Part shown: positions 1 to 64,000 of the stretch, piece by piece
Layout: each line of letters opens with the position of its first letter
How positions within the stretch are numbered: the first letter of the stretch is position 1
From: Candidatus Poseidoniaceae archaeon
GTDB lineage: Archaea; Thermoplasmatota; Poseidoniia; Poseidoniales; Poseidoniaceae
Reading direction: 5' to 3'
Length of the DNA stretch: 64,000 nt
Assembly (NCBI GenBank): GCA_949373095.1
Contig: CASIBY010000005.1
Span: forward strand, 46,955-110,954
Program-made: the position numbers and the translations under genes
The notes under the pieces: generated by a model
Seen by the model: the letters and a program-made list of their open reading frames with translations, nothing else
Databases searched by the model: none
What the model was told of the DNA's origin: nothing

Positions 1-209
1 CCGCTCGAATTATGATGGCGTTGGAGAAAAATCAATTCCTTTTCAACACCTTGAGCATCAAGACTAATGCATGTTAACGGAACGATTCCATAAGGCGTAT
101 TCGTTTCAATGACTTCTCTATTGACAACCGTAATTCCATGTTCCGAGAATCGCTCATCAAGGTTCATGTTCACTAAACCCGTGCCCCCAATAATTCCCAA
201 ACGCAGCAT
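1..209 (-). CDS. MTAP/PNP-family purine (methylthioadenosine) phosphorylase, N-terminal part, runs off the left edge
   Basis: Reverse-strand translation MLRLGIIGGTGLVNMNLDERFSEHGITVVNREVIETNTPYGIVPLTCISLDAQGVEKELIFLQRHH; N-terminal LGIIGGTGL motif typical of the family. Confidence 0.65.
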   Translation of the reverse strand, partial: MLRLGIIGGTGLVNMNLDERFSEHGITVVNREVIETNTPYGIVPLTCISLDAQGVEKELIFLQRHHNSS

Positions 210-261
210 ACCACGCTGAGCAAGCACCACCATGTGAACCCTGCGGAAGACGAAGGAGGGC

Positions 262-1209
262 TCATTCCCATTCGTTCATGTTGTTGATGGCTTGGACGGC
301 AGAAATAACATCCCCGTCTTCCCACCAATCAACCGCAACAAATGTCGGACGTTTGCCGTGCAATTGCCAGCATTCCATAGCTCGCTCAATAAGAAAATCA
401 GGGTCATTCGCTTGATCTCCACGGCTTGGGTCGGATAACCCAAGAGGGCCTCTCAGCCAATTATTCATGTGGTATACAGATTGATTCGGGTCACCACGGA
501 GTGGGTCGCAATTCATATCTTCAGGATTTTCTTCGGCGAAATTTGTTGTCCAACTATGTGTTAAAAAGTCGTGAATCCAAGGATAATTGAGGTCAGCGGA
601 TTGTTCCCAAAAAACGACAAGCGGGCGCTCTGAAACAATCATCTGCTCAAGTGTTGGCCATGGAGTATTCATGTCATGAACAAATGCACGCTCATCCAAC
701 CCGGACTCGGAGAATACATTTGCAAGATGCTTCGGTTGAACATAATTTTCTACCAATAACGTGACTACATCGTTAGGCGCATTATCCATAAGCACCGCTA
801 ATGCAGACAACCATACAACTGCATCAATACTTCCGTAGACACAAGGACTCGCCCCCCGGTCATCATCACCGTGACACAGACGGACGTTTCCTTGGCTTTC
901 ATCGTTGAGATTTTCATAGTGCGTGTCGATCATGAATGCACGAATGCCTGCATTCCACTGCGCAGCGAGACCGGTTTGATGGTTGCTTGCCGGGTATAGA
1001 ATCCCGTCTTCATGTGTTGCGAATGAATTATGTGTTTCTGGAAAGGTCACATCGTCATAACTTCTCAAACATAATTCTACTTGCCCGTTACATGCGATTC
1101 CTTCGGGGAGGGATTCTTCGACAGCTGCTGTCGAAACAATCCCACCTGTTGTACAACCTGGAAGAATTAAAATGATGAACAAAAGAAGCGTTGAGGTTCT
1201 GTTGCCCAT
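262..1209 (-). CDS. Secreted lipoprotein with PI-PLC X-domain-like fold
   Basis: Signal peptide with lipobox LILPGC; 'FPETHNSFAT...AGIRAFMIDTHY...LCHGDD' resembles PI-PLC-like phosphodiesterase motifs. Confidence 0.55.
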   Translation of the reverse strand: MGNRTSTLLLFIILILPGCTTGGIVSTAAVEESLPEGIACNGQVELCLRSYDDVTFPETHNSFATHEDGILYPASNHQTGLAAQWNAGIRAFMIDTHYENLNDESQGNVRLCHGDDDRGASPCVYGSIDAVVWLSALAVLMDNAPNDVVTLLVENYVQPKHLANVFSESGLDERAFVHDMNTPWPTLEQMIVSERPLVVFWEQSADLNYPWIHDFLTHSWTTNFAEENPEDMNCDPLRGDPNQSVYHMNNWLRGPLGLSDPSRGDQANDPDFLIERAMECWQLHGKRPTFVAVDWWEDGDVISAVQAINNMNEWE

Positions 1210-1269
1210 AGCCCATGCTATGATGACTTAATCAAAAAAACCGTCGGTCACTTCTAACGAGGTTACTGC

Positions 1270-2235
1270 TCATTCTGAGAGACGTGCGACAAGGTCAGCC
1301 TTCTTTCCAGAAACTGGTTTTCCAGCAGCCTTGAGAAGTTCCTTGAGTTCAGCAACAGTCATTTTGTCAAAGGCTGGAGCATCTGCTTCGTCCTTTTCTT
1401 CGACAACTGGTGCCTCTTTGACAACTTCCACTGGGGCAGCAGCAGGTGCTGCTTCCTTTGGAGCATCCTCAACAGCTTCGTCGCTTTCTGCTTCTTCGCC
1501 ATCTTCCTCGTCCCCTTCGTCAGCCATAGCTGCAGCGAGAGCAGCAGCCTTCTTGGCCTTGAATTCTGCATCGTCACGTGCTTCTTGGGCGTGGATTTCG
1601 TCAAGAGTTGGTCCAGATATAGTGACCACACCATCTTGCAAGAGTTGACTCTTACGAATGGCAACGGAGCGCACTGGATAAATTGGTTTGACACCCTTTT
1701 GGATTTCCTCTTCCAATGAACCGTCAAGAATTGCATTCTGTACAGAGGAATAGGTATTCTTAGCAGCAAAAGCGATGATGATTTCTCGAGTTTTAGTACG
1801 CATGTCTTGCTTCACTGAGGTTTGAACACGCTGCTGTGTGATGATCAATGGCTTCATTCGAACCAAGTAACCATCTGTAGTTACAATATCAACGACATCG
1901 TCAACCTTTCCACGGTAACGGCGAATCTGCCGACGGATGTGGTCGGTTTGATGGTAGTGGCCGATGAAGGTGGTCAATGCATCTTGTCCCACACATTCCG
2001 TAACTCGGAACCGAAGGATAACGTGCATCTTCGAGAAATCTCCACTAAATTCTTGTTGAGTCATTTCGTAAACACGACCGATGATATGCTCATCAGATTC
2101 ACCGATTGTTTCGCCAATACGCTTGAAATCCCAGGGGTGTCGAGGAGCTCGGATGGTGTACCATCGCTTTGTCTTCCACTTGTCCCGTTGCTTACGTGCT
2201 GCTGCACGTGCCTTTGCACTGATTTTCTTTGCCAT
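1270..2235 (-). CDS. rps3ae: Ribosomal protein eS1 (S3Ae) with acidic linker and C-terminal SAP domain
   Basis: KWKTKRWYTIRAPRHPWDFKRIGETIGES... S3Ae signature; C-terminal KMTVAELKELLKAAGKPVSGKKADLVARLSE matches SAP consensus. Confidence 0.9.
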   Translation of the reverse strand: MAKKISAKARAAARKQRDKWKTKRWYTIRAPRHPWDFKRIGETIGESDEHIIGRVYEMTQQEFSGDFSKMHVILRFRVTECVGQDALTTFIGHYHQTDHIRRQIRRYRGKVDDVVDIVTTDGYLVRMKPLIITQQRVQTSVKQDMRTKTREIIIAFAAKNTYSSVQNAILDGSLEEEIQKGVKPIYPVRSVAIRKSQLLQDGVVTISGPTLDEIHAQEARDDAEFKAKKAAALAAAMADEGDEEDGEEAESDEAVEDAPKEAAPAAAPVEVVKEAPVVEEKDEADAPAFDKMTVAELKELLKAAGKPVSGKKADLVARLSE

Positions 2236-2379
2236 ATTATTCAACTCGGTTCGTGTATTGCGGGGGCTACCCCACTTGCACTCCGCCCACTAACCACCCC
2301 TATTTGAAGGAGCCTCATCATCACATTCTCACCGTGTTCTAGGGATTGTTGGATTTAGACGTAGATTCGGTAACCTCAT

Positions 2380-2877
2380 GTGCCCCAAGGTTACCCGAGA
2401 GATGTGGGCCTGCATCATATTACGTGGAGAGCAACGGCGAGTGCCGTATCCGATGTTGATGCCGTAGCAGATGCAATTGCCTGGCTCATCGGGAATGAAT
2501 CATGGGTTGATGTTGAACGAACAACGTCACACTACGGGTCCGAAATACACATGGTTGCTGCATTTTGTAAGAAAAAATCGGCCGCACTTGATTCCTTTGC
2601 TCGACTTGGCTCGGAGAATTTAGCCCTCCTCTCCAAGGAGTTTGAAACCCGAATGGATGAAAGCAATACGCTTCATTTCAGAATAGACTTGAATGCCCTT
2701 ATTGGTGGAAAAGTAATCCTCTCGGACGCTTCGAAGCCAGATACCATAAAAGGACAGATCAAAATTGAAGTTTATCCTGGACAAACTATCCAAACAGAAT
2801 TTGATTCTATTCTTGCTAAAGCATCAGAACTACCACCATCAGCCCTTGGTGATGAGAATCTCATTATAGGGAAGTGA
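2380..2877 (+). CDS. Predicted exosome-associated RNA-binding protein (COG1325-like)
   Basis: 'LHHITWRATASAVSDVDAVADAIAWL...SHYGSEIHM...LHFRIDLNALIGGKVIL' resembles archaeal COG1325 proteins; GTG start. Confidence 0.5.
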   Translation: MPQGYPRDVGLHHITWRATASAVSDVDAVADAIAWLIGNESWVDVERTTSHYGSEIHMVAAFCKKKSAALDSFARLGSENLALLSKEFETRMDESNTLHFRIDLNALIGGKVILSDASKPDTIKGQIKIEVYPGQTIQTEFDSILAKASELPPSALGDENLIIGK

Positions 2878-2920
2878 TTGCATTAATACTTCCTTACAGA
2901 AGGCAATTTTACTTACTGCT

Positions 2921-5170
2921 TTGATGCTCACCTCAGTAGTATTGGCTCAAGCACAAGTACCAGGTGAACAGTTATCTCCGATCAATGATGCCCCCAAGTG
3001 CAATGCTCAACGAGAAAACTGGACCGTCGGTTTAGTTTCATGTACTAATGAATCTCACACTGGATACACGTTGTTTTCGCCATTCCCTTCCGATACATCT
3101 TACCTCATTGATGAGGAAGGACGTGAAGTTAATTCATGGGAGTCGCCAGGGGGGCATCGCCCCGGTGCTTCGGCATACATGCTTGACGATGGAAGTCTTT
3201 TGAGAACTGGTAACATTGGGAATGAGTCAATCGGAAATTTTAGCGGTGGAGGCATAGGTGGGAAATTAGAGAGAATTGCATGGGATGGTACGCTGATGTG
3301 GTCATGGGAGTATTCTTCCACAACAGCAATCACCCATCATGACATTGAACCACTACCGAACGGAAATATTCTTGCAATTGCTTGGGAAGACAGAAGCGAA
3401 CAAGAAGCGTTGCAAGCCGGAAGAAATCCAGCAATAGCAAGCGACTCTCCAGGAGGTCAAGGGAACATCTGGCCTGACCAAATTATTGAAATTGAACCCG
3501 TCGGTTCAAACGGTGCAAACATTGTGTGGCAGTGGCATGCATGGGACCATCTCGTCCAAAATTACGACCCAACAAAGGACAATTACGGCACGGTTGAGGA
3601 ACACCCCGAGTTGCTCAATATCAACTACGTAACTCAGTCGGGAAACCAAGCGGGGAGGGCTGATTGGATGCATTGCAACAGCATTGACTATAATGTAGAA
3701 TTGGACCAAATAATGATCTCATGCAGGGGGATGGATGAATTTTACATCATTGACCACAGCACGACCACGCAAGAAGCAGCAGGGCATTCTGGTGGTACTT
3801 ACGGGAAGGGAGGAGATTTCCTCTACAGGTGGGGAAACCCCCAGGTCTACGGAAAAGGGCCTATCAAGCGACCAGCAACTCTTCGGTCAGCACGATGTCC
3901 AATGGATTGGAGAGGGGCATCCCGCAGGAAGGAAACATCATCCTCTTCAACAACGGCGCTGGGCGAACAACTCCATACTCGACCGTAGAGATATTGAATC
4001 CCGCACCATGAGAATGGCCATTACTCCATCCTCACAAACGGGACATATGGCCCTCTTGGCCCCATCGTGGACCTGGAGTCCAGAAGGGACTGTATGCGCC
4101 CGTTGTCTCAGGCGCCCAAGGGCTGTCGAACGGCAATGTCATTGGTCACGATTGGAACGCTTGGTGCTCTTTACGAAGTATCACCCAGCGGGGAAGTAGT
4201 ATGGTCATACACTAATCCAATTGGAAGAAACGGTTCGTTTCAGCAAGGCCTTCAATTGCCCCCTGGAAACTTTGCCGGAACGACAGCGAATATGTTGTTC
4301 AAGGGATACAGATATGAGTTATCTCACCCCGCTCTGATTGACAAAAATCTAATCCCAGGTTCTTACCTTGAATCATGGACTGATAGTTGCCCTGAGGAAT
4401 TGGCTTGGAAGTGGGACAGAGATGGAAATGGATGTGTTGATGATGGTGACGCTGATGGTGTGAAGGACCCATACGATCAATGTTGGATTGGTGACGACTT
4501 GCTCGACCTAGACCAAGATGGCACTCCAGATGATTGCGACTCATTCGTAGACTCCGACGCTGATGGAGTCATTGATGCAGAAGACCGCTGTGAAGGCTTT
4601 GATGACGGAATCGACGAGGATAATGACGGCCTCGTGGATGGATGCGATAGCCTCATTGACAGTGATGGTGATGGAACTGCAGACACCCTTGACCAATGTC
4701 CTGGAGAAGACGATTCGGTAGATACTGACGGAGATGGAACCCCCGACGGTTGTGATTCTACACCGAGTGGAGCCATTTCTTCAAACAACAACAACAGCAA
4801 TACTACATCCAACGCTACTATGGATGAACAAAAGGACGATTCTAATCCAACAGAACAGTCAGGTTTTTTTGGCGAAGTTAGTATGAGTTCAGCATTCGGC
4901 TATATTTTGATGCTGCTGGGAATGTGGATGCTGATTTACATTGCATTGGCTGGAGCTTCGAAGAAGAACCTCACCTCTCCTGAATTCATGCACGTTAATG
5001 GTATCAATCCGGGTTTAGCACAGGCAAGCCTCATTGAAAAAGAATTACCGCCCCTTGAAATTCCAAATTTGGATACGCCGCCGCCAATACCAGCTACAGG
5101 GTTGCCAGAGGGTTGGTCGCTTGAGCAGTGGAACTATTACGGGCATCAATGGATTGAAATGAACCAATAG
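2921..5170 (+). CDS. Arylsulfotransferase (ASST)-like secreted protein with C-terminal TSP3 repeats, TM helix and cytoplasmic tail; reading frame broken by six +1 shifts between ~3860 and ~4160
   Basis: Frames rejoin to ...FLYRWGNPQVYGKG/SSDQQLFGQHDVQWIGEGHP/EGNIILFNNGAGRTTPYSTVEILNPAP/ENGHYSILTNGTYGPLGP/SWTWSPEG/LYAPVVSGAQGLSNGNVIGHDWN/LGALYEVSPSGEVVW...; DxDxDG repeats; TM helix. Confidence 0.75.
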
Positions 5171-5261
5171 CGAAAATTCATAAATTATCAGATGTAAAAG
5201 AATGTCAAAACTTTACAAGAAATTAAGTACGCACCCCCTGTGGGGTGATTGAGGAATACCC

Positions 5262-5537
5262 ATGCCACACGTTGTCACATCCCCCTGCGTTGACCACAAA
5301 TATCAGGAGTGCGTTGCTGTTTGCCCAGTTGAAGCCTTTAGAGAAGCTGAGACTTATTTGGTCATTGACCCAGATGAATGCATCGACTGCGGCGCATGTA
5401 TCCCTGAATGTCCTGTCGATGCTATCTTCGCCGACACCGATGTACCCGATGAGGAAGAAGCGTGGATTGATCGGAACGCTGAAGAATCCATTGATGCTGA
5501 AATCGCAGAAGGGGACTCACCCGTCCTCGCCGATTGA
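5262..5537 (+). CDS. 7Fe/8Fe-type ferredoxin
   Basis: [18 protein letters not shown]...[16 protein letters not shown]. Confidence 0.85.
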
Positions 5538-5605
5538 AGATTCTCTCCATACGGAGTATAACCAAGCGTCATAAAGGTCGTCGTCCTCAACAAGGTGTGT
5601 CTCAA

Positions 5606-6595
5606 ATGAAAACCGATTTCTCAACTCTCCGACAAGGAAGCGAATTGCTCAAGCGTGGGTTCGCCCGAATGCAACAAGGAGGCGTCATCATGGACGTGGT
5701 TGATGCGGAACAAGCCGCAGTTGCCGAAGATTCTGGCGCAGTGGCTGTCATGGCTCTAGAGCGTGTCCCAGCAGACATTCGTAAGGCTGGAGGCGTAGCC
5801 CGAATGAGTCATCCGGACATGATTCAAGGCATCTTGGACTGCACATCCATCCCTGTCATGGCAAAGTCCCGAATCGGGCACGAAGGAGAAGCCCGTATTT
5901 TAGAAGCAATGGGAGTGGACATGGTGGACGAGAGTGAAGTCTTGACTCCGGCGGATCCATACTTCCACATCAACAAGCAGAACTATGATATCCCATTCGT
6001 TTGCGGAGCAACCGGATTAGGAGAAGCAACCCGCCGAATTTGGGAAGGAGCTGCAATGATCCGAACCAAAGGAGAAGCAGGCACAGGCAACGTAGTTGCT
6101 GCAGTCACGCATGCCCGTCTAATCGACCAAGAAATTCGGCAAATACAAACACTTGATGACCGGGGACTTGACTTAGCCACGGAAATGATTATGGAACGAT
6201 ACAGGGTACTTTCAGACCATTCAACCTTACCGGGAACCCACAACGTAACACCATTCGGCCCGATTGACTCTGTCATGCACGATGGGATTCGTAGCGTACT
6301 TGATGATGTAAACCGGCTTGGCCGACTTCCCGTCGTCACCTTCTCAGCAGGTGGCATCGCCACTCCAGCAGATGCATCGCTCATGATGCAAATGGGAATG
6401 GACGGTATCTTCGTTGGTTCGGGAATTTTCAAGTCTACTGACCCAAAGACCATGGCTGATGCAATTGTGATGGCTACTGCTCATTATGATGATGCAAGCA
6501 AAGTTGCTGAAGCAATGGCAATGATGGCCGGAGAACCAATGAAGGGCGATGAACTAGAAACTCTGGAAGTCCGAATGGACCAACGTGGTTGGTAA
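5606..6595 (+). CDS. pdxS: Pyridoxal 5'-phosphate synthase subunit PdxS
   Basis: [53 protein letters not shown]... very conserved; start chosen at [11 protein letters not shown]. Confidence 0.9.
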
Positions 6596-6596
6596 T

Positions 6597-6836
6597 TTAG
6601 TTCAACGGGTCAGAAACGCCTTTTTCACCGAGCGTCCACTTGAGTGTTTTCACAACACCTTGGAGAGCCTTGTGATTACGGGCAGATTCTTTCATGCCCT
6701 CTTTATCTTTGTTGGATTTGCATTCTTCATACCACTCTTTCCATTGAATCATCTTGACCGTTGCTTTGTCAAGCATGGTTTCAATTTCTTCCCATGTGCG
6801 GTCGTAACTTCGTACAGGTTCAGTGGATTTTGACAT
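6597..6836 (-). CDS. Small hypothetical protein
   Basis: 79 aa ORF with charged helical composition; preferred over the antisense ORF 6585..6833. Confidence 0.45.
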   Translation of the reverse strand: MSKSTEPVRSYDRTWEEIETMLDKATVKMIQWKEWYEECKSNKDKEGMKESARNHKALQGVVKTLKWTLGEKGVSDPLN

Positions 6837-6890
6837 ATGAAACAGTCCTTCGGCTGGTAGCGTCCTATTTATGGGCTATGCCGGCAAGTG

Positions 6891-7958
6891 TTATTCTGGC
6901 GGTGGTAAAAGGGCCGATTCAACTGATTCGCCAGTAGAAATGACTTGATTGTCCCCTACGATACAGTTTATGACAGAAGCTCCTGGTTCAATACGGACAT
7001 GTTGTCCAAGAATTGAATCTACGATCGTAGCCCCTTCCCCGATGTGACATCCTTTCATCAAGAGAGAGGAAGTGACTGAAGCTGACACCTCGATCCTACA
7101 TGATTCAGAGATAACGGATGAGGTAGTAACACCGTCTACAATCGCCCCTGCAAACACAAAACCATCGCCCCCAACCCATGAGCCTTCGGGTAATGAAAAT
7201 GGTAGAGAGTCATACTGTTTGAGTAGTGTTTCTTGAGCTCTTAGCAATTCCTTTGGGTGCCCGACATCAAACCAAACACCGTTGATAGTTTCTGCATACA
7301 TTGGCCAACCCATCTCCAGGACAAGGGGGAACAATTGCTTACTAAAATCAAACTTTTCGCCTTGAGGAATCAAGTCAATAACTTCTGGCTCAATGATGTA
7401 AAGGCCTGCGTTAATCACGTTACTGAATGCTTCATGGGGAGCAGGCTTTTCTTTGAAACGGCGGATATATCCGGACCTTAGAGAACCATCAACATCCCCT
7501 TCTTTTGATGTCGAGAGTCCTACAATACCAAATTCAGAGGGATTGTCAACTTCCCATAGCGCCATCGTGACTTTTGCACCGTTATTGCGGTGTTGCTGAA
7601 GGAGGCGTTTAATATCGAATGAAGCAACAGAATCCCCAGAACCCACAACACATGTTGCTTGGATTTTGTCACGAAGAAGGCCAACGCTTCCTGCAGTCCC
7701 CATCGGATTTTCTTCTTGATTTACTGAGGCTTGAAGTGAGCCAACGTTCTCGTTATTCCAGGAGGTCACATGGGATTCAAGTTGTTCTCCTCGGTAGCCA
7801 GTTGTAACAATAATTTCACTGATCCCCGCATCCACCATGGCTTCTTTTACGAAATCAATAACCGGCCGACCCAAGACTTCAACCATAGGTTTTGGCCGTG
7901 TCAGCGTAAGTGGTCTCAATCGTGAACCTTGGCCACCGGCCATAATGATTCCAAGCAT
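6891..7958 (-). CDS. NDP-sugar pyrophosphorylase (nucleotidyltransferase plus left-handed beta-helix)
   Basis: IIMAGGQGSRLRPLTLTRPKPMVEVLGRPVIDF... and C-terminal hexapeptide-like repeats. Confidence 0.85.
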   Translation of the reverse strand: MLGIIMAGGQGSRLRPLTLTRPKPMVEVLGRPVIDFVKEAMVDAGISEIIVTTGYRGEQLESHVTSWNNENVGSLQASVNQEENPMGTAGSVGLLRDKIQATCVVGSGDSVASFDIKRLLQQHRNNGAKVTMALWEVDNPSEFGIVGLSTSKEGDVDGSLRSGYIRRFKEKPAPHEAFSNVINAGLYIIEPEVIDLIPQGEKFDFSKQLFPLVLEMGWPMYAETINGVWFDVGHPKELLRAQETLLKQYDSLPFSLPEGSWVGGDGFVFAGAIVDGVTTSSVISESCRIEVSASVTSSLLMKGCHIGEGATIVDSILGQHVRIEPGASVINCIVGDNQVISTGESVESALLPPPE

Positions 7959-7970
7959 CTGTGGAGCACC

Positions 7971-8972
7971 TCAACGACGGCGTATAGGGCCAAGACGACG
8001 CATGTTCTTCTTCTTTGAAGAAGGAGAAGTACGAGTAGAAGAAGAAGCGGTATCGTTCTTACCCAAACCGCCAAACATCAATTCACCATCTTTCAACAGA
8101 GATTGAACGAGGCTTTCTGCGACTTCATCGGATTCGGCCCCGGTCTTCATCTCTGCCTTTACTGCATTGTTGTGTTCAGAAATCCAAGATTTACGTTCTT
8201 CTACAGCAAGGTTGAGTTGGTCCCGAGCTTTGTTAACATCGACCATGAGTTCTTCGATTTTAGCGTGAATAGTGTTTGCCTTTTCATGGAACTCTACCGA
8301 CTCGAGATGATGTCGGTCACCTTCAGCCTTGAGGAAGTTACGGTGGTCAAGTCCTTCTTTGTACTCAGCCCACTTGGCATCGGCACGTTGCAATGCCTCC
8401 ACAAACATCTTGTGAGCATCGTCAGCCTCGGATTTCAAGATCTTGATCGCTTCGTCAAGGTTTGAAAGATCTACACTGACCATTTCAAACTTAACGACTT
8501 CTGGTTCCAATTCCCCGACTCGTCGCTTCATTCGCTTGATTCGCTCCATGGTTTCTTTCTCTTTTTTGGTGCTTGAGGAAGTGGTTTGGAATTTTTCTTC
8601 AAGTGAGTTAATTTCGCTCATGAGTTGTGAATATTCTGCAGTTGCAGATTTCTTATCCCCTTTCTCATTTCTTCGTCCTTTTGCTTGGCCAATCAATTCT
8701 CGGAGTTGGGCCTGAATGGTATCTCGCTTTGCTTTGTGTAGGTTGCGCTCTGCGTGAATTGCATCAAGTTCGGCTTTCATAATGTCAAGCTTCTTCTTGT
8801 GTTCTCGATATTGTTCTTGAACAGCGTTCCGTTTTTGTGCAACAGCCTTTCCTTGGTCGCGTTGTGAGTTACGGTTATCACGCATCTTACGGACCTTGCC
8901 CTCCATCGACTGGAGTTGGTCAAGAAGTTCAGCATCAGGGTTGGGTTGCCCATCATCTCTCTGCCCGCGCAT
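7971..8972 (-). CDS. Archaeal coiled-coil protein (COG1340-like)
   Basis: Long charged heptad-rich protein; paralog-like to 17409..18284; C-terminus LVQSLLKDGELMFGGLGKND plus basic tail. Confidence 0.6.
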   Translation of the reverse strand: MRGQRDDGQPNPDAELLDQLQSMEGKVRKMRDNRNSQRDQGKAVAQKRNAVQEQYREHKKKLDIMKAELDAIHAERNLHKAKRDTIQAQLRELIGQAKGRRNEKGDKKSATAEYSQLMSEINSLEEKFQTTSSSTKKEKETMERIKRMKRRVGELEPEVVKFEMVSVDLSNLDEAIKILKSEADDAHKMFVEALQRADAKWAEYKEGLDHRNFLKAEGDRHHLESVEFHEKANTIHAKIEELMVDVNKARDQLNLAVEERKSWISEHNNAVKAEMKTGAESDEVAESLVQSLLKDGELMFGGLGKNDTASSSTRTSPSSKKKNMRRLGPIRRR

Positions 8973-9031
8973 GGGCTGTCCACTTGGTTGTGCATTTCAA
9001 GCCTATGGATTGATAGAACTATCCTTTGGGG

Positions 9032-10567
9032 TCAAAACGAGCCGTCAAAGATGTTGTAAATGAACAAGAAAAACGAAACAAAAAGGCCAAAACCGCCAAA
9101 GATGTGGGCAACAAATGAGCCGGTGGTACGCAACCATTGACGGAATTCCGACCTAACACGCACGTTGATTTGTCGACCAAGTAGCAATTCGCCGTTGGTT
9201 TCCTCCAATCGGACCGAGACAGTAGCGTCCCCATGGGTTATCGGAATGAGGGTCTGCCATGAAACTGTACTATCCTTGAGTAACCCCGACATCTTTCCTA
9301 AGACATCTTCATTGCCTTTTGCGGCTAGCGGCAAGGCCTCACTTGACCACCAATACTTCTGTCCAGGTTCAAGACGATAAGTCAGTGCCAGGTCTTTTGG
9401 TAGGAAATTTGGGGTTTGAATACGAAACACCACGGTTCGTGTTTCATTCGACAAATTGTGGAATAGAGTGAAAAGATTCGCCTTCTCAGTAACAACATTT
9501 TCCATGTCCACTTCAAAAATGAGGTCTTTCATAGCCGGGGAGCGCCCTGATTCAAGATCCTGCTTCAAGCGGTCCACCATTCTGAAGAAGGCAGGGCAGG
9601 TTTGAGAGATAATTCCAATCAGAACGAGCCATGTCTCTAGGGTGAACACTTGATGTGAAAAAACGAAATCCATTCCCTTTTTGTTAAGTATTTCACTCAG
9701 TTCGGATTCTAGGGTTTTCCTGTCGAGCCCAGTTGCGTGGCGATAAAGGGTCATGAGGAACTTTTCATGGGCAAAATGTGAATTGATATTCCCCTTGAAT
9801 CCTGTTTCAATTTCTTTGATATAATCATCGTATTGTGAGCGAAGGAGTGGATCCATGTGGGTCTTCAAAAGGTCATTGAATACCATGTTCAACGTGGAAG
9901 GGTGGACCGGAGGCGAATATGCAGAAAGAAGACCGGTGCGGTCTACCATGTTGAAAGGAGTAGAGCGAGTTGGTAAGTGCTGACCTACTGATAGTACGAG
10001 GAAAGCAGTTGATGAGAGAAGGAAGAGCTTTCCATAAAGCGATGAACTTTCAAAGTAAAGCACCATTAAAAGCATAGCAGCAGAAGAGACTGCAAAAATG
10101 AGCGAGCGAGTGTGATGTGACATTGAACTTTCAAGTTGATACAGAAGTCCATCATAACCATGCAATGATTGCACGGAGCGATGTTCGTTGTTCGATGCCT
10201 CGACTTGCTCGTGAAATTCAAGTAAAGATATCCCAACACGGTACCGATGAAAGCCCACTGCAAGGATAAATCCAAGAACAACGACAAATGATAGGCTGGC
10301 CATTGCTGTTGAAAATGTCATTCCTAGGTTGGGCTCTATGTTATCTGCCCACCAGGATGGAGATTCTTGTGAAAACGCCCATGTTGCGAAGTACGTAAAC
10401 GAGGCAAACGCAGGTAAAAACATGATCAGACGCAATCCTGAACTTACGATTTGACGATCGATTGCATGCATTATTGATTCAGCTGGACGGAATCCAAAGC
10501 GACCCCTTGAGGGAGGTTCTTCATCGGTTTCAACTGGAGCAAGGGCGTCTTCTACATCCTCTGCCAT
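9032..10567 (-). CDS. Multi-pass membrane protein of unknown function
   Basis: 511 aa intact ORF with several hydrophobic segments including a C-terminal TM; no family recognised. Confidence 0.6.
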   Translation of the reverse strand: MAEDVEDALAPVETDEEPPSRGRFGFRPAESIMHAIDRQIVSSGLRLIMFLPAFASFTYFATWAFSQESPSWWADNIEPNLGMTFSTAMASLSFVVVLGFILAVGFHRYRVGISLLEFHEQVEASNNEHRSVQSLHGYDGLLYQLESSMSHHTRSLIFAVSSAAMLLMVLYFESSSLYGKLFLLSSTAFLVLSVGQHLPTRSTPFNMVDRTGLLSAYSPPVHPSTLNMVFNDLLKTHMDPLLRSQYDDYIKEIETGFKGNINSHFAHEKFLMTLYRHATGLDRKTLESELSEILNKKGMDFVFSHQVFTLETWLVLIGIISQTCPAFFRMVDRLKQDLESGRSPAMKDLIFEVDMENVVTEKANLFTLFHNLSNETRTVVFRIQTPNFLPKDLALTYRLEPGQKYWWSSEALPLAAKGNEDVLGKMSGLLKDSTVSWQTLIPITHGDATVSVRLEETNGELLLGRQINVRVRSEFRQWLRTTGSFVAHIFGGFGLFVSFFLFIYNIFDGSF

Positions 10568-10606
10568 GAACTAGGTTGGGTAATCCCTACTCTAAAGTGT
10601 TCACAC

Positions 10607-11275
10607 CTATTCTATTGATAACTGGACAAATATCGCTTTTGACCATTCTTCCGTGAGCATCAGTTGTTTCCCATCAACAATCAAGTGTCCCTCGTCGTTA
10701 CGAACAACGGTTGAACCAACGGCGAAACCACTTGATTCAAGACCTGAAATGATATTTTTAGGAAGCAGAAAAGCCAAGACTGAGCCGGTTTGATTAACTC
10801 TTAATAAGTCAAGAGATAGGGAAGTAGAATGAAGCGCTAGCCTATCTTCTATATCTTTTGTAGGGACTGGTATAGGCCGGCCACTAGGGTCCACCATCAC
10901 CCCGCCCATCAACCTAGAAAGCGCAACTTCTAGATCGTCATCAATAGCATGTTCAAGGCGACAAGCTGTTTCATGAGCATTCCCCTCATATGGAAGGAGT
11001 TCAAGAAGAACTTCTGCAAGCCGGTGCCTTCGTTTCATTTTTTGACCGTGAACCAGTCCTGACTCGGTTAAACTCGCCCCTTTGTAGGGGATATATTCCA
11101 AATAGCCACGGGCAGCAAGTCGTTGAATCATTTCAGTTGCGGAAGCTGGAGCAACACCAAGGCGGGATGCAAGGGCTCCTGTTCGCACCCTCTGAAGCGG
11201 ATCGTGCTCGTAAAACTCATACATGGTTTCCAAGTATTCATCCTCGAACTCTTGAAAATGACCAACCATATCCAT
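10607..11275 (-). CDS. DtxR/MntR-family metal-dependent transcriptional regulator
   Basis: EDEYLETMYEF...LASRLGVAPASATEMIQRLAARGYLEYIPYKGASLTESG; FeoA-like C-terminus. Confidence 0.75.
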   Translation of the reverse strand: MDMVGHFQEFEDEYLETMYEFYEHDPLQRVRTGALASRLGVAPASATEMIQRLAARGYLEYIPYKGASLTESGLVHGQKMKRRHRLAEVLLELLPYEGNAHETACRLEHAIDDDLEVALSRLMGGVMVDPSGRPIPVPTKDIEDRLALHSTSLSLDLLRVNQTGSVLAFLLPKNIISGLESSGFAVGSTVVRNDEGHLIVDGKQLMLTEEWSKAIFVQLSIE

Positions 11276-11289
11276 GCCTCCCGTGATAT

Positions 11290-13830
11290 CTACTTGCGGT
11301 CCTTTGCTTTGAAAACTTTCGTACAGGCAGGACAACGCACTGAACCATCATAAGAATCGGGGATTCGTAGTGTTTGAGCGCAGTCAGGACATGAAATTTC
11401 GACTTTTCCATCCTTAGTGGCTTGTGGCTTAGAAGGTTCTGGAACGGACTGCGTTGGTGTTGAATCGGAAACCTCTTCTTTTACTTGTGATTGGATATTT
11501 CCTTGAACTGAAAACTTATTTGAGCAATCAGGGCACCCAACTGAACCAGAATAATCTGAAGGCACACGAAGACGGCGGTCACATTTCGGGCATTGCACTT
11601 CCACCTTTTCTTGATTGTTGCGAGAACTCGTGGGCTTGAGGGGTTCGGGGGATTCTGAAGATGCATCCGCTTCAGACGAAGATTCTTCGCGGTTCAATCG
11701 AAGTCGTAAAGCAAGAGCAATCACTGTTCCCGCAACAATGCCCCAAACCACTGCCCCCCATGGTAAAGAATTAGATTCCTCGGTAGTAGAGTCTCCCGAA
11801 ACAAAGGATTCCTGAACGGTAACAAGTTCTCCATCGACAGACCAAACTGCATGTATAACTACATTTGAGCCCTTAGGCCACACCAAGTCAATTTCCATTT
11901 CAGATGTTTGTGACGTCCCCCAAGAGGGAGAAGTTACGGTGGCGAGAATTTCATCATACGCGTCCTTCAAGATGACTTCCCCAACACTTGAAGAGGTTGG
12001 ACCGGATTGACGGAGGGTCAATCGAATTGTGGCAGAATCACCCTCCGCTGGAATAATAGGAGAGGGGACAGGGTCCATTTCAATCCAAAAATTAGTTCGT
12101 TCGGAAGATAATGATTCCGTTGTTGAAAGAGCCCCCGGTCCGATTGCCCAATCCGTTGATGACACCTTTAGAACAATTTTTTCAGCAGTGATGTGACCAA
12201 ATGTGAAGGATTCAGTGTGCGTTCCTTGTTCCAAAGTTCGAGTATATTCATAGAGATAAACGGTAGCCTCAGCAGTTTCGTATCCTAACTGAACAAGAAC
12301 ATCCCGAGGTTTGCCCTCATCCAAATCAAAACTAATTTCAAAACCAACGCCAGATTCTTGTGACCAAGTTAGTTTGTCAATATCCAGCCCAATGGATTGT
12401 TGCTCGTTAACTGGAAGGGTGAAATTCCCTTCATAGACTCCCTCCAGGCTACCGTCATCGCTTTCTAAAGACCATTGCAGGGAATGCTCCCCTGGTTGGA
12501 GGAAGAAGAAACTTGATGAAACTTCGCCAGCCTCGCCAGAATCTAAAACGACCCATTCGCCAGCAGATGGTTGAGTTCCAGAAACGGCATTCTGGTCGAT
12601 CAAAACCATTCGCACTCGGCCTTCGAGGTCACCTACGTTTCGAATAAGCATGTTAGCCCGAAGTGCATCACCTTGATGCCAAGGGCCCCCTGTTAGAGAT
12701 GGAGTTGTGGAGCCTGCTGAAGCAAAAGATGCTGATTCCATCTCCACTGTGAGTTCATGGGGAAGCGATGAGGAGGACGAAATCCTACCGTCTTGGAGAA
12801 TACACTCAACCGTAACAGGCTTTGCAGTCATGTTAAACTGCCAAATAACGAACGTGTCTGATGGGACCCCGGAGGAGGCATTCAGAAGTATTTGACTCGG
12901 GGAACTGCACCGTATGCTACCGGTAAAATCAACATCCCCTGAGTTGGTAACGTTCAGTTCGAATATCAAGTCCTCGCCAGCATTAATTTCCCCAGCGTTT
13001 GAGGAGAGCGATGTAGTAAGAAGTGGAAGAGGTGGAGGAAGAATCATCAGACTCCCGTTTTGAATGTGAGATCCCTGGTCTTCTCCCAAGGTCCCGTTTA
13101 GAGAGAATGACCATGTCATAGTACCTTCAACCATTGGAAATGAGGAGGTTGCAGTGGCATATGAAGAAGACATAGCTTCCACGTTCATGCCCTGAATAAG
13201 AACAGATTCATTTTGTCCCCCATTTTCAATGTATACCCCGACCGAACCAGACCAGTTCACATCGCCCTGATTGATAACCGGCAGTTGGAGTTGAACAAAA
13301 TCACCATCATGAACCGAAAGGTTGCCTGTGGGAGTGCCTAGAGAACCAACACCTTGAGAAAGCAAACTTCCTGGAGCCCCTAAACCAACCGATAGAGGCC
13401 TCAGTCGTTGGACCGTTCGAGTTAGATTTACTGATTGAGTTGCCGTTTCAACGCCAATATCTCCACTCAATTCAATGTGCACCAGACTGTAACCATATTC
13501 CATTGAAGTCAAAAATACGGTCACATTTTGCTGCTCAAGAGAGGTGAGAGTGAGGCTTTGGCTAGGAAGGGTTTGAAGAATTGCCCCCTCCAGGGTAGTG
13601 ACTGTCACATTGAGGTCTACCTCTGCTGTGCCTCCATCGGTTTCATGAACCTCGAGTGTGAATGAATGATTTGCCGATGAAAACGTTTCGTAATCCGTTA
13701 GCCCAAAACTGTTGACATCCATGACACCTGCTCCGGCAACGGCGTGTGCAGATGGGGTAAGAGAGACAAGAAAGAGTGCAACGATGAGGAGGGGGACTCG
13801 CCTCTTCACTGGGACATCGCCTCCGGCCAT
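11290..13830 (-). CDS. Secreted/surface protein with CARDB-like domains, one TM, and cytoplasmic tandem zinc ribbons
   Basis: Signal peptide, repeated Ig-like segments, TM 'WGAVVWGIVAGTVIALAL', then CPKCDRRLRVPSDYSGSVGCPDC and CPDCAQTLRIPDSYDGSVRCPAC. Confidence 0.65.
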   Translation of the reverse strand: MAGGDVPVKRRVPLLIVALFLVSLTPSAHAVAGAGVMDVNSFGLTDYETFSSANHSFTLEVHETDGGTAEVDLNVTVTTLEGAILQTLPSQSLTLTSLEQQNVTVFLTSMEYGYSLVHIELSGDIGVETATQSVNLTRTVQRLRPLSVGLGAPGSLLSQGVGSLGTPTGNLSVHDGDFVQLQLPVINQGDVNWSGSVGVYIENGGQNESVLIQGMNVEAMSSSYATATSSFPMVEGTMTWSFSLNGTLGEDQGSHIQNGSLMILPPPLPLLTTSLSSNAGEINAGEDLIFELNVTNSGDVDFTGSIRCSSPSQILLNASSGVPSDTFVIWQFNMTAKPVTVECILQDGRISSSSSLPHELTVEMESASFASAGSTTPSLTGGPWHQGDALRANMLIRNVGDLEGRVRMVLIDQNAVSGTQPSAGEWVVLDSGEAGEVSSSFFFLQPGEHSLQWSLESDDGSLEGVYEGNFTLPVNEQQSIGLDIDKLTWSQESGVGFEISFDLDEGKPRDVLVQLGYETAEATVYLYEYTRTLEQGTHTESFTFGHITAEKIVLKVSSTDWAIGPGALSTTESLSSERTNFWIEMDPVPSPIIPAEGDSATIRLTLRQSGPTSSSVGEVILKDAYDEILATVTSPSWGTSQTSEMEIDLVWPKGSNVVIHAVWSVDGELVTVQESFVSGDSTTEESNSLPWGAVVWGIVAGTVIALALRLRLNREESSSEADASSESPEPLKPTSSRNNQEKVEVQCPKCDRRLRVPSDYSGSVGCPDCSNKFSVQGNIQSQVKEEVSDSTPTQSVPEPSKPQATKDGKVEISCPDCAQTLRIPDSYDGSVRCPACTKVFKAKDRK

Positions 13831-13921
13831 GGTACTGGTTGTTTGAAGGGGTTCTTCACCTTCACGCCGAAAGATGATGTGAGGGCATCTTTATTCAACA
13901 TTGAACGACCCCCCGCAATCA

Positions 13922-14440
13922 ATGCAGGACGAGCGTTTGCTGGAAGTCGCGCCCGAGGTGCTGATTCGGGCCATCCTTCATCGAAGGGAAAGGCTTGCTG
14001 AAATGATCCCAAAGCAACTCAACGCACGCAAAGATGAGAAGGAAACTGCTGAAGCATTAACCCGAGATGCAAAACAACGAAGGGACTTGCAAAAATCTGA
14101 ACTTGAAGCCTTTTCAAATCAACTCAAATCCCGTGACGAGGGTACTTCAGAGCATCAAGAACTACTTACTCAACGTGAACAATTCATTGAAAATGCCGAA
14201 AGGTCGGAGAATGAATATCTTGAGAACGAACTATTTCGAAGAAGAAGCGACTCGCGAACCAAACGACTTACTATTGCTTTGAACGACTGTCAGCGTTCAA
14301 TTGAGTATTGGGAATCCGTTTTGGAACAAGGGTTTGACCATTTGCTCAGTGATGCACGCCGAGTGAAAGAAGGGGGGCCATCCAGTTATGCTCTTTCACG
14401 ACAAAAAAAGACAAACGGAGGGTCTCAACATGAGTCGTGA
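13922..14440 (+). CDS. Coiled-coil protein of unknown function
   Basis: Intact ORF MQDERLLEVAPEVLIRAILHRRERLAEMIPKQL...; overlaps the start of the nucleotidyltransferase gene by ~11 bp. Confidence 0.55.
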   Translation: MQDERLLEVAPEVLIRAILHRRERLAEMIPKQLNARKDEKETAEALTRDAKQRRDLQKSELEAFSNQLKSRDEGTSEHQELLTQREQFIENAERSENEYLENELFRRRSDSRTKRLTIALNDCQRSIEYWESVLEQGFDHLLSDARRVKEGGPSSYALSRQKKTNGGSQHES

Positions 14441-16451
14441 GATTTGCCCTCATACTGGGTTTTCTGCCGCACAGCAGAAACAGTGGCCTTTGTTGCACTC
14501 ACACCAACTGGGAACGCTAGAATTTGGAGACATAGATTCCATTGACGCGGACTACTTAAAAGGCCTATCTGATGAGATAAAAGCCTCCATAAGCACTTCT
14601 AGAATGAGTCAACAAGAGACAAAAGCCAGGGACAGAATCTATCAACACCTGAAGCGGAATATTGAGAGGAAACTCAACGGAAGCCAGCTTCATGCCTTTG
14701 GCTCAACCCAGTCTCGCACATCATTAGGAGTTGGAGATTTGGACTTATGCTTGGTCGTTGATGCTCCTTCGCCTCGTAAAATATTGAATAAAGTTCGAAA
14801 CATCTTGAGTAGTTTAGAAATGACTGAAATCGAGGTGATTGGTCGAGCGAAAGTGCCAATCATTAAATTCAAAGACCCAGAAACTGGACTTCCTATTGAT
14901 ATCTCTGTCAACAATGAACTTGCATTGTACAATACTGAACTCATTCGTGCTTATGCCGACACCCACCCTATGGTTAGGAACGGTGTGCTTTCCATAAAAT
15001 ACTGGGCATCCTCAAGAGCGATTAATCAAGCCTTTATGGGTACACTATCATCGTATGCTTGGACTCTTCTTGCGATTGGAAGCATGCAGACTGACCCTCA
15101 AATTAAACTCCCAAATCTACAGAAAGATGCCGAACCAAATGTCCTCAAGCTCGATGATGATTACGACGTTGGGTTTCATTCTGAACCTACATCACCATGG
15201 GAACCAACCTTGGACCATGCATCCTGCTTTGTTTCCTTTATCAGGCGGCTGGTATTTGAGTGGCCGTTTGAGCATGACGTTGTATCAATCCGAAATGGAG
15301 GAACTGTTTCCCGGAGCAAAAAAGGTTGGGCTGAGGGGGAACCTGATGCATGGACATTGGTACCGGACCACCTTGACCGTCGGCTCGGAGAGCATAGCAT
15401 GCCCATAGAAGACCCGTTTTCCCTCAACCATGATTTGAGCAGAGTACTGAGACCATCGGGCTACCTAACCATCAGAGAAGAAGTGCTCAAGGCATGGATT
15501 GGCATGCTCAATGGTGCGCCTTGGAGTGAACTTAGCAAAAAGGAAGCAACTACCGAAATCAAGCAATTTGACCTCTTTGAGGATTTACGAAATTTACCGA
15601 TGGATAGAGTTAACGCAATCCATCAAGAAACCATTGACCAACTCACAAGGGCAGAGGAAGATGGAGCAAGGTTGAGCTCCCAACGCCGTTCCATAGGCCA
15701 AGCCATCCAATTCGCATTAGGAAAGCGAGATACACCGCCCGAAGGGGCAATCGAAGATGGGGAACAGGTCTCCACGGAAATCAGCGAGTCCAAATCCCAA
15801 CTTGATGAACTGATTTTGAAACGAGATGAGCAGGTCAGCAAGATTGTCATCTCATCTCCAAAAATTTCAGAAACGCTTCGGCAAACATTTGGCCGGATTA
15901 CAGAGCAGTTGGACGTCATGAACATTCCACTTCTTGAACGGGAACAAGAACTAGCTTCACTCTTCTTCGAACTTCAAGAGATGTATCCGATTGGAAAAGA
16001 AGTTGACCGACTTAACAGGGAAATTCACTACATCAAGAAACCCCTCCACGGCAACATAAAACACCTCAACAAATCCGAGAAAAAAATCAAACGAAAGATT
16101 CGCACAAACCGCAAGAATACTAAATCACTTCGAAGAGAAAAAGGCCGGCTTGAGTCTTGGATACGAATCCAAAATGGAAGTAAGAAACCGCACCGAAACG
16201 ACCAAGTTGGGAAACGTCAAAATCGAGGCCCTAAACCCAGCGATGTCAAGAAAAAAATGGATTCCGGCGAGGCGCTTTCAATGGATGATTTGAGCACGTT
16301 GCTACAGCATGGGGGAGTTCTCAATATGGGCGCTTCCAAGAATGACAACACCTCCCAACAAAAGAACAAGCGAACAAAGAGTAAGTCCTCAAATTATCAA
16401 GTCCGCAGAGGAAAAAGGGGCCAAGGAAGGCAGAACTCAAAGAAGGAATGA
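14430..16451 (+). CDS. Cid1/Trf4-like terminal nucleotidyltransferase (predicted poly(U)/poly(A) polymerase) with PAP-associated domain and basic coiled-coil tail
   Basis: FGSTQSRTSLGVGDLDLCLVV (GS-x10-DxD), PIDISVNNELALYNTELIRAY, IKYWASSRAINQAFMGTLSSYAWTLLAIGSMQ, IEDPFSLNHDLSRVLRPSGY. Confidence 0.85.
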   Translation: MSREICPHTGFSAAQQKQWPLLHSHQLGTLEFGDIDSIDADYLKGLSDEIKASISTSRMSQQETKARDRIYQHLKRNIERKLNGSQLHAFGSTQSRTSLGVGDLDLCLVVDAPSPRKILNKVRNILSSLEMTEIEVIGRAKVPIIKFKDPETGLPIDISVNNELALYNTELIRAYADTHPMVRNGVLSIKYWASSRAINQAFMGTLSSYAWTLLAIGSMQTDPQIKLPNLQKDAEPNVLKLDDDYDVGFHSEPTSPWEPTLDHASCFVSFIRRLVFEWPFEHDVVSIRNGGTVSRSKKGWAEGEPDAWTLVPDHLDRRLGEHSMPIEDPFSLNHDLSRVLRPSGYLTIREEVLKAWIGMLNGAPWSELSKKEATTEIKQFDLFEDLRNLPMDRVNAIHQETIDQLTRAEEDGARLSSQRRSIGQAIQFALGKRDTPPEGAIEDGEQVSTEISESKSQLDELILKRDEQVSKIVISSPKISETLRQTFGRITEQLDVMNIPLLEREQELASLFFELQEMYPIGKEVDRLNREIHYIKKPLHGNIKHLNKSEKKIKRKIRTNRKNTKSLRREKGRLESWIRIQNGSKKPHRNDQVGKRQNRGPKPSDVKKKMDSGEALSMDDLSTLLQHGGVLNMGASKNDNTSQQKNKRTKSKSSNYQVRRGKRGQGRQNSKKE

Positions 16452-16942
16452 GAGCCGTGCCGCCCCCTGTTTGGAACCAAGGTATTGAGCCCAAAAACAT
16501 GAGTAGTGCTGCATGTCACCAGGTTCGCACTCTATTTTTAAACGAGACTGGAGAGCGCTATTCCGATATTACTGTTCGCCACTTACCCATACCTAACTGG
16601 GAGGGGAATTTGATTCTCACCGATTCAACACCCAATGCTGAGAGCCACATTATCGGATTGTTATGGGCCACCCCATTCAAAGATGATATCGTTCGCGTTG
16701 CTGCATTTGTCATCCATTCAGAACAGCAAGGCAAAGGGTTAGGGGCAGAAGCTTGGAATCGATTCGTAGACGCTGCGCTCAAAGAGGGATACAAGCAAGT
16801 TCAACTCGAAGTCAAAGCGAGTAATATACGGGCTCAACGGTTTTATGAGCGACGTGGCATGACGGTACGAAAACACCTTGAGGGATACTACCAATCCGGC
16901 ATGGGATACATGATGCGAGGGCCCCTTCTTCACTACAGTTAG
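16448..16942 (+). CDS. GNAT-family N-acetyltransferase
   Basis: VAAFVIHSEQQGKGLGAEAWNRFVDAALKEGYKQVQLEVKASNIRAQRFYERRGM. Confidence 0.85.
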   Translation: MRAVPPPVWNQGIEPKNMSSAACHQVRTLFLNETGERYSDITVRHLPIPNWEGNLILTDSTPNAESHIIGLLWATPFKDDIVRVAAFVIHSEQQGKGLGAEAWNRFVDAALKEGYKQVQLEVKASNIRAQRFYERRGMTVRKHLEGYYQSGMGYMMRGPLLHYS

Positions 16943-16945
16943 TGA

Positions 16946-17302
16946 GTGAAAGTCTTATTCGCTTTCGCGGTTGATGGGTCATTCATGCTCCAGCGAACAA
17001 TGACGACACTTGTGGACATCGCTGGAGTAAAAAGCGTCACACTGTTTGAAAACGATGGTTTTATCATTTATCGTTCAAATGACGACGCCACAAATGACGA
17101 CGGACAAATGTCCCGTTGGATCTCTGCCTTGGACGCCTCTCCAAAATCAAACCGCCTTACCTTCATTATGGAACATGGTTCGATTATCCTCCATCGTGGT
17201 AAACACCTTCACCTCGCCGTACACTGCGGACCATCCACCAATCTTGGAGAGGTTCGTCAAACAGCAGAAACATGCCACGAAACGCTGCATAACCTAGCCT
17301 AG
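16946..17302 (+). CDS. Roadblock/LC7-like domain protein
   Basis: VDIAGVKSVTLFENDGFIIYRSN...FIMEHGSIILHRGKHLHLAVHC; size and fold pattern of archaeal roadblock proteins. Confidence 0.5.
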   Translation: MKVLFAFAVDGSFMLQRTMTTLVDIAGVKSVTLFENDGFIIYRSNDDATNDDGQMSRWISALDASPKSNRLTFIMEHGSIILHRGKHLHLAVHCGPSTNLGEVRQTAETCHETLHNLA

Positions 17303-17408
17303 TCAGTAACCCATCTGCGTCAATCAGTCCGTGAAGGGTTAAATGGGGGAGCAAAGTCCCCGTGAATGCGGGAAGATGGGAATCTTCTGCGACCAGGTGA
17401 GATGAACA

Positions 17409-18284
17409 ATGGCAGAACTCAAAGATCTTCTGAACGATCGACGAAAAATGGTTGACGAAAAGGCCACGCATCACCGCGAAATCCGTGATAGTTGGAACGA
17501 GAAAACCAAGGAATTTACCTCAAGTCGTAACGAACTCAACAACGAGGTTCGTGAACTGATTGTCCAAGTCCGTGAACAACGTGAACTTAGAGACAACATG
17601 AACGAGCGAGTTCGTGACAAGAAAAAAGAACGTGAAGATGCAAATCAAATGGTCCGAGATGCAAAGGATGCAATCCGGGGCACACAACCTGAAGCACCGC
17701 TACAATTGGACAAGCGTGGACGACCTATTCGCCCAGATACCGTTCAATCTTTGACTCGAACCATGGAACGACTTGAGCGTGAATTCGAACAAGGAAAGCA
17801 CCAAGGTAAAAACGAAACGAAGTACTTCAAGAAGATGAAGGAACTGAGTTCCAAGCGTCGGAAACTAAAGGACTCCCAGACCGCAAGCGGAGAAACTGAA
17901 GGAAATGAAGCACTACGAGAGGCCATGACCAAGCAGGATACGGCTCATAACGCTGTGAAGGAAGCTGCTGAGGCTGCTCAGAGTGCTCACGATTTGATGA
18001 TCGAGTGGAACTCAGAAGTTGACCGCCAACGTGAGAAGGCAGAAGCTGCACACCGACGATTGCGAACCTCGAAGAAAGAAGCGGATAAGGAACACAGCCT
18101 ATACATTGTCTCACTCCGATGCCTCCACTCAATTCAAGACATATTGCGAGCCATGCGAGGAGCAAGTGCTGGACAAGGCCAACGCCCAACCGCAAGTAAT
18201 GAAACTCAAGACTTGATGGCGAAGTTGCTCTCTGGTGAAACACTTACTACAGAGGAATTGATGCAACTTCAGCGATTTGATTGA
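17409..18284 (+). CDS. Archaeal coiled-coil protein (COG1340-like)
   Basis: ELKDLLNDRRKMVDEKATHHREIRDSWNEKTKEFTSSRNELNNEVREL...; C-terminus MAKLLSGETLTTEELMQLQRFD. Confidence 0.65.
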   Translation: MAELKDLLNDRRKMVDEKATHHREIRDSWNEKTKEFTSSRNELNNEVRELIVQVREQRELRDNMNERVRDKKKEREDANQMVRDAKDAIRGTQPEAPLQLDKRGRPIRPDTVQSLTRTMERLEREFEQGKHQGKNETKYFKKMKELSSKRRKLKDSQTASGETEGNEALREAMTKQDTAHNAVKEAAEAAQSAHDLMIEWNSEVDRQREKAEAAHRRLRTSKKEADKEHSLYIVSLRCLHSIQDILRAMRGASAGQGQRPTASNETQDLMAKLLSGETLTTEELMQLQRFD

Positions 18285-18327
18285 AGAATCAATGGGGAAC
18301 ACCTCAAAGACCCCCGTTAACAGCAAT

Positions 18328-19506
18328 CAGTTTAGCAAGGTGAGCCTGATGATTCAGAATGACGAAATTGCAGGCATTGTAGAAGAATATGACCGCCTCA
18401 AGTTGCGGATCGGTATGACTGCGTCCCATTCTGCACTAGACATCTGCGACGGGGCTATTGAAGAGGGCTTCCCAACAGTGGCCTATTGCAAGGAAGGACG
18501 ACACAAAACCTATGCAAACTACTTCAAAACTCATCGAAGTTCATCAGGAAGAGTCGTTAGAGGGATGGTTGACAAAGCCATTGTCCTTGACGAATTCAAC
18601 GATGTGATGATGCCCAGCATGCAAGCCGAAATGAGGAAAAGGAACGTCATTTACATCCCAAATCGGTCGTTTACGTCATATTCAAAAATCTCGGATATTG
18701 AAGATAATTTCAGAGTCCCAATGTTTGGTTCAAGAAACATGCTACGAATGGAAGAACGAACCGAAGAACAAGATTATTACTGGATTTTAGAGAAGGCAGG
18801 ACTCCCATACCCGGAAGCCATACCTTCACCGGAAGAGATCGATTGTTTGGTTATCGTCAAACTCCACCACGCCCAGAAGAAACTTGAGCGAGGATTTTTC
18901 ACTTGTGCTTCATACAAAGAATACCAAGAAAAATCAGCAGCCCTTCTTGCTGAAGGCGTTATTGACCAAGAATCCCTTGATGGTGCCCGAATTGAGCGGT
19001 ATGTCATAGGGCCAGTCTTCAACTTGAACTTCTTTTACAGCCCTCTTGCAGAAAAAGGAGAACGGTTGGAACTCTTGGGCGTGGACTGGCGTTTTGAATC
19101 ATCTCTTGACGGTCACGTCAGACTCCCTGCGCCACAACAGATGACAATGCCTCTACACCAACAAATCCCAGAGATGACGGTGGTTGGACATAACACTGCA
19201 ACAATCCGAGAATCACTCCTTGAGAAGGCCTTTGAATTGGGAGAAAAATTCATTGAAGCAAGCAAAGAACATTACGACCCTGGAATCGTTGGACCATTTT
19301 GCCTTCAAACCTGTATCGACAAGGACATGAATTACTACATCTACGATGTCGCACCTCGTTTAGGTGGAGGCACCAATGTTCACGTTAGCGTAGGCCACCC
19401 CTATGGAAATGCAACTTGGAGAAAACCAATGTCAAGCGGACGCCGCATAGCAATGGAACTAAGAATGGCAGCAGAACAAGATCGTCTGCTTGAAGTGCTT
19501 ACGTGA
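18328..19506 (+). CDS. purP: 5-formaminoimidazole-4-carboxamide ribonucleotide synthetase PurP (start approximate)
   Basis: IGMTASHSALDICDGAIEEGFPTVAYCKEGRHKTY...IERYVIGPVFNLNFFYSPL...DVAPRLGGGTNVHV. Confidence 0.85.
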   Translation, partial: QFSKVSLMIQNDEIAGIVEEYDRLKLRIGMTASHSALDICDGAIEEGFPTVAYCKEGRHKTYANYFKTHRSSSGRVVRGMVDKAIVLDEFNDVMMPSMQAEMRKRNVIYIPNRSFTSYSKISDIEDNFRVPMFGSRNMLRMEERTEEQDYYWILEKAGLPYPEAIPSPEEIDCLVIVKLHHAQKKLERGFFTCASYKEYQEKSAALLAEGVIDQESLDGARIERYVIGPVFNLNFFYSPLAEKGERLELLGVDWRFESSLDGHVRLPAPQQMTMPLHQQIPEMTVVGHNTATIRESLLEKAFELGEKFIEASKEHYDPGIVGPFCLQTCIDKDMNYYIYDVAPRLGGGTNVHVSVGHPYGNATWRKPMSSGRRIAMELRMAAEQDRLLEVLT

Positions 19507-19512
19507 TACGAC

Positions 19513-21342
19513 CTACTCAACGTCGTAGAACACTTCATCCATCATATCGTACCAAGGATTGATTCCGATGTCGGATGAACCGTCATAGTGACCCGTAGTT
19601 TCTACGAAATAGTACATGACATTGGATTTATCACCTTCACCCATGTAACCATCTCCTGAATAATTGTCCATGGCGATGACAACCCAAGCATGACCTCCCC
19701 CACTCTTCATCAGCGTTTGATTTGACATCACCTAGCATAAGCGCTGCATCATAGCCGAGGTTCTCAACCAAACTGATGTATAGTGCACTTGCATCTTCAC
19801 AATCCCCGCCTTCTTCCCATAGCATTTCAATCGGATATTTTGGATATTCCGTTTGTTCTTGGGAACTGTCTAAATCATAGAGGTATGGAATATCACCAAC
19901 AAATGCCTGTATGAATCGGGCAACATCATTGTTTGAAGTATACCCGTTTTCTTGAGCCATGGATTGTAATTCTAACGCTAGTTCCCCTATAGCAGGTTCA
20001 TTTGGAGTGGAAAAGGCTGCATACTGAGGGATGATGTCATCATAGGTCACTGCATTGGACCAATCGATGGCGTGGTTCATTGTTCTATAAGATGCATACG
20101 TACTGTAATTGAGTACCCATGAAAGACTGTAGAAAGCGCCCTCAAAGTCCCAGTAGTAATCGCGGACGTTGCTCACCAGGTTGTCAAAGGGCTGAATTGA
20201 GAATTGCAAAACACCGTCGTCTTTCTCACCATCATCTGAGCCGTTGCCCAGCAGACTCAAATTTTCAAACATTGTCAAACTATCAAAGGTGAATTCGATG
20301 GCCTCAACATTTGGAAGAGGGTTAAGATCCAACACATCATCAGAAAAGGCATCTGAATCATGGGCTGTAATTTCAATGAAATGATACCTAAGATTTTCTT
20401 CAAGGTCTATGTGATAATTTTCATTGAGGAGCACTTCTGTACCAGTCTCAACCTCAACATAATTTGACATGTACGATGGCATGCACCCTATGGAAATATT
20501 ATTCACACTAGTACAGAAATAGATCTCTCCTACGCTGTCAAAGAGGTCAACATTATCCAACAGGGTGAACCTTTCAAGACGGATGTAAATCGCAGAATCA
20601 CGATAATCATTGATGTCGTAGGCGTCAAGAACTCCATCGTTATCATCGTCTTGGTCTGTATTATCCCCTAGCCCGTCTTGGTCAAAATCAACCCATTCAA
20701 GTGGGTTTGTAGGAAATAGGTCAGAATTATCGCCATGGCCGTCGCCGTCGGAATCCTGCCATTCAAGAGCGTCATTGGGAAATGGGTCCGCATTATCCCC
20801 AGTCCCATCATTGTCGGAATCTGCCCATTCAGTAGGGTCAAGCGGGTAAAGGTCCATGAGGTCATTAACACCATCATTGTCGTCGTCTTTATCCTCAGAA
20901 GCATCTCGGCAACCGTCTACATCACGGTCCGTGTTGAAATTACGTAGCCAGTCGAGTTCACCTGTGGCACAATCATCACTCACATCTGGAAGCCCATCAT
21001 TATCATGCATCTTCATCCTCGGAGAGATCCCGGCAACCGTCTCCATCATGGTCAGTCTCAAGAGATGATGTCCAATCTCGCTCTCCATCGTAACAGGAAT
21101 CCATTAAATTAGAAATTCCGTCTTCGTCAACATCGTCTTGGTTAATGGTACCCCCCGCTAATCAGGCTGTAGATACCACCCAAAGTGATGGTTACCAACA
21201 ACAGCCCTGCCACTGCGAGAACGGGCATGAAGTTACTTTTTGCCGATGCGTTTGGAATGACTGGATGTTCAAATGTGGTTTCTTCTATTGGCGTTTTTGG
21301 CCAAACGACATTCTCAAAATCAGCAAACTCATCATCAGACAT
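19513..21342 (-). CDS. Membrane-anchored protein: N-terminal TM, TSP3 Ca-binding repeats, transglutaminase-like domain; broken by three +1 shifts (~21160, ~21010, ~19700)
   Basis: ORFs 21142..21342, 19637..21088 and 19513..19731 rejoin as ...SLISGG/TINQDDVDEDG...DLSEDED/DDNDGLPD...EGGDCEDASALYISLVENLGYDAALMLGDVKSNADEEWG/GHAWVVIAMDNYSG. Confidence 0.7.
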
Positions 21343-21413
21343 TTGGACCAGCAGTTAGAGGTCGTTTCCCGAGGATTTAGAGTTGTCCCCTGCGTCGGTT
21401 AATCTTAGAATCT

Positions 21414-22028
21414 TCACCAAAACGTTGAGGTTTCATCCGATTCAGTCTCTTTAGCAGATAGTTGTGTATTCAAATCGAACTCGTTGTTATTTGATAGTGG
21501 ATCGGTCATATCTACGGTTTCTAAATCAAGACCATGAACACGGTTAACAAAGAGGAAACGATTGATTTTTGATTTAATTCGTTCAAGATGTGAACGGCCT
21601 AAAATTGACACAAAATGGAACGGTTCTCCCTCACTGAACAGAAGGTGAAGTTCTTCGTGAGTCATTTTATGACCCTCTTCGGTATATGTTTCCTTCGTAA
21701 TGAATTTGGCAACACGCATATGTGATACCCGACCAGCTTCAATCCATGATAACGACAAAAGCATAAACGTTTGATGATAACGAAAGATATCGGTTTTGGT
21801 GTCAAAATGAAATGTTTTTCCCGTACTAAGAACTACAACGAGGAATACAAAGAACATTGAAATTTGAAAACTAATTCCGGCAAATGGAGTCTCAAAACGA
21901 TTGACAACAACCAAACTAACAAAAGAAATCAAGGTCAACAAGTTCCGAAAGCCATTCCAAACAAATCCAAGGTAGAGTTCGTCCGAACCTGCTGCATCAA
22001 CAACATCTTCTTTTGGAACTCCAACCAT
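21414..22028 (-). CDS. Hypothetical membrane protein
   Basis: Two hydrophobic segments, intact ORF. Confidence 0.5.
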   Translation of the reverse strand: MVGVPKEDVVDAAGSDELYLGFVWNGFRNLLTLISFVSLVVVNRFETPFAGISFQISMFFVFLVVVLSTGKTFHFDTKTDIFRYHQTFMLLSLSWIEAGRVSHMRVAKFITKETYTEEGHKMTHEELHLLFSEGEPFHFVSILGRSHLERIKSKINRFLFVNRVHGLDLETVDMTDPLSNNNEFDLNTQLSAKETESDETSTFW

Positions 22029-22034
22029 GAGATC

Positions 22035-25000
22035 TCAAGATTCGTAAGTGAGCCATTCTTGTGAGGTAGCATCAAAGTAGGAAAGATTTCCTTCTCCGTC
22101 ACGAGACCAGTGAACGCCGTTTTCCTCCCATTGCTCCGATGTGGCATCGATTGAAGGGAGTGACTTTTCCTCTTCAGCAACAAACTGTTCAGATGCAGAA
22201 TCTTTGGTCTGATTGGATTCAAACATATTTGAAGCCTCATCGGGCTTTCGCATAAACACAAATCCTCCGCCTCCAAGGAGAGCAAGAATTAGTAGGGTGA
22301 TAATCGCATAGAGCATTCCGTTTCCAGATTCAACAATATCTGCGACCGAACGAGTTCCATCTTCTGGATAAGCATCCATACTGTCAGCAACTCCGTCACC
22401 ATCAGTGTCAATTGACAAATTTGAATCATATTTGAAGTCGTCTTCTGCGTCGCTAACTCCATCTCCGTCCGAGTCCAACTGTAGCAGTGCGCAACCACTA
22501 GCATCAATCAGTTCACCTACGGGCGTATTTGGACAGTTGTCAAGATGATTCTTTATTCCATCTTTATCGTCGTCCTTTTGCTGGTCAGCACATCCGTCTA
22601 GATCAACGGGTTGCGTCACGGGAGTGTCGGGACATAGGTCCATATTATTCATGATATCATCGAGGTCTTCGTCCCTCTGTGAGGCTGAACACCCTTCGGA
22701 ATCTGGTTGCTCACCTGCAGGAGTCGCAGGGCAAGTATCGTTGGCATCAGAAATTTCGTCGTCATCCGCATCAAGTTGATTGGTAGCACAACCAAGAGAA
22801 TCCACGGACAAATCATTTCCAGTCCCAGGGCAATTATCAACATCATCGTATACATCATCTCCGTCCGAATCCTTTTGTGAAGGAGCGCATCCTTGAACAT
22901 CTGCAATTTCGTTTGAGGGAGTGAGGTCGCAAATATCGCTGGCATCAACGACATTGTCTCCATCTGTATCACGCTCATTTGCAGCACATCCCACACCGTT
23001 AACAGGTAGGCCTGCGGTTGTCGTTGGACAGTCATCACGGTCGTCTGTAATGTCATCGGAATCGGTATCAAGTTGGCTGAGTGCACAGCCAGCTGCGTCA
23101 ACCTGAAGGCCGAGTGGAGTGTTTGGACAAGCATCAAACGCATTCATCACCATGTCATTATCACTATCTTCTTGGCTGGAGGAACAGCCAACGTTGTCGA
23201 CCTGCTCTCCGGCTGGTGTATCTGGGCATGCGTCTGCAGCGTCGTCAACTCCGTCTAAGTCAGCATCAAGTTGAGAAGATGCACAACCGGTTGAATCTAC
23301 AACTTGTCCAGGTGGCGTACCGAGGCATTGGTCACCATTCAGCCCGCTTGAATTGTCGCCGTAGCCGTCGTTGTCTTGGTCAGCATGTTGGCTCGGTTCG
23401 TTAGGGAAGGCGTCACCGTTCAGTCCTGCTGCGTTGTCACCATAGCCGTCACCATCAACGTCACTCCACTGGGTTGAGTCGTTAGGGAATGCATCGGGAT
23501 CGGTGCCGGCTTGGTTGTCACCGTATCCATCACCGTCTTCATCAAACCATTGTGTCGCATCTGAAGGGAACTGGTCGCCGTCTGTTCCGGTCGGATTGTC
23601 GCCGTAGCCATCACCGTCTGCATCTTCCCATTGGGTGTTGTCTGAAGGGAAACCGTCCGGCGTTGTACCAGCAGGGTTGTCTCCGTAGCCGTCACCGTCT
23701 GTGTCCGACCATTGTGAGGAATCATTCGGGAAGGCGTCTCCATTAGTGCCTGATGGGTTGTCGCCGTAGCCGTCGCCGTCCATATCTTCCCACTGAGTTG
23801 AATCAGCAGGCCATTCATCGGGATTGTTACCGCTTGCATTATCTCCGTAACCATCCCCATCAGCATCTGACCATTGTGTTGGGTCTGTTGGGAATGCATC
23901 GGGAGTAGTTCCGGTTGGATTATCACCAAAGCCATCCCCATCTGCATCGCTCCATTGCGAACCATCTGAAGGGAATGCATCCGATGCATTTCCATTTGGA
24001 TTATCCCCATAGCCATCCCCGTCCATATCTGAGTATTGAGAGGAATCATAGGGGAAATCATCGATGCTGTCGTTGTATCCATCACCGTCACTGTCCTTCT
24101 GATTCAATGCACAACCATCGAGGTCCACGGTTGCTCCGGCAGTAGTGTTGGCACACAAATCTATTTCATTTGCGATACCGTCGTTATCATCATCAAGGGT
24201 AAGTGTGAAACAATCAGAATCTCCGATGAGTTGAACGCTTGCAGAGGAAAAGAGGTCCGCAAAGACACAGTATATTCCCGAAGTTGAAGGGGTTGTATAA
24301 TTGAAGTAAGGAAGCGACATGTTCTGTGCTGTTGCAGTTACTGTCGTCATGGTTGAAACTGCGAGGTTTGCCCCTCCAGAATCCTCAACGCGATATTGAT
24401 ACTTGTAACTGTCACCGGTGACTAAATCTAGACCTTGAGCTCGGACATTGTTCGTTAAAGCCGTTGAACTGGCCGAATAAGAATTAATGACAAGGGCAGG
24501 TAGTTGAGGAATGAAATCCTCAAAGTGAAGGCCGGATATATTCGTGTTGTCGCTGAGGTTGATTACCGAACTATTCAATGAAATAAAGGCGAGGAAAAGA
24601 TGGTCGTTCATCGAAGTTGGACCGGCCCAGTTGATCTGGTAACTCATTGAGGTCATCGACGGTGTAAGATACCACGTATCACTATCGATCATCGAGGCGT
24701 TGATGGCTGCATTTACGTCATTTGAGTTTGTGAAATTACTTTCCCACTCTACGAAATCAATGACATACCACCCAACTTCATAATCGGTCCCAATCGTTAG
24801 ATTGGTCAGTTCGATATCACCGGTCGTAGAAGAGGTCGTTGCAATTTCAACCATTTCGATATAAAGTTCGGCCACGTCACTATCAAGCGAAGAATTGGAG
24901 GCATCAAAAAGGGTAGAAGAAACCATCAATTCCGATTCAATCATCTGTGCCGAGTATGTGAAATTTATGCTGTGAGTCGTGTTGGTTGCATTAAACGAAC

Positions 25001-26114
25001 CTGTAGTTGAATTCCCCCAGCTCTCCGTATCATCAAGGAGCATCTGCCCCACAGAGAAATTGTAATTGTAAGTGGTATTGGCGGTGAGGCCATAAAAGGA
25101 AAGCATACCATTGGTGGTGTTCATGAGTGTGACATCGACAGATTCGAAACTTTGCCCACCACCGGGTTGGTCTGTTGAGAGTTCAATATCATAGACATTT
25201 GCTGTCCCAGTACTGAAGGCATACAAGAATACTTTCAGATAAGAAGTAAAGTTGCTGGTAGCAGTGAATGATGCTGCTTCGTTGTCTGAGCCAGAACCGA
25301 GGGAACCAAATCCAGCCAGAGAGAGAGATGAGCCACCGGCATCAGTCCACTGACCATCAATATCCCCGTTGGCATGGGTGAAGGTTAAATTGACGTAATA
25401 TGTAATACCTGAAATCATGTCAATTTCAAAATAATCTTCATCTGCAGTTGAATCGATGGAAAGGCCGGTGCAATACAAGGGGAGCATGGAAGCAGAAGTT
25501 GCAGTAGCCATGGTGTCGTTTGGCTCAAGGATGTCAGGATTAGTACTAGCGTTTCCCGTACAGTTTGTCACTGATGCACCGCCACCGCCGGTGCTGGTGG
25601 AAACAGTAAATTTGGAGAGAGAAAGGCTCCATGTCCCTGTGCCAGCATATCGTGAGATTTGGATGTAGACCATTCCTCCGTGAGGGCTGGTGGAATTGGT
25701 AGTGAGTGATTCAGGATTATTCATAAAGGAATCATCCAAGTAAGTTAGGTTCGCATCATAGAATACCAGGTCAAAATCATTTGTGACCGTTGTGCCGTTG
25801 GCATAGGTGGTGGTTGATGGGAAAGACAGTGATGCGTAGAGTCCTTGTGTAGAAGTCAAAGCAACTCTCAAGTAATCGTTGTCATCACCAATATCCAATT
25901 CTCCGCTACCACTGTATGTACTTGAGAAAATGTAGTTGGTGATATTGACCGAAGTATTATCCGGCAGGTCACCGCTGGAGTTTAGGTCATTTTGGTTTGG
26001 CCCAACGGCTTGAGCTGTTGGAGCTACAACTCCCATCAACATACCGAAGATGAGCATCAACGAAAGAAGACTGGCTCCGGTAGGGGATGAGTGTTGTTTA
26101 GGAGGCTGGCGCAT
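22035..26114 (-). CDS. Giant secreted surface protein with TSP3-type Ca-binding repeats, C-terminal TM and cytoplasmic tail
   Basis: Signal peptide, PPC-like domains, D-x-DGDGYGDNP-x-GT repeats, TM 'GMLYAIITLLILALLGGGGFVFM', tail ...EQWEENGVHWSRDGEGNLSYFDATSQEWLTYES. Confidence 0.85.
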   Translation of the reverse strand: MRQPPKQHSSPTGASLLSLMLIFGMLMGVVAPTAQAVGPNQNDLNSSGDLPDNTSVNITNYIFSSTYSGSGELDIGDDNDYLRVALTSTQGLYASLSFPSTTTYANGTTVTNDFDLVFYDANLTYLDDSFMNNPESLTTNSTSPHGGMVYIQISRYAGTGTWSLSLSKFTVSTSTGGGGASVTNCTGNASTNPDILEPNDTMATATSASMLPLYCTGLSIDSTADEDYFEIDMISGITYYVNLTFTHANGDIDGQWTDAGGSSLSLAGFGSLGSGSDNEAASFTATSNFTSYLKVFLYAFSTGTANVYDIELSTDQPGGGQSFESVDVTLMNTTNGMLSFYGLTANTTYNYNFSVGQMLLDDTESWGNSTTGSFNATNTTHSINFTYSAQMIESELMVSSTLFDASNSSLDSDVAELYIEMVEIATTSSTTGDIELTNLTIGTDYEVGWYVIDFVEWESNFTNSNDVNAAINASMIDSDTWYLTPSMTSMSYQINWAGPTSMNDHLFLAFISLNSSVINLSDNTNISGLHFEDFIPQLPALVINSYSASSTALTNNVRAQGLDLVTGDSYKYQYRVEDSGGANLAVSTMTTVTATAQNMSLPYFNYTTPSTSGIYCVFADLFSSASVQLIGDSDCFTLTLDDDNDGIANEIDLCANTTAGATVDLDGCALNQKDSDGDGYNDSIDDFPYDSSQYSDMDGDGYGDNPNGNASDAFPSDGSQWSDADGDGFGDNPTGTTPDAFPTDPTQWSDADGDGYGDNASGNNPDEWPADSTQWEDMDGDGYGDNPSGTNGDAFPNDSSQWSDTDGDGYGDNPAGTTPDGFPSDNTQWEDADGDGYGDNPTGTDGDQFPSDATQWFDEDGDGYGDNQAGTDPDAFPNDSTQWSDVDGDGYGDNAAGLNGDAFPNEPSQHADQDNDGYGDNSSGLNGDQCLGTPPGQVVDSTGCASSQLDADLDGVDDAADACPDTPAGEQVDNVGCSSSQEDSDNDMVMNAFDACPNTPLGLQVDAAGCALSQLDTDSDDITDDRDDCPTTTAGLPVNGVGCAANERDTDGDNVVDASDICDLTPSNEIADVQGCAPSQKDSDGDDVYDDVDNCPGTGNDLSVDSLGCATNQLDADDDEISDANDTCPATPAGEQPDSEGCSASQRDEDLDDIMNNMDLCPDTPVTQPVDLDGCADQQKDDDKDGIKNHLDNCPNTPVGELIDASGCALLQLDSDGDGVSDAEDDFKYDSNLSIDTDGDGVADSMDAYPEDGTRSVADIVESGNGMLYAIITLLILALLGGGGFVFMRKPDEASNMFESNQTKDSASEQFVAEEEKSLPSIDATSEQWEENGVHWSRDGEGNLSYFDATSQEWLTYES
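22450..23330 (-). repeat. Coding repeat array, ~36-aa units D-x-CP-x-TP-x-G-x-x-VD-x-x-GCA-x-SQ-x-D-x-D
   Basis: Visible tandem protein repeats, e.g. DACPDTPAGEQVDNVGCSSSQEDSDNDMVMNAFDACPNTPLGLQVDAAGCALSQLDTDSDD. Confidence 0.85.
23330..24045 (-). repeat. Coding repeat array, ~81-bp/27-aa units DADGDGYGDNPTGTTPDAFPTDPTQWS, about nine copies
   Basis: Nine successive DGDGYGDN...QW units in the translation. Confidence 0.9.
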
Positions 26115-26163
26115 AGTTCTAAGGAAAACTCCGCAGTATATCACAACTACTACGATAGGGCTC

Positions 26164-26445
26164 TCAAATTGCTGTTGGAGCAACATGGCCGTCTTTTTTG
26201 TCATCGGGCTTGCGGACGCGAGACCAAACGCCTCCCATTAGTTCGTCATGATGCCCTGAACAGTAATGGAAACGTCGGTAGGCTTCACGAAATGAGTATG
26301 CCTTCTTTCCCGTTGCAACGAGATACCCTTCAGGCGAAAGACGAGAAACTACTGTCCCTTCCTCTCCGCATCCCGGTAAATCACAGACGGGTTTGTTGGG
26401 CATATCCAAGACAGTTCTTCTATGCTTGATTAACTCTTGCCTCAT
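26164..26445 (-). CDS. Small Cys/His-rich protein
   Basis: VCDLPGCGEEG...HYCSGHHDEL; possible zinc-binding site. Confidence 0.45.
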   Translation of the reverse strand: MRQELIKHRRTVLDMPNKPVCDLPGCGEEGTVVSRLSPEGYLVATGKKAYSFREAYRRFHYCSGHHDELMGGVWSRVRKPDDKKDGHVAPTAI

Positions 26446-26458
26446 TCCAGCGAAAGAA

Positions 26459-26905
26459 TCATTCTTCAGTTTCTGGCTCAAGGACAGGCTCAATCACAAC
26501 CAGAGGGACGTTTGCTTCAATTGCCTCCCCTTCATCACAATGAACTGAAATGACGGTTCCCGTAACTGGCGCCTGAATTTCATTTTGCATTTTCATAGCT
26601 TCAAGAATCAGAATAACTTGTCCTTCTGTGACATCATCACCAACTGAAACTTCAACGGTGACCACTTTACCTGGGATGTTGGCTGAAACTGTTCCTGACT
26701 TCTTTTTCTTCCCTCCACCAGACCGACGTTGTTTGGGAGCGGGGGGTGCATCCGGCATTTCTATTTCGTAAGTTTTCCCTTCAACTGTGGCCCTCCAAGA
26801 TGTGCCTTCGCCTTCGAGTTCAACTTCATATTCTGTTCCGTTGACAATGACTTTTCGTGTTTCTGACATGAGATTACCTCCATGGTGAGCGTTGACTTCG
26901 TGCAT
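26459..26905 (-). CDS. Biotin carboxyl carrier protein subunit of acyl-CoA carboxylase/decarboxylase
   Basis: ILEAMKMQNEIQAPVTGTV biotinylation motif. Confidence 0.9.
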   Translation of the reverse strand: MHEVNAHHGGNLMSETRKVIVNGTEYEVELEGEGTSWRATVEGKTYEIEMPDAPPAPKQRRSGGGKKKKSGTVSANIPGKVVTVEVSVGDDVTEGQVILILEAMKMQNEIQAPVTGTVISVHCDEGEAIEANVPLVVIEPVLEPETEE

Positions 26906-27065
26906 GCATAAGGGAAGAACGGCCGGTAACCATTCGCCTGTGATCTTGTGACCAAGCCTTTCCAGGACGACGAGCTACTTCCGCTGGGTCTTCGCCTTGT
27001 TGGCGGGTAGCCGCAAGGACTGCAGCGATGGCAGCCATTCGTAATTCATCGTTCGTTCCAGCCAT
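26874..27065 (-). CDS. Small accessory protein of acyl-CoA carboxylase locus (OadG/MmdD-like position)
   Basis: 63 aa ORF between carboxyltransferase and BCCP genes. Confidence 0.35.
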   Translation of the reverse strand: MAGTNDELRMAAIAAVLAATRQQGEDPAEVARRPGKAWSQDHRRMVTGRSSLMHARSQRSPWR

Positions 27066-27074
27066 GATTTCACC

Positions 27075-28628
27075 TCACAAAGGAATATTTCCGTGTTTTC
27101 GAGCAGGACGAAGTTCTTCTTTGTCCTTGAGCATGGCGAGTGCCCTGCATAGGCGTTGTCGCGTTTGGTTTGGTTCAATGACATCATCCAGATAACCGAG
27201 AGCTGCTGCTTTGTATGGATTTGCAAAGGTTTCTTTGAAATCTTCAGTCAAGCGTTCCCGCTCTTGCTCGGGATTTCGGGCATGAGCAATACGGCGACGG
27301 TGAATGATTTCAACAGCACCATCAGCGCCCATAACTGCCAGCTCTGCACTGGGCCAAGCCACATTGTAATCGCCCCGAATATGCTTGCTTGACATAACAT
27401 CGTATGCGCCACCGTAGGCTTTGCGAAGGATGACTGTCAATTTTGGAACAGTTGCCTCAGCAAAAGCATAGAGAAGTTTTGCACCGTGGCGAATGATTCC
27501 ACCCCATTCTTGATTGGTCCCCGGCAAGAACCCAGGTACGTCTTCAAAGGTGAGGATAGGGATATTGAATGCATCACAGAACCGTACGAATCTAGCGGCT
27601 TTATCGCTCGCATCAATATCAAGACATCCTGCAAGGACTTGCGGCTGATTAGCTACAATACCAACGGTATTACCGTCCAAGTGCCCGAATCCAATGACAA
27701 TGTTTCGCGCCCATTCGGATTGAACTTCCATGAATCCCCCGTCGTCAAGGACTTCAGTAATCACGTCAATGACATTGTAAGGCTTTGAAGAATCTTCTGG
27801 GATAATACTGTCAAGAGCATCACACAAGCGGTCTCTTGAGTCATTGGTCTTCTTGATAGGTGGACGCTCAAGATTGTTTTGAGGCAGCAGGTCGCACAAG
27901 TCCCGTGCCATTGCAATGGCATCTTCATCGTCGGAGGCAGTGAAGTGAGACACGCCAGATTTTGAACCATGGGTAGATGCGCCCCCCAGGTCTTCAAAGG
28001 AAACGACTTCGTTGGTGACTGTTTTGATGACTTCCGGCCCAGTGATGAACATGTGTGCGGTTTGGTCAACCATGATGACAAAGTCAGTAATGGCCGGGGA
28101 ATACACCGCTCCACCTGCACAAGGACCCATGATCACAGAGATCTGAGGGACAACGCCAGATGCTCTAACGTTCCTGAAGAAAATTTCTGCATAGGAACCA
28201 AGCGAAGCAACCCCTTCTTGGATTCGTGCTCCACCAGAATCATTCATTCCGATAACGGGGCGTCCCGTTTTGAGCGCCATATCAAGGACTTTGCAAATTT
28301 TAAGCCCGTGCATTTCACCGAGGGAACCTCCGTAAACAGTAAAGTCTTGAGCGAAAGCAAATACTTCTCTACCGTTAATCATGCCGTGTCCGGTAACGAC
28401 TCCATCACCAGGAATAACGTTCTTATCCATGTTGAAATCACGACATCGATGTTCGACCAAGGCATCAATTTCTTGAAAACTTCCATCATCTAGAAGCATT
28501 TCAACACGCTCACGAGCAGTCATTTTACCACGATTATGTTGGGCCTCTACGCGCGCTTGACCTCCTCCAGCCTCACTTTGAGACTTGCGATTTCTGAGGT
28601 CTTTTAGACGGTCTTCTGTACTTGACAT
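27075..28628 (-). CDS. Propionyl/acyl-CoA carboxylase carboxyltransferase (beta) subunit
   Basis: [52 protein letters not shown]...[28 protein letters not shown]. Confidence 0.9.
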
Positions 28629-28763
28629 GGACTTCCCCCTTGGTATGGATGAAAACGCCGCCCTTATGCGTTGCTCTTGTAAATCCGTGAAAATGGCGGT
28701 TGAACCCGGATTCAAGTTCACTCCAAGGGGTGTGTTGATAGGGAGGCGCCTGTTCCTCAGTTC

Positions 28764-29210
28764 ATGGCCCAACCGCTACGCATTGTTGTCGCCAAACCTG
28801 GACTAGACGGTCATGACCGCGGAGCCAAGGTTGTCGCCCGTACCCTTCGTGACGCTGGCCATGAAGTGATCTATACTGGGCTTCGCCGAACCGCCCAACA
28901 AATTGTTGAGACTGTGCGTGATGAAGATGCTCGGTTTTTAGGGCTTTCATCTCTTTCCGGAGCCCACAGCCATCTCTTTCCAAAAGTGTGCGAATTGTTG
29001 GTGAATGAAGGCCTTGAAGATGTGATCGTATTCGGTGGAGGGATCATCCCTCACGAAGACCGAGCAGAACTTTTCAGCGCAGGAATCAAAGCAATTTTTG
29101 GGCCCGGTACGCCAACATCTGAAATCCTTGAGTTCATCCAACATGCGAACGGCATGAACGATGCTGGAGTGGGCCAAGGAAATGACTGGCATTGGGAATC
29201 CAAAGCATGA
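28764..29210 (+). CDS. Methylmalonyl-CoA mutase B12-binding (small) subunit
   Basis: [36 protein letters not shown]...[10 protein letters not shown]; DxHxxG cobalamin motif. Confidence 0.9.
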
Positions 29211-29221
29211 GGTGACCTCAC

Positions 29222-30133
29222 ATGCAAGATGAAGTTGCTCGTGCGCTCAACGGCGAACGCCGAGCCTTGGCCCGTGTGTTATCCGCCATTGAAAACGGTA
29301 CATTTACTCTTGACGATGCTGGAATTGCCTCACCGATAGAAACCGACCGATCAAGATGGAGTACCATGGCCATTACCGGAGCCCCAGGCGTTGGAAAATC
29401 GGTATTGGTAGACGCACTGATGACTCAATGGGCAAAACAAGGGCATAAACTCGCACTGCTAGCGGTTGACCCGAGTTCACCACGGACCGGTGGTGCATTA
29501 CTCGGTGACCGAGTACGAATGACGTCGGTAGACGATCCTGAAATCAAAGACCTCGTGTATGTTCGTTCAATCGCAACGAGAGCTGCATCTGGTAGCGTAC
29601 CGTTGATCGTTGAAGATATGGCTTCTTTTCTTCATGCATGCGGATGGGATAGAGTACTCATCGAGACGGTAGGTTCGGGGCAATCCGAGTTGCGATGTGC
29701 AGCAGTAGCCGACCGCATCATCGTTGTAGAAGGGCCTGCCAGAGGAGATGGAATACAAGCTGAAAAAGCAGGTTTACTCGAACTGGCAGACGCCGTTCTT
29801 GTCAATAAAGCCGACCTCGATGGGGCCCAAAAACATGCTTCCGAACTCCAAGAGTCATTTAATCTTGGACAAAGTGAAGCCCCACCGGTCTTGCTGACAT
29901 CGGGCCTTCACGGCATTGGAATTGATGCAGCCTCAGATCTCTTGCTTCACCTTGATGCATCCGGGCGAGCCACCCGTGCACGGATGAGGGAGCGGCTACT
30001 TGCAAGTCATGAACGCCGGCTCGTAACCCATCCCTCGTACAATGAATGTCTTGACCTTCTCACGGAGGGCACAATTGATATTGAGAACGCATTGACTATC
30101 TTGTTAGGGGACACTGATGAGCGATCAAGTTGA
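29222..30133 (+). CDS. meaB: MeaB/ArgK-type methylmalonyl-CoA mutase-associated GTPase
   Basis: ITGAPGVGKSVLVDALM...LLAVDPSSPRTGGALLGDRVRM...LIETVGSGQSE. Confidence 0.9.
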   Translation: MQDEVARALNGERRALARVLSAIENGTFTLDDAGIASPIETDRSRWSTMAITGAPGVGKSVLVDALMTQWAKQGHKLALLAVDPSSPRTGGALLGDRVRMTSVDDPEIKDLVYVRSIATRAASGSVPLIVEDMASFLHACGWDRVLIETVGSGQSELRCAAVADRIIVVEGPARGDGIQAEKAGLLELADAVLVNKADLDGAQKHASELQESFNLGQSEAPPVLLTSGLHGIGIDAASDLLLHLDASGRATRARMRERLLASHERRLVTHPSYNECLDLLTEGTIDIENALTILLGDTDERSS

Positions 30134-30740
30134 ACTAACAAACCCAGTCGATACTTCGGTTGGTGGAATGAAGGGTCACATTCTCCGTAGAGTGATCCAC
30201 GTGAGCATGGCTGGGATACCACTCCTCTACTTTGGACTTGGAGAGGATGTAGCCACTAAGGTGAGCATGGACTTGAACCAAATCGTTGCATCTGTTGTAT
30301 TGTTTGCCCTTGTTGCAGAAAGTATCCGGCTCCGGTATGGAATCACAATTTTTGGACAACGTGATTATGAAGCTAAACAAGTATCTGCTTTGGCGTGGGG
30401 CGCTTTTGGCATTGGAATGGTGTTGTTATTGGTCCCACATGAGGCCTATGCCTATCCATTGATTGTCTCGCTATCTTTTGGAGACCCACTCATGGGGGAA
30501 CTACGACGAAAGGGAATCGGTACACGGCAAGTCATGCTGGCATCAACCGGCGTTATCCTTGCAATATGGCTCGTCTGTTCCCTGCAATTCGGCACCCCTG
30601 TATGGATTGCATTGCTTCTTGCTCCAGTTTGCATGATTGCTGAATGGCCACGGTTGCGTTACATCGATGACAATGCCACCATGCTCCTCATACCGCTTGC
30701 ATTGGTTCTTTTGCTGGAGCCTTTTGCCCAAGTGATGTAA
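30117..30740 (+). CDS. Dolichol/phytol kinase-like (SEC59/CdsA-type) membrane protein
   Basis: RRVIHVSMAGIPLLYFG... LIVSLSFGDPLMGELRRKG; multi-TM. Confidence 0.5.
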   Translation: MSDQVELTNPVDTSVGGMKGHILRRVIHVSMAGIPLLYFGLGEDVATKVSMDLNQIVASVVLFALVAESIRLRYGITIFGQRDYEAKQVSALAWGAFGIGMVLLLVPHEAYAYPLIVSLSFGDPLMGELRRKGIGTRQVMLASTGVILAIWLVCSLQFGTPVWIALLLAPVCMIAEWPRLRYIDDNATMLLIPLALVLLLEPFAQVM

Positions 30741-30819
30741 TAGAGAAGCAATCGTCAGCATAGATTTCGCTCAACATATTCAAATGGGGGGCATTCTTGG
30801 TTTCAACTGAGGAGAGCCC

Positions 30820-30930
30820 ATGTCAGATGAGTCCCAACATAATGACCCGCCCCAAATTGCGTACTACGTTGGTTTTGGACTTGCAATTCTTTTCCTCGCA
30901 ATCACAATGGTCCGTTACCCACTTTGGTGA
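30820..30930 (+). CDS. 36-aa single-TM microprotein
   Basis: MSDESQHNDPPQIAYYVGFGLAILFLAITMVRYPLW*; hydrophobic helix, own start/stop in an otherwise empty gap. Confidence 0.4.
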   Translation: MSDESQHNDPPQIAYYVGFGLAILFLAITMVRYPLW

Positions 30931-30986
30931 TTTTTTCAACCAAGGATTGAACATTCCTTGAAAAGGAAAGTCAGTGACCGTGGTTT

Positions 30987-32771
30987 ATGTGCGGCATTGG
31001 AGGGATGCTAGGCAACCCCGACCTCGCCGTTGTTGAACGTATGAATCAACTCCAACTTCATCGTGGACCAGACGGTCAAAATGTTTGGTCAGACGACTAC
31101 GTTGCTTTTGGTCACACCCGACTGGCAATTGTTGATGTTCACGGTAGCCAACAACCAATCCATGGCTCAAACGGACGAACACTCATCGTGAACGGAGAGA
31201 TCTACAATCATCGCCATCTCCGTTCTAAACTCAAGCAGTATCCTTTCTTCACATCTGGAGATAGCGAAGTTATTCTTGCACTCCACGACCAGTTTCTTGC
31301 TAAGAATCAACAGGCACCGAGCGCTAACGACCATGCTTCTTGGTTGAAAGAGCTTGACGGGATGTTTGCAATCGCACTATGGGATGGCCATAATCAGCAA
31401 CTCATTCTCGCTCGGGATTCGCTCGGAATCAAACCCATGGTGAAAACCGAAGTGGAGGGAACACTCCTTTTTGCTAGTGAGGTCAAAGCATTACGAGCTG
31501 ATGAACGACACGTCCCCGAACTGGATGATATCGCACTTGCTGCGCGAATGGTTTGGGAATACCCGCTTGACGCTACAACACTCCTCAAAGGTGTGACTCA
31601 AGTACAACCTGGGACGGTGGAAACATGGGAACTGAACGAACATGGAAAGGCGTTCATGTCGGGAAGAGCGGTCATTAAGCATCAACTGGTAAAACCAGAT
31701 TCTGAATGGAATCCAGTTACCCAAGCGCCGGTCCTTCTCGACTCGTTTGTCTCCAGTGTCCAACAGCGATTGATGGCGGATGTTCCTGTCGGGATTGTTT
31801 TGTCAGGAGGGCTCGATTCAAGTCTCGTAGCTGCAGTCGCTCAAGAAGCAGCCTCACGAGCGGAGCAACCCGTCCCTGAGTGTTGGACTGTGGCTGAAAG
31901 CGAGGAAAACGCTGATTGGAAAGCGGCAGAACTCGTCGCCTCACACTTTGATCTGCGCCATCATCAGCACATACTCGAACCCGATGCGTTTGAACGCGCC
32001 CTTCCGAACTTGATTTGGCATGGCGAAGATATTGACGTAACGGTTCTGTTCTTCCAACCTCTGTTTGAAACGATGGCGAAAAAGGTCAAAGTGGGACTCT
32101 GCGGGCAGGGTGCGGATGAATTACATGCTGGATATCCCCGGTATAGAGACCTCACGCAGCATGCTCTTCTTCTTCGTCAACGGCTTCAATCACTCCCCCA
32201 ATCTATCCAAACTACACTAGAAGACGGTCCCCTTCGTACAGAAGAAGGATGGCTTTCACCCCACCAGCGACCAGAAGAACAGACGAAGAACCTCGATGAA
32301 TTTCTTCAGTTTGAATTGGACCATGGCCAACTCAGTAATTTCCAATTGCGCCTAGTTGACCGTCATTCCATGGCTCATTCTCTTGAGGTACGTGTCCCCT
32401 TCCTCGGAACCCCTCACCTCAAGGCTGCGAATCGCTTGCCTATGGATTGGAGACTCCCATCAAGTTTGGAAGAAAAGGCCGCTCTTCGAGAAGCCGCTGA
32501 CCTCACTGGACTACCTAAAGAAATTGTTAGGCGACCAAAAATGCCTGCAGGGCGAGCAACCTCACCGACTATGTTGCAAACCTTCCTTGACGAATTCTCA
32601 TCAGAAACCAAGCAACTTGTTGCCAAATATGAAAGCCTCTCTCCAATATTCAAAGGACAGTCCGAATTGGCTTTAGGACTCGGATTATTCGAGTCCATGC
32701 ACCTTTTGGATGGTGGAAGAGTCAAGAAGGGCGGAGATGTCCGCACCCTACTCACCGAGGTTTTGCCATGA
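30987..32771 (+). CDS. asnB: Glutamine-hydrolysing asparagine synthase (AsnB-like)
   Basis: MCGIGG N-terminal Cys, RGPDGQN, VNGEIYNH, VLSGGLDSSLVAA. Confidence 0.85.
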   Translation: MCGIGGMLGNPDLAVVERMNQLQLHRGPDGQNVWSDDYVAFGHTRLAIVDVHGSQQPIHGSNGRTLIVNGEIYNHRHLRSKLKQYPFFTSGDSEVILALHDQFLAKNQQAPSANDHASWLKELDGMFAIALWDGHNQQLILARDSLGIKPMVKTEVEGTLLFASEVKALRADERHVPELDDIALAARMVWEYPLDATTLLKGVTQVQPGTVETWELNEHGKAFMSGRAVIKHQLVKPDSEWNPVTQAPVLLDSFVSSVQQRLMADVPVGIVLSGGLDSSLVAAVAQEAASRAEQPVPECWTVAESEENADWKAAELVASHFDLRHHQHILEPDAFERALPNLIWHGEDIDVTVLFFQPLFETMAKKVKVGLCGQGADELHAGYPRYRDLTQHALLLRQRLQSLPQSIQTTLEDGPLRTEEGWLSPHQRPEEQTKNLDEFLQFELDHGQLSNFQLRLVDRHSMAHSLEVRVPFLGTPHLKAANRLPMDWRLPSSLEEKAALREAADLTGLPKEIVRRPKMPAGRATSPTMLQTFLDEFSSETKQLVAKYESLSPIFKGQSELALGLGLFESMHLLDGGRVKKGGDVRTLLTEVLP

Positions 32772-33970
32772 CCCATGTACACGAATTAACCTCCTTGCTG
32801 GAATCCAAACGTGAATTGATTACGAATTGGATGGCTAAAAAACGAAAAGAAGTCCCGATTCCGATTTACGGAAGCGTTGACATCCGAGATGCAGGCTGGA
32901 AAGTTGGTGTCGTAGATGCGAACCATTTCCCCGCAGGATTCAACAACGTGGCTGAGGGCGACTTAGATGTCCTTTCAGCGCTATTCAATACACACATTAC
33001 GAGAACACAACCAAATTGCAAGTGGGTTCACATTTATCCTGAAAGCCATACCCGGAACCAAGGGTATATCGAAAACATTGCAACAATTCAGCGATTGATC
33101 CAAATGGCCGGATTCAAGTGTACTATTGGCTCACCAGAACTCGAAGAGTTAGGTTCCCTCATGGGAATATCTGGCCCATTAAAGCTTGATCAAGTGACGC
33201 TCAATGGAAATGGAGATTTGACGATAGGAGGGGGGAATCCAGACCTCATCCTCTTGAATAATGACCTCACGAACGGCAAACTCCCTGGACTTACTGCGCC
33301 TAATGTATCTCCTCCTGCTGAAATGGGTTGGCATCAGCGAAGAAAATCCGAGCATTATGCTTGTTTGCAAGGGTACGTCAATGAAATCGGGGAGATTCTT
33401 GATATTGACCCGTGGCACCTAATGCCTGAGTGGTTCGTTTCTGAGGACAAATGCCTAACTGAAATTGAATGCCGTACGAAACTCGCTGGTGAGATTGATG
33501 CCTTCATTGCAAACATCCAATCGCGATACGATGCTTTGGGAATTGAAAGACAACCTGCTGTGGTTATGAAGAACGACCGTGGGACCTACGGATTAGGAAT
33601 CATGGTATTGACATCGGGAGACGCAATACTAAACCTCTCCAATCGCAAAATCAACAAACTTCGTTATGCAAAGGGAGGCGCTGCAGTGGATAATTACCTC
33701 ATCCAAGAAGGAATTCCCACCTCCATGCTTACCGAAGAAGGTGAACCTGTTGAACCAGTTGTGTACCTTGTTGACGGTGAGGCCGCTGCGTGGTTTTACA
33801 GAATTAATCCTAAAAAATCGGACATGGATAACCTTAATTCACCAAGCGCACGGTTTGAGGATTACTCAAACTCCGGCCACATGTACGGGGAACACGCACA
33901 CGGCTGGCATGCACTTCTCGCGGAACTGAGCATGCTCGCCATGGGCGCAGAGTCAAACATTGAACGGTGA
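32768..33970 (+). CDS. gshA: Glutamate-cysteine ligase, GshA family (proteobacterial-type)
   Basis: DVRDAGWKVGVVDANHFPAGFNN-like 'DIRDAGWKVGVVDANHFPAGFNNV', 'VVMKNDRGTYGLGIMVL'; 4-bp overlap with asnB. Confidence 0.75.
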   Translation: MTHVHELTSLLESKRELITNWMAKKRKEVPIPIYGSVDIRDAGWKVGVVDANHFPAGFNNVAEGDLDVLSALFNTHITRTQPNCKWVHIYPESHTRNQGYIENIATIQRLIQMAGFKCTIGSPELEELGSLMGISGPLKLDQVTLNGNGDLTIGGGNPDLILLNNDLTNGKLPGLTAPNVSPPAEMGWHQRRKSEHYACLQGYVNEIGEILDIDPWHLMPEWFVSEDKCLTEIECRTKLAGEIDAFIANIQSRYDALGIERQPAVVMKNDRGTYGLGIMVLTSGDAILNLSNRKINKLRYAKGGAAVDNYLIQEGIPTSMLTEEGEPVEPVVYLVDGEAAAWFYRINPKKSDMDNLNSPSARFEDYSNSGHMYGEHAHGWHALLAELSMLAMGAESNIER

Positions 33971-33976
33971 ACTCAA

Positions 33977-35014
33977 ATGACAACATTGCATTGCCTCGGA
34001 AGCGGTTTAGTTGGCGCCTATGTTGTTCGGCATTTGGTTGAGGCTGGACACGAAGTTCACGTTTACGACCTCAGACCAAACTCAACTGAAGGCATTATCA
34101 TGCACCTTGGAGACATTACCCAAAGACTTCACCAACTACCAGATGGGTTGGTAGTGAACATGTTGCCCGGTGATATTGGCGGGGAATGTACAGAGATACT
34201 TGTTCGACTTGGCAGAACCGTTGTTGACCTTTCTTTTGCCGAAGAAACTCCCGACCGACTTCAAGAACTTGCTGTAGCCTCAAACGCTACCGTTGTCTGG
34301 GATGTTGGTATTGCCCCTGGACTTTCGAACATGTTACTCGCTGAAGCACAAGCCAAACTTGGAACGTTCAGAAATGCGGAAATCCGAGTTGGTGGAAATC
34401 CGTGTCAACCAGATGATGACTGGTCCTATATGGCGCCGTTCTCCCCAGCCGATGTAATTGCAGAATATACACGCCCTGCAAGGGTTATCAGAAAGGCAGC
34501 GGTAGCAACACTCCCTGCACTTGATGAGCGACATCTCATTGAAGTGGGTGGAAAAGGGACCATGGAAGCCTTCCTTTCAGACGGACTCCGTTCCCTTCTT
34601 TTTACAATGAAAGCAGACGAAATGTCAGAATATACCGTTCGTTGGCCAGGTCACATCCAGCGCTATATCGACGAGCGAGATGCTGGAGAATTAGATTTTG
34701 ATGCACTGCTGGACTCTTGGACTCTTGACAAAACGCGAGATGAATTCACTTGGCTGGAAGTTAAGGCCGAAAATGACACTCAACGCTTCATTTGGCGGAT
34801 TGAGGACAGCGGGTCCAAAGGCGACTCATCGATGGCCCGAACAACTGGTCTTGTCACTCTAGCAACAGCCCTCACCTTGTGTGAAAACGATGAAATTCTT
34901 TCCCCCGGAGTATTTTCACCCGAACAACTCCCCTCGGCCTTTCTTGACAGGGCGCTTTCCTTGATGGTCAAGAACGGCGTCAAGATTGAGCACCATATTG
35001 AGCGGGCAAACTGA
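33977..35014 (+). CDS. Saccharopine dehydrogenase-like (LYS9-type) NAD(P)-binding protein
   Basis: LGSGLVGAYVVRHLVEAGHEVHVYD...VVWDVGIAPGLSNMLL. Confidence 0.75.
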   Translation: MTTLHCLGSGLVGAYVVRHLVEAGHEVHVYDLRPNSTEGIIMHLGDITQRLHQLPDGLVVNMLPGDIGGECTEILVRLGRTVVDLSFAEETPDRLQELAVASNATVVWDVGIAPGLSNMLLAEAQAKLGTFRNAEIRVGGNPCQPDDDWSYMAPFSPADVIAEYTRPARVIRKAAVATLPALDERHLIEVGGKGTMEAFLSDGLRSLLFTMKADEMSEYTVRWPGHIQRYIDERDAGELDFDALLDSWTLDKTRDEFTWLEVKAENDTQRFIWRIEDSGSKGDSSMARTTGLVTLATALTLCENDEILSPGVFSPEQLPSAFLDRALSLMVKNGVKIEHHIERAN

Positions 35015-35015
35015 A

Positions 35016-35714
35016 ATGGGGAACCTCATCCCCTACACCATGAACCGCTCGCTTTGGTACGTTGGGACCATTGCGATTGGCCTATGGATATCCGCCACAG
35101 CTCTTGGAGGCCTCCTTCCTGATTCCTTGGCTGAGTGGCCAGTCAACATCTGGTGTTGGGCTCTTTTTGGGCGGATTTATTTCTCAACTGACCGAAAAGA
35201 GCGCATTGAGATGCTTACTGTCGTTGCCATTGCTACACCTATGGAATTATTTTTCTCGGAAGTATGGCTCGTGTATGAATACCAACGTGACCTCATGCCG
35301 CTCTTTGTCCCTGCAGGACATTATTTTCTCTTTGATCTAGGAAGGCGGGCAGCTCTTCAGATGAATGTATCTTGGGCCATGCCCCTTTTGCTACCCTTCG
35401 TCCCGATGGTGTTGTATGGCTTATGGACCGGAGGAGATACATCTGGAATCTTCCTTCTCCTCCTTGTCCTTGGCTTCACACAGTGGGGGCCACAGCCTCG
35501 GCTTTACGCAGCAATGGCGTGGGCTGCTCTTGCGATGGAACTGCTTGGAACCTATTTACAAAACTGGACGTGGGCCACAGAGGTCCCATGGACGGGACTA
35601 ACTGCTTGGAACCCCCCTCTTCTCGTTGGAGCATTCTATTGCTTTGGAGATGTATTGGTCAACTTGACCGTTGCCAAGTTTGAAGGGGAACCTCCAACGG
35701 TGGTGACAACATGA
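35016..35714 (+). CDS. Multi-pass membrane protein of unknown function
   Basis: Intact hydrophobic ORF overlapping/adjacent to flanking genes. Confidence 0.55.
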   Translation: MGNLIPYTMNRSLWYVGTIAIGLWISATALGGLLPDSLAEWPVNIWCWALFGRIYFSTDRKERIEMLTVVAIATPMELFFSEVWLVYEYQRDLMPLFVPAGHYFLFDLGRRAALQMNVSWAMPLLLPFVPMVLYGLWTGGDTSGIFLLLLVLGFTQWGPQPRLYAAMAWAALAMELLGTYLQNWTWATEVPWTGLTAWNPPLLVGAFYCFGDVLVNLTVAKFEGEPPTVVTT

Positions 35715-36043
35715 CCAGCCCTGATGAGTTGCGTCGCCGGCGAGAAGAGGAAGCCATGCGAATCCGCACGGCTCTTAATCGCCAACGAGGTGAGCAACGA
35801 GCCAATACAAAAGGTGGTGAGACTACCGTCGCCTTCGTGGAGGAGCGGAAGTGTATCGGTTGTGACCAGTGTACCATCGTATGCGATGATGATGCGATTG
35901 AACTCTATTTTGTTGATGTCAAGAGCCCATTGCTTTCGGTTGAAAGCAATCGCAAGGCGAAAATTATTCGAGACTCCTGCACGGGTTGCAGGCTGTGCGT
36001 GCTTGCGTGTCCAACAGACGCAATTACCATGATTGATCGATGA
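35711..36043 (+). CDS. 4Fe-4S ferredoxin-domain protein
   Basis: CIGCDQCTIVCDDDAI...CTGCRLCVLACPTDAI. Confidence 0.85.
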   Translation: MTSPDELRRRREEEAMRIRTALNRQRGEQRANTKGGETTVAFVEERKCIGCDQCTIVCDDDAIELYFVDVKSPLLSVESNRKAKIIRDSCTGCRLCVLACPTDAITMIDR

Positions 36044-36054
36044 GGTAGAATAGT

Positions 36055-36345
36055 ATGTCAAAGAAAGGAAAAGACCCATCAGCTCAACGATTCGGAGGGG
36101 AATTCGGACCTTATCGTAACCCAGGCACCACTGGAGTGAGCCTGTCCACATTCAAGACACTCGTTTGGACCTCAAACCTTGGAGGACTCTTCTTAGTGGC
36201 TCTTTCACTTGAATTACTGATCTACTATCAGAACTTCACGTGGGGATTCCTATCTCTTCTTGCAGGAATCATTGTTGCACTCTTCCCGTCAAACTACGAA
36301 ATCGTAGGCATGAACGAAGATGAAGAAAATGAGTCAGACAGTTAA
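36055..36345 (+). CDS. Small two-TM membrane protein
   Basis: Hydrophobic helices, intact ORF. Confidence 0.5.
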   Translation: MSKKGKDPSAQRFGGEFGPYRNPGTTGVSLSTFKTLVWTSNLGGLFLVALSLELLIYYQNFTWGFLSLLAGIIVALFPSNYEIVGMNEDEENESDS

Positions 36346-36406
36346 CGCTGTCATACCCCTAACACCCTAATCAAGGGGCCTTAATGGTATCAATTGTCTA
36401 CTGATT

Positions 36407-39223
36407 TCAAGCTTCAGCAGTTTCGCCAACAATGGACTCAACTGCTTGTGCCTTCTTTTCGTTGACTTGTCGGGCAAGGAATGAAACGACGTCTAGGATT
36501 TCAATGTCTTCGTAGGCTTCGTCACCTTCAAACTTGAGACACTCAAAGTGAGAGACACACTTGGGGCATGAGGTCAGCATGGTTTCAGCGCCTGTTGCAC
36601 GAACTTCTTCCATACGAGATACACGTAGGGAACGAGCATCTTCATTGCAGGACATCATGCTGGATACGCCGCAACACATTGCGTCTTCTCCGTGGTGTTC
36701 CATCTCAACAATCTCAACACCTTCGACCGCATTGATGAGTTCACGAGGTTCATCGTAGATTCCCATTTGGCGGCCAAGGCGACATGGATCGTGATATGTC
36801 ACAGTGGTTTCTTCGGACTTCAAATTCATATCAAAGCCTTGTTCAATGAGGAATTCAGTGGTATGCATCACTTTGACATCTTCCAACTCGTAGTCGCGAG
36901 CAAACGTTCTGAAACATTCTGCACAGGATGAGACGAGTGTATCAATACCAGATTCGTGAATCTTGCGTTGGTTGTATGCCTTGAGTTTCTCAAAGACTTC
37001 ATCAAGCCCTTGCCACTTTTGGTCGTGACCACAGCACTTGAGGAAGTCACGGCCCAAGTAGGAAACATCGGTTCCCATCTCCTCAAAGAGGGTGAAGGCT
37101 GCAGTGGTTGAGTCCCCTAAATTCATGGTGCCTTCGTTAACATGCGAGAACACCATTTCTTGGTCAAGATAATCAACACAACCAGGGTAGTACCCAATGT
37201 TGGACGTAATAGGGTAGTCCTCAGTTGCAATGAACTCTACATCTGCTTCTTCATCAGCTTCTGCGGAGAGAACTGCCTGGAGTACTGTGTGCGGTATCTC
37301 CGCTTGTGGCCCACCAACGATGAGACTACGGCGAATGTCTACGTATGAGTCGTAGTCAACGAGTTGTGGGCAAGCATTGGTACATGCTGAACAGGTAAGA
37401 CAGGAATACATCGGTACACCGTCGTCTTCGTTGTTCCACGTGTTGTAGATAATGTTCAATTTATCTCCACCGTTAAACAAACGAACTGGACAAGCGTCAT
37501 CACAAAGGTCACAGCCGTAACACTTGTTCATCTCGAACTCATAGCCACGAGCCATGTATCGTAGCAAGACGAAGACAAGGGCTCCAAAGGTAATACAAGG
37601 AATGAACATTGCATAGGTTAGTTTAGCGTCCAAAGACTTGGGGTTGGTGTGATAGGTTGGGTTATCGATTGATGAAAACGCTGAACCACCTAGAGCCATT
37701 TCTTCAGCACTGGATAGATTCACGGTATGACCTGCTAGTCCAGCAGGAGCGTTTTCGTCCCAAACAAGAAGCGGTTGGAAGGATTTCATGGTGAAACTGG
37801 TTTCGGTAGTGATGCTATCGTTAAGAGCGAGGGCTCCACTAACAGCGACGTCGTATGTGTAAGAGTATGTTCCAACAGTCAATTCGGTAGTCGCCCCTTC
37901 ACAATTCGAGAAAGATACAACTTCTGAGCCAGCGGCGTTGGTCACTACAAGAGTGGTAGTCACCATACTTTGAGTAGCAATATCGTTGATTTTCCTCTCG
38001 CTAGATCGGAACTCACAGGAGAAATCCGAGGTTAGAGATTTAAACTCCTCAGGATGGCCCTTTGGGAAATAGTTTGTGTCTTCAGTAACATCAAATGTAC
38101 CGTTGACGCTCCAGCCTTCGCCTCCGTTGAAGGTCTGAGAACCAGAAGCAGCATTGATACCGTTAGCGGCATCTTGATGGCCGTTTGCATCGGCGAAGTC
38201 TGTAATGATGTATCTCGCTGGCTGATAGATGTTCCAGTTCAAGAAAGCCGTCGTTGGAACGACTCCTGATTCAGACCAACCTCGGTCGTCTGTGAATTCG
38301 TTGGTCTCGTGGACATGAACGTCAACGGGTTGTGTACGCATATCTTCGAGTTCTCCGTAATCTTTGATAGTCAACAGGCCCTTTGCGTCCCAAAAACCAT
38401 CATCATATGTGTCAAAGGTAGCAACTGTTGCTGCAGTAGAGATAAGTAGAGCACCGACCAAAAGTTGACGGCTCTTTGCGACGTTAAAGCTCGTACCCCA
38501 TGCACGGACAAGGAGTCCCCGTCCTACAAAGTAGATTACGATCCACATCAAAACCCCAGTCATCACCCATGGAATTGAATTGAATACTTCTGCAATCCAA
38601 GGTTCCCGATAACCACACAACAAATCTCCATGTGAATCAAGTTTACAGAAATCCGACCTATTCTTCCCGTAAAGTTCCAAGAAGATGTTAATCGAAAACA
38701 CAGAGATGAACCAAATGTGAGCGAGATAAACTGCACCTGCTGCAGCAAACCATGGGTCTTCAACGGGTCGCTTTTCACGGCCACCTAGGAAAGGAGGTAG
38801 AGCGAGGATACCGACTGGAATTCCAGTAAGTGCAGCGCCCCACCAAGCAGCGTTCCAAGGGAACATGGGTTGGCCAACGATTTCGCCTATGAAACCGGTT
38901 GGAACAACGAATTGAGGCAAATATTCTCCCCATCGCAGGTACCCATATGAGAACAATACATACCAATCAGGGAACACGAATCCTGCTTGCGCATAGGGGT
39001 CTGCTGCACCGTGAAGTGGCGGTGGAATCAGCCACGCATAGAACAGGAGAATCGCAAGCATTGATGCGAAAATGATGCTATCACGCAACACTTCGTGGGG
39101 CCAGAATCCATGCCCCGTTCGTGTACGCTTACGCTTCTCTTCAGCTTCCAGAAGGTGTTGCTTTTCCTCCATATACATGGAGGCAACTCTGCCAAAATTA
39201 TCGATTAATCCCATATTTCTCAC
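36407..39223 (-). CDS. Fusion: cytochrome b C-terminal (subunit IV-like) domain + extracytoplasmic insert + 2x4Fe-4S + two CCG (HdrD/GlpC-like) domains
   Basis: IPPPLHGAADPYAQAGFVFPDWYVLFSYGYLRW; CYGCDLCDDACP...CLTCSACTNACP; YYPGC...CCG...CAEC; DPCRLG...CCG...CPKC. Confidence 0.85.
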   Translation of the reverse strand: MRNMGLIDNFGRVASMYMEEKQHLLEAEEKRKRTRTGHGFWPHEVLRDSIIFASMLAILLFYAWLIPPPLHGAADPYAQAGFVFPDWYVLFSYGYLRWGEYLPQFVVPTGFIGEIVGQPMFPWNAAWWGAALTGIPVGILALPPFLGGREKRPVEDPWFAAAGAVYLAHIWFISVFSINIFLELYGKNRSDFCKLDSHGDLLCGYREPWIAEVFNSIPWVMTGVLMWIVIYFVGRGLLVRAWGTSFNVAKSRQLLVGALLISTAATVATFDTYDDGFWDAKGLLTIKDYGELEDMRTQPVDVHVHETNEFTDDRGWSESGVVPTTAFLNWNIYQPARYIITDFADANGHQDAANGINAASGSQTFNGGEGWSVNGTFDVTEDTNYFPKGHPEEFKSLTSDFSCEFRSSERKINDIATQSMVTTTLVVTNAAGSEVVSFSNCEGATTELTVGTYSYTYDVAVSGALALNDSITTETSFTMKSFQPLLVWDENAPAGLAGHTVNLSSAEEMALGGSAFSSIDNPTYHTNPKSLDAKLTYAMFIPCITFGALVFVLLRYMARGYEFEMNKCYGCDLCDDACPVRLFNGGDKLNIIYNTWNNEDDGVPMYSCLTCSACTNACPQLVDYDSYVDIRRSLIVGGPQAEIPHTVLQAVLSAEADEEADVEFIATEDYPITSNIGYYPGCVDYLDQEMVFSHVNEGTMNLGDSTTAAFTLFEEMGTDVSYLGRDFLKCCGHDQKWQGLDEVFEKLKAYNQRKIHESGIDTLVSSCAECFRTFARDYELEDVKVMHTTEFLIEQGFDMNLKSEETTVTYHDPCRLGRQMGIYDEPRELINAVEGVEIVEMEHHGEDAMCCGVSSMMSCNEDARSLRVSRMEEVRATGAETMLTSCPKCVSHFECLKFEGDEAYEDIEILDVVSFLARQVNEKKAQAVESIVGETAEA

Positions 39224-39229
39224 TCCGTA

Positions 39230-40100
39230 TCAATGCGGCTCCGCAATGCCTTGTACCCAGACAATAAACAAATGTATGATGATGAGCGTTGTAACGATGA
39301 CAGGTAGAGATGAACACGTGGATGAAATACATGCGTGTAACCGTCAGAGGAGTCAATTCAGAGCCAGAGAACAGCAAGGTTGCGACGTACTTTCCGACCA
39401 GCGGACTCGAGTTCGCCAAGTTGATTCCAATAATTGCGGCACCGTATGCGAGGCTGTCCCACGGCAAGAGGTATCCAGAGTATCCGAATACGATGGTAAG
39501 AGCCATCAAGGCAACCCCGATGAGCCAGTTAAGCTCACGTGGGTTACGGTATGCGCCTGTGAAGTAAACACGGCACATGTGCAAAAAGACGCTTGCAACC
39601 ATGAAGTGAGTCGTCCAGTGGTGAACGGCTCGTAGAATGTATCCAAAGGGAAGTTGTGTCATGATGTATTCCATACTCGCATATGCAGGGGATGGATCTC
39701 CTTCTCCACCAGGGACGTAGTAAATCCCCAGGACGGTTCCGGTGATGACGAGGATAATGAATGAAAGGAAGGAAATTCCTCCAAGGCAGTAGAGGGGGTA
39801 CCAGTACCAAATGATGCGCAGTTTGTACTTTTCAGCGTGAGTAAGCGGCATCTGGCGGTGCATGTTGTAGTATGCGCCTTTGGACATGTTCCAGTAGTCT
39901 TGAAGACGGAATCGGGTATCAAGCCACGAAAAGACCCACAAAAACGACCGTTCAGCAACACCCATCTTACCGGTTGATTCTACAGCACGTAGAATGTCAC
40001 GGCGGGGCATGTCTTGGTTTTCTTTGCGTAGTGTGAACGCGACAAGAACCACCAAGAAGGCGATAAAGAACCAAAGAATCCAGAACATTGTAGTCATCAT
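39230..40100 (-). CDS. Cytochrome b N-terminal domain (bc1/b6-type); apparent +1 frameshift near 39310
   Basis: RAVHHWTTHFMVASVFLHMCRVYFTGAYRNPRELNWLIGV..GYSGYLLPWDSLAYGA; shifted frame restores HVFI/LPVIVTTLIIIHLFIVWVQGIAEPH*. Confidence 0.85.
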
Positions 40101-40106
40101 ATCACC

Positions 40107-40952
40107 TCAGTCACAATATGTGTACCAATCCACATAGTCAGTAAGACCTTCAAGAACATCGCCATTCAACTGAATGGGAATAATGGGGAGGCCCACCGGC
40201 GCTGGTCCGCCTGAGCGACGGATTCCAGCGTAGTTGAATGTTGCACCGTTGGAGCGGTTGCGGTTTGTGTTCATTTCAAGAACGGTCGGGTCAAAACGAG
40301 AGGAGTGGCAGATGCAGAATAGTTTGGTTCCGCCATCATCTCCACCGCCGGGAGTCCATGAGTCCTCAGTGTAGGAGTTCGAAACGAGTTGCCAACCAGG
40401 GATGCAACACAAGTGAGTACAACGACCAAACACCATGACAAGGTCTTCGCTCGGCATCAAACGGGGGTCGGCTTCGGCCAGGTCATCAAAGTGACCGACA
40501 AATTTTCCAGTTTCATCGATACCTTCGGTGAATTGGAAGCGAGCTTTTCCGTTAGATTCTGGCGTCCCAGCATACTTTGAGTGTTCAACGTACATGACAA
40601 CGACAGGAACTCCGTTCCAAACGCCAGATGCACCGGCTGTTTTTGTTGAGGAAGCGGCTGCCTCATCCACAAAGGAACTCTTGGTCATAGTTTGGAGGTG
40701 TTGGGCACCGTACCAAGCAGAGTCTTCACGACCCTTGGCCCAGAACTTAACGGCCAAATCCCCACCGCCACTGCCACCAGGAGGGAGTAAAATGGCTGCA
40801 AAGCCGAGCACGCCTAACGATGCAGTGAGGACACCTGCTGCGGTATTGAATCCGTAGCGTAGGAATTGACGGCGATTAATGGTTGTAGCAGCATCCACAA
40901 GACCTGCTTCACCGTCGCTTGGTGCTGGTTTGAGTTCGTATTCACGCGCCAT
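40107..40952 (-). CDS. Rieske 2Fe-2S protein
   Basis: GRCTHLCCIPGW...LFCICHSSRFDP; N-terminal RRQFLRYGFNTAAG Tat-like signal/TM. Confidence 0.9.
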   Translation of the reverse strand: MAREYELKPAPSDGEAGLVDAATTINRRQFLRYGFNTAAGVLTASLGVLGFAAILLPPGGSGGGDLAVKFWAKGREDSAWYGAQHLQTMTKSSFVDEAAASSTKTAGASGVWNGVPVVVMYVEHSKYAGTPESNGKARFQFTEGIDETGKFVGHFDDLAEADPRLMPSEDLVMVFGRCTHLCCIPGWQLVSNSYTEDSWTPGGGDDGGTKLFCICHSSRFDPTVLEMNTNRNRSNGATFNYAGIRRSGGPAPVGLPIIPIQLNGDVLEGLTDYVDWYTYCD

Positions 40953-40958
40953 GTTTCA

Positions 40959-41405
40959 TCACCACTTGTACTCCCGCCAGTCTTTCATGTGCTCAGGAAC
41001 GAACTTGTTCTGAGAATGTTTCACGATGATTGTATCAGGCAAAACGAATTTGAGATAGATTACACCGACCATGATGAGTGTGGTGAAGGTCATGGCGAGG
41101 TGAAATGAAAGTTGTTGTTGATCCCAACCTTTTGCGAGACCGTAAATCATAGAGAAACTCCAGTAGCAAATCCAAAACAGACCCCATCCAAGGAAGAACA
41201 TGGTGAGATAAGAACCGCCGGATGGTGCAAGGGATGCACTGACGATAGTCCCCGACTCAGCCAAATTGAAGACTCCGTGGTCAATAGCAGAGGTCATTTG
41301 GTCTTCAGTTAGGCTCACGTCTTCCAATGCAGTTCGTGCATCTTCTACAGAAACAGAGCCGTCTGCGACTCCACGCAACAAATTTGTGATTATATCATCC
41401 ATCAC
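40959..41405 (-). CDS. Small membrane subunit of the bc-type complex (unknown family)
   Basis: Two TM helices; tightly packed between Rieske and CxCH-protein genes. Confidence 0.5.
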   Translation of the reverse strand: MMDDIITNLLRGVADGSVSVEDARTALEDVSLTEDQMTSAIDHGVFNLAESGTIVSASLAPSGGSYLTMFFLGWGLFWICYWSFSMIYGLAKGWDQQQLSFHLAMTFTTLIMVGVIYLKFVLPDTIIVKHSQNKFVPEHMKDWREYKW

Positions 41406-42247
41406 TGGTCACCTCTTCGATTGAGTTTGTAGCGCAACCTGAGTTGATTGCTTCGGCCTTTGTAAGATGTAGAGAAACCATAGCGAAGGAGGAGTCCAGC
41501 GAAGACGATGACACCGATAACAGCACCAAATCCAAGCAATCCTAGCCAGTGGGCGCGAAGTTTGGCTCCCATGTGGTGAAGGTCAACTCCGTGATGGTCG
41601 GGTTCTGGAGGACTGACATTGCCGTCACCAGCAAAGAGCGTTCGTGTACCAAGAGATGTTGATGCGTCGTCGCCTTCGGTGAGGGCGAATTGGAGTTGAT
41701 TCCATCGGTCTTCAACACCGGGCCCTTGGTCTCCGTTAACCGAATTGCCTGAAATCCAGAAGGTCGCAACTCCAGCTTCAGCCTCAGCAGGCGCCACCCA
41801 ATCAAAAGTCCACGAACGGTCGCTGTTTGCAGCCGAGGCCTCGGTATGAGTCAGAGTTTGCTCATCCACCGTACCGTCGATTTCCCAGTTTTGGACACCA
41901 TCCCCAGTCAGCGAACCAAGAGACACTCGCATTGAGAATCCTCCCGTGTAAACGCCAGTAGCTTCCGGTCCACCAATCAGCTGGAGGCGGAGAGTGTAAG
42001 TTTCACCTGCAACCCATCCATAAGGGACGTCATCAAGGATGATTTGAACAGAATTGTCTGCAACTTCGTTGTGGCAAAGACAGCCGGATTTGGCCACGTC
42101 GTCAATTTCAACAGCGCCGCTAGAGCCTTGGTGAGATTGAGGACCACCAATGCCTCCGTGGTAGGAGGAGGCGAGTGCTGGAATGACCAGAAGAAGCCCC
42201 ACCAAGACCAACAGGGAAGTTCGGGACGTTCGTGTAGTTTTGAGCAT
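41402..42247 (-). CDS. Secreted membrane-anchored protein with CxCH motif (choice-of-anchor/Reeler-like domain)
   Basis: Signal peptide; VAKSGCLCHNEVADNSVQIILDDVPYGWVAGETYTLRLQL...; C-terminal TM. Confidence 0.55.
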   Translation of the reverse strand: MLKTTRTSRTSLLVLVGLLLVIPALASSYHGGIGGPQSHQGSSGAVEIDDVAKSGCLCHNEVADNSVQIILDDVPYGWVAGETYTLRLQLIGGPEATGVYTGGFSMRVSLGSLTGDGVQNWEIDGTVDEQTLTHTEASAANSDRSWTFDWVAPAEAEAGVATFWISGNSVNGDQGPGVEDRWNQLQFALTEGDDASTSLGTRTLFAGDGNVSPPEPDHHGVDLHHMGAKLRAHWLGLLGFGAVIGVIVFAGLLLRYGFSTSYKGRSNQLRLRYKLNRRGDQ

Positions 42248-42427
42248 AGCCTCACCCTTACATGTTTCCGACTCGTATGGACTCCTTAAACATTGTCAGC
42301 AAAACGCCACAAAAATTGCGGCGCAGTGTAGCGTTTGGTCACGAAAAATGAACAACAGGCCCCCAAGGCTTATTTTCGCAGGTTTGGGCCGGAGGAGGTT
42401 TGATGGAGTGCGACCCGTTGGGAGCAT

Positions 42428-42736
42428 ATGAGGCCAATGGGAGATCACACATTCGAAAATACCTACAACCTCTCTGACAAGCAACTTGAGTTGCTTGATG
42501 AGGCCGAAGAATTGATGATCAAGGGAGCACTTGGAGCAGCTGAAAAAATACTTTTGGGGATGCTCAAAGGAGACGAGAAATGCATCCCAGTCCTCTCAAA
42601 CCTTGGCCACATGTACGGCCGATATCTCTCTGAATTTGAAAATGCCATTACGTATTATGATCGAGTTCTCGCCCTTGAACCTGACAATGCCTGGGCAAGA
42701 GATGCAAGGCGCCGCTACCTGCGTTACGTGGACTAA
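42428..42736 (+). CDS. TPR-repeat protein
   Basis: AEKILLGMLKGDEKCIPVLSNLGHMYGRYLSEFENAITYYDRVLALEPDNAWARDA. Confidence 0.7.
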   Translation: MRPMGDHTFENTYNLSDKQLELLDEAEELMIKGALGAAEKILLGMLKGDEKCIPVLSNLGHMYGRYLSEFENAITYYDRVLALEPDNAWARDARRRYLRYVD

Positions 42737-42769
42737 AGTCCAACACCAAGCACACCAAAGTTCAAGGAG

Positions 42770-43705
42770 ATGCTTCGGCCATTGCCGAGCATGGACCCCT
42801 CCAATATCTTGATTGCAGGAGTCGGAGGAATTGGCTGTTCATGGGCTCACCAAGCCTATGAGCGCTGTGGAATGGGAGCCCATCTCGCCCTCATTGACGC
42901 TGACGACAGCAGTTTCAGGACCGGTGAGACCATCCATGTTCTCCGCCTAGGTCACGCCCTTGACGACATGGGTTGTGCCGCTCTACCTCCTTTGGCCGAA
43001 CAGCGGATGAGAGGGCTGAACAAATTGACTCAGCAACTTCTCAAAGAGACTGAGCTGGTGATTCTCCTCACCGGACTTGGTGGAGGAGTAGGAACTGGAG
43101 CAGCTCATGAATTTGCGCGCCAGGCACGACAGTCCGGAGCCATTGTACTAGCCGTGGCTGGCCTTCCATTCGAAGCCCAAGCAACCCGCTTAGAACTCGC
43201 TGAAGATGGTTTTCAACGGCTGGAGCGAATCGCTCACGTCACCGTTCGATTGTCGCTTGAGCGTCTTGCTCGGCAAGCTCGAGAGAAGGGCCAAAGTTGG
43301 CAAATGGGCGCCGAATGGATTGAAGATTTAGTAGATGGTCTTGTTCGAACGCTTATGCGAATGGGACTCATCAATCTGGATTTGATGGACCTCAGGGCGA
43401 TTGTAGACCAAGAGGGAATGGCTACAATGTTGGTTGGAATTGGCCGCCCTGACGACCCGAGGGGCATCTTAGAATCTGCCCTCAAAGCACCCCTTGCGGA
43501 GCTTGATGTCGGCGGAGCGAAAGGATGTTTGATTCAAGTTGAAGGTGGCCTCGGGATGACCATTGGTCAAGTTGATGCAGTAGCAGAATTGTTTACATCG
43601 GCCCTTGACGACGATGCTCAAGTTATTCTTGGAGCACGAGTCAGTGAAGATTTAATCGACACCATCCGTGTGGTGACCTTGCTATCTGGAATTAAACCGG
43701 CCTAA
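42770..43705 (+). CDS. Divergent FtsZ-family protein
   Basis: TGLGGGVGTGAAHEFARQA (tubulin-signature variant); C-terminal GAKGCLIQVEGGLGMTIGQVDAVAELFTSALDDDAQVILGARVSEDLIDTIRVV. Confidence 0.8.
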   Translation: MLRPLPSMDPSNILIAGVGGIGCSWAHQAYERCGMGAHLALIDADDSSFRTGETIHVLRLGHALDDMGCAALPPLAEQRMRGLNKLTQQLLKETELVILLTGLGGGVGTGAAHEFARQARQSGAIVLAVAGLPFEAQATRLELAEDGFQRLERIAHVTVRLSLERLARQAREKGQSWQMGAEWIEDLVDGLVRTLMRMGLINLDLMDLRAIVDQEGMATMLVGIGRPDDPRGILESALKAPLAELDVGGAKGCLIQVEGGLGMTIGQVDAVAELFTSALDDDAQVILGARVSEDLIDTIRVVTLLSGIKPA

Positions 43706-45144
43706 TCATCCATCAACTCGATGATGTCTTCAGAACTCCATTCAACATCGTTACCGATGTCCTTTGCGTTGTTTTCAGCCCACTCCTCACCAACAGCAAT
43801 ACCGTTTGCGTCATTAGAAAGTCCTCCATCATCTGCGTTTTCTAATCCTTTAGCCCCAGTTTGATGTTCTTCTTCATTGCCCGCAGTAGATATCTCTTCC
43901 AAGGGCACTTCACGAACAGTACGCAGAATTCCCACCGTCGAGTCATGGTCAGCCAGAACACTACGCAGGACCTTTCGTTGCATCCACATGAAGGTAAGAA
44001 TCACGACAATATGGCCACTGATCATCACATAACGAATGTCGTCCAATACATTGGTTAGCATAGCGACACTACCTGCGTAAGCGTATCCAAAGGCGAGGCC
44101 GATTGGGAGTGCATTGTGTTCATCCACCAGACGGAATGTCGATTTGTAAGAACGTGAAGTAAGCCCCCATATTGCCATGAAAACAGTTGAAACCATCAAA
44201 AGCAATTCCTCAATCAGCATGATTGGCCCCCCAGATGACATCGCAGTGTGGCGCCAGACGGTCAAGAAGTGCCATGTGATTAGGGCCTGAGTCAGCAAGA
44301 ACCAGCGAGAGGCAAACCGATGAAGAGAACGGTGACGAGATGCCAGAGTACGCAGGTTCCATGTAAGAAATGTTGAGCCAACAAATAATCCTGCAAAGCC
44401 GAGGAAAAACAGCCCGTTCTCAATGGTATCTTGGGCCAATCCATCGCCGTTTCCTTGAAGGAATTCAACACCGCTTAGAATTAACACGGAGAGAACGGTC
44501 AGCAACACAAGGTGAGCACCTACCACGAGATTCATCCCGCCCTCTCTTGGGCCATCATCAGGCAATCGTAAAGCGGCTACTGAAGACAACCAGTGCCCAA
44601 AGCTTCTACCCTGCATAACCGCCCAGAATACAAACAAACTCCCCATCACAAACGGGAGAGATTCGAGTATGCTGTCCCCAAGGCCGTCACCACCCAACAC
44701 CGCGAGGAGCATCAATAAACAGCCCAAGGAAAACGCCAAGGGCAACAAACAGATTCTGAATGAGAAGAAGAATCGCTTGATCTTACCCCCCTCAAGGGAA
44801 TCACTATTTCCAGGAAGGCGGGTCAGTCGGTCAATTCGTTCATATTTCGACAATAAGCCAAGAGTAAGGTAACCTCCGGTGAGCGACAAGAAACCCAACG
44901 CACTGATCCGTTCCGCACCCCTAGTTGACATAAGGTAGAATACGGTTGAAAGGATAAAAATAAGAACTATGTGAGGTAGGGTTTTTACATCTAAAAGAAC
45001 CTTTAGAAGCGCCCGTAATGACGGATCATTTCCCTCCAACTCACTGAGTTTTGTTGAAGTGGACCTACCTTCTTCCTGCACCGCAGGGGAGAGTGCAACC
45101 TCGCCTTCGTCCACATAGGTTGGTGGAGGTTGACCTTTTTTCAT
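43702..45144 (-). CDS. Multi-pass membrane protein of unknown function
   Basis: 480 aa hydrophobic ORF. Confidence 0.6.
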   Translation of the reverse strand: MKKGQPPPTYVDEGEVALSPAVQEEGRSTSTKLSELEGNDPSLRALLKVLLDVKTLPHIVLIFILSTVFYLMSTRGAERISALGFLSLTGGYLTLGLLSKYERIDRLTRLPGNSDSLEGGKIKRFFFSFRICLLPLAFSLGCLLMLLAVLGGDGLGDSILESLPFVMGSLFVFWAVMQGRSFGHWLSSVAALRLPDDGPREGGMNLVVGAHLVLLTVLSVLILSGVEFLQGNGDGLAQDTIENGLFFLGFAGLFVGSTFLTWNLRTLASRHRSLHRFASRWFLLTQALITWHFLTVWRHTAMSSGGPIMLIEELLLMVSTVFMAIWGLTSRSYKSTFRLVDEHNALPIGLAFGYAYAGSVAMLTNVLDDIRYVMISGHIVVILTFMWMQRKVLRSVLADHDSTVGILRTVREVPLEEISTAGNEEEHQTGAKGLENADDGGLSNDANGIAVGEEWAENNAKDIGNDVEWSSEDIIELMDD

Positions 45145-45182
45145 ACTATGGTAAGATTGGACTCAAAGGTCATGAAGCATGA

Positions 45183-45599
45183 ATGTTTGGAACTGCCATG
45201 GCCAAACGGTTGAGCAAGGCGCTAAGAGGTAAGCGTCGTTGGATTGGCATTTTGGTCAGCAGCCGATATCAAACACGTTCATCGTTGAATGGACTCATAT
45301 CATCAATAACTTCTACATTTGAATCCAAGCGACCCATCAAACTGATGGAGTTCCATTCCAGTGAAGATGATATCGCCCTAGCGGCATTGGAACACCTAAG
45401 AACGACAACAGAACTTACCGAAAGAGATGTTGGAGTCGCAATTTTACAAGTCCCTCTTGAACAAGCAAAAGGATTGCGTGCCCTTATCGGGACCGAAGAA
45501 GCAATACGAACGATGGAAATAAAGTGCATAACTACCAGCGGGAAAATACGCCTGGTTAGGGAACGCATGGCACTCCCCAAGCCAGCAAGGAAGCGTTAG
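45183..45599 (+). CDS. Possible RNase P Pop5/Rpp14-like protein
   Basis: RRWIGILVSSRYQTR...TELTERDVGVAILQV...IRTMEIKCITTSGKIRLVRERM; weak pattern match only. Confidence 0.35.
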   Translation: MFGTAMAKRLSKALRGKRRWIGILVSSRYQTRSSLNGLISSITSTFESKRPIKLMEFHSSEDDIALAALEHLRTTTELTERDVGVAILQVPLEQAKGLRALIGTEEAIRTMEIKCITTSGKIRLVRERMALPKPARKR

Positions 45600-45669
45600 G
45601 AAGCCGAACCTTCTTGGTCGGTTGTCGCTTGGAAGGCATATGGGCGGTGGAGGAACAGCACCAAAGATG

Positions 45670-46143
45670 AAGATGAGCGATGCCCTCATCCTCGTTGGAG
45701 TCACCATATTACTCGGTGGGCTCTTCATGGTAGCTTGGGTCACTCCAATCGAGCATTCAGAGGACAGCCCTCCCTATGTCAACGGGGCATCGATGTGGGC
45801 TGGGGATTCGTTTGAAATTGAGATTACTGTCCAGAATACATCAACCGTGAGGTTGGTCCTGAAAGCCGAAGACGGAACCATAGTCAGCGCTGAAAGCATC
45901 CCCCTAACTGCCGGAGAACCAGCTAAGCGAACCCTCGAAATTACCGAAGGTGGATACTATACCTATGAAATCGACACCAAGGGTGGAGAAGCGACGCTTG
46001 ATCTTGACATTGATCGCAAATACAAAATTGACATGCTCCCCTTCCCAATTGGCGGCCTTATCCTAGCATATGGCCTGTACCAACGCGAAGCCTCTCCTGA
46101 GGAAGACGAGGACGAAATCCTCGATGCGGAATTAGATGTTTGA
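45670..46143 (+). CDS. Membrane protein with extracytoplasmic beta domain
   Basis: N-terminal TM, ~80 aa domain, second TM, acidic tail; start approximate. Confidence 0.5.
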   Translation, partial: KMSDALILVGVTILLGGLFMVAWVTPIEHSEDSPPYVNGASMWAGDSFEIEITVQNTSTVRLVLKAEDGTIVSAESIPLTAGEPAKRTLEITEGGYYTYEIDTKGGEATLDLDIDRKYKIDMLPFPIGGLILAYGLYQREASPEEDEDEILDAELDV

Positions 46144-47634
46144 CCATTCCAACTGGTCAGGGTCGTCCACTAGTATAACTGCTCCAGACTCGGTTTTAAT
46201 CCGTAAGGAACCGTGCTCATCTAAGCCTGAAACCTCAACAATACCACCTCTATAGAACATTGGCCCCAGAGCGACTGAACCAAAAATCAAAGCCTTGTTG
46301 AGGCATTGCAATCTCGGAATGGTCATTGGAATATGAGGCCTATCAAGAACTTCAAACATTGATGCCACAACTGCATGAAGTTGAGCGGTAAGACCCTCCC
46401 CCTTAGCAAGTGGACTAAGTTCGTCAAGCCCTGCGAATTGAGAATTTGATGGAGCTGTAATATTAACGCCTATTCCGAGAACTGTACGTTGCCCAGCCCC
46501 TATTGTGGTTCCTTCAAATAGGACCCCTGCACATTTTTTCCAAGGAGTTGTCATTGAAGCGCGAACATAGAGGTCATTGGGCCATTTGAGACAAATACGC
46601 TCTGGACCATGTGAATGAAACAATTGGGACAGATGATACCCGAGATGCACTTGGTCAGCCGGTTTGTGAAGGGAATGAGTTCCGTCATCAATAACCCAAG
46701 AAGCAGCTAGAGCCCCCTCAAGAGACTCCCATGAACGCCCCCTACGACCCCGCCCATGATGTTGGACATCGGCTGTACAAAGGACCCCAGCAGGGGATGA
46801 ATTACCCAACAAAATCATATTTGTACTGTCTACAACGGATTCATGGATATGTTCCTTGCCTGAATAGGGGTGCCACATTGCAACTAAAACAAGTGATTCA
46901 CCATCTTCAAATTCCTCTTCGACCAAGACCCGAGCCGCGACCCCGTGTCGCCACGCGGTTGAACACGCCTGACGGCCGTTGAGTAAACTCGATACCACGG
47001 CAAGAGCAACTCCCTTTTGCTTGAGTAACTGTCCGCTTGCAAGTCGTTGAACATATCGGGTAAAGAGGCCCTTATCATCACTATCAATCAGGGCTGATTC
47101 CTCCATTGGCCCCAAGACATCATCACCCATATTCGGACGGGGTAAATATGGAAGATTCCACATGACAACGTCGTAATGGGCATCCCCGCCCCATTGATCA
47201 GAACCGCCATCAAGTTCGGGACCTGGGCCTCCTTCTAGAACTGTGAGAGATTGACCGTATAATGATGCGTGATGTTGAGTGCAAGCGACTGCAAAAGGAT
47301 TGACATCGCACGCAACCACTCTCCACCCCAAAGTGGCTGCATGAATCGATACAGCCCCGCTACCGCAGCCAATCTCAAGGCATGAAGTTCCGTTGGGCAA
47401 ACCCAAGCGATGGAGTGCCCCCGCCAAGAGAGAAGTATCTTCCCTCGGAGGATAAACTGTAACAGGTAAATCGAACTCATATTTCTGGCGTGTTGGCGAG
47501 GTCCAAACAACTTTTTTGGCAGGTCTTTGGAGCCGTTCTATTTCCTCCTCGGCGGCCTCGGCGGTAAAGTTCGGACCTGATTTCACAAGGCTCCCCAAAC
47601 CAAGGCCCCTCAAGAGTCTATGCGTCCAACACAC
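46132..47634 (-). CDS. Fusion of HemK/PrmC (Mtq2)-like N-methyltransferase and BirA-type biotin-protein ligase
   Basis: PPREDTSLLAGAL...CLEIGCGSGAVSIHAA...VVMWNLPYLP; then VVDSTNMILLGNS..GVLCTADVQHHGRGRRGRSWES..ICLKWPNDLYV..CAGVLFEGTTIGAGQRTVLGIGVNI. Confidence 0.8.
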   Translation of the reverse strand: MCWTHRLLRGLGLGSLVKSGPNFTAEAAEEEIERLQRPAKKVVWTSPTRQKYEFDLPVTVYPPREDTSLLAGALHRLGLPNGTSCLEIGCGSGAVSIHAATLGWRVVACDVNPFAVACTQHHASLYGQSLTVLEGGPGPELDGGSDQWGGDAHYDVVMWNLPYLPRPNMGDDVLGPMEESALIDSDDKGLFTRYVQRLASGQLLKQKGVALAVVSSLLNGRQACSTAWRHGVAARVLVEEEFEDGESLVLVAMWHPYSGKEHIHESVVDSTNMILLGNSSPAGVLCTADVQHHGRGRRGRSWESLEGALAASWVIDDGTHSLHKPADQVHLGYHLSQLFHSHGPERICLKWPNDLYVRASMTTPWKKCAGVLFEGTTIGAGQRTVLGIGVNITAPSNSQFAGLDELSPLAKGEGLTAQLHAVVASMFEVLDRPHIPMTIPRLQCLNKALIFGSVALGPMFYRGGIVEVSGLDEHGSLRIKTESGAVILVDDPDQLEWSNI

Positions 47635-47785
47635 CTATCGCCAGCCCAAACAAGGCCAAAACGCAGTTTTTATCACCCCTTGGCGAAAGTACACACTTGG
47701 CCGGGCTAGAGATAGTAGGTCACGCACCCCCCGAAACGTATAATAACACCTTGAAGGTCGGACGAAAAGCCCAAGTTGCTACTTT

Positions 47786-47859
47786 GGGCCTGTAGCTCAG
47801 TCAGGTAGAGCGTCGGACTTTTAATCCGATGGTCGCGGGTTCGAACCCCGTCAGGCCCG
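47786..47859 (+). tRNA. tRNA-Lys (anticodon TTT)
   Basis: GGGCCTG acceptor pairs CAGGCCC; anticodon arm TCGGA-CTTTTAA-TCCGA; GGTTCGAACCC T-arm; no encoded CCA. Confidence 0.95.
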
Positions 47860-47908
47860 CCTGCTGAATCTACCGGCTTGGGAGCAAGGGTGTTCGCGGG
47901 GTGTCAGA

Positions 47909-48559
47909 ATGGTAGTAAAAAGTGCAACTAAAAAACGCTTAATGGAACTGGGAGTTTCTGAGGACTATGCTCACAAACTCGCAACAGACCGAAATATGAC
48001 GGATATCAAGAACCTGGGCCACGATGAAGTAGCATCAATCCTTGGTATTTCCAAAGATGCAGAAGAATTCGTCACCACAATGAACATCATTGCAGAGCAA
48101 GGTTCCCGCCGACGTGCTGCAAAGAAGAGCAAGAAGATTACCATTCGTTCAAAGGCAATTGATGACTTTGACCGACCGGAGATTACTTCCCGCTTTAACG
48201 CACTCAATCACATTCTCGTACCTCACCAAGAACTCATCGGAGAGCCGAACATCTCTGACGAGGACCAACTCGCCATCGAGTTGTCCGAACTCGCTCCATG
48301 GAACATGGTGCAACCCGACGCTGAGACCGGCGAAGACCGTCTAGCCAAGGAATTGCTCCCCAAGATCCTGATTACCGACCCGGTCGTCCAGGTCATCAAA
48401 GAACTCGCAGAAGCAGAAGACATGGCCCGGCTTGCGGCTAACCCCGACCACAAGCCATTGGCTGCTGGCTGGATTGCTGACCGAGTTTTGAAAGTCGTCC
48501 GCCAATCCCCTTCGGCTGGACGCACAACCGCCTACCGGCTGATTGTAGAGGGGAACTGA
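47909..48559 (+). CDS. rpoH: RNA polymerase subunit H (Rpo5) with N-terminal HhH-like extension
   Basis: C-terminal LLPKILITDPVVQVIKEL...VLKVVRQSPSAGRTTAYRLIVEGN; N-terminal [25 protein letters not shown]. Confidence 0.85.
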   Translation: MVVKSATKKRLMELGVSEDYAHKLATDRNMTDIKNLGHDEVASILGISKDAEEFVTTMNIIAEQGSRRRAAKKSKKITIRSKAIDDFDRPEITSRFNALNHILVPHQELIGEPNISDEDQLAIELSELAPWNMVQPDAETGEDRLAKELLPKILITDPVVQVIKELAEAEDMARLAANPDHKPLAAGWIADRVLKVVRQSPSAGRTTAYRLIVEGN

Positions 48560-48571
48560 GGAGAGGATAAC

Positions 48572-51500
48572 ATGCAAGAAATCATTCAATCATTTTTCAG
48601 AGAACGCAGTTTGGTCAACCACCAACTCGCATCATACGACGACTGTATCCCAGCCACAGAAAATTCCCTATCCCGCATGGAGAAAATCATTCGCAATATT
48701 CGTGTTGGAACAGACGAAGATTTCGATGACGATGAAGGCGGATACATCAAACTTGACGTCGCTGACCAAGACATTGTCATCCGAATCAAGAATGTTAAAC
48801 TCGGCAAGCCAATGGTGAAAGAAGCCAATGGAGCCCTTAACGATTCCACACCAATGCAATGCCGACTACGAAAGCTCACCTACATGTCCCCTGTTTCAAT
48901 GGATTTCACCATTAAGCGAAACGGCGTCCCATCACCTACAGAGAAGGGCGTTCAAGTTGGTTCCATGCCGATCATGGTTCGTTCCGAACGATGTAACCTT
49001 CACCCCAAGCACATCGCTGGAGACCGCGTCCTCGCACCTACTACATCAGACGAAGACAAGGCAAACTGGCATGATCTCCTTCGTAAGAAGGGCGAAGACC
49101 CTCTAGACCCTGGTGGCTACTTCATCATCAACGGAACCGAGCGTGTCCTCATTTCAATGGAAGACCTTGCACCCAACCGTGTTACTGTTGAAATCAACAA
49201 GCGATATGCAAAGCAAACAGAAGTTGCTAAGATTTTCTCGCAAAAAGACGGTATGCGCAAGCCGCTTACCGTGGAAAAGCGCCGTGATGGAATGCTCATG
49301 GTCAAAATTAGTACCGCAGGAACAACTGCAATTCCAGTTGTCCTCCTCATGCGTGCTCTTGGCGTTGAGAACGATCAACAAATCTTCCAAGCCATTGCAG
49401 GAAACACCGATTCATTCAAATTTATCGTCGCAAATATCAACGAAGTCAAAGATAACGAAGAATACGGAGTCGAAACCAAGGAAGAAAGCCACGAATGGCT
49501 TCAAAAGAAATTCGCAGCCGGACAGCAAAAAGAGTACCGTGAAGCACGAGTCAACCAACTTCTTGACCGTGAACTTCTTCCTCACTTGGGAGACAACCAA
49601 GAAGACCGTGACAAGAAGGCTATTTACTTGGGCCGAATTGTCCGTCAAGTTTTGGAAATGGCCATCGAAGGACGAGACCCAAACGACAAGGACCACTACG
49701 CTAACAAGCGTGTCCGCCTTGCTGGGGACCTCATTGAAGACCTCTTCCGAGTCTCAGCAGGACAACTTTCTCGTGACCTCAAGTACCAACTTGAGCGACA
49801 TCACAACCGAAAGCGTGAACTCAAGATTACCTCGTGTTTGCGTCCTGACGTATTGACCTCGAAAATCATGCACGCTTTAGCAACAGGTAACTGGGTCGGC
49901 GGACGCTCTGGTGTTAGCCAACTCCTAGACCGAACCACCTATCTTGCTGCACTTTCACACATGCGCCGTGTCACATCACCTCTTGTACGAAGTCAGCCTC
50001 ACTTTGAAGCTCGTGACCTCCACCCCACACAATGGGGACGCCTGTGCCCCAACGAGACCCCTGAAGGTCAAAACTGTGGACTGGTAAAGAACGCTGCTCA
50101 AATGATTGATATTTCAGAGAACATTGACGAAGTCGAAATCCGAGAGCGCCTTGACGAGTTAGAAGTGTACCAACCAGACGACTGGACTGACGGTGATCGT
50201 ATCCACGTCAACGGTGACATTTACGGAATCCACAAGAAAGGACAGAAATTGGTAATGCACTTCAAATCTGCTCGACGTCGCGGTGTCATCCCATCTGAGG
50301 TATCCATCCGACACGACAAGGAGAACAAAGATATCTTCATCAACACTGACAAGGGACGTATTTTGCGACCTGTCCTCATCCTTTACGACGGTGCTCCTCG
50401 CTTAACCCTTGAGCACTTGTCAAAGTTGACCAGCGGCGAAATGAATTTCCGCTCCTTAGTCATTGAAGGAATCGTTGAGTGGATTGATGCTGAGGAAGAA
50501 GAAGACCTCTACATCGCTCCACGCCCCTTCGTTCTTCCAGAGACCGTCCCAGAAGGCGACTTAGCTGGACTTGCTGGCCGTACGGTCAAGAACGAGGACA
50601 TCGAATGGATGAATCTTGGAGAACCAGGCGCACGTACTGCTCACCTACGAGCCAACGTCCGCATGCCTAATGGCGACTGGAACACAACCGAGTTCGAAAT
50701 CCCGCTACTCTACACTGAAGAACACACACACTGTGAGATTGACCCGCAACTGGTACTCGGTGTTTGCGCATCGCTCATTCCTTACCCAGAACACAACTCA
50801 ACACCTCGTGTTACTGGTGGAACTGCAATGGTCAAGCAATCTCTTGGACTACCCAGTGCTAACTACCGAATACGCCCAGACACACGTGCTCACATCTTGC
50901 ACTACCCTCAGCGCTCAATCACGAAGACACGAGCAATGTCAACTACGAACTTTGATGACCGTCCAGGTGGACAGAACTTCATTGTTGCAATCATGTCCCT
51001 TCACGGATACAACATGCAAGACGCTGTCATCATGAACAAGGGTTCAATCGACCGAGCTCTCGGCCGATCAACCTTCAACCGCACCTACAACGCAGAACGA
51101 CGCAGATTCCCTGGTGGACAGGTCGAAGAGATCGAAAAGCCGGGTTCCTCAAAGCAGGAAATCAAGGGACTTAAGACTCCTGAAGCCTACATGCACTTGG
51201 AAAACGACGGGCTACCAGTTCCTGAAACTGAGCTCATCGGCGGTAACGTATTGGTTGGAAAGACCAGCCCACCTCGTTTCCTTGAGGAAACATCCGGTGG
51301 GGCTTTCTTGATGGCTCAAGAACGACGCGAATCATCCATGCTTGTTCGCCACGGCGAAAGGGGATGGGTCGACAACGTCTATGTTACCGAATCTCTAGAC
51401 TCTGGCCGTCTCGTTCGTGTCATGGTTCGAAGCCATAAGATTCCTGAAGTGGGTGACAAGTTTGCATCTCGTCACGGACAAAAAGGTGTCATCGGACGCT

Positions 51501-52185
51501 TGGTTGAACCGGAAGATATGCCGTTCACCCCTGATGGTGTCGTACCGGACCTCATCATCAACCCTCACGCAATTCCTTCGAGAATGACCGTGGCACACGT
51601 TCTAGAAATGATCGGTGGTAAGGTTGGTGCTATGGAAGGCCGCCGTGTTGACGGTACTGCTTTCCGTGGAGAAAAGGAATCCAGCCTTCGTGATGGTTTG
51701 GTCCGAAATGGACTTGCCCACACAGGCCGTGAAACCATGATCAACGGTGAAACCGGTGAATCATACCCAGCTGACATCTTCGTTGGATGTATTTTCTACC
51801 AACGATTGCACCACTTGGTTTCCTCTAAGATACACGCTCGCTCCCGTGGACGTGTTCAAATCTTGACCCGTCAGCCAACTGAAGGACGTGCCCGTCAAGG
51901 TGGTCTGCGATTTGGTGAGATGGAACGTGACTGTTTGATTGCACACGGAGCATCGATGGTCATCAAAGACCGTTTGCTCGATGAATCAGATGGTATTGAC
52001 ATGTATGTCTGCGCTCAATCCGGGCACATTGCCTGGTACGACCCGAAGCGTGGAACTTATGTTAGCCCCATCCATGGAGATGGAGCAGAAGTCTACAAAG
52101 TGCAGACTTCATATGCATTCAAGCTACTTCTAGACGAAATGAAGAGTTTAGGAGTGGCCATGCGCCTTGAACTGGAGGACCGAAG

Positions 52186-52189
<4 letters not shown>
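48572..52189 (+). CDS. rpoB: RNA polymerase subunit B (unsplit)
   Basis: Canonical archaeal RpoB motifs (MSTTNFDDRPGGQNFIVAIMSLHGYNMQDAVIMNKGSIDR; DLIINPHAIPSRMTVAHVLEM). Confidence 0.97.
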
Positions 52190-56930
<4,741 letters not shown>

Positions 56931-56954
56931 CTTTCCCAACCATGAGAAACACAT

Positions 56955-57275
56955 GTGGAGAATGGAGGAATAAAAATGGATCTAAGCCGACAATTGAAAA
57001 ATGCAATCGCAACAGGAAACCTGTTGTTTGGACAACGCCAAGCTAACGATGCTTGCGCTAAAGGAGAGGCAAAGTTGGTGCTCGTTGCTGCCAACTGCCC
57101 GGAAGAATATACTGATGCTTTGCGTGCAACTCACCCTGAAGTGACCATGTACCGCTCAGCAATGGTGAACCGTGAACTCGGCATCGCCTGTGGTAAGCCG
57201 TTCTCAGTGTCCACCATCACAGTCCTCGACGCTGGGGGCAGTGATTTGCTTGCTCTTGACTCCAACATGGAGTGA
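56955..57275 (+). CDS. rpl30e: Ribosomal protein eL30 (L30e)
   Basis: LKNAIATGNLLFGQRQANDACAKGEAKLVLVAANCPEEY; position after rpoA2. Confidence 0.85.
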   Translation: MENGGIKMDLSRQLKNAIATGNLLFGQRQANDACAKGEAKLVLVAANCPEEYTDALRATHPEVTMYRSAMVNRELGIACGKPFSVSTITVLDAGGSDLLALDSNME

Positions 57276-57331
57276 ACTTGTACCGTCAAGGAATCAAAGG
57301 CTTGATGGCCTTTGAGCCCTGCCCATAAGGT

Positions 57332-60300
57332 ATGCAGAGCACTCGCAGCCATAGCCTACCCCTGTTCCTCGTTGTTTTGTTCGTGGTGAGTTTACTCAGT
57401 CCTCTCGCAGCACACCAACAAACGACTGCTATTGAATTGAATTCTGTTCAATAACCAGCGAAGCCTCAGCCCGTGCAGCATCCCCTGAAATTTTCCTTTC
57501 AGCAGGAGGGTCAGCAACTGGCGAGGAGTTTGATACTATGATCGCCCCTGGCCTTGATGGATACTATGTAGGAGGTGAGTTTAACCGCTCAATGACCTTT
57601 GGCAACTACCAACTTCAACCGACCTCACCCTTTTCAAATGGAAACGAATTTTACATTGCGGGGATTGATTCCACAGGTTCGTGGACCTTCTTAGCGGGGG
57701 CTGACCACAGCATGGGAGGCGTTTCATTCCTAACGGACATCACTACGGTCAATGGCATGGCTGTAATTACAGGATATATGTTCGGTCAAGTTAATTTCGG
57801 CCAGACCATCTTGAACACACAGGTTTTGGATGGTTTCGTCGCTGTCGCAGACCCTACGGGCAATTGGATGTGGGCTACCGCATTCCAAACGCTCCCAAAT
57901 ACAACGACAGACGCGAGTATTCCTCAAGCAATTTCTGTAGACAATGTTGGTGACATCATTGTGGCAGGATATTTTTCTGGTGAAACAGATTTCGGTGGAA
58001 CAGCAATTAACGTTTCCAACGCTGAAGTGTTTATTGCAAAACTTGACGGAGCAAATGGTGCACTCAAATGGGTCACAAGCGGAGGAGGTATTGGACAACA
58101 AATTGTTACTGATGTTGTAACTGACCTCAACGGAGACTATCACGTATCTTGTCTTACACAAAGCAACGTACTTTTTGGAACAACGAGTTATTCTCCTGTC
58201 GGAACACAGGATTCCTTCATTGTCAAAATGAGCAGTGCCGGCTCTATTACCGGGATAACCGGCTATGGGATACCATCCCAAATCGTATCCGTGGAGTACA
58301 TGAACATAGACTCAGCTGGCGCCTTGTATTTGGGTGGAATCTTTGAAGGAACCCTTGCTCAAAGCGGTTGGTCCATCACTGCGAATAAAGGTGGCTCTGA
58401 TGTATTTTTTATCAAGAAGGGGAGCGGCCCTTCCAATAGCAATTGGGCAGTGATTGGTGGAACAAACGGAGATGACGTCCTGGAAGGAATGGAAATGACC
58501 TCAAAAGACGAACTCATCTTTACCGGCTACATCCAAGGAACCTTCAGTGCAGGAAATAAGGCTATTACACCAGACGGAAATTTTGATGGCCTCGTTGGTG
58601 GCGTTTCCAAAACGGGATCGTGGACGTGGCTTGATGTCACGGATAGCCCTGATTTCGAGACCGGTAGGGGCATTGCAATCAACGGTACTGACGTCGTGGC
58701 AGTTGTTGGAGCCTTTGCGGGTCAAAGTTCATCTCCAAGTATCACCAAAGGTGGAACGACCGTAACGAGTACTGGTGGTTGGGACGTCTATGTTTGGGCA
58801 TTTGATTCATCTATGAAACAAGATTCTGACAGTGATGGAGTTCCTGATTTCGAGGACAATTGTCCCACAGTCGCAAACCCTGGCCAAGGTAACACTGACT
58901 TTGACGAGAAAGGAGACGAGTGTGATTCTGATGATGACAACGATGGACTGACTGATAACTCTCCTGATCTTTGCGCACGTGGTGGCCAATACAACTGGAC
59001 TTCAACCCAAGACTTCAATGACCCTGCTAACTCAAGCGATTGGGATAGAGATGGATGCAGAGACAGTATAGAAGACGATGATATTGACAATGATGGTGTC
59101 AGCGATGATGATGATTCATGCCCTCGCACGTCATACAGCCCACCACGGCCAACTTGGGTCTCTGACGCCTCAACAGACATTGATGGTGACGGATGTAGAG
59201 ATGTTGACGAGGACAACGACGACGATGGAGATGGTTTCAGCGATGGAAGCGATGATTGTTCAAGCATAGCAGGAACTTCTACACTCGGAGAAGTTGGATG
59301 CCTTGACACCGATGGTGATGGATGGGCAGATACTCGAGATGATTGTCCGAATGAATTTGGAAACTCTACTGAGAATGGAAAGATAGCCTGCGTTGATCAC
59401 GATGGAGATGGATGGGCGGATGTGGACGATGCGTTTGTCAATGAACCGACCCAATGGGCAGATACCGACTCTGATACCTATGGAGACTCCCCCGCCGGAA
59501 TCAATCCAGATGCTTGTCCAAATTCTGCAGGAACATCCACAATGGACCGTATCGGTTGTATCGATTCGGATGGCGATGGATATTCCAATGCAGATGCATT
59601 GTGGAGTGTTGAAGATGGTGCAGATGCATTTGTTGATGACAACACACAGTGGTCTGATTTTGATGCTGACGGATTTGGAGACAATTACGCAAATCAAAGC
59701 TGGGATGACCGAAATCCAGATTGGCCAGGAACCTACGTCGCCAACGCCAACAATCAGGATGCATGTCCAACCCGAGAAGGGACCTCATGGATGGGCGATA
59801 CCGCAGGATGCCCTGACGCTGATGGTGATGGATGGTACAACCTCCAAGACGCATTCCCGGTTGACAATACTCAATGGAGTGATGAAGATGGAGACGGATA
59901 CGGTGACAACCAATCCGGAACAACACCGGACGCTTGTATTCAACGACCTGGTGGTTCATTCACGGACCGGTTTGGATGCAGCGATTACGATGAAGATGGA
60001 GTCTCGGACCCTGACCCAGCAGCTAATTACTTCGTTTCAGATGGTGCTGACGCCTTTTTCGATGAAGCCACTCAATGGGCTGATAGCGATATAGACGGAT
60101 ACGGTGACAATCCCCTCGGCTTCCAACCCGATGCTTGCCCACAACTTCGGGATTCTTCAACAGTAGACCGCTTTGGATGTACAGACAGTGACGGAGATGG
60201 TCTTTCTGACCCTGACGCAACGTGGACCACTGCCAATGGGGCAGATGCTTGTCCAGTTGTATATGGCAATTCAAGTGCTGACCGAATCGGATGCCTTGAC

Positions 60301-60756
60301 CAAGATGGTGACAATTATTCTGATCCGACCGCTGATTGGGGTCTCGCTGAAGGAGCCGATGCTTATCCTAAAGATCCTACTCGGTGGATCAAGGAAGCAG
60401 ATGAGGATGCTCAAGGCGCTAGTTCCATGACGACCTATCTCGTCGGTGGAGTTGGTTTCCTCATACTGGCAGGAATTGGCGTATTGCTATTCGTTCGCAG
60501 TAAGGGAGAAGATGAAACAAAGGCCTGGGCAAATGCTACTGCTGGCCAAGTTGCTATGCCAAACTTCCAGGCCCAACCTGCCGCTCAAGTTGCTATGCCA
60601 AACTTCCAGGCTCAACCTGCCACTCAAGTTGCACCTCAACCGATGGCAATGCCTGACCCCGCCCGTGATTACTACAATGGTTTACTCGCTCAGGGCTACC
60701 CACATGCAGAAGCGCTTTCTTACACACAACAATATTTCCAAGAGTTTCGTGGATGA
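57332..60756 (+). CDS. Secreted surface protein with SBBP-like beta-propeller repeats, TSP3 repeats, C-terminal TM and cytoplasmic tail; signal peptide is out of frame with the main ORF (break ~57440-57455)
   Basis: Signal peptide MQSTRSHSLPLFLVVLFVVSLLSPLAAH in one frame, main ORF 57538..60756 in another; DxDGDG repeats; TM 'TYLVGGVGFLILAGIGVLLFV'. Confidence 0.75.
60547..60624 (+). repeat. 39-bp direct repeat x2 in coding sequence (QVAMPNFQAQPA[A/T])
   Basis: caagttgctatgccaaacttccaggcccaacctgccgct / caagttgctatgccaaacttccaggctcaacctgccact, two differences. Confidence 0.95.
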
Positions 60757-60782
60757 AACAGAATGGAACACTGGTGTATGAA

Positions 60783-61064
60783 ATGAGGCAACCACCCGAA
60801 CCAAGTTCTTGGATGGCTCAGGCAACCGAGAATCCAATCGTTAGAGGATTTCTCATTTTTGCAGCATTCCGAGCGGTCTATGGGATGGGGATTTTGGTTG
60901 TAACTTACTTCCTCGCGACCAGCGGAGAAGCACCGTGGTGGACATCGATCATCTTCTTCGGATTCTCAATGGTGTTTTCAAGGGTACTCTTTCGAGCATT
61001 AAAGCAACGTTGGCCAAATGTGTTCCATAAGGAACCAAGAACGAACCTAGAAGGCAACGAATGA
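60783..61064 (+). CDS. Small two-TM membrane protein
   Basis: MRQPPEPSSWMAQATENPIVRGFLIFAAFRAVYGMGILVVTYFLA...; start approximate. Confidence 0.5.
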   Translation: MRQPPEPSSWMAQATENPIVRGFLIFAAFRAVYGMGILVVTYFLATSGEAPWWTSIIFFGFSMVFSRVLFRALKQRWPNVFHKEPRTNLEGNE

Positions 61065-61065
61065 A

Positions 61066-62526
<1,461 letters not shown>

Positions 62527-63033
62527 TCAACGGTAAGGGCAAACTGTGATGAACCGCTCAAGTCGTTCGATACGCCTTCGTCCTTGGGCATCAATCTCAC
62601 TCATGGCACGAATCGCTTCCTCAATGAGTGCGTGCTGATCCTCCTGAACCCCGATCGTCTGGCGCAAATGGTCAAGCATCGCCCATTCGTCTTCAGAAAT
62701 GACATCGTCGTCCAGAGGCGGCGATGAGAGCGGACTGGTAGGTGGTGACGTCGCCCATATGGTGTCCGCCGAAAGCGAATCATCCTCCTTCGAAACGGCG
62801 AGCGGAACTTCCCCTAGGATGACAACAGAGCGGCATTCCGCAGTATCAGCAGGCGCGACCCCCAGGCATCGCGAGAGGACATGGAGGATTTGGGCCTCAT
62901 CATCGGTAACGATGGCGTCCTCAAAGGCGACCTTGAGAATTTCCAGGTACAGGTAGAGGCCACGGCTTGGGACGAGAGGCATGAACCGGGTGTTTCGCTC
63001 CTCTTCGCTTTCAAACTTCGGTCGCGTTTTCAA
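62527..63033 (-). CDS. TerB-like protein with two internally similar helical segments
   Basis: DAIVTDDEAQILHVLSRCLGV and DDVISEDEWAMLDHLRQTIGVQEDQHALIEEAI. Confidence 0.45.
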   Translation of the reverse strand: MKTRPKFESEEERNTRFMPLVPSRGLYLYLEILKVAFEDAIVTDDEAQILHVLSRCLGVAPADTAECRSVVILGEVPLAVSKEDDSLSADTIWATSPPTSPLSSPPLDDDVISEDEWAMLDHLRQTIGVQEDQHALIEEAIRAMSEIDAQGRRRIERLERFITVCPYR

Positions 63034-63075
63034 TGAGCTCGAATGAGGCGCCGAATACAGAGTGTATTACGGATT

Positions 63076-63090
63076 ATGACAATTCGTCAT
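63076..63090. promoter_or_regulatory. Short inverted repeat ATGAC-AATTC-GTCAT upstream of RHH gene, candidate operator
   Basis: Perfect 5-bp arms about 60 bp upstream of the RHH start, followed by AT-rich tttatatg. Confidence 0.25.
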
Positions 63091-63149
63091 TATATGATTA
63101 CGTTTATATGCCGGGACCGCATCTGTCTACAGATAACGGAGGAACCAAG

Positions 63150-63525
63150 ATGAGCCAACCAACCACGGCAGTATCACTCAGAATCACTGAGGAGGATCTT
63201 GCATTGCTTGATGCCCAGGTCGGCCTCAAGGGCTCCCGGAACCGTTCGGATGTCGTCCGAATGGCCATCCAAGAATACCTCCACAACCGCCCGCTCCTAC
63301 AGGACATGGAGACCGTGCGAATCCCGCTGGGCCGCCACGACCAACAGCAACTTGGGAAACTCTACGAGTTGCTTAGGAGTCACTCCCGAACTCGCCGCCC
63401 AAGAAGGAATCAAACTCTACATCGCCAAGGCAACAGCTTCCTTGGCGCCGATCAATAACACACTCGATGCAGTCCTGGAGGCGTCCAGGGCAGCAACGAT
63501 ACGACGCAGTGAATACCAAGAATAA
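63150..63525 (+). CDS. Ribbon-helix-helix (CopG/NikR-like) regulator; apparent +1 frameshift near 63375
   Basis: TTAVSLRITEEDLALLDAQVGLKGSRNRSDVVRMAIQEYL; frames rejoin as LGKLYELL/GVTPELAAQEGIKLYIAKATASLAPINNTLDAVLEASRAATIRRSEYQE. Confidence 0.7.
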
Positions 63526-63855
63526 TGGTGAGAGAGCGGAGGGGATGGGATGATTTGGCAAAACTCTGGATACAACCTAAGTGGAGCCACCCCAACGGCC
63601 AAGCAAGTTCGGTCAAACTTGCATGGCTTTGCCTCACTGTGTCAGCGTGCCCGTCATGCACGCCTTGGCCCTGGTTACCCCAACCAAAACCCCACAACCC
63701 CCCCCTTGGATGACGGCCAGGGGGACTCCGATTCCACTCCAGCTTGCTGAGTTGGTGGTTCCCGTGCCCAGCCCCCACATATCTGGGCACATCGATTTGG
63801 AACCAGCGTAAGCCATCCTCGCTCAATCCCAATCCTTTAGGAGGGTCGTCGGCGC

Positions 63856-64000
63856 ATGAGCGATATGAACGACGGGAATGAGGTGATTCAACCACCGCAA
63901 TTCCCGTTCCTTGCCCACACACAACCACGGCCCGGGCAACTTGAGATGATTCAAGACTCAATCAAAGCTCTCGAACTGGGTGGCTATCATCTTGCGGCAG
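63856..64000 (+). CDS. N-terminus of probable XPD/DinG-type helicase, runs off the right edge
   Basis: MSDMNDGNEVIQPPQFPFLAHTQPRPGQLEMIQDSIKALELGGYHLAA; Q-motif-like PRPGQ followed by pre-Walker A segment. Confidence 0.5.
   Translation, partial: MSDMNDGNEVIQPPQFPFLAHTQPRPGQLEMIQDSIKALELGGYHLAA

Follow-up and report, generated by a model that had tools for sequence, protein, structure and literature searches.

The selection of UTP by the S. pombe poly(U) polymerase Cid1 depends on His336, and changing this residue to Ala or Asn results in a poly(A) polymerase (PMC7498324, PMC4357723, PMC7470959). The same position is occupied by Arg557 in the fungal C/U-tagging enzyme CutA, and the histidine is absent from GLD-2 (PMC7498324, PMC4357723, PMC7470959). 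Introducing the histidine into CutA (R557H) brought more use of U with no conversion of specificity (PMC7498324). The A-rich 3' tails described in archaea come from the exosome (Rrp41/Rrp42) run in reverse (PMC4227792). We found no open-access literature that joins archaea, or the Poseidoniales, with an enzyme of the Cid1/TUT type.

Here we analyzed a stretch of 64,000 nucleotides from a Poseidoniaceae genome (hereafter the window), in which positions 14430-16451 (+) code for a 673-residue protein combining a Cid1/TUT-type terminal nucleotidyltransferase with a C-terminal coiled coil. We assign a probability of about 0.6 to the reading that this is an RNA tailing enzyme of the Cid1/TUT group that prefers UTP, is targeted by its coiled coil and owes its catalytic domain to a probable capture from a eukaryote. 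Its more general identity as an RNA 3'-terminal nucleotidyltransferase is very likely.

A Cid1/TUT-type domain in an archaeal protein

The fusion gene starts at 14430, where its homologues begin with the signature M(S/T)xxC..TGF, and the ATG at 14388 that would give a longer frame is not conserved among them; the frame is real and the coordinates given for it in an earlier, sequence-only note are correct. Residues 1-370 constitute a complete terminal nucleotidyltransferase of the Cid1/URT1/TUT7 type, with a catalytic palm domain (PF22600, residues 46-176, 14565-14957, +; hmmscan 1.3e-28) and a PAP-associated domain (PF03828, residues 277-334, 15258-15431, +; 2.8e-6, 27.9 bits versus a cut-off of 22.6, with relatives reaching up to 62 bits). 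The TUTase (PF19088, 2.1e-6) and NTP_transf_2 (PF01909, 6.3e-5) models also match above their curated Pfam cut-offs, so that both families against which the earlier note had proposed a HMMER check, NTP_transf_2 and PAP_assoc, are recovered. Residues 371-673 have no Pfam match.

In a PDB search with the single sequence, the best match was Arabidopsis URT1 (1.4e-33), followed by TUT7, TUT4, Cid1, CutA and GLD2. A profile of 16 family sequences retrieved TUT4 (3e-87), TUT7 (2.3e-86), URT1 (5.9e-73), CutA (5.4e-61), Cid1 (2.4e-60) and GLD2 (2.8e-52), with canonical poly(A) polymerase matching weakly (1e-7 to 7e-5). An AlphaFold2 model built with 63 sequences (mean pLDDT 82, with most of the enzyme part at 85-95) has URT1 as its top fold match (7xs4; E 3.5e-20, TM by target 0.87), with CutA also among the matches (E 1.2e-19), and all of the top folds are RNA-tailing enzymes. 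The predicted structure also superposes on Cid1 (4e80_A; TM by target 0.90, rmsd 2.4), as the earlier note had suggested examining. CCA-adding enzymes are absent both from the PDB profile-search matches and from the fold matches listed.

The archaeal proteins form a single clade with support of 100 in a tree with eight eukaryotic sequences, which are the chains printed in the PDB alignment and too small a sample to place a root or a donor. They are 26-35% identical to TUT4/7, URT1, CutA and Cid1, a distance similar to that between these eukaryotic subfamilies themselves, versus 18-26% for Trf4, which forms a long branch. Hence, the part of the earlier note's label that invoked Trf4 does not hold: as far as these few reference sequences indicate, the enzyme groups with Cid1/URT1/TUT4/7/GLD2 and appears closer to them than to Trf4 or canonical poly(A) polymerases. 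Its central claim, a eukaryote-type terminal nucleotidyltransferase of the Cid1 family on a genuine archaeal chromosome, is borne out by the PAP-associated domain, the invariant catalytic triad, the TUTases as best matches and the superposition on Cid1.

The active site and the choice of nucleotide

We surveyed the active site across 88 non-redundant homologues, with identities as low as ~34%. G91-S92 of the GS motif (14700-14705, +; equivalent of Cid1 Ser90) are present in all 88, as are the first catalytic aspartate of D103-x-D105 (14736-14744, +; Cid1 D101/D103) and the third, D157 (14898-14900, +; Cid1 D160); D105 is found in all 87 homologues readable at that position. N162, N168, K190, R196, S208 and Y209 are likewise invariant. 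The position of Cid1 Lys197 is occupied by S, L or R, with an invariant Arg two residues further on. Every motif that had been picked out by eye in the earlier note is in place, namely G91-S92, D103-L-D105, D157 within PIDISVNN, NNELALYNT, KYWASSRAIN..GTLSSYAW and IEDPFSLNHDLSR. In the alignment, the URT1, GLD2 and Trf4 rows display Ala at the third aspartate and the Cid1 row Asn at 336; we take these to be crystallised mutants, and the Cid1 row comes from 4fhx, a chain annotated as H336N. Within Poseidonia, the enzyme domain is under strong purifying selection, with a dN/dS of 0.084 between the window and locus L075, and a dN of 0.029 against a dS of 0.656 between loci L076 and L077.

H334 (15429-15431, +) corresponds to Cid1 His336, the residue that selects UTP; 83 of 87 homologues have His at this position, two have Arg, and one each has Ile and Val. 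With the histidine retained alongside the other residues that contact the uridine, the window protein is predicted to add U; since R557H by itself left CutA unconverted, we offer this as a prediction and not as a result. Arg, as in CutA, is found in L095 and L111; the Val and Ile belong to L045 and L052. Given these four versions without the histidine, a preference for U is not universal in the family, and they may differ in the nucleotide that they favor.

A proposed coiled-coil scaffold, its gene block and the history of the fusion

The coiled-coil region extends from a DLFEDLR motif to a terminal LSMDDLSTLL motif (residues 382-626; 15573-16307, +), as delineated by AlphaFold2 models, which display a long helical hairpin with a helix of ~80 residues, and by the standalone orthologues. 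It is followed by a basic tail of low confidence (residues 627-673; 16308-16448, +), with pLDDT below 50 from residue 636. The net charge is +3 over residues 371-580 and +15 over residues 581-673; thus, the extension described earlier as coiled-coil and highly basic is indeed a coiled coil, with the basic character restricted to its last ~90 residues. Since no significant relative of solved fold was detected in the PDB (the best, HlyD with E 0.012, is unconvincing), a targeting role for this region is something that we infer, and the binding of RNA or ribosomes that the earlier note suggested for it stays putative.

Profile comparison linked the C-terminal part of the fusion weakly to the neighboring DUF7121 protein (91% probability over 142 columns, a type of score that coiled coils inflate), and it does not reach the DUF7121 Pfam model (PF23435). 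The block's two other coiled coils are linked more strongly, at 96.9 and 97.8%. The C-terminal part belongs to a distinct archaeal protein family, older than the fusion, whose members in the sister family and in basal Poseidoniaceae have no enzyme attached.

The fusion gene overlaps by 11 bases at its start with a conserved upstream gene for a coiled-coil protein (13901-14440, +; 96.9% profile similarity to DUF7121), and its stop shares an ATGA overlap with a gene for a RimI-like GNAT acetyltransferase (16448-16942, +; PF00583 2.2e-13, TIGR01575 4.9e-14 and below cut-off); accordingly, it reads as a member of an operon. Downstream are genes for a small Roadblock/LC7-like protein (16946-17302, +), a weak assignment with homologues matching PF03259 below cut-off (0.011 and 0.0015), and for a DUF7121-family coiled-coil protein (17409-18284, +; PF23435 6.4e-18), which we take to be COG1340-like. 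A conserved PurP-like gene (18277-19506, +; PF06973 8.6e-75, PF06849 7.9e-41) marks the block's end. This gene order, from the upstream coiled coil to the PurP-like gene, is shared between loci, and the block, which diverges from genes for a Zn-ribbon protein, a DtxR-like regulator, a membrane protein and another coiled coil, is common to the fused loci read and their unfused relatives. A single conserved block of ~10 kb holds four coiled-coil proteins (7971-8972, 13901-14440, 14430-16451 and 17409-18284); they have similar short C-terminal motifs, and three look related in profile comparisons. Elsewhere, the window codes for a predicted secreted protein of 1389 residues (22035-26204, -) with many DxDGDGYGD repeats of the calcium-binding type.

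The palm domain was found in 111 of 171 genomes of the Poseidoniaceae (Marine Group II archaea). PAP_assoc was likewise found in 111 of the 319 genomes of the order, all of them Poseidoniaceae and spread over 7 of 22 genera (best 5.8e-17), and none of the about 148 genomes of the sister family has the enzyme. A 390-genome sample of the phylum yielded 51 strong palm matches (E <=2.4e-27), exclusively in Poseidoniaceae, with the next match at 2.6e-9. A scan of named genomes, using patterns tuned to the Poseidoniaceae enzyme family that would miss distant relatives, returned almost exclusively Poseidoniales or uncultured euryarchaeal contigs, alongside a lone record labelled Rhodobiaceae that is probably a binning or naming error. 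We found no relatives in phages, plasmids or viruses. The gene is present on the complete MG-II chromosome CM001443 and on contigs AG-404-K16 and AG-461-G23, which to judge by their names come from single-cell genomes. Contamination is ruled out by the synteny, the complete chromosome, these apparent single-cell contigs and the recurrence in 111 genomes.

The enzyme is nearly always in single copy, at one site and vertically inherited. The sister family and most Poseidonia genomes have the coiled coil alone at this locus; it begins close to the DLF.DL motif, the point at which the enzyme domain of the fusion stops. The genera g14, g17 and g18, the nearest relatives outside the enzyme clade, also have the coiled coil, preceded in g14 and g18 by a low-complexity stretch. 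A tree of neighboring genes places these three genera outside the enzyme clade (support 100) and the enzyme-less Poseidonia inside it. The simplest history is one in which the enzyme domain joined an already existing archaeal coiled-coil gene on a single occasion and disappeared again, also once, within Poseidonia.

Alternative readings, RNA turnover and known systems

Several other functions could be envisaged for this protein. An RNA tailing enzyme that adds poly(A) or, like CutA, mixed nucleotides in place of uridines has some weight, though we consider it unlikely: the close relatives GLD2 (A) and CutA (C, A) have the same fold and most of the same residues, two homologues share the Arg of CutA and two more have Val or Ile at the histidine site, and the increased use of U by unconverted CutA R557H implies that one residue is insufficient for specificity (PMC7498324). 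Against this, 83 of 87 homologues, the window protein among them, have the histidine, as Cid1, TUT7 and Tailor are described to do. That the domain is catalytically idle, serving as an RNA-binding or structural piece of the coiled-coil scaffold, would accord with its dispensability, one Poseidonia subclade having dropped the enzyme and retained the scaffold. Yet, pseudoenzymes usually lose their metal-binding and nucleotide-contacting residues, and here both the metal-binding aspartates and the nucleotide-contacting residues are invariant down to ~34% identity, which makes an idle domain very improbable.

We give still less credence to two further readings. A CD-NTase/OAS-like immune signalling enzyme producing a (cyclic) oligonucleotide is hinted at by a weak match to the NCBIfam model CBASS_cyclase_b (E 0.0031, 17 bits versus a cut-off of 200). 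However, the protein has a PAP-associated domain and top folds that are all RNA-tailing enzymes, PADLOC left it unmatched, its gene block lacks an effector, and its single-site, vertical, nearly always single-copy inheritance is unlike that of mobile defence islands. Just as improbable is a tRNA CCA-adding or CCA-repair enzyme that takes the place of the archaeal class I enzyme. The latter (PF09249) is indeed missing from all 24 genomes considered and from the window protein, so that the earlier note's premise of a class I enzyme fails for these archaea; but all 24 code for a class II-type PolyA_pol enzyme (PF01743) in a separate gene, by which CCA addition is already covered. The PF01743 head domain is absent from the window protein, whose listed sequence and fold matches include no CCA enzyme, and most Poseidonia and the sister family lack the fusion and yet must make tRNA.

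Returning to the UTP-preferring tailing enzyme, its palm with three aspartates and its PAP-associated domain would form a two-lobed active site for the template-free addition of nucleotides to RNA 3' ends, with UTP as the preferred substrate and one or more uridines as the product. The coiled coil, as the older archaeal scaffold, would partner the neighboring coiled-coil proteins and bring the catalytic domain to an RNA or RNP target. An ancestor inside the Poseidoniaceae would have captured the catalytic domain once, probably from a eukaryote, with an in-frame fusion to the gene for the coiled coil; purifying selection would then have retained it, except for the loss in one Poseidonia subclade.

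A role as stand-in for a lost exosome is ruled out by the RNase PH-family genes found in all 24 genomes, 21 of which have two or three copies. An adjacent pair of such genes is typical of the exosome core; most of these genomes have, beside that pair, a third, separate gene of the family (~280 aa). A gene for an RNB 3'-5' exonuclease is found in 107 Poseidoniaceae genomes, covering most genera of the family and six of the seven enzyme-bearing ones, and in one or two of the about 148 genomes of the sister family, one convincingly. The Poseidoniaceae RNB proteins are RNase R-like and not DIS3L2-like. The common distribution of the two enzymes is suggestive of a decay route based on U-tails, and we tentatively entertain, as a rather doubtful extension, a uridylation-dependent RNA turnover or quality control parallel to the eukaryotic TUT-DIS3L2 system, with the TUTase, on its possibly ribosome-linked scaffold, adding the U-tag and the RNase R-like RNB enzyme degrading the tagged RNA. 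A strict TUT-RNB partnership is weakened because, within genera, either gene can be lost while the other stays: of genus g12, at least 23 genomes carry the enzyme and only seven show RNB, and the enzyme-less Poseidonia retain RNB. The RNB gene lies at 3879-6263 (-) in L158 and 3761-6118 (+) in L159; a DnaJ-like gene is its immediate upstream neighbor in four of the loci read, and there are P-type ATPase genes nearby. In the window's own assembly, the RNB gene (G000:C17:43159-44252) is broken across several frames, from either an assembly error or recent damage.

These observations suggest that many Poseidonia-type archaea of the ocean acquired a new way of marking RNA ends, in that a catalytic domain of eukaryotic type was apparently taken up and attached to a long-standing archaeal scaffold. 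From a TUT-type enzyme that has the histidine for UTP selection, U-tailed RNA is to be expected in some of the surface ocean's most abundant archaea, which can be checked in existing marine RNA samples; sister lineages with and without the enzyme domain at one locus offer a natural experiment. A U-tail/RNB pathway, if true, would be the first tail-marking system of such a kind in archaea.

Among the known systems, the human TUT4/TUT7 catalytic modules are the strongest profile match; TUT4/7 have a second nucleotidyltransferase-like module and zinc knuckles, whereas the window protein has a coiled coil after the enzyme. Arabidopsis URT1 shares the His, Asn-Thr and Ser-Tyr of the base pocket, its IEDPFETSHDLGR corresponding to IEDPFSLNHDLSR in the window protein; however, it is a plant enzyme, ~27-33% identical, without the archaeal coiled coil. 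Cid1 resembles the window protein in fold, triad and the His336 position, but is a compact enzyme from another domain of life, with a Lys197 that the archaeal homologues lack. CutA is alike in fold and pocket, and its Arg recurs in two archaeal homologues, whereas the window protein and most others have His. The archaeal exosome works by reverse phosphorolysis with NDPs and has an unrelated fold, so that the NTP-using tailing enzyme predicted here would be an addition to it. Finally, the archaeal DUF7121 coiled-coil proteins (PF23435) are related to this system both through the neighboring gene and through the profile likeness to the C-terminal part of the fusion; the enzyme gives a first functional handle on their coiled-coil block.
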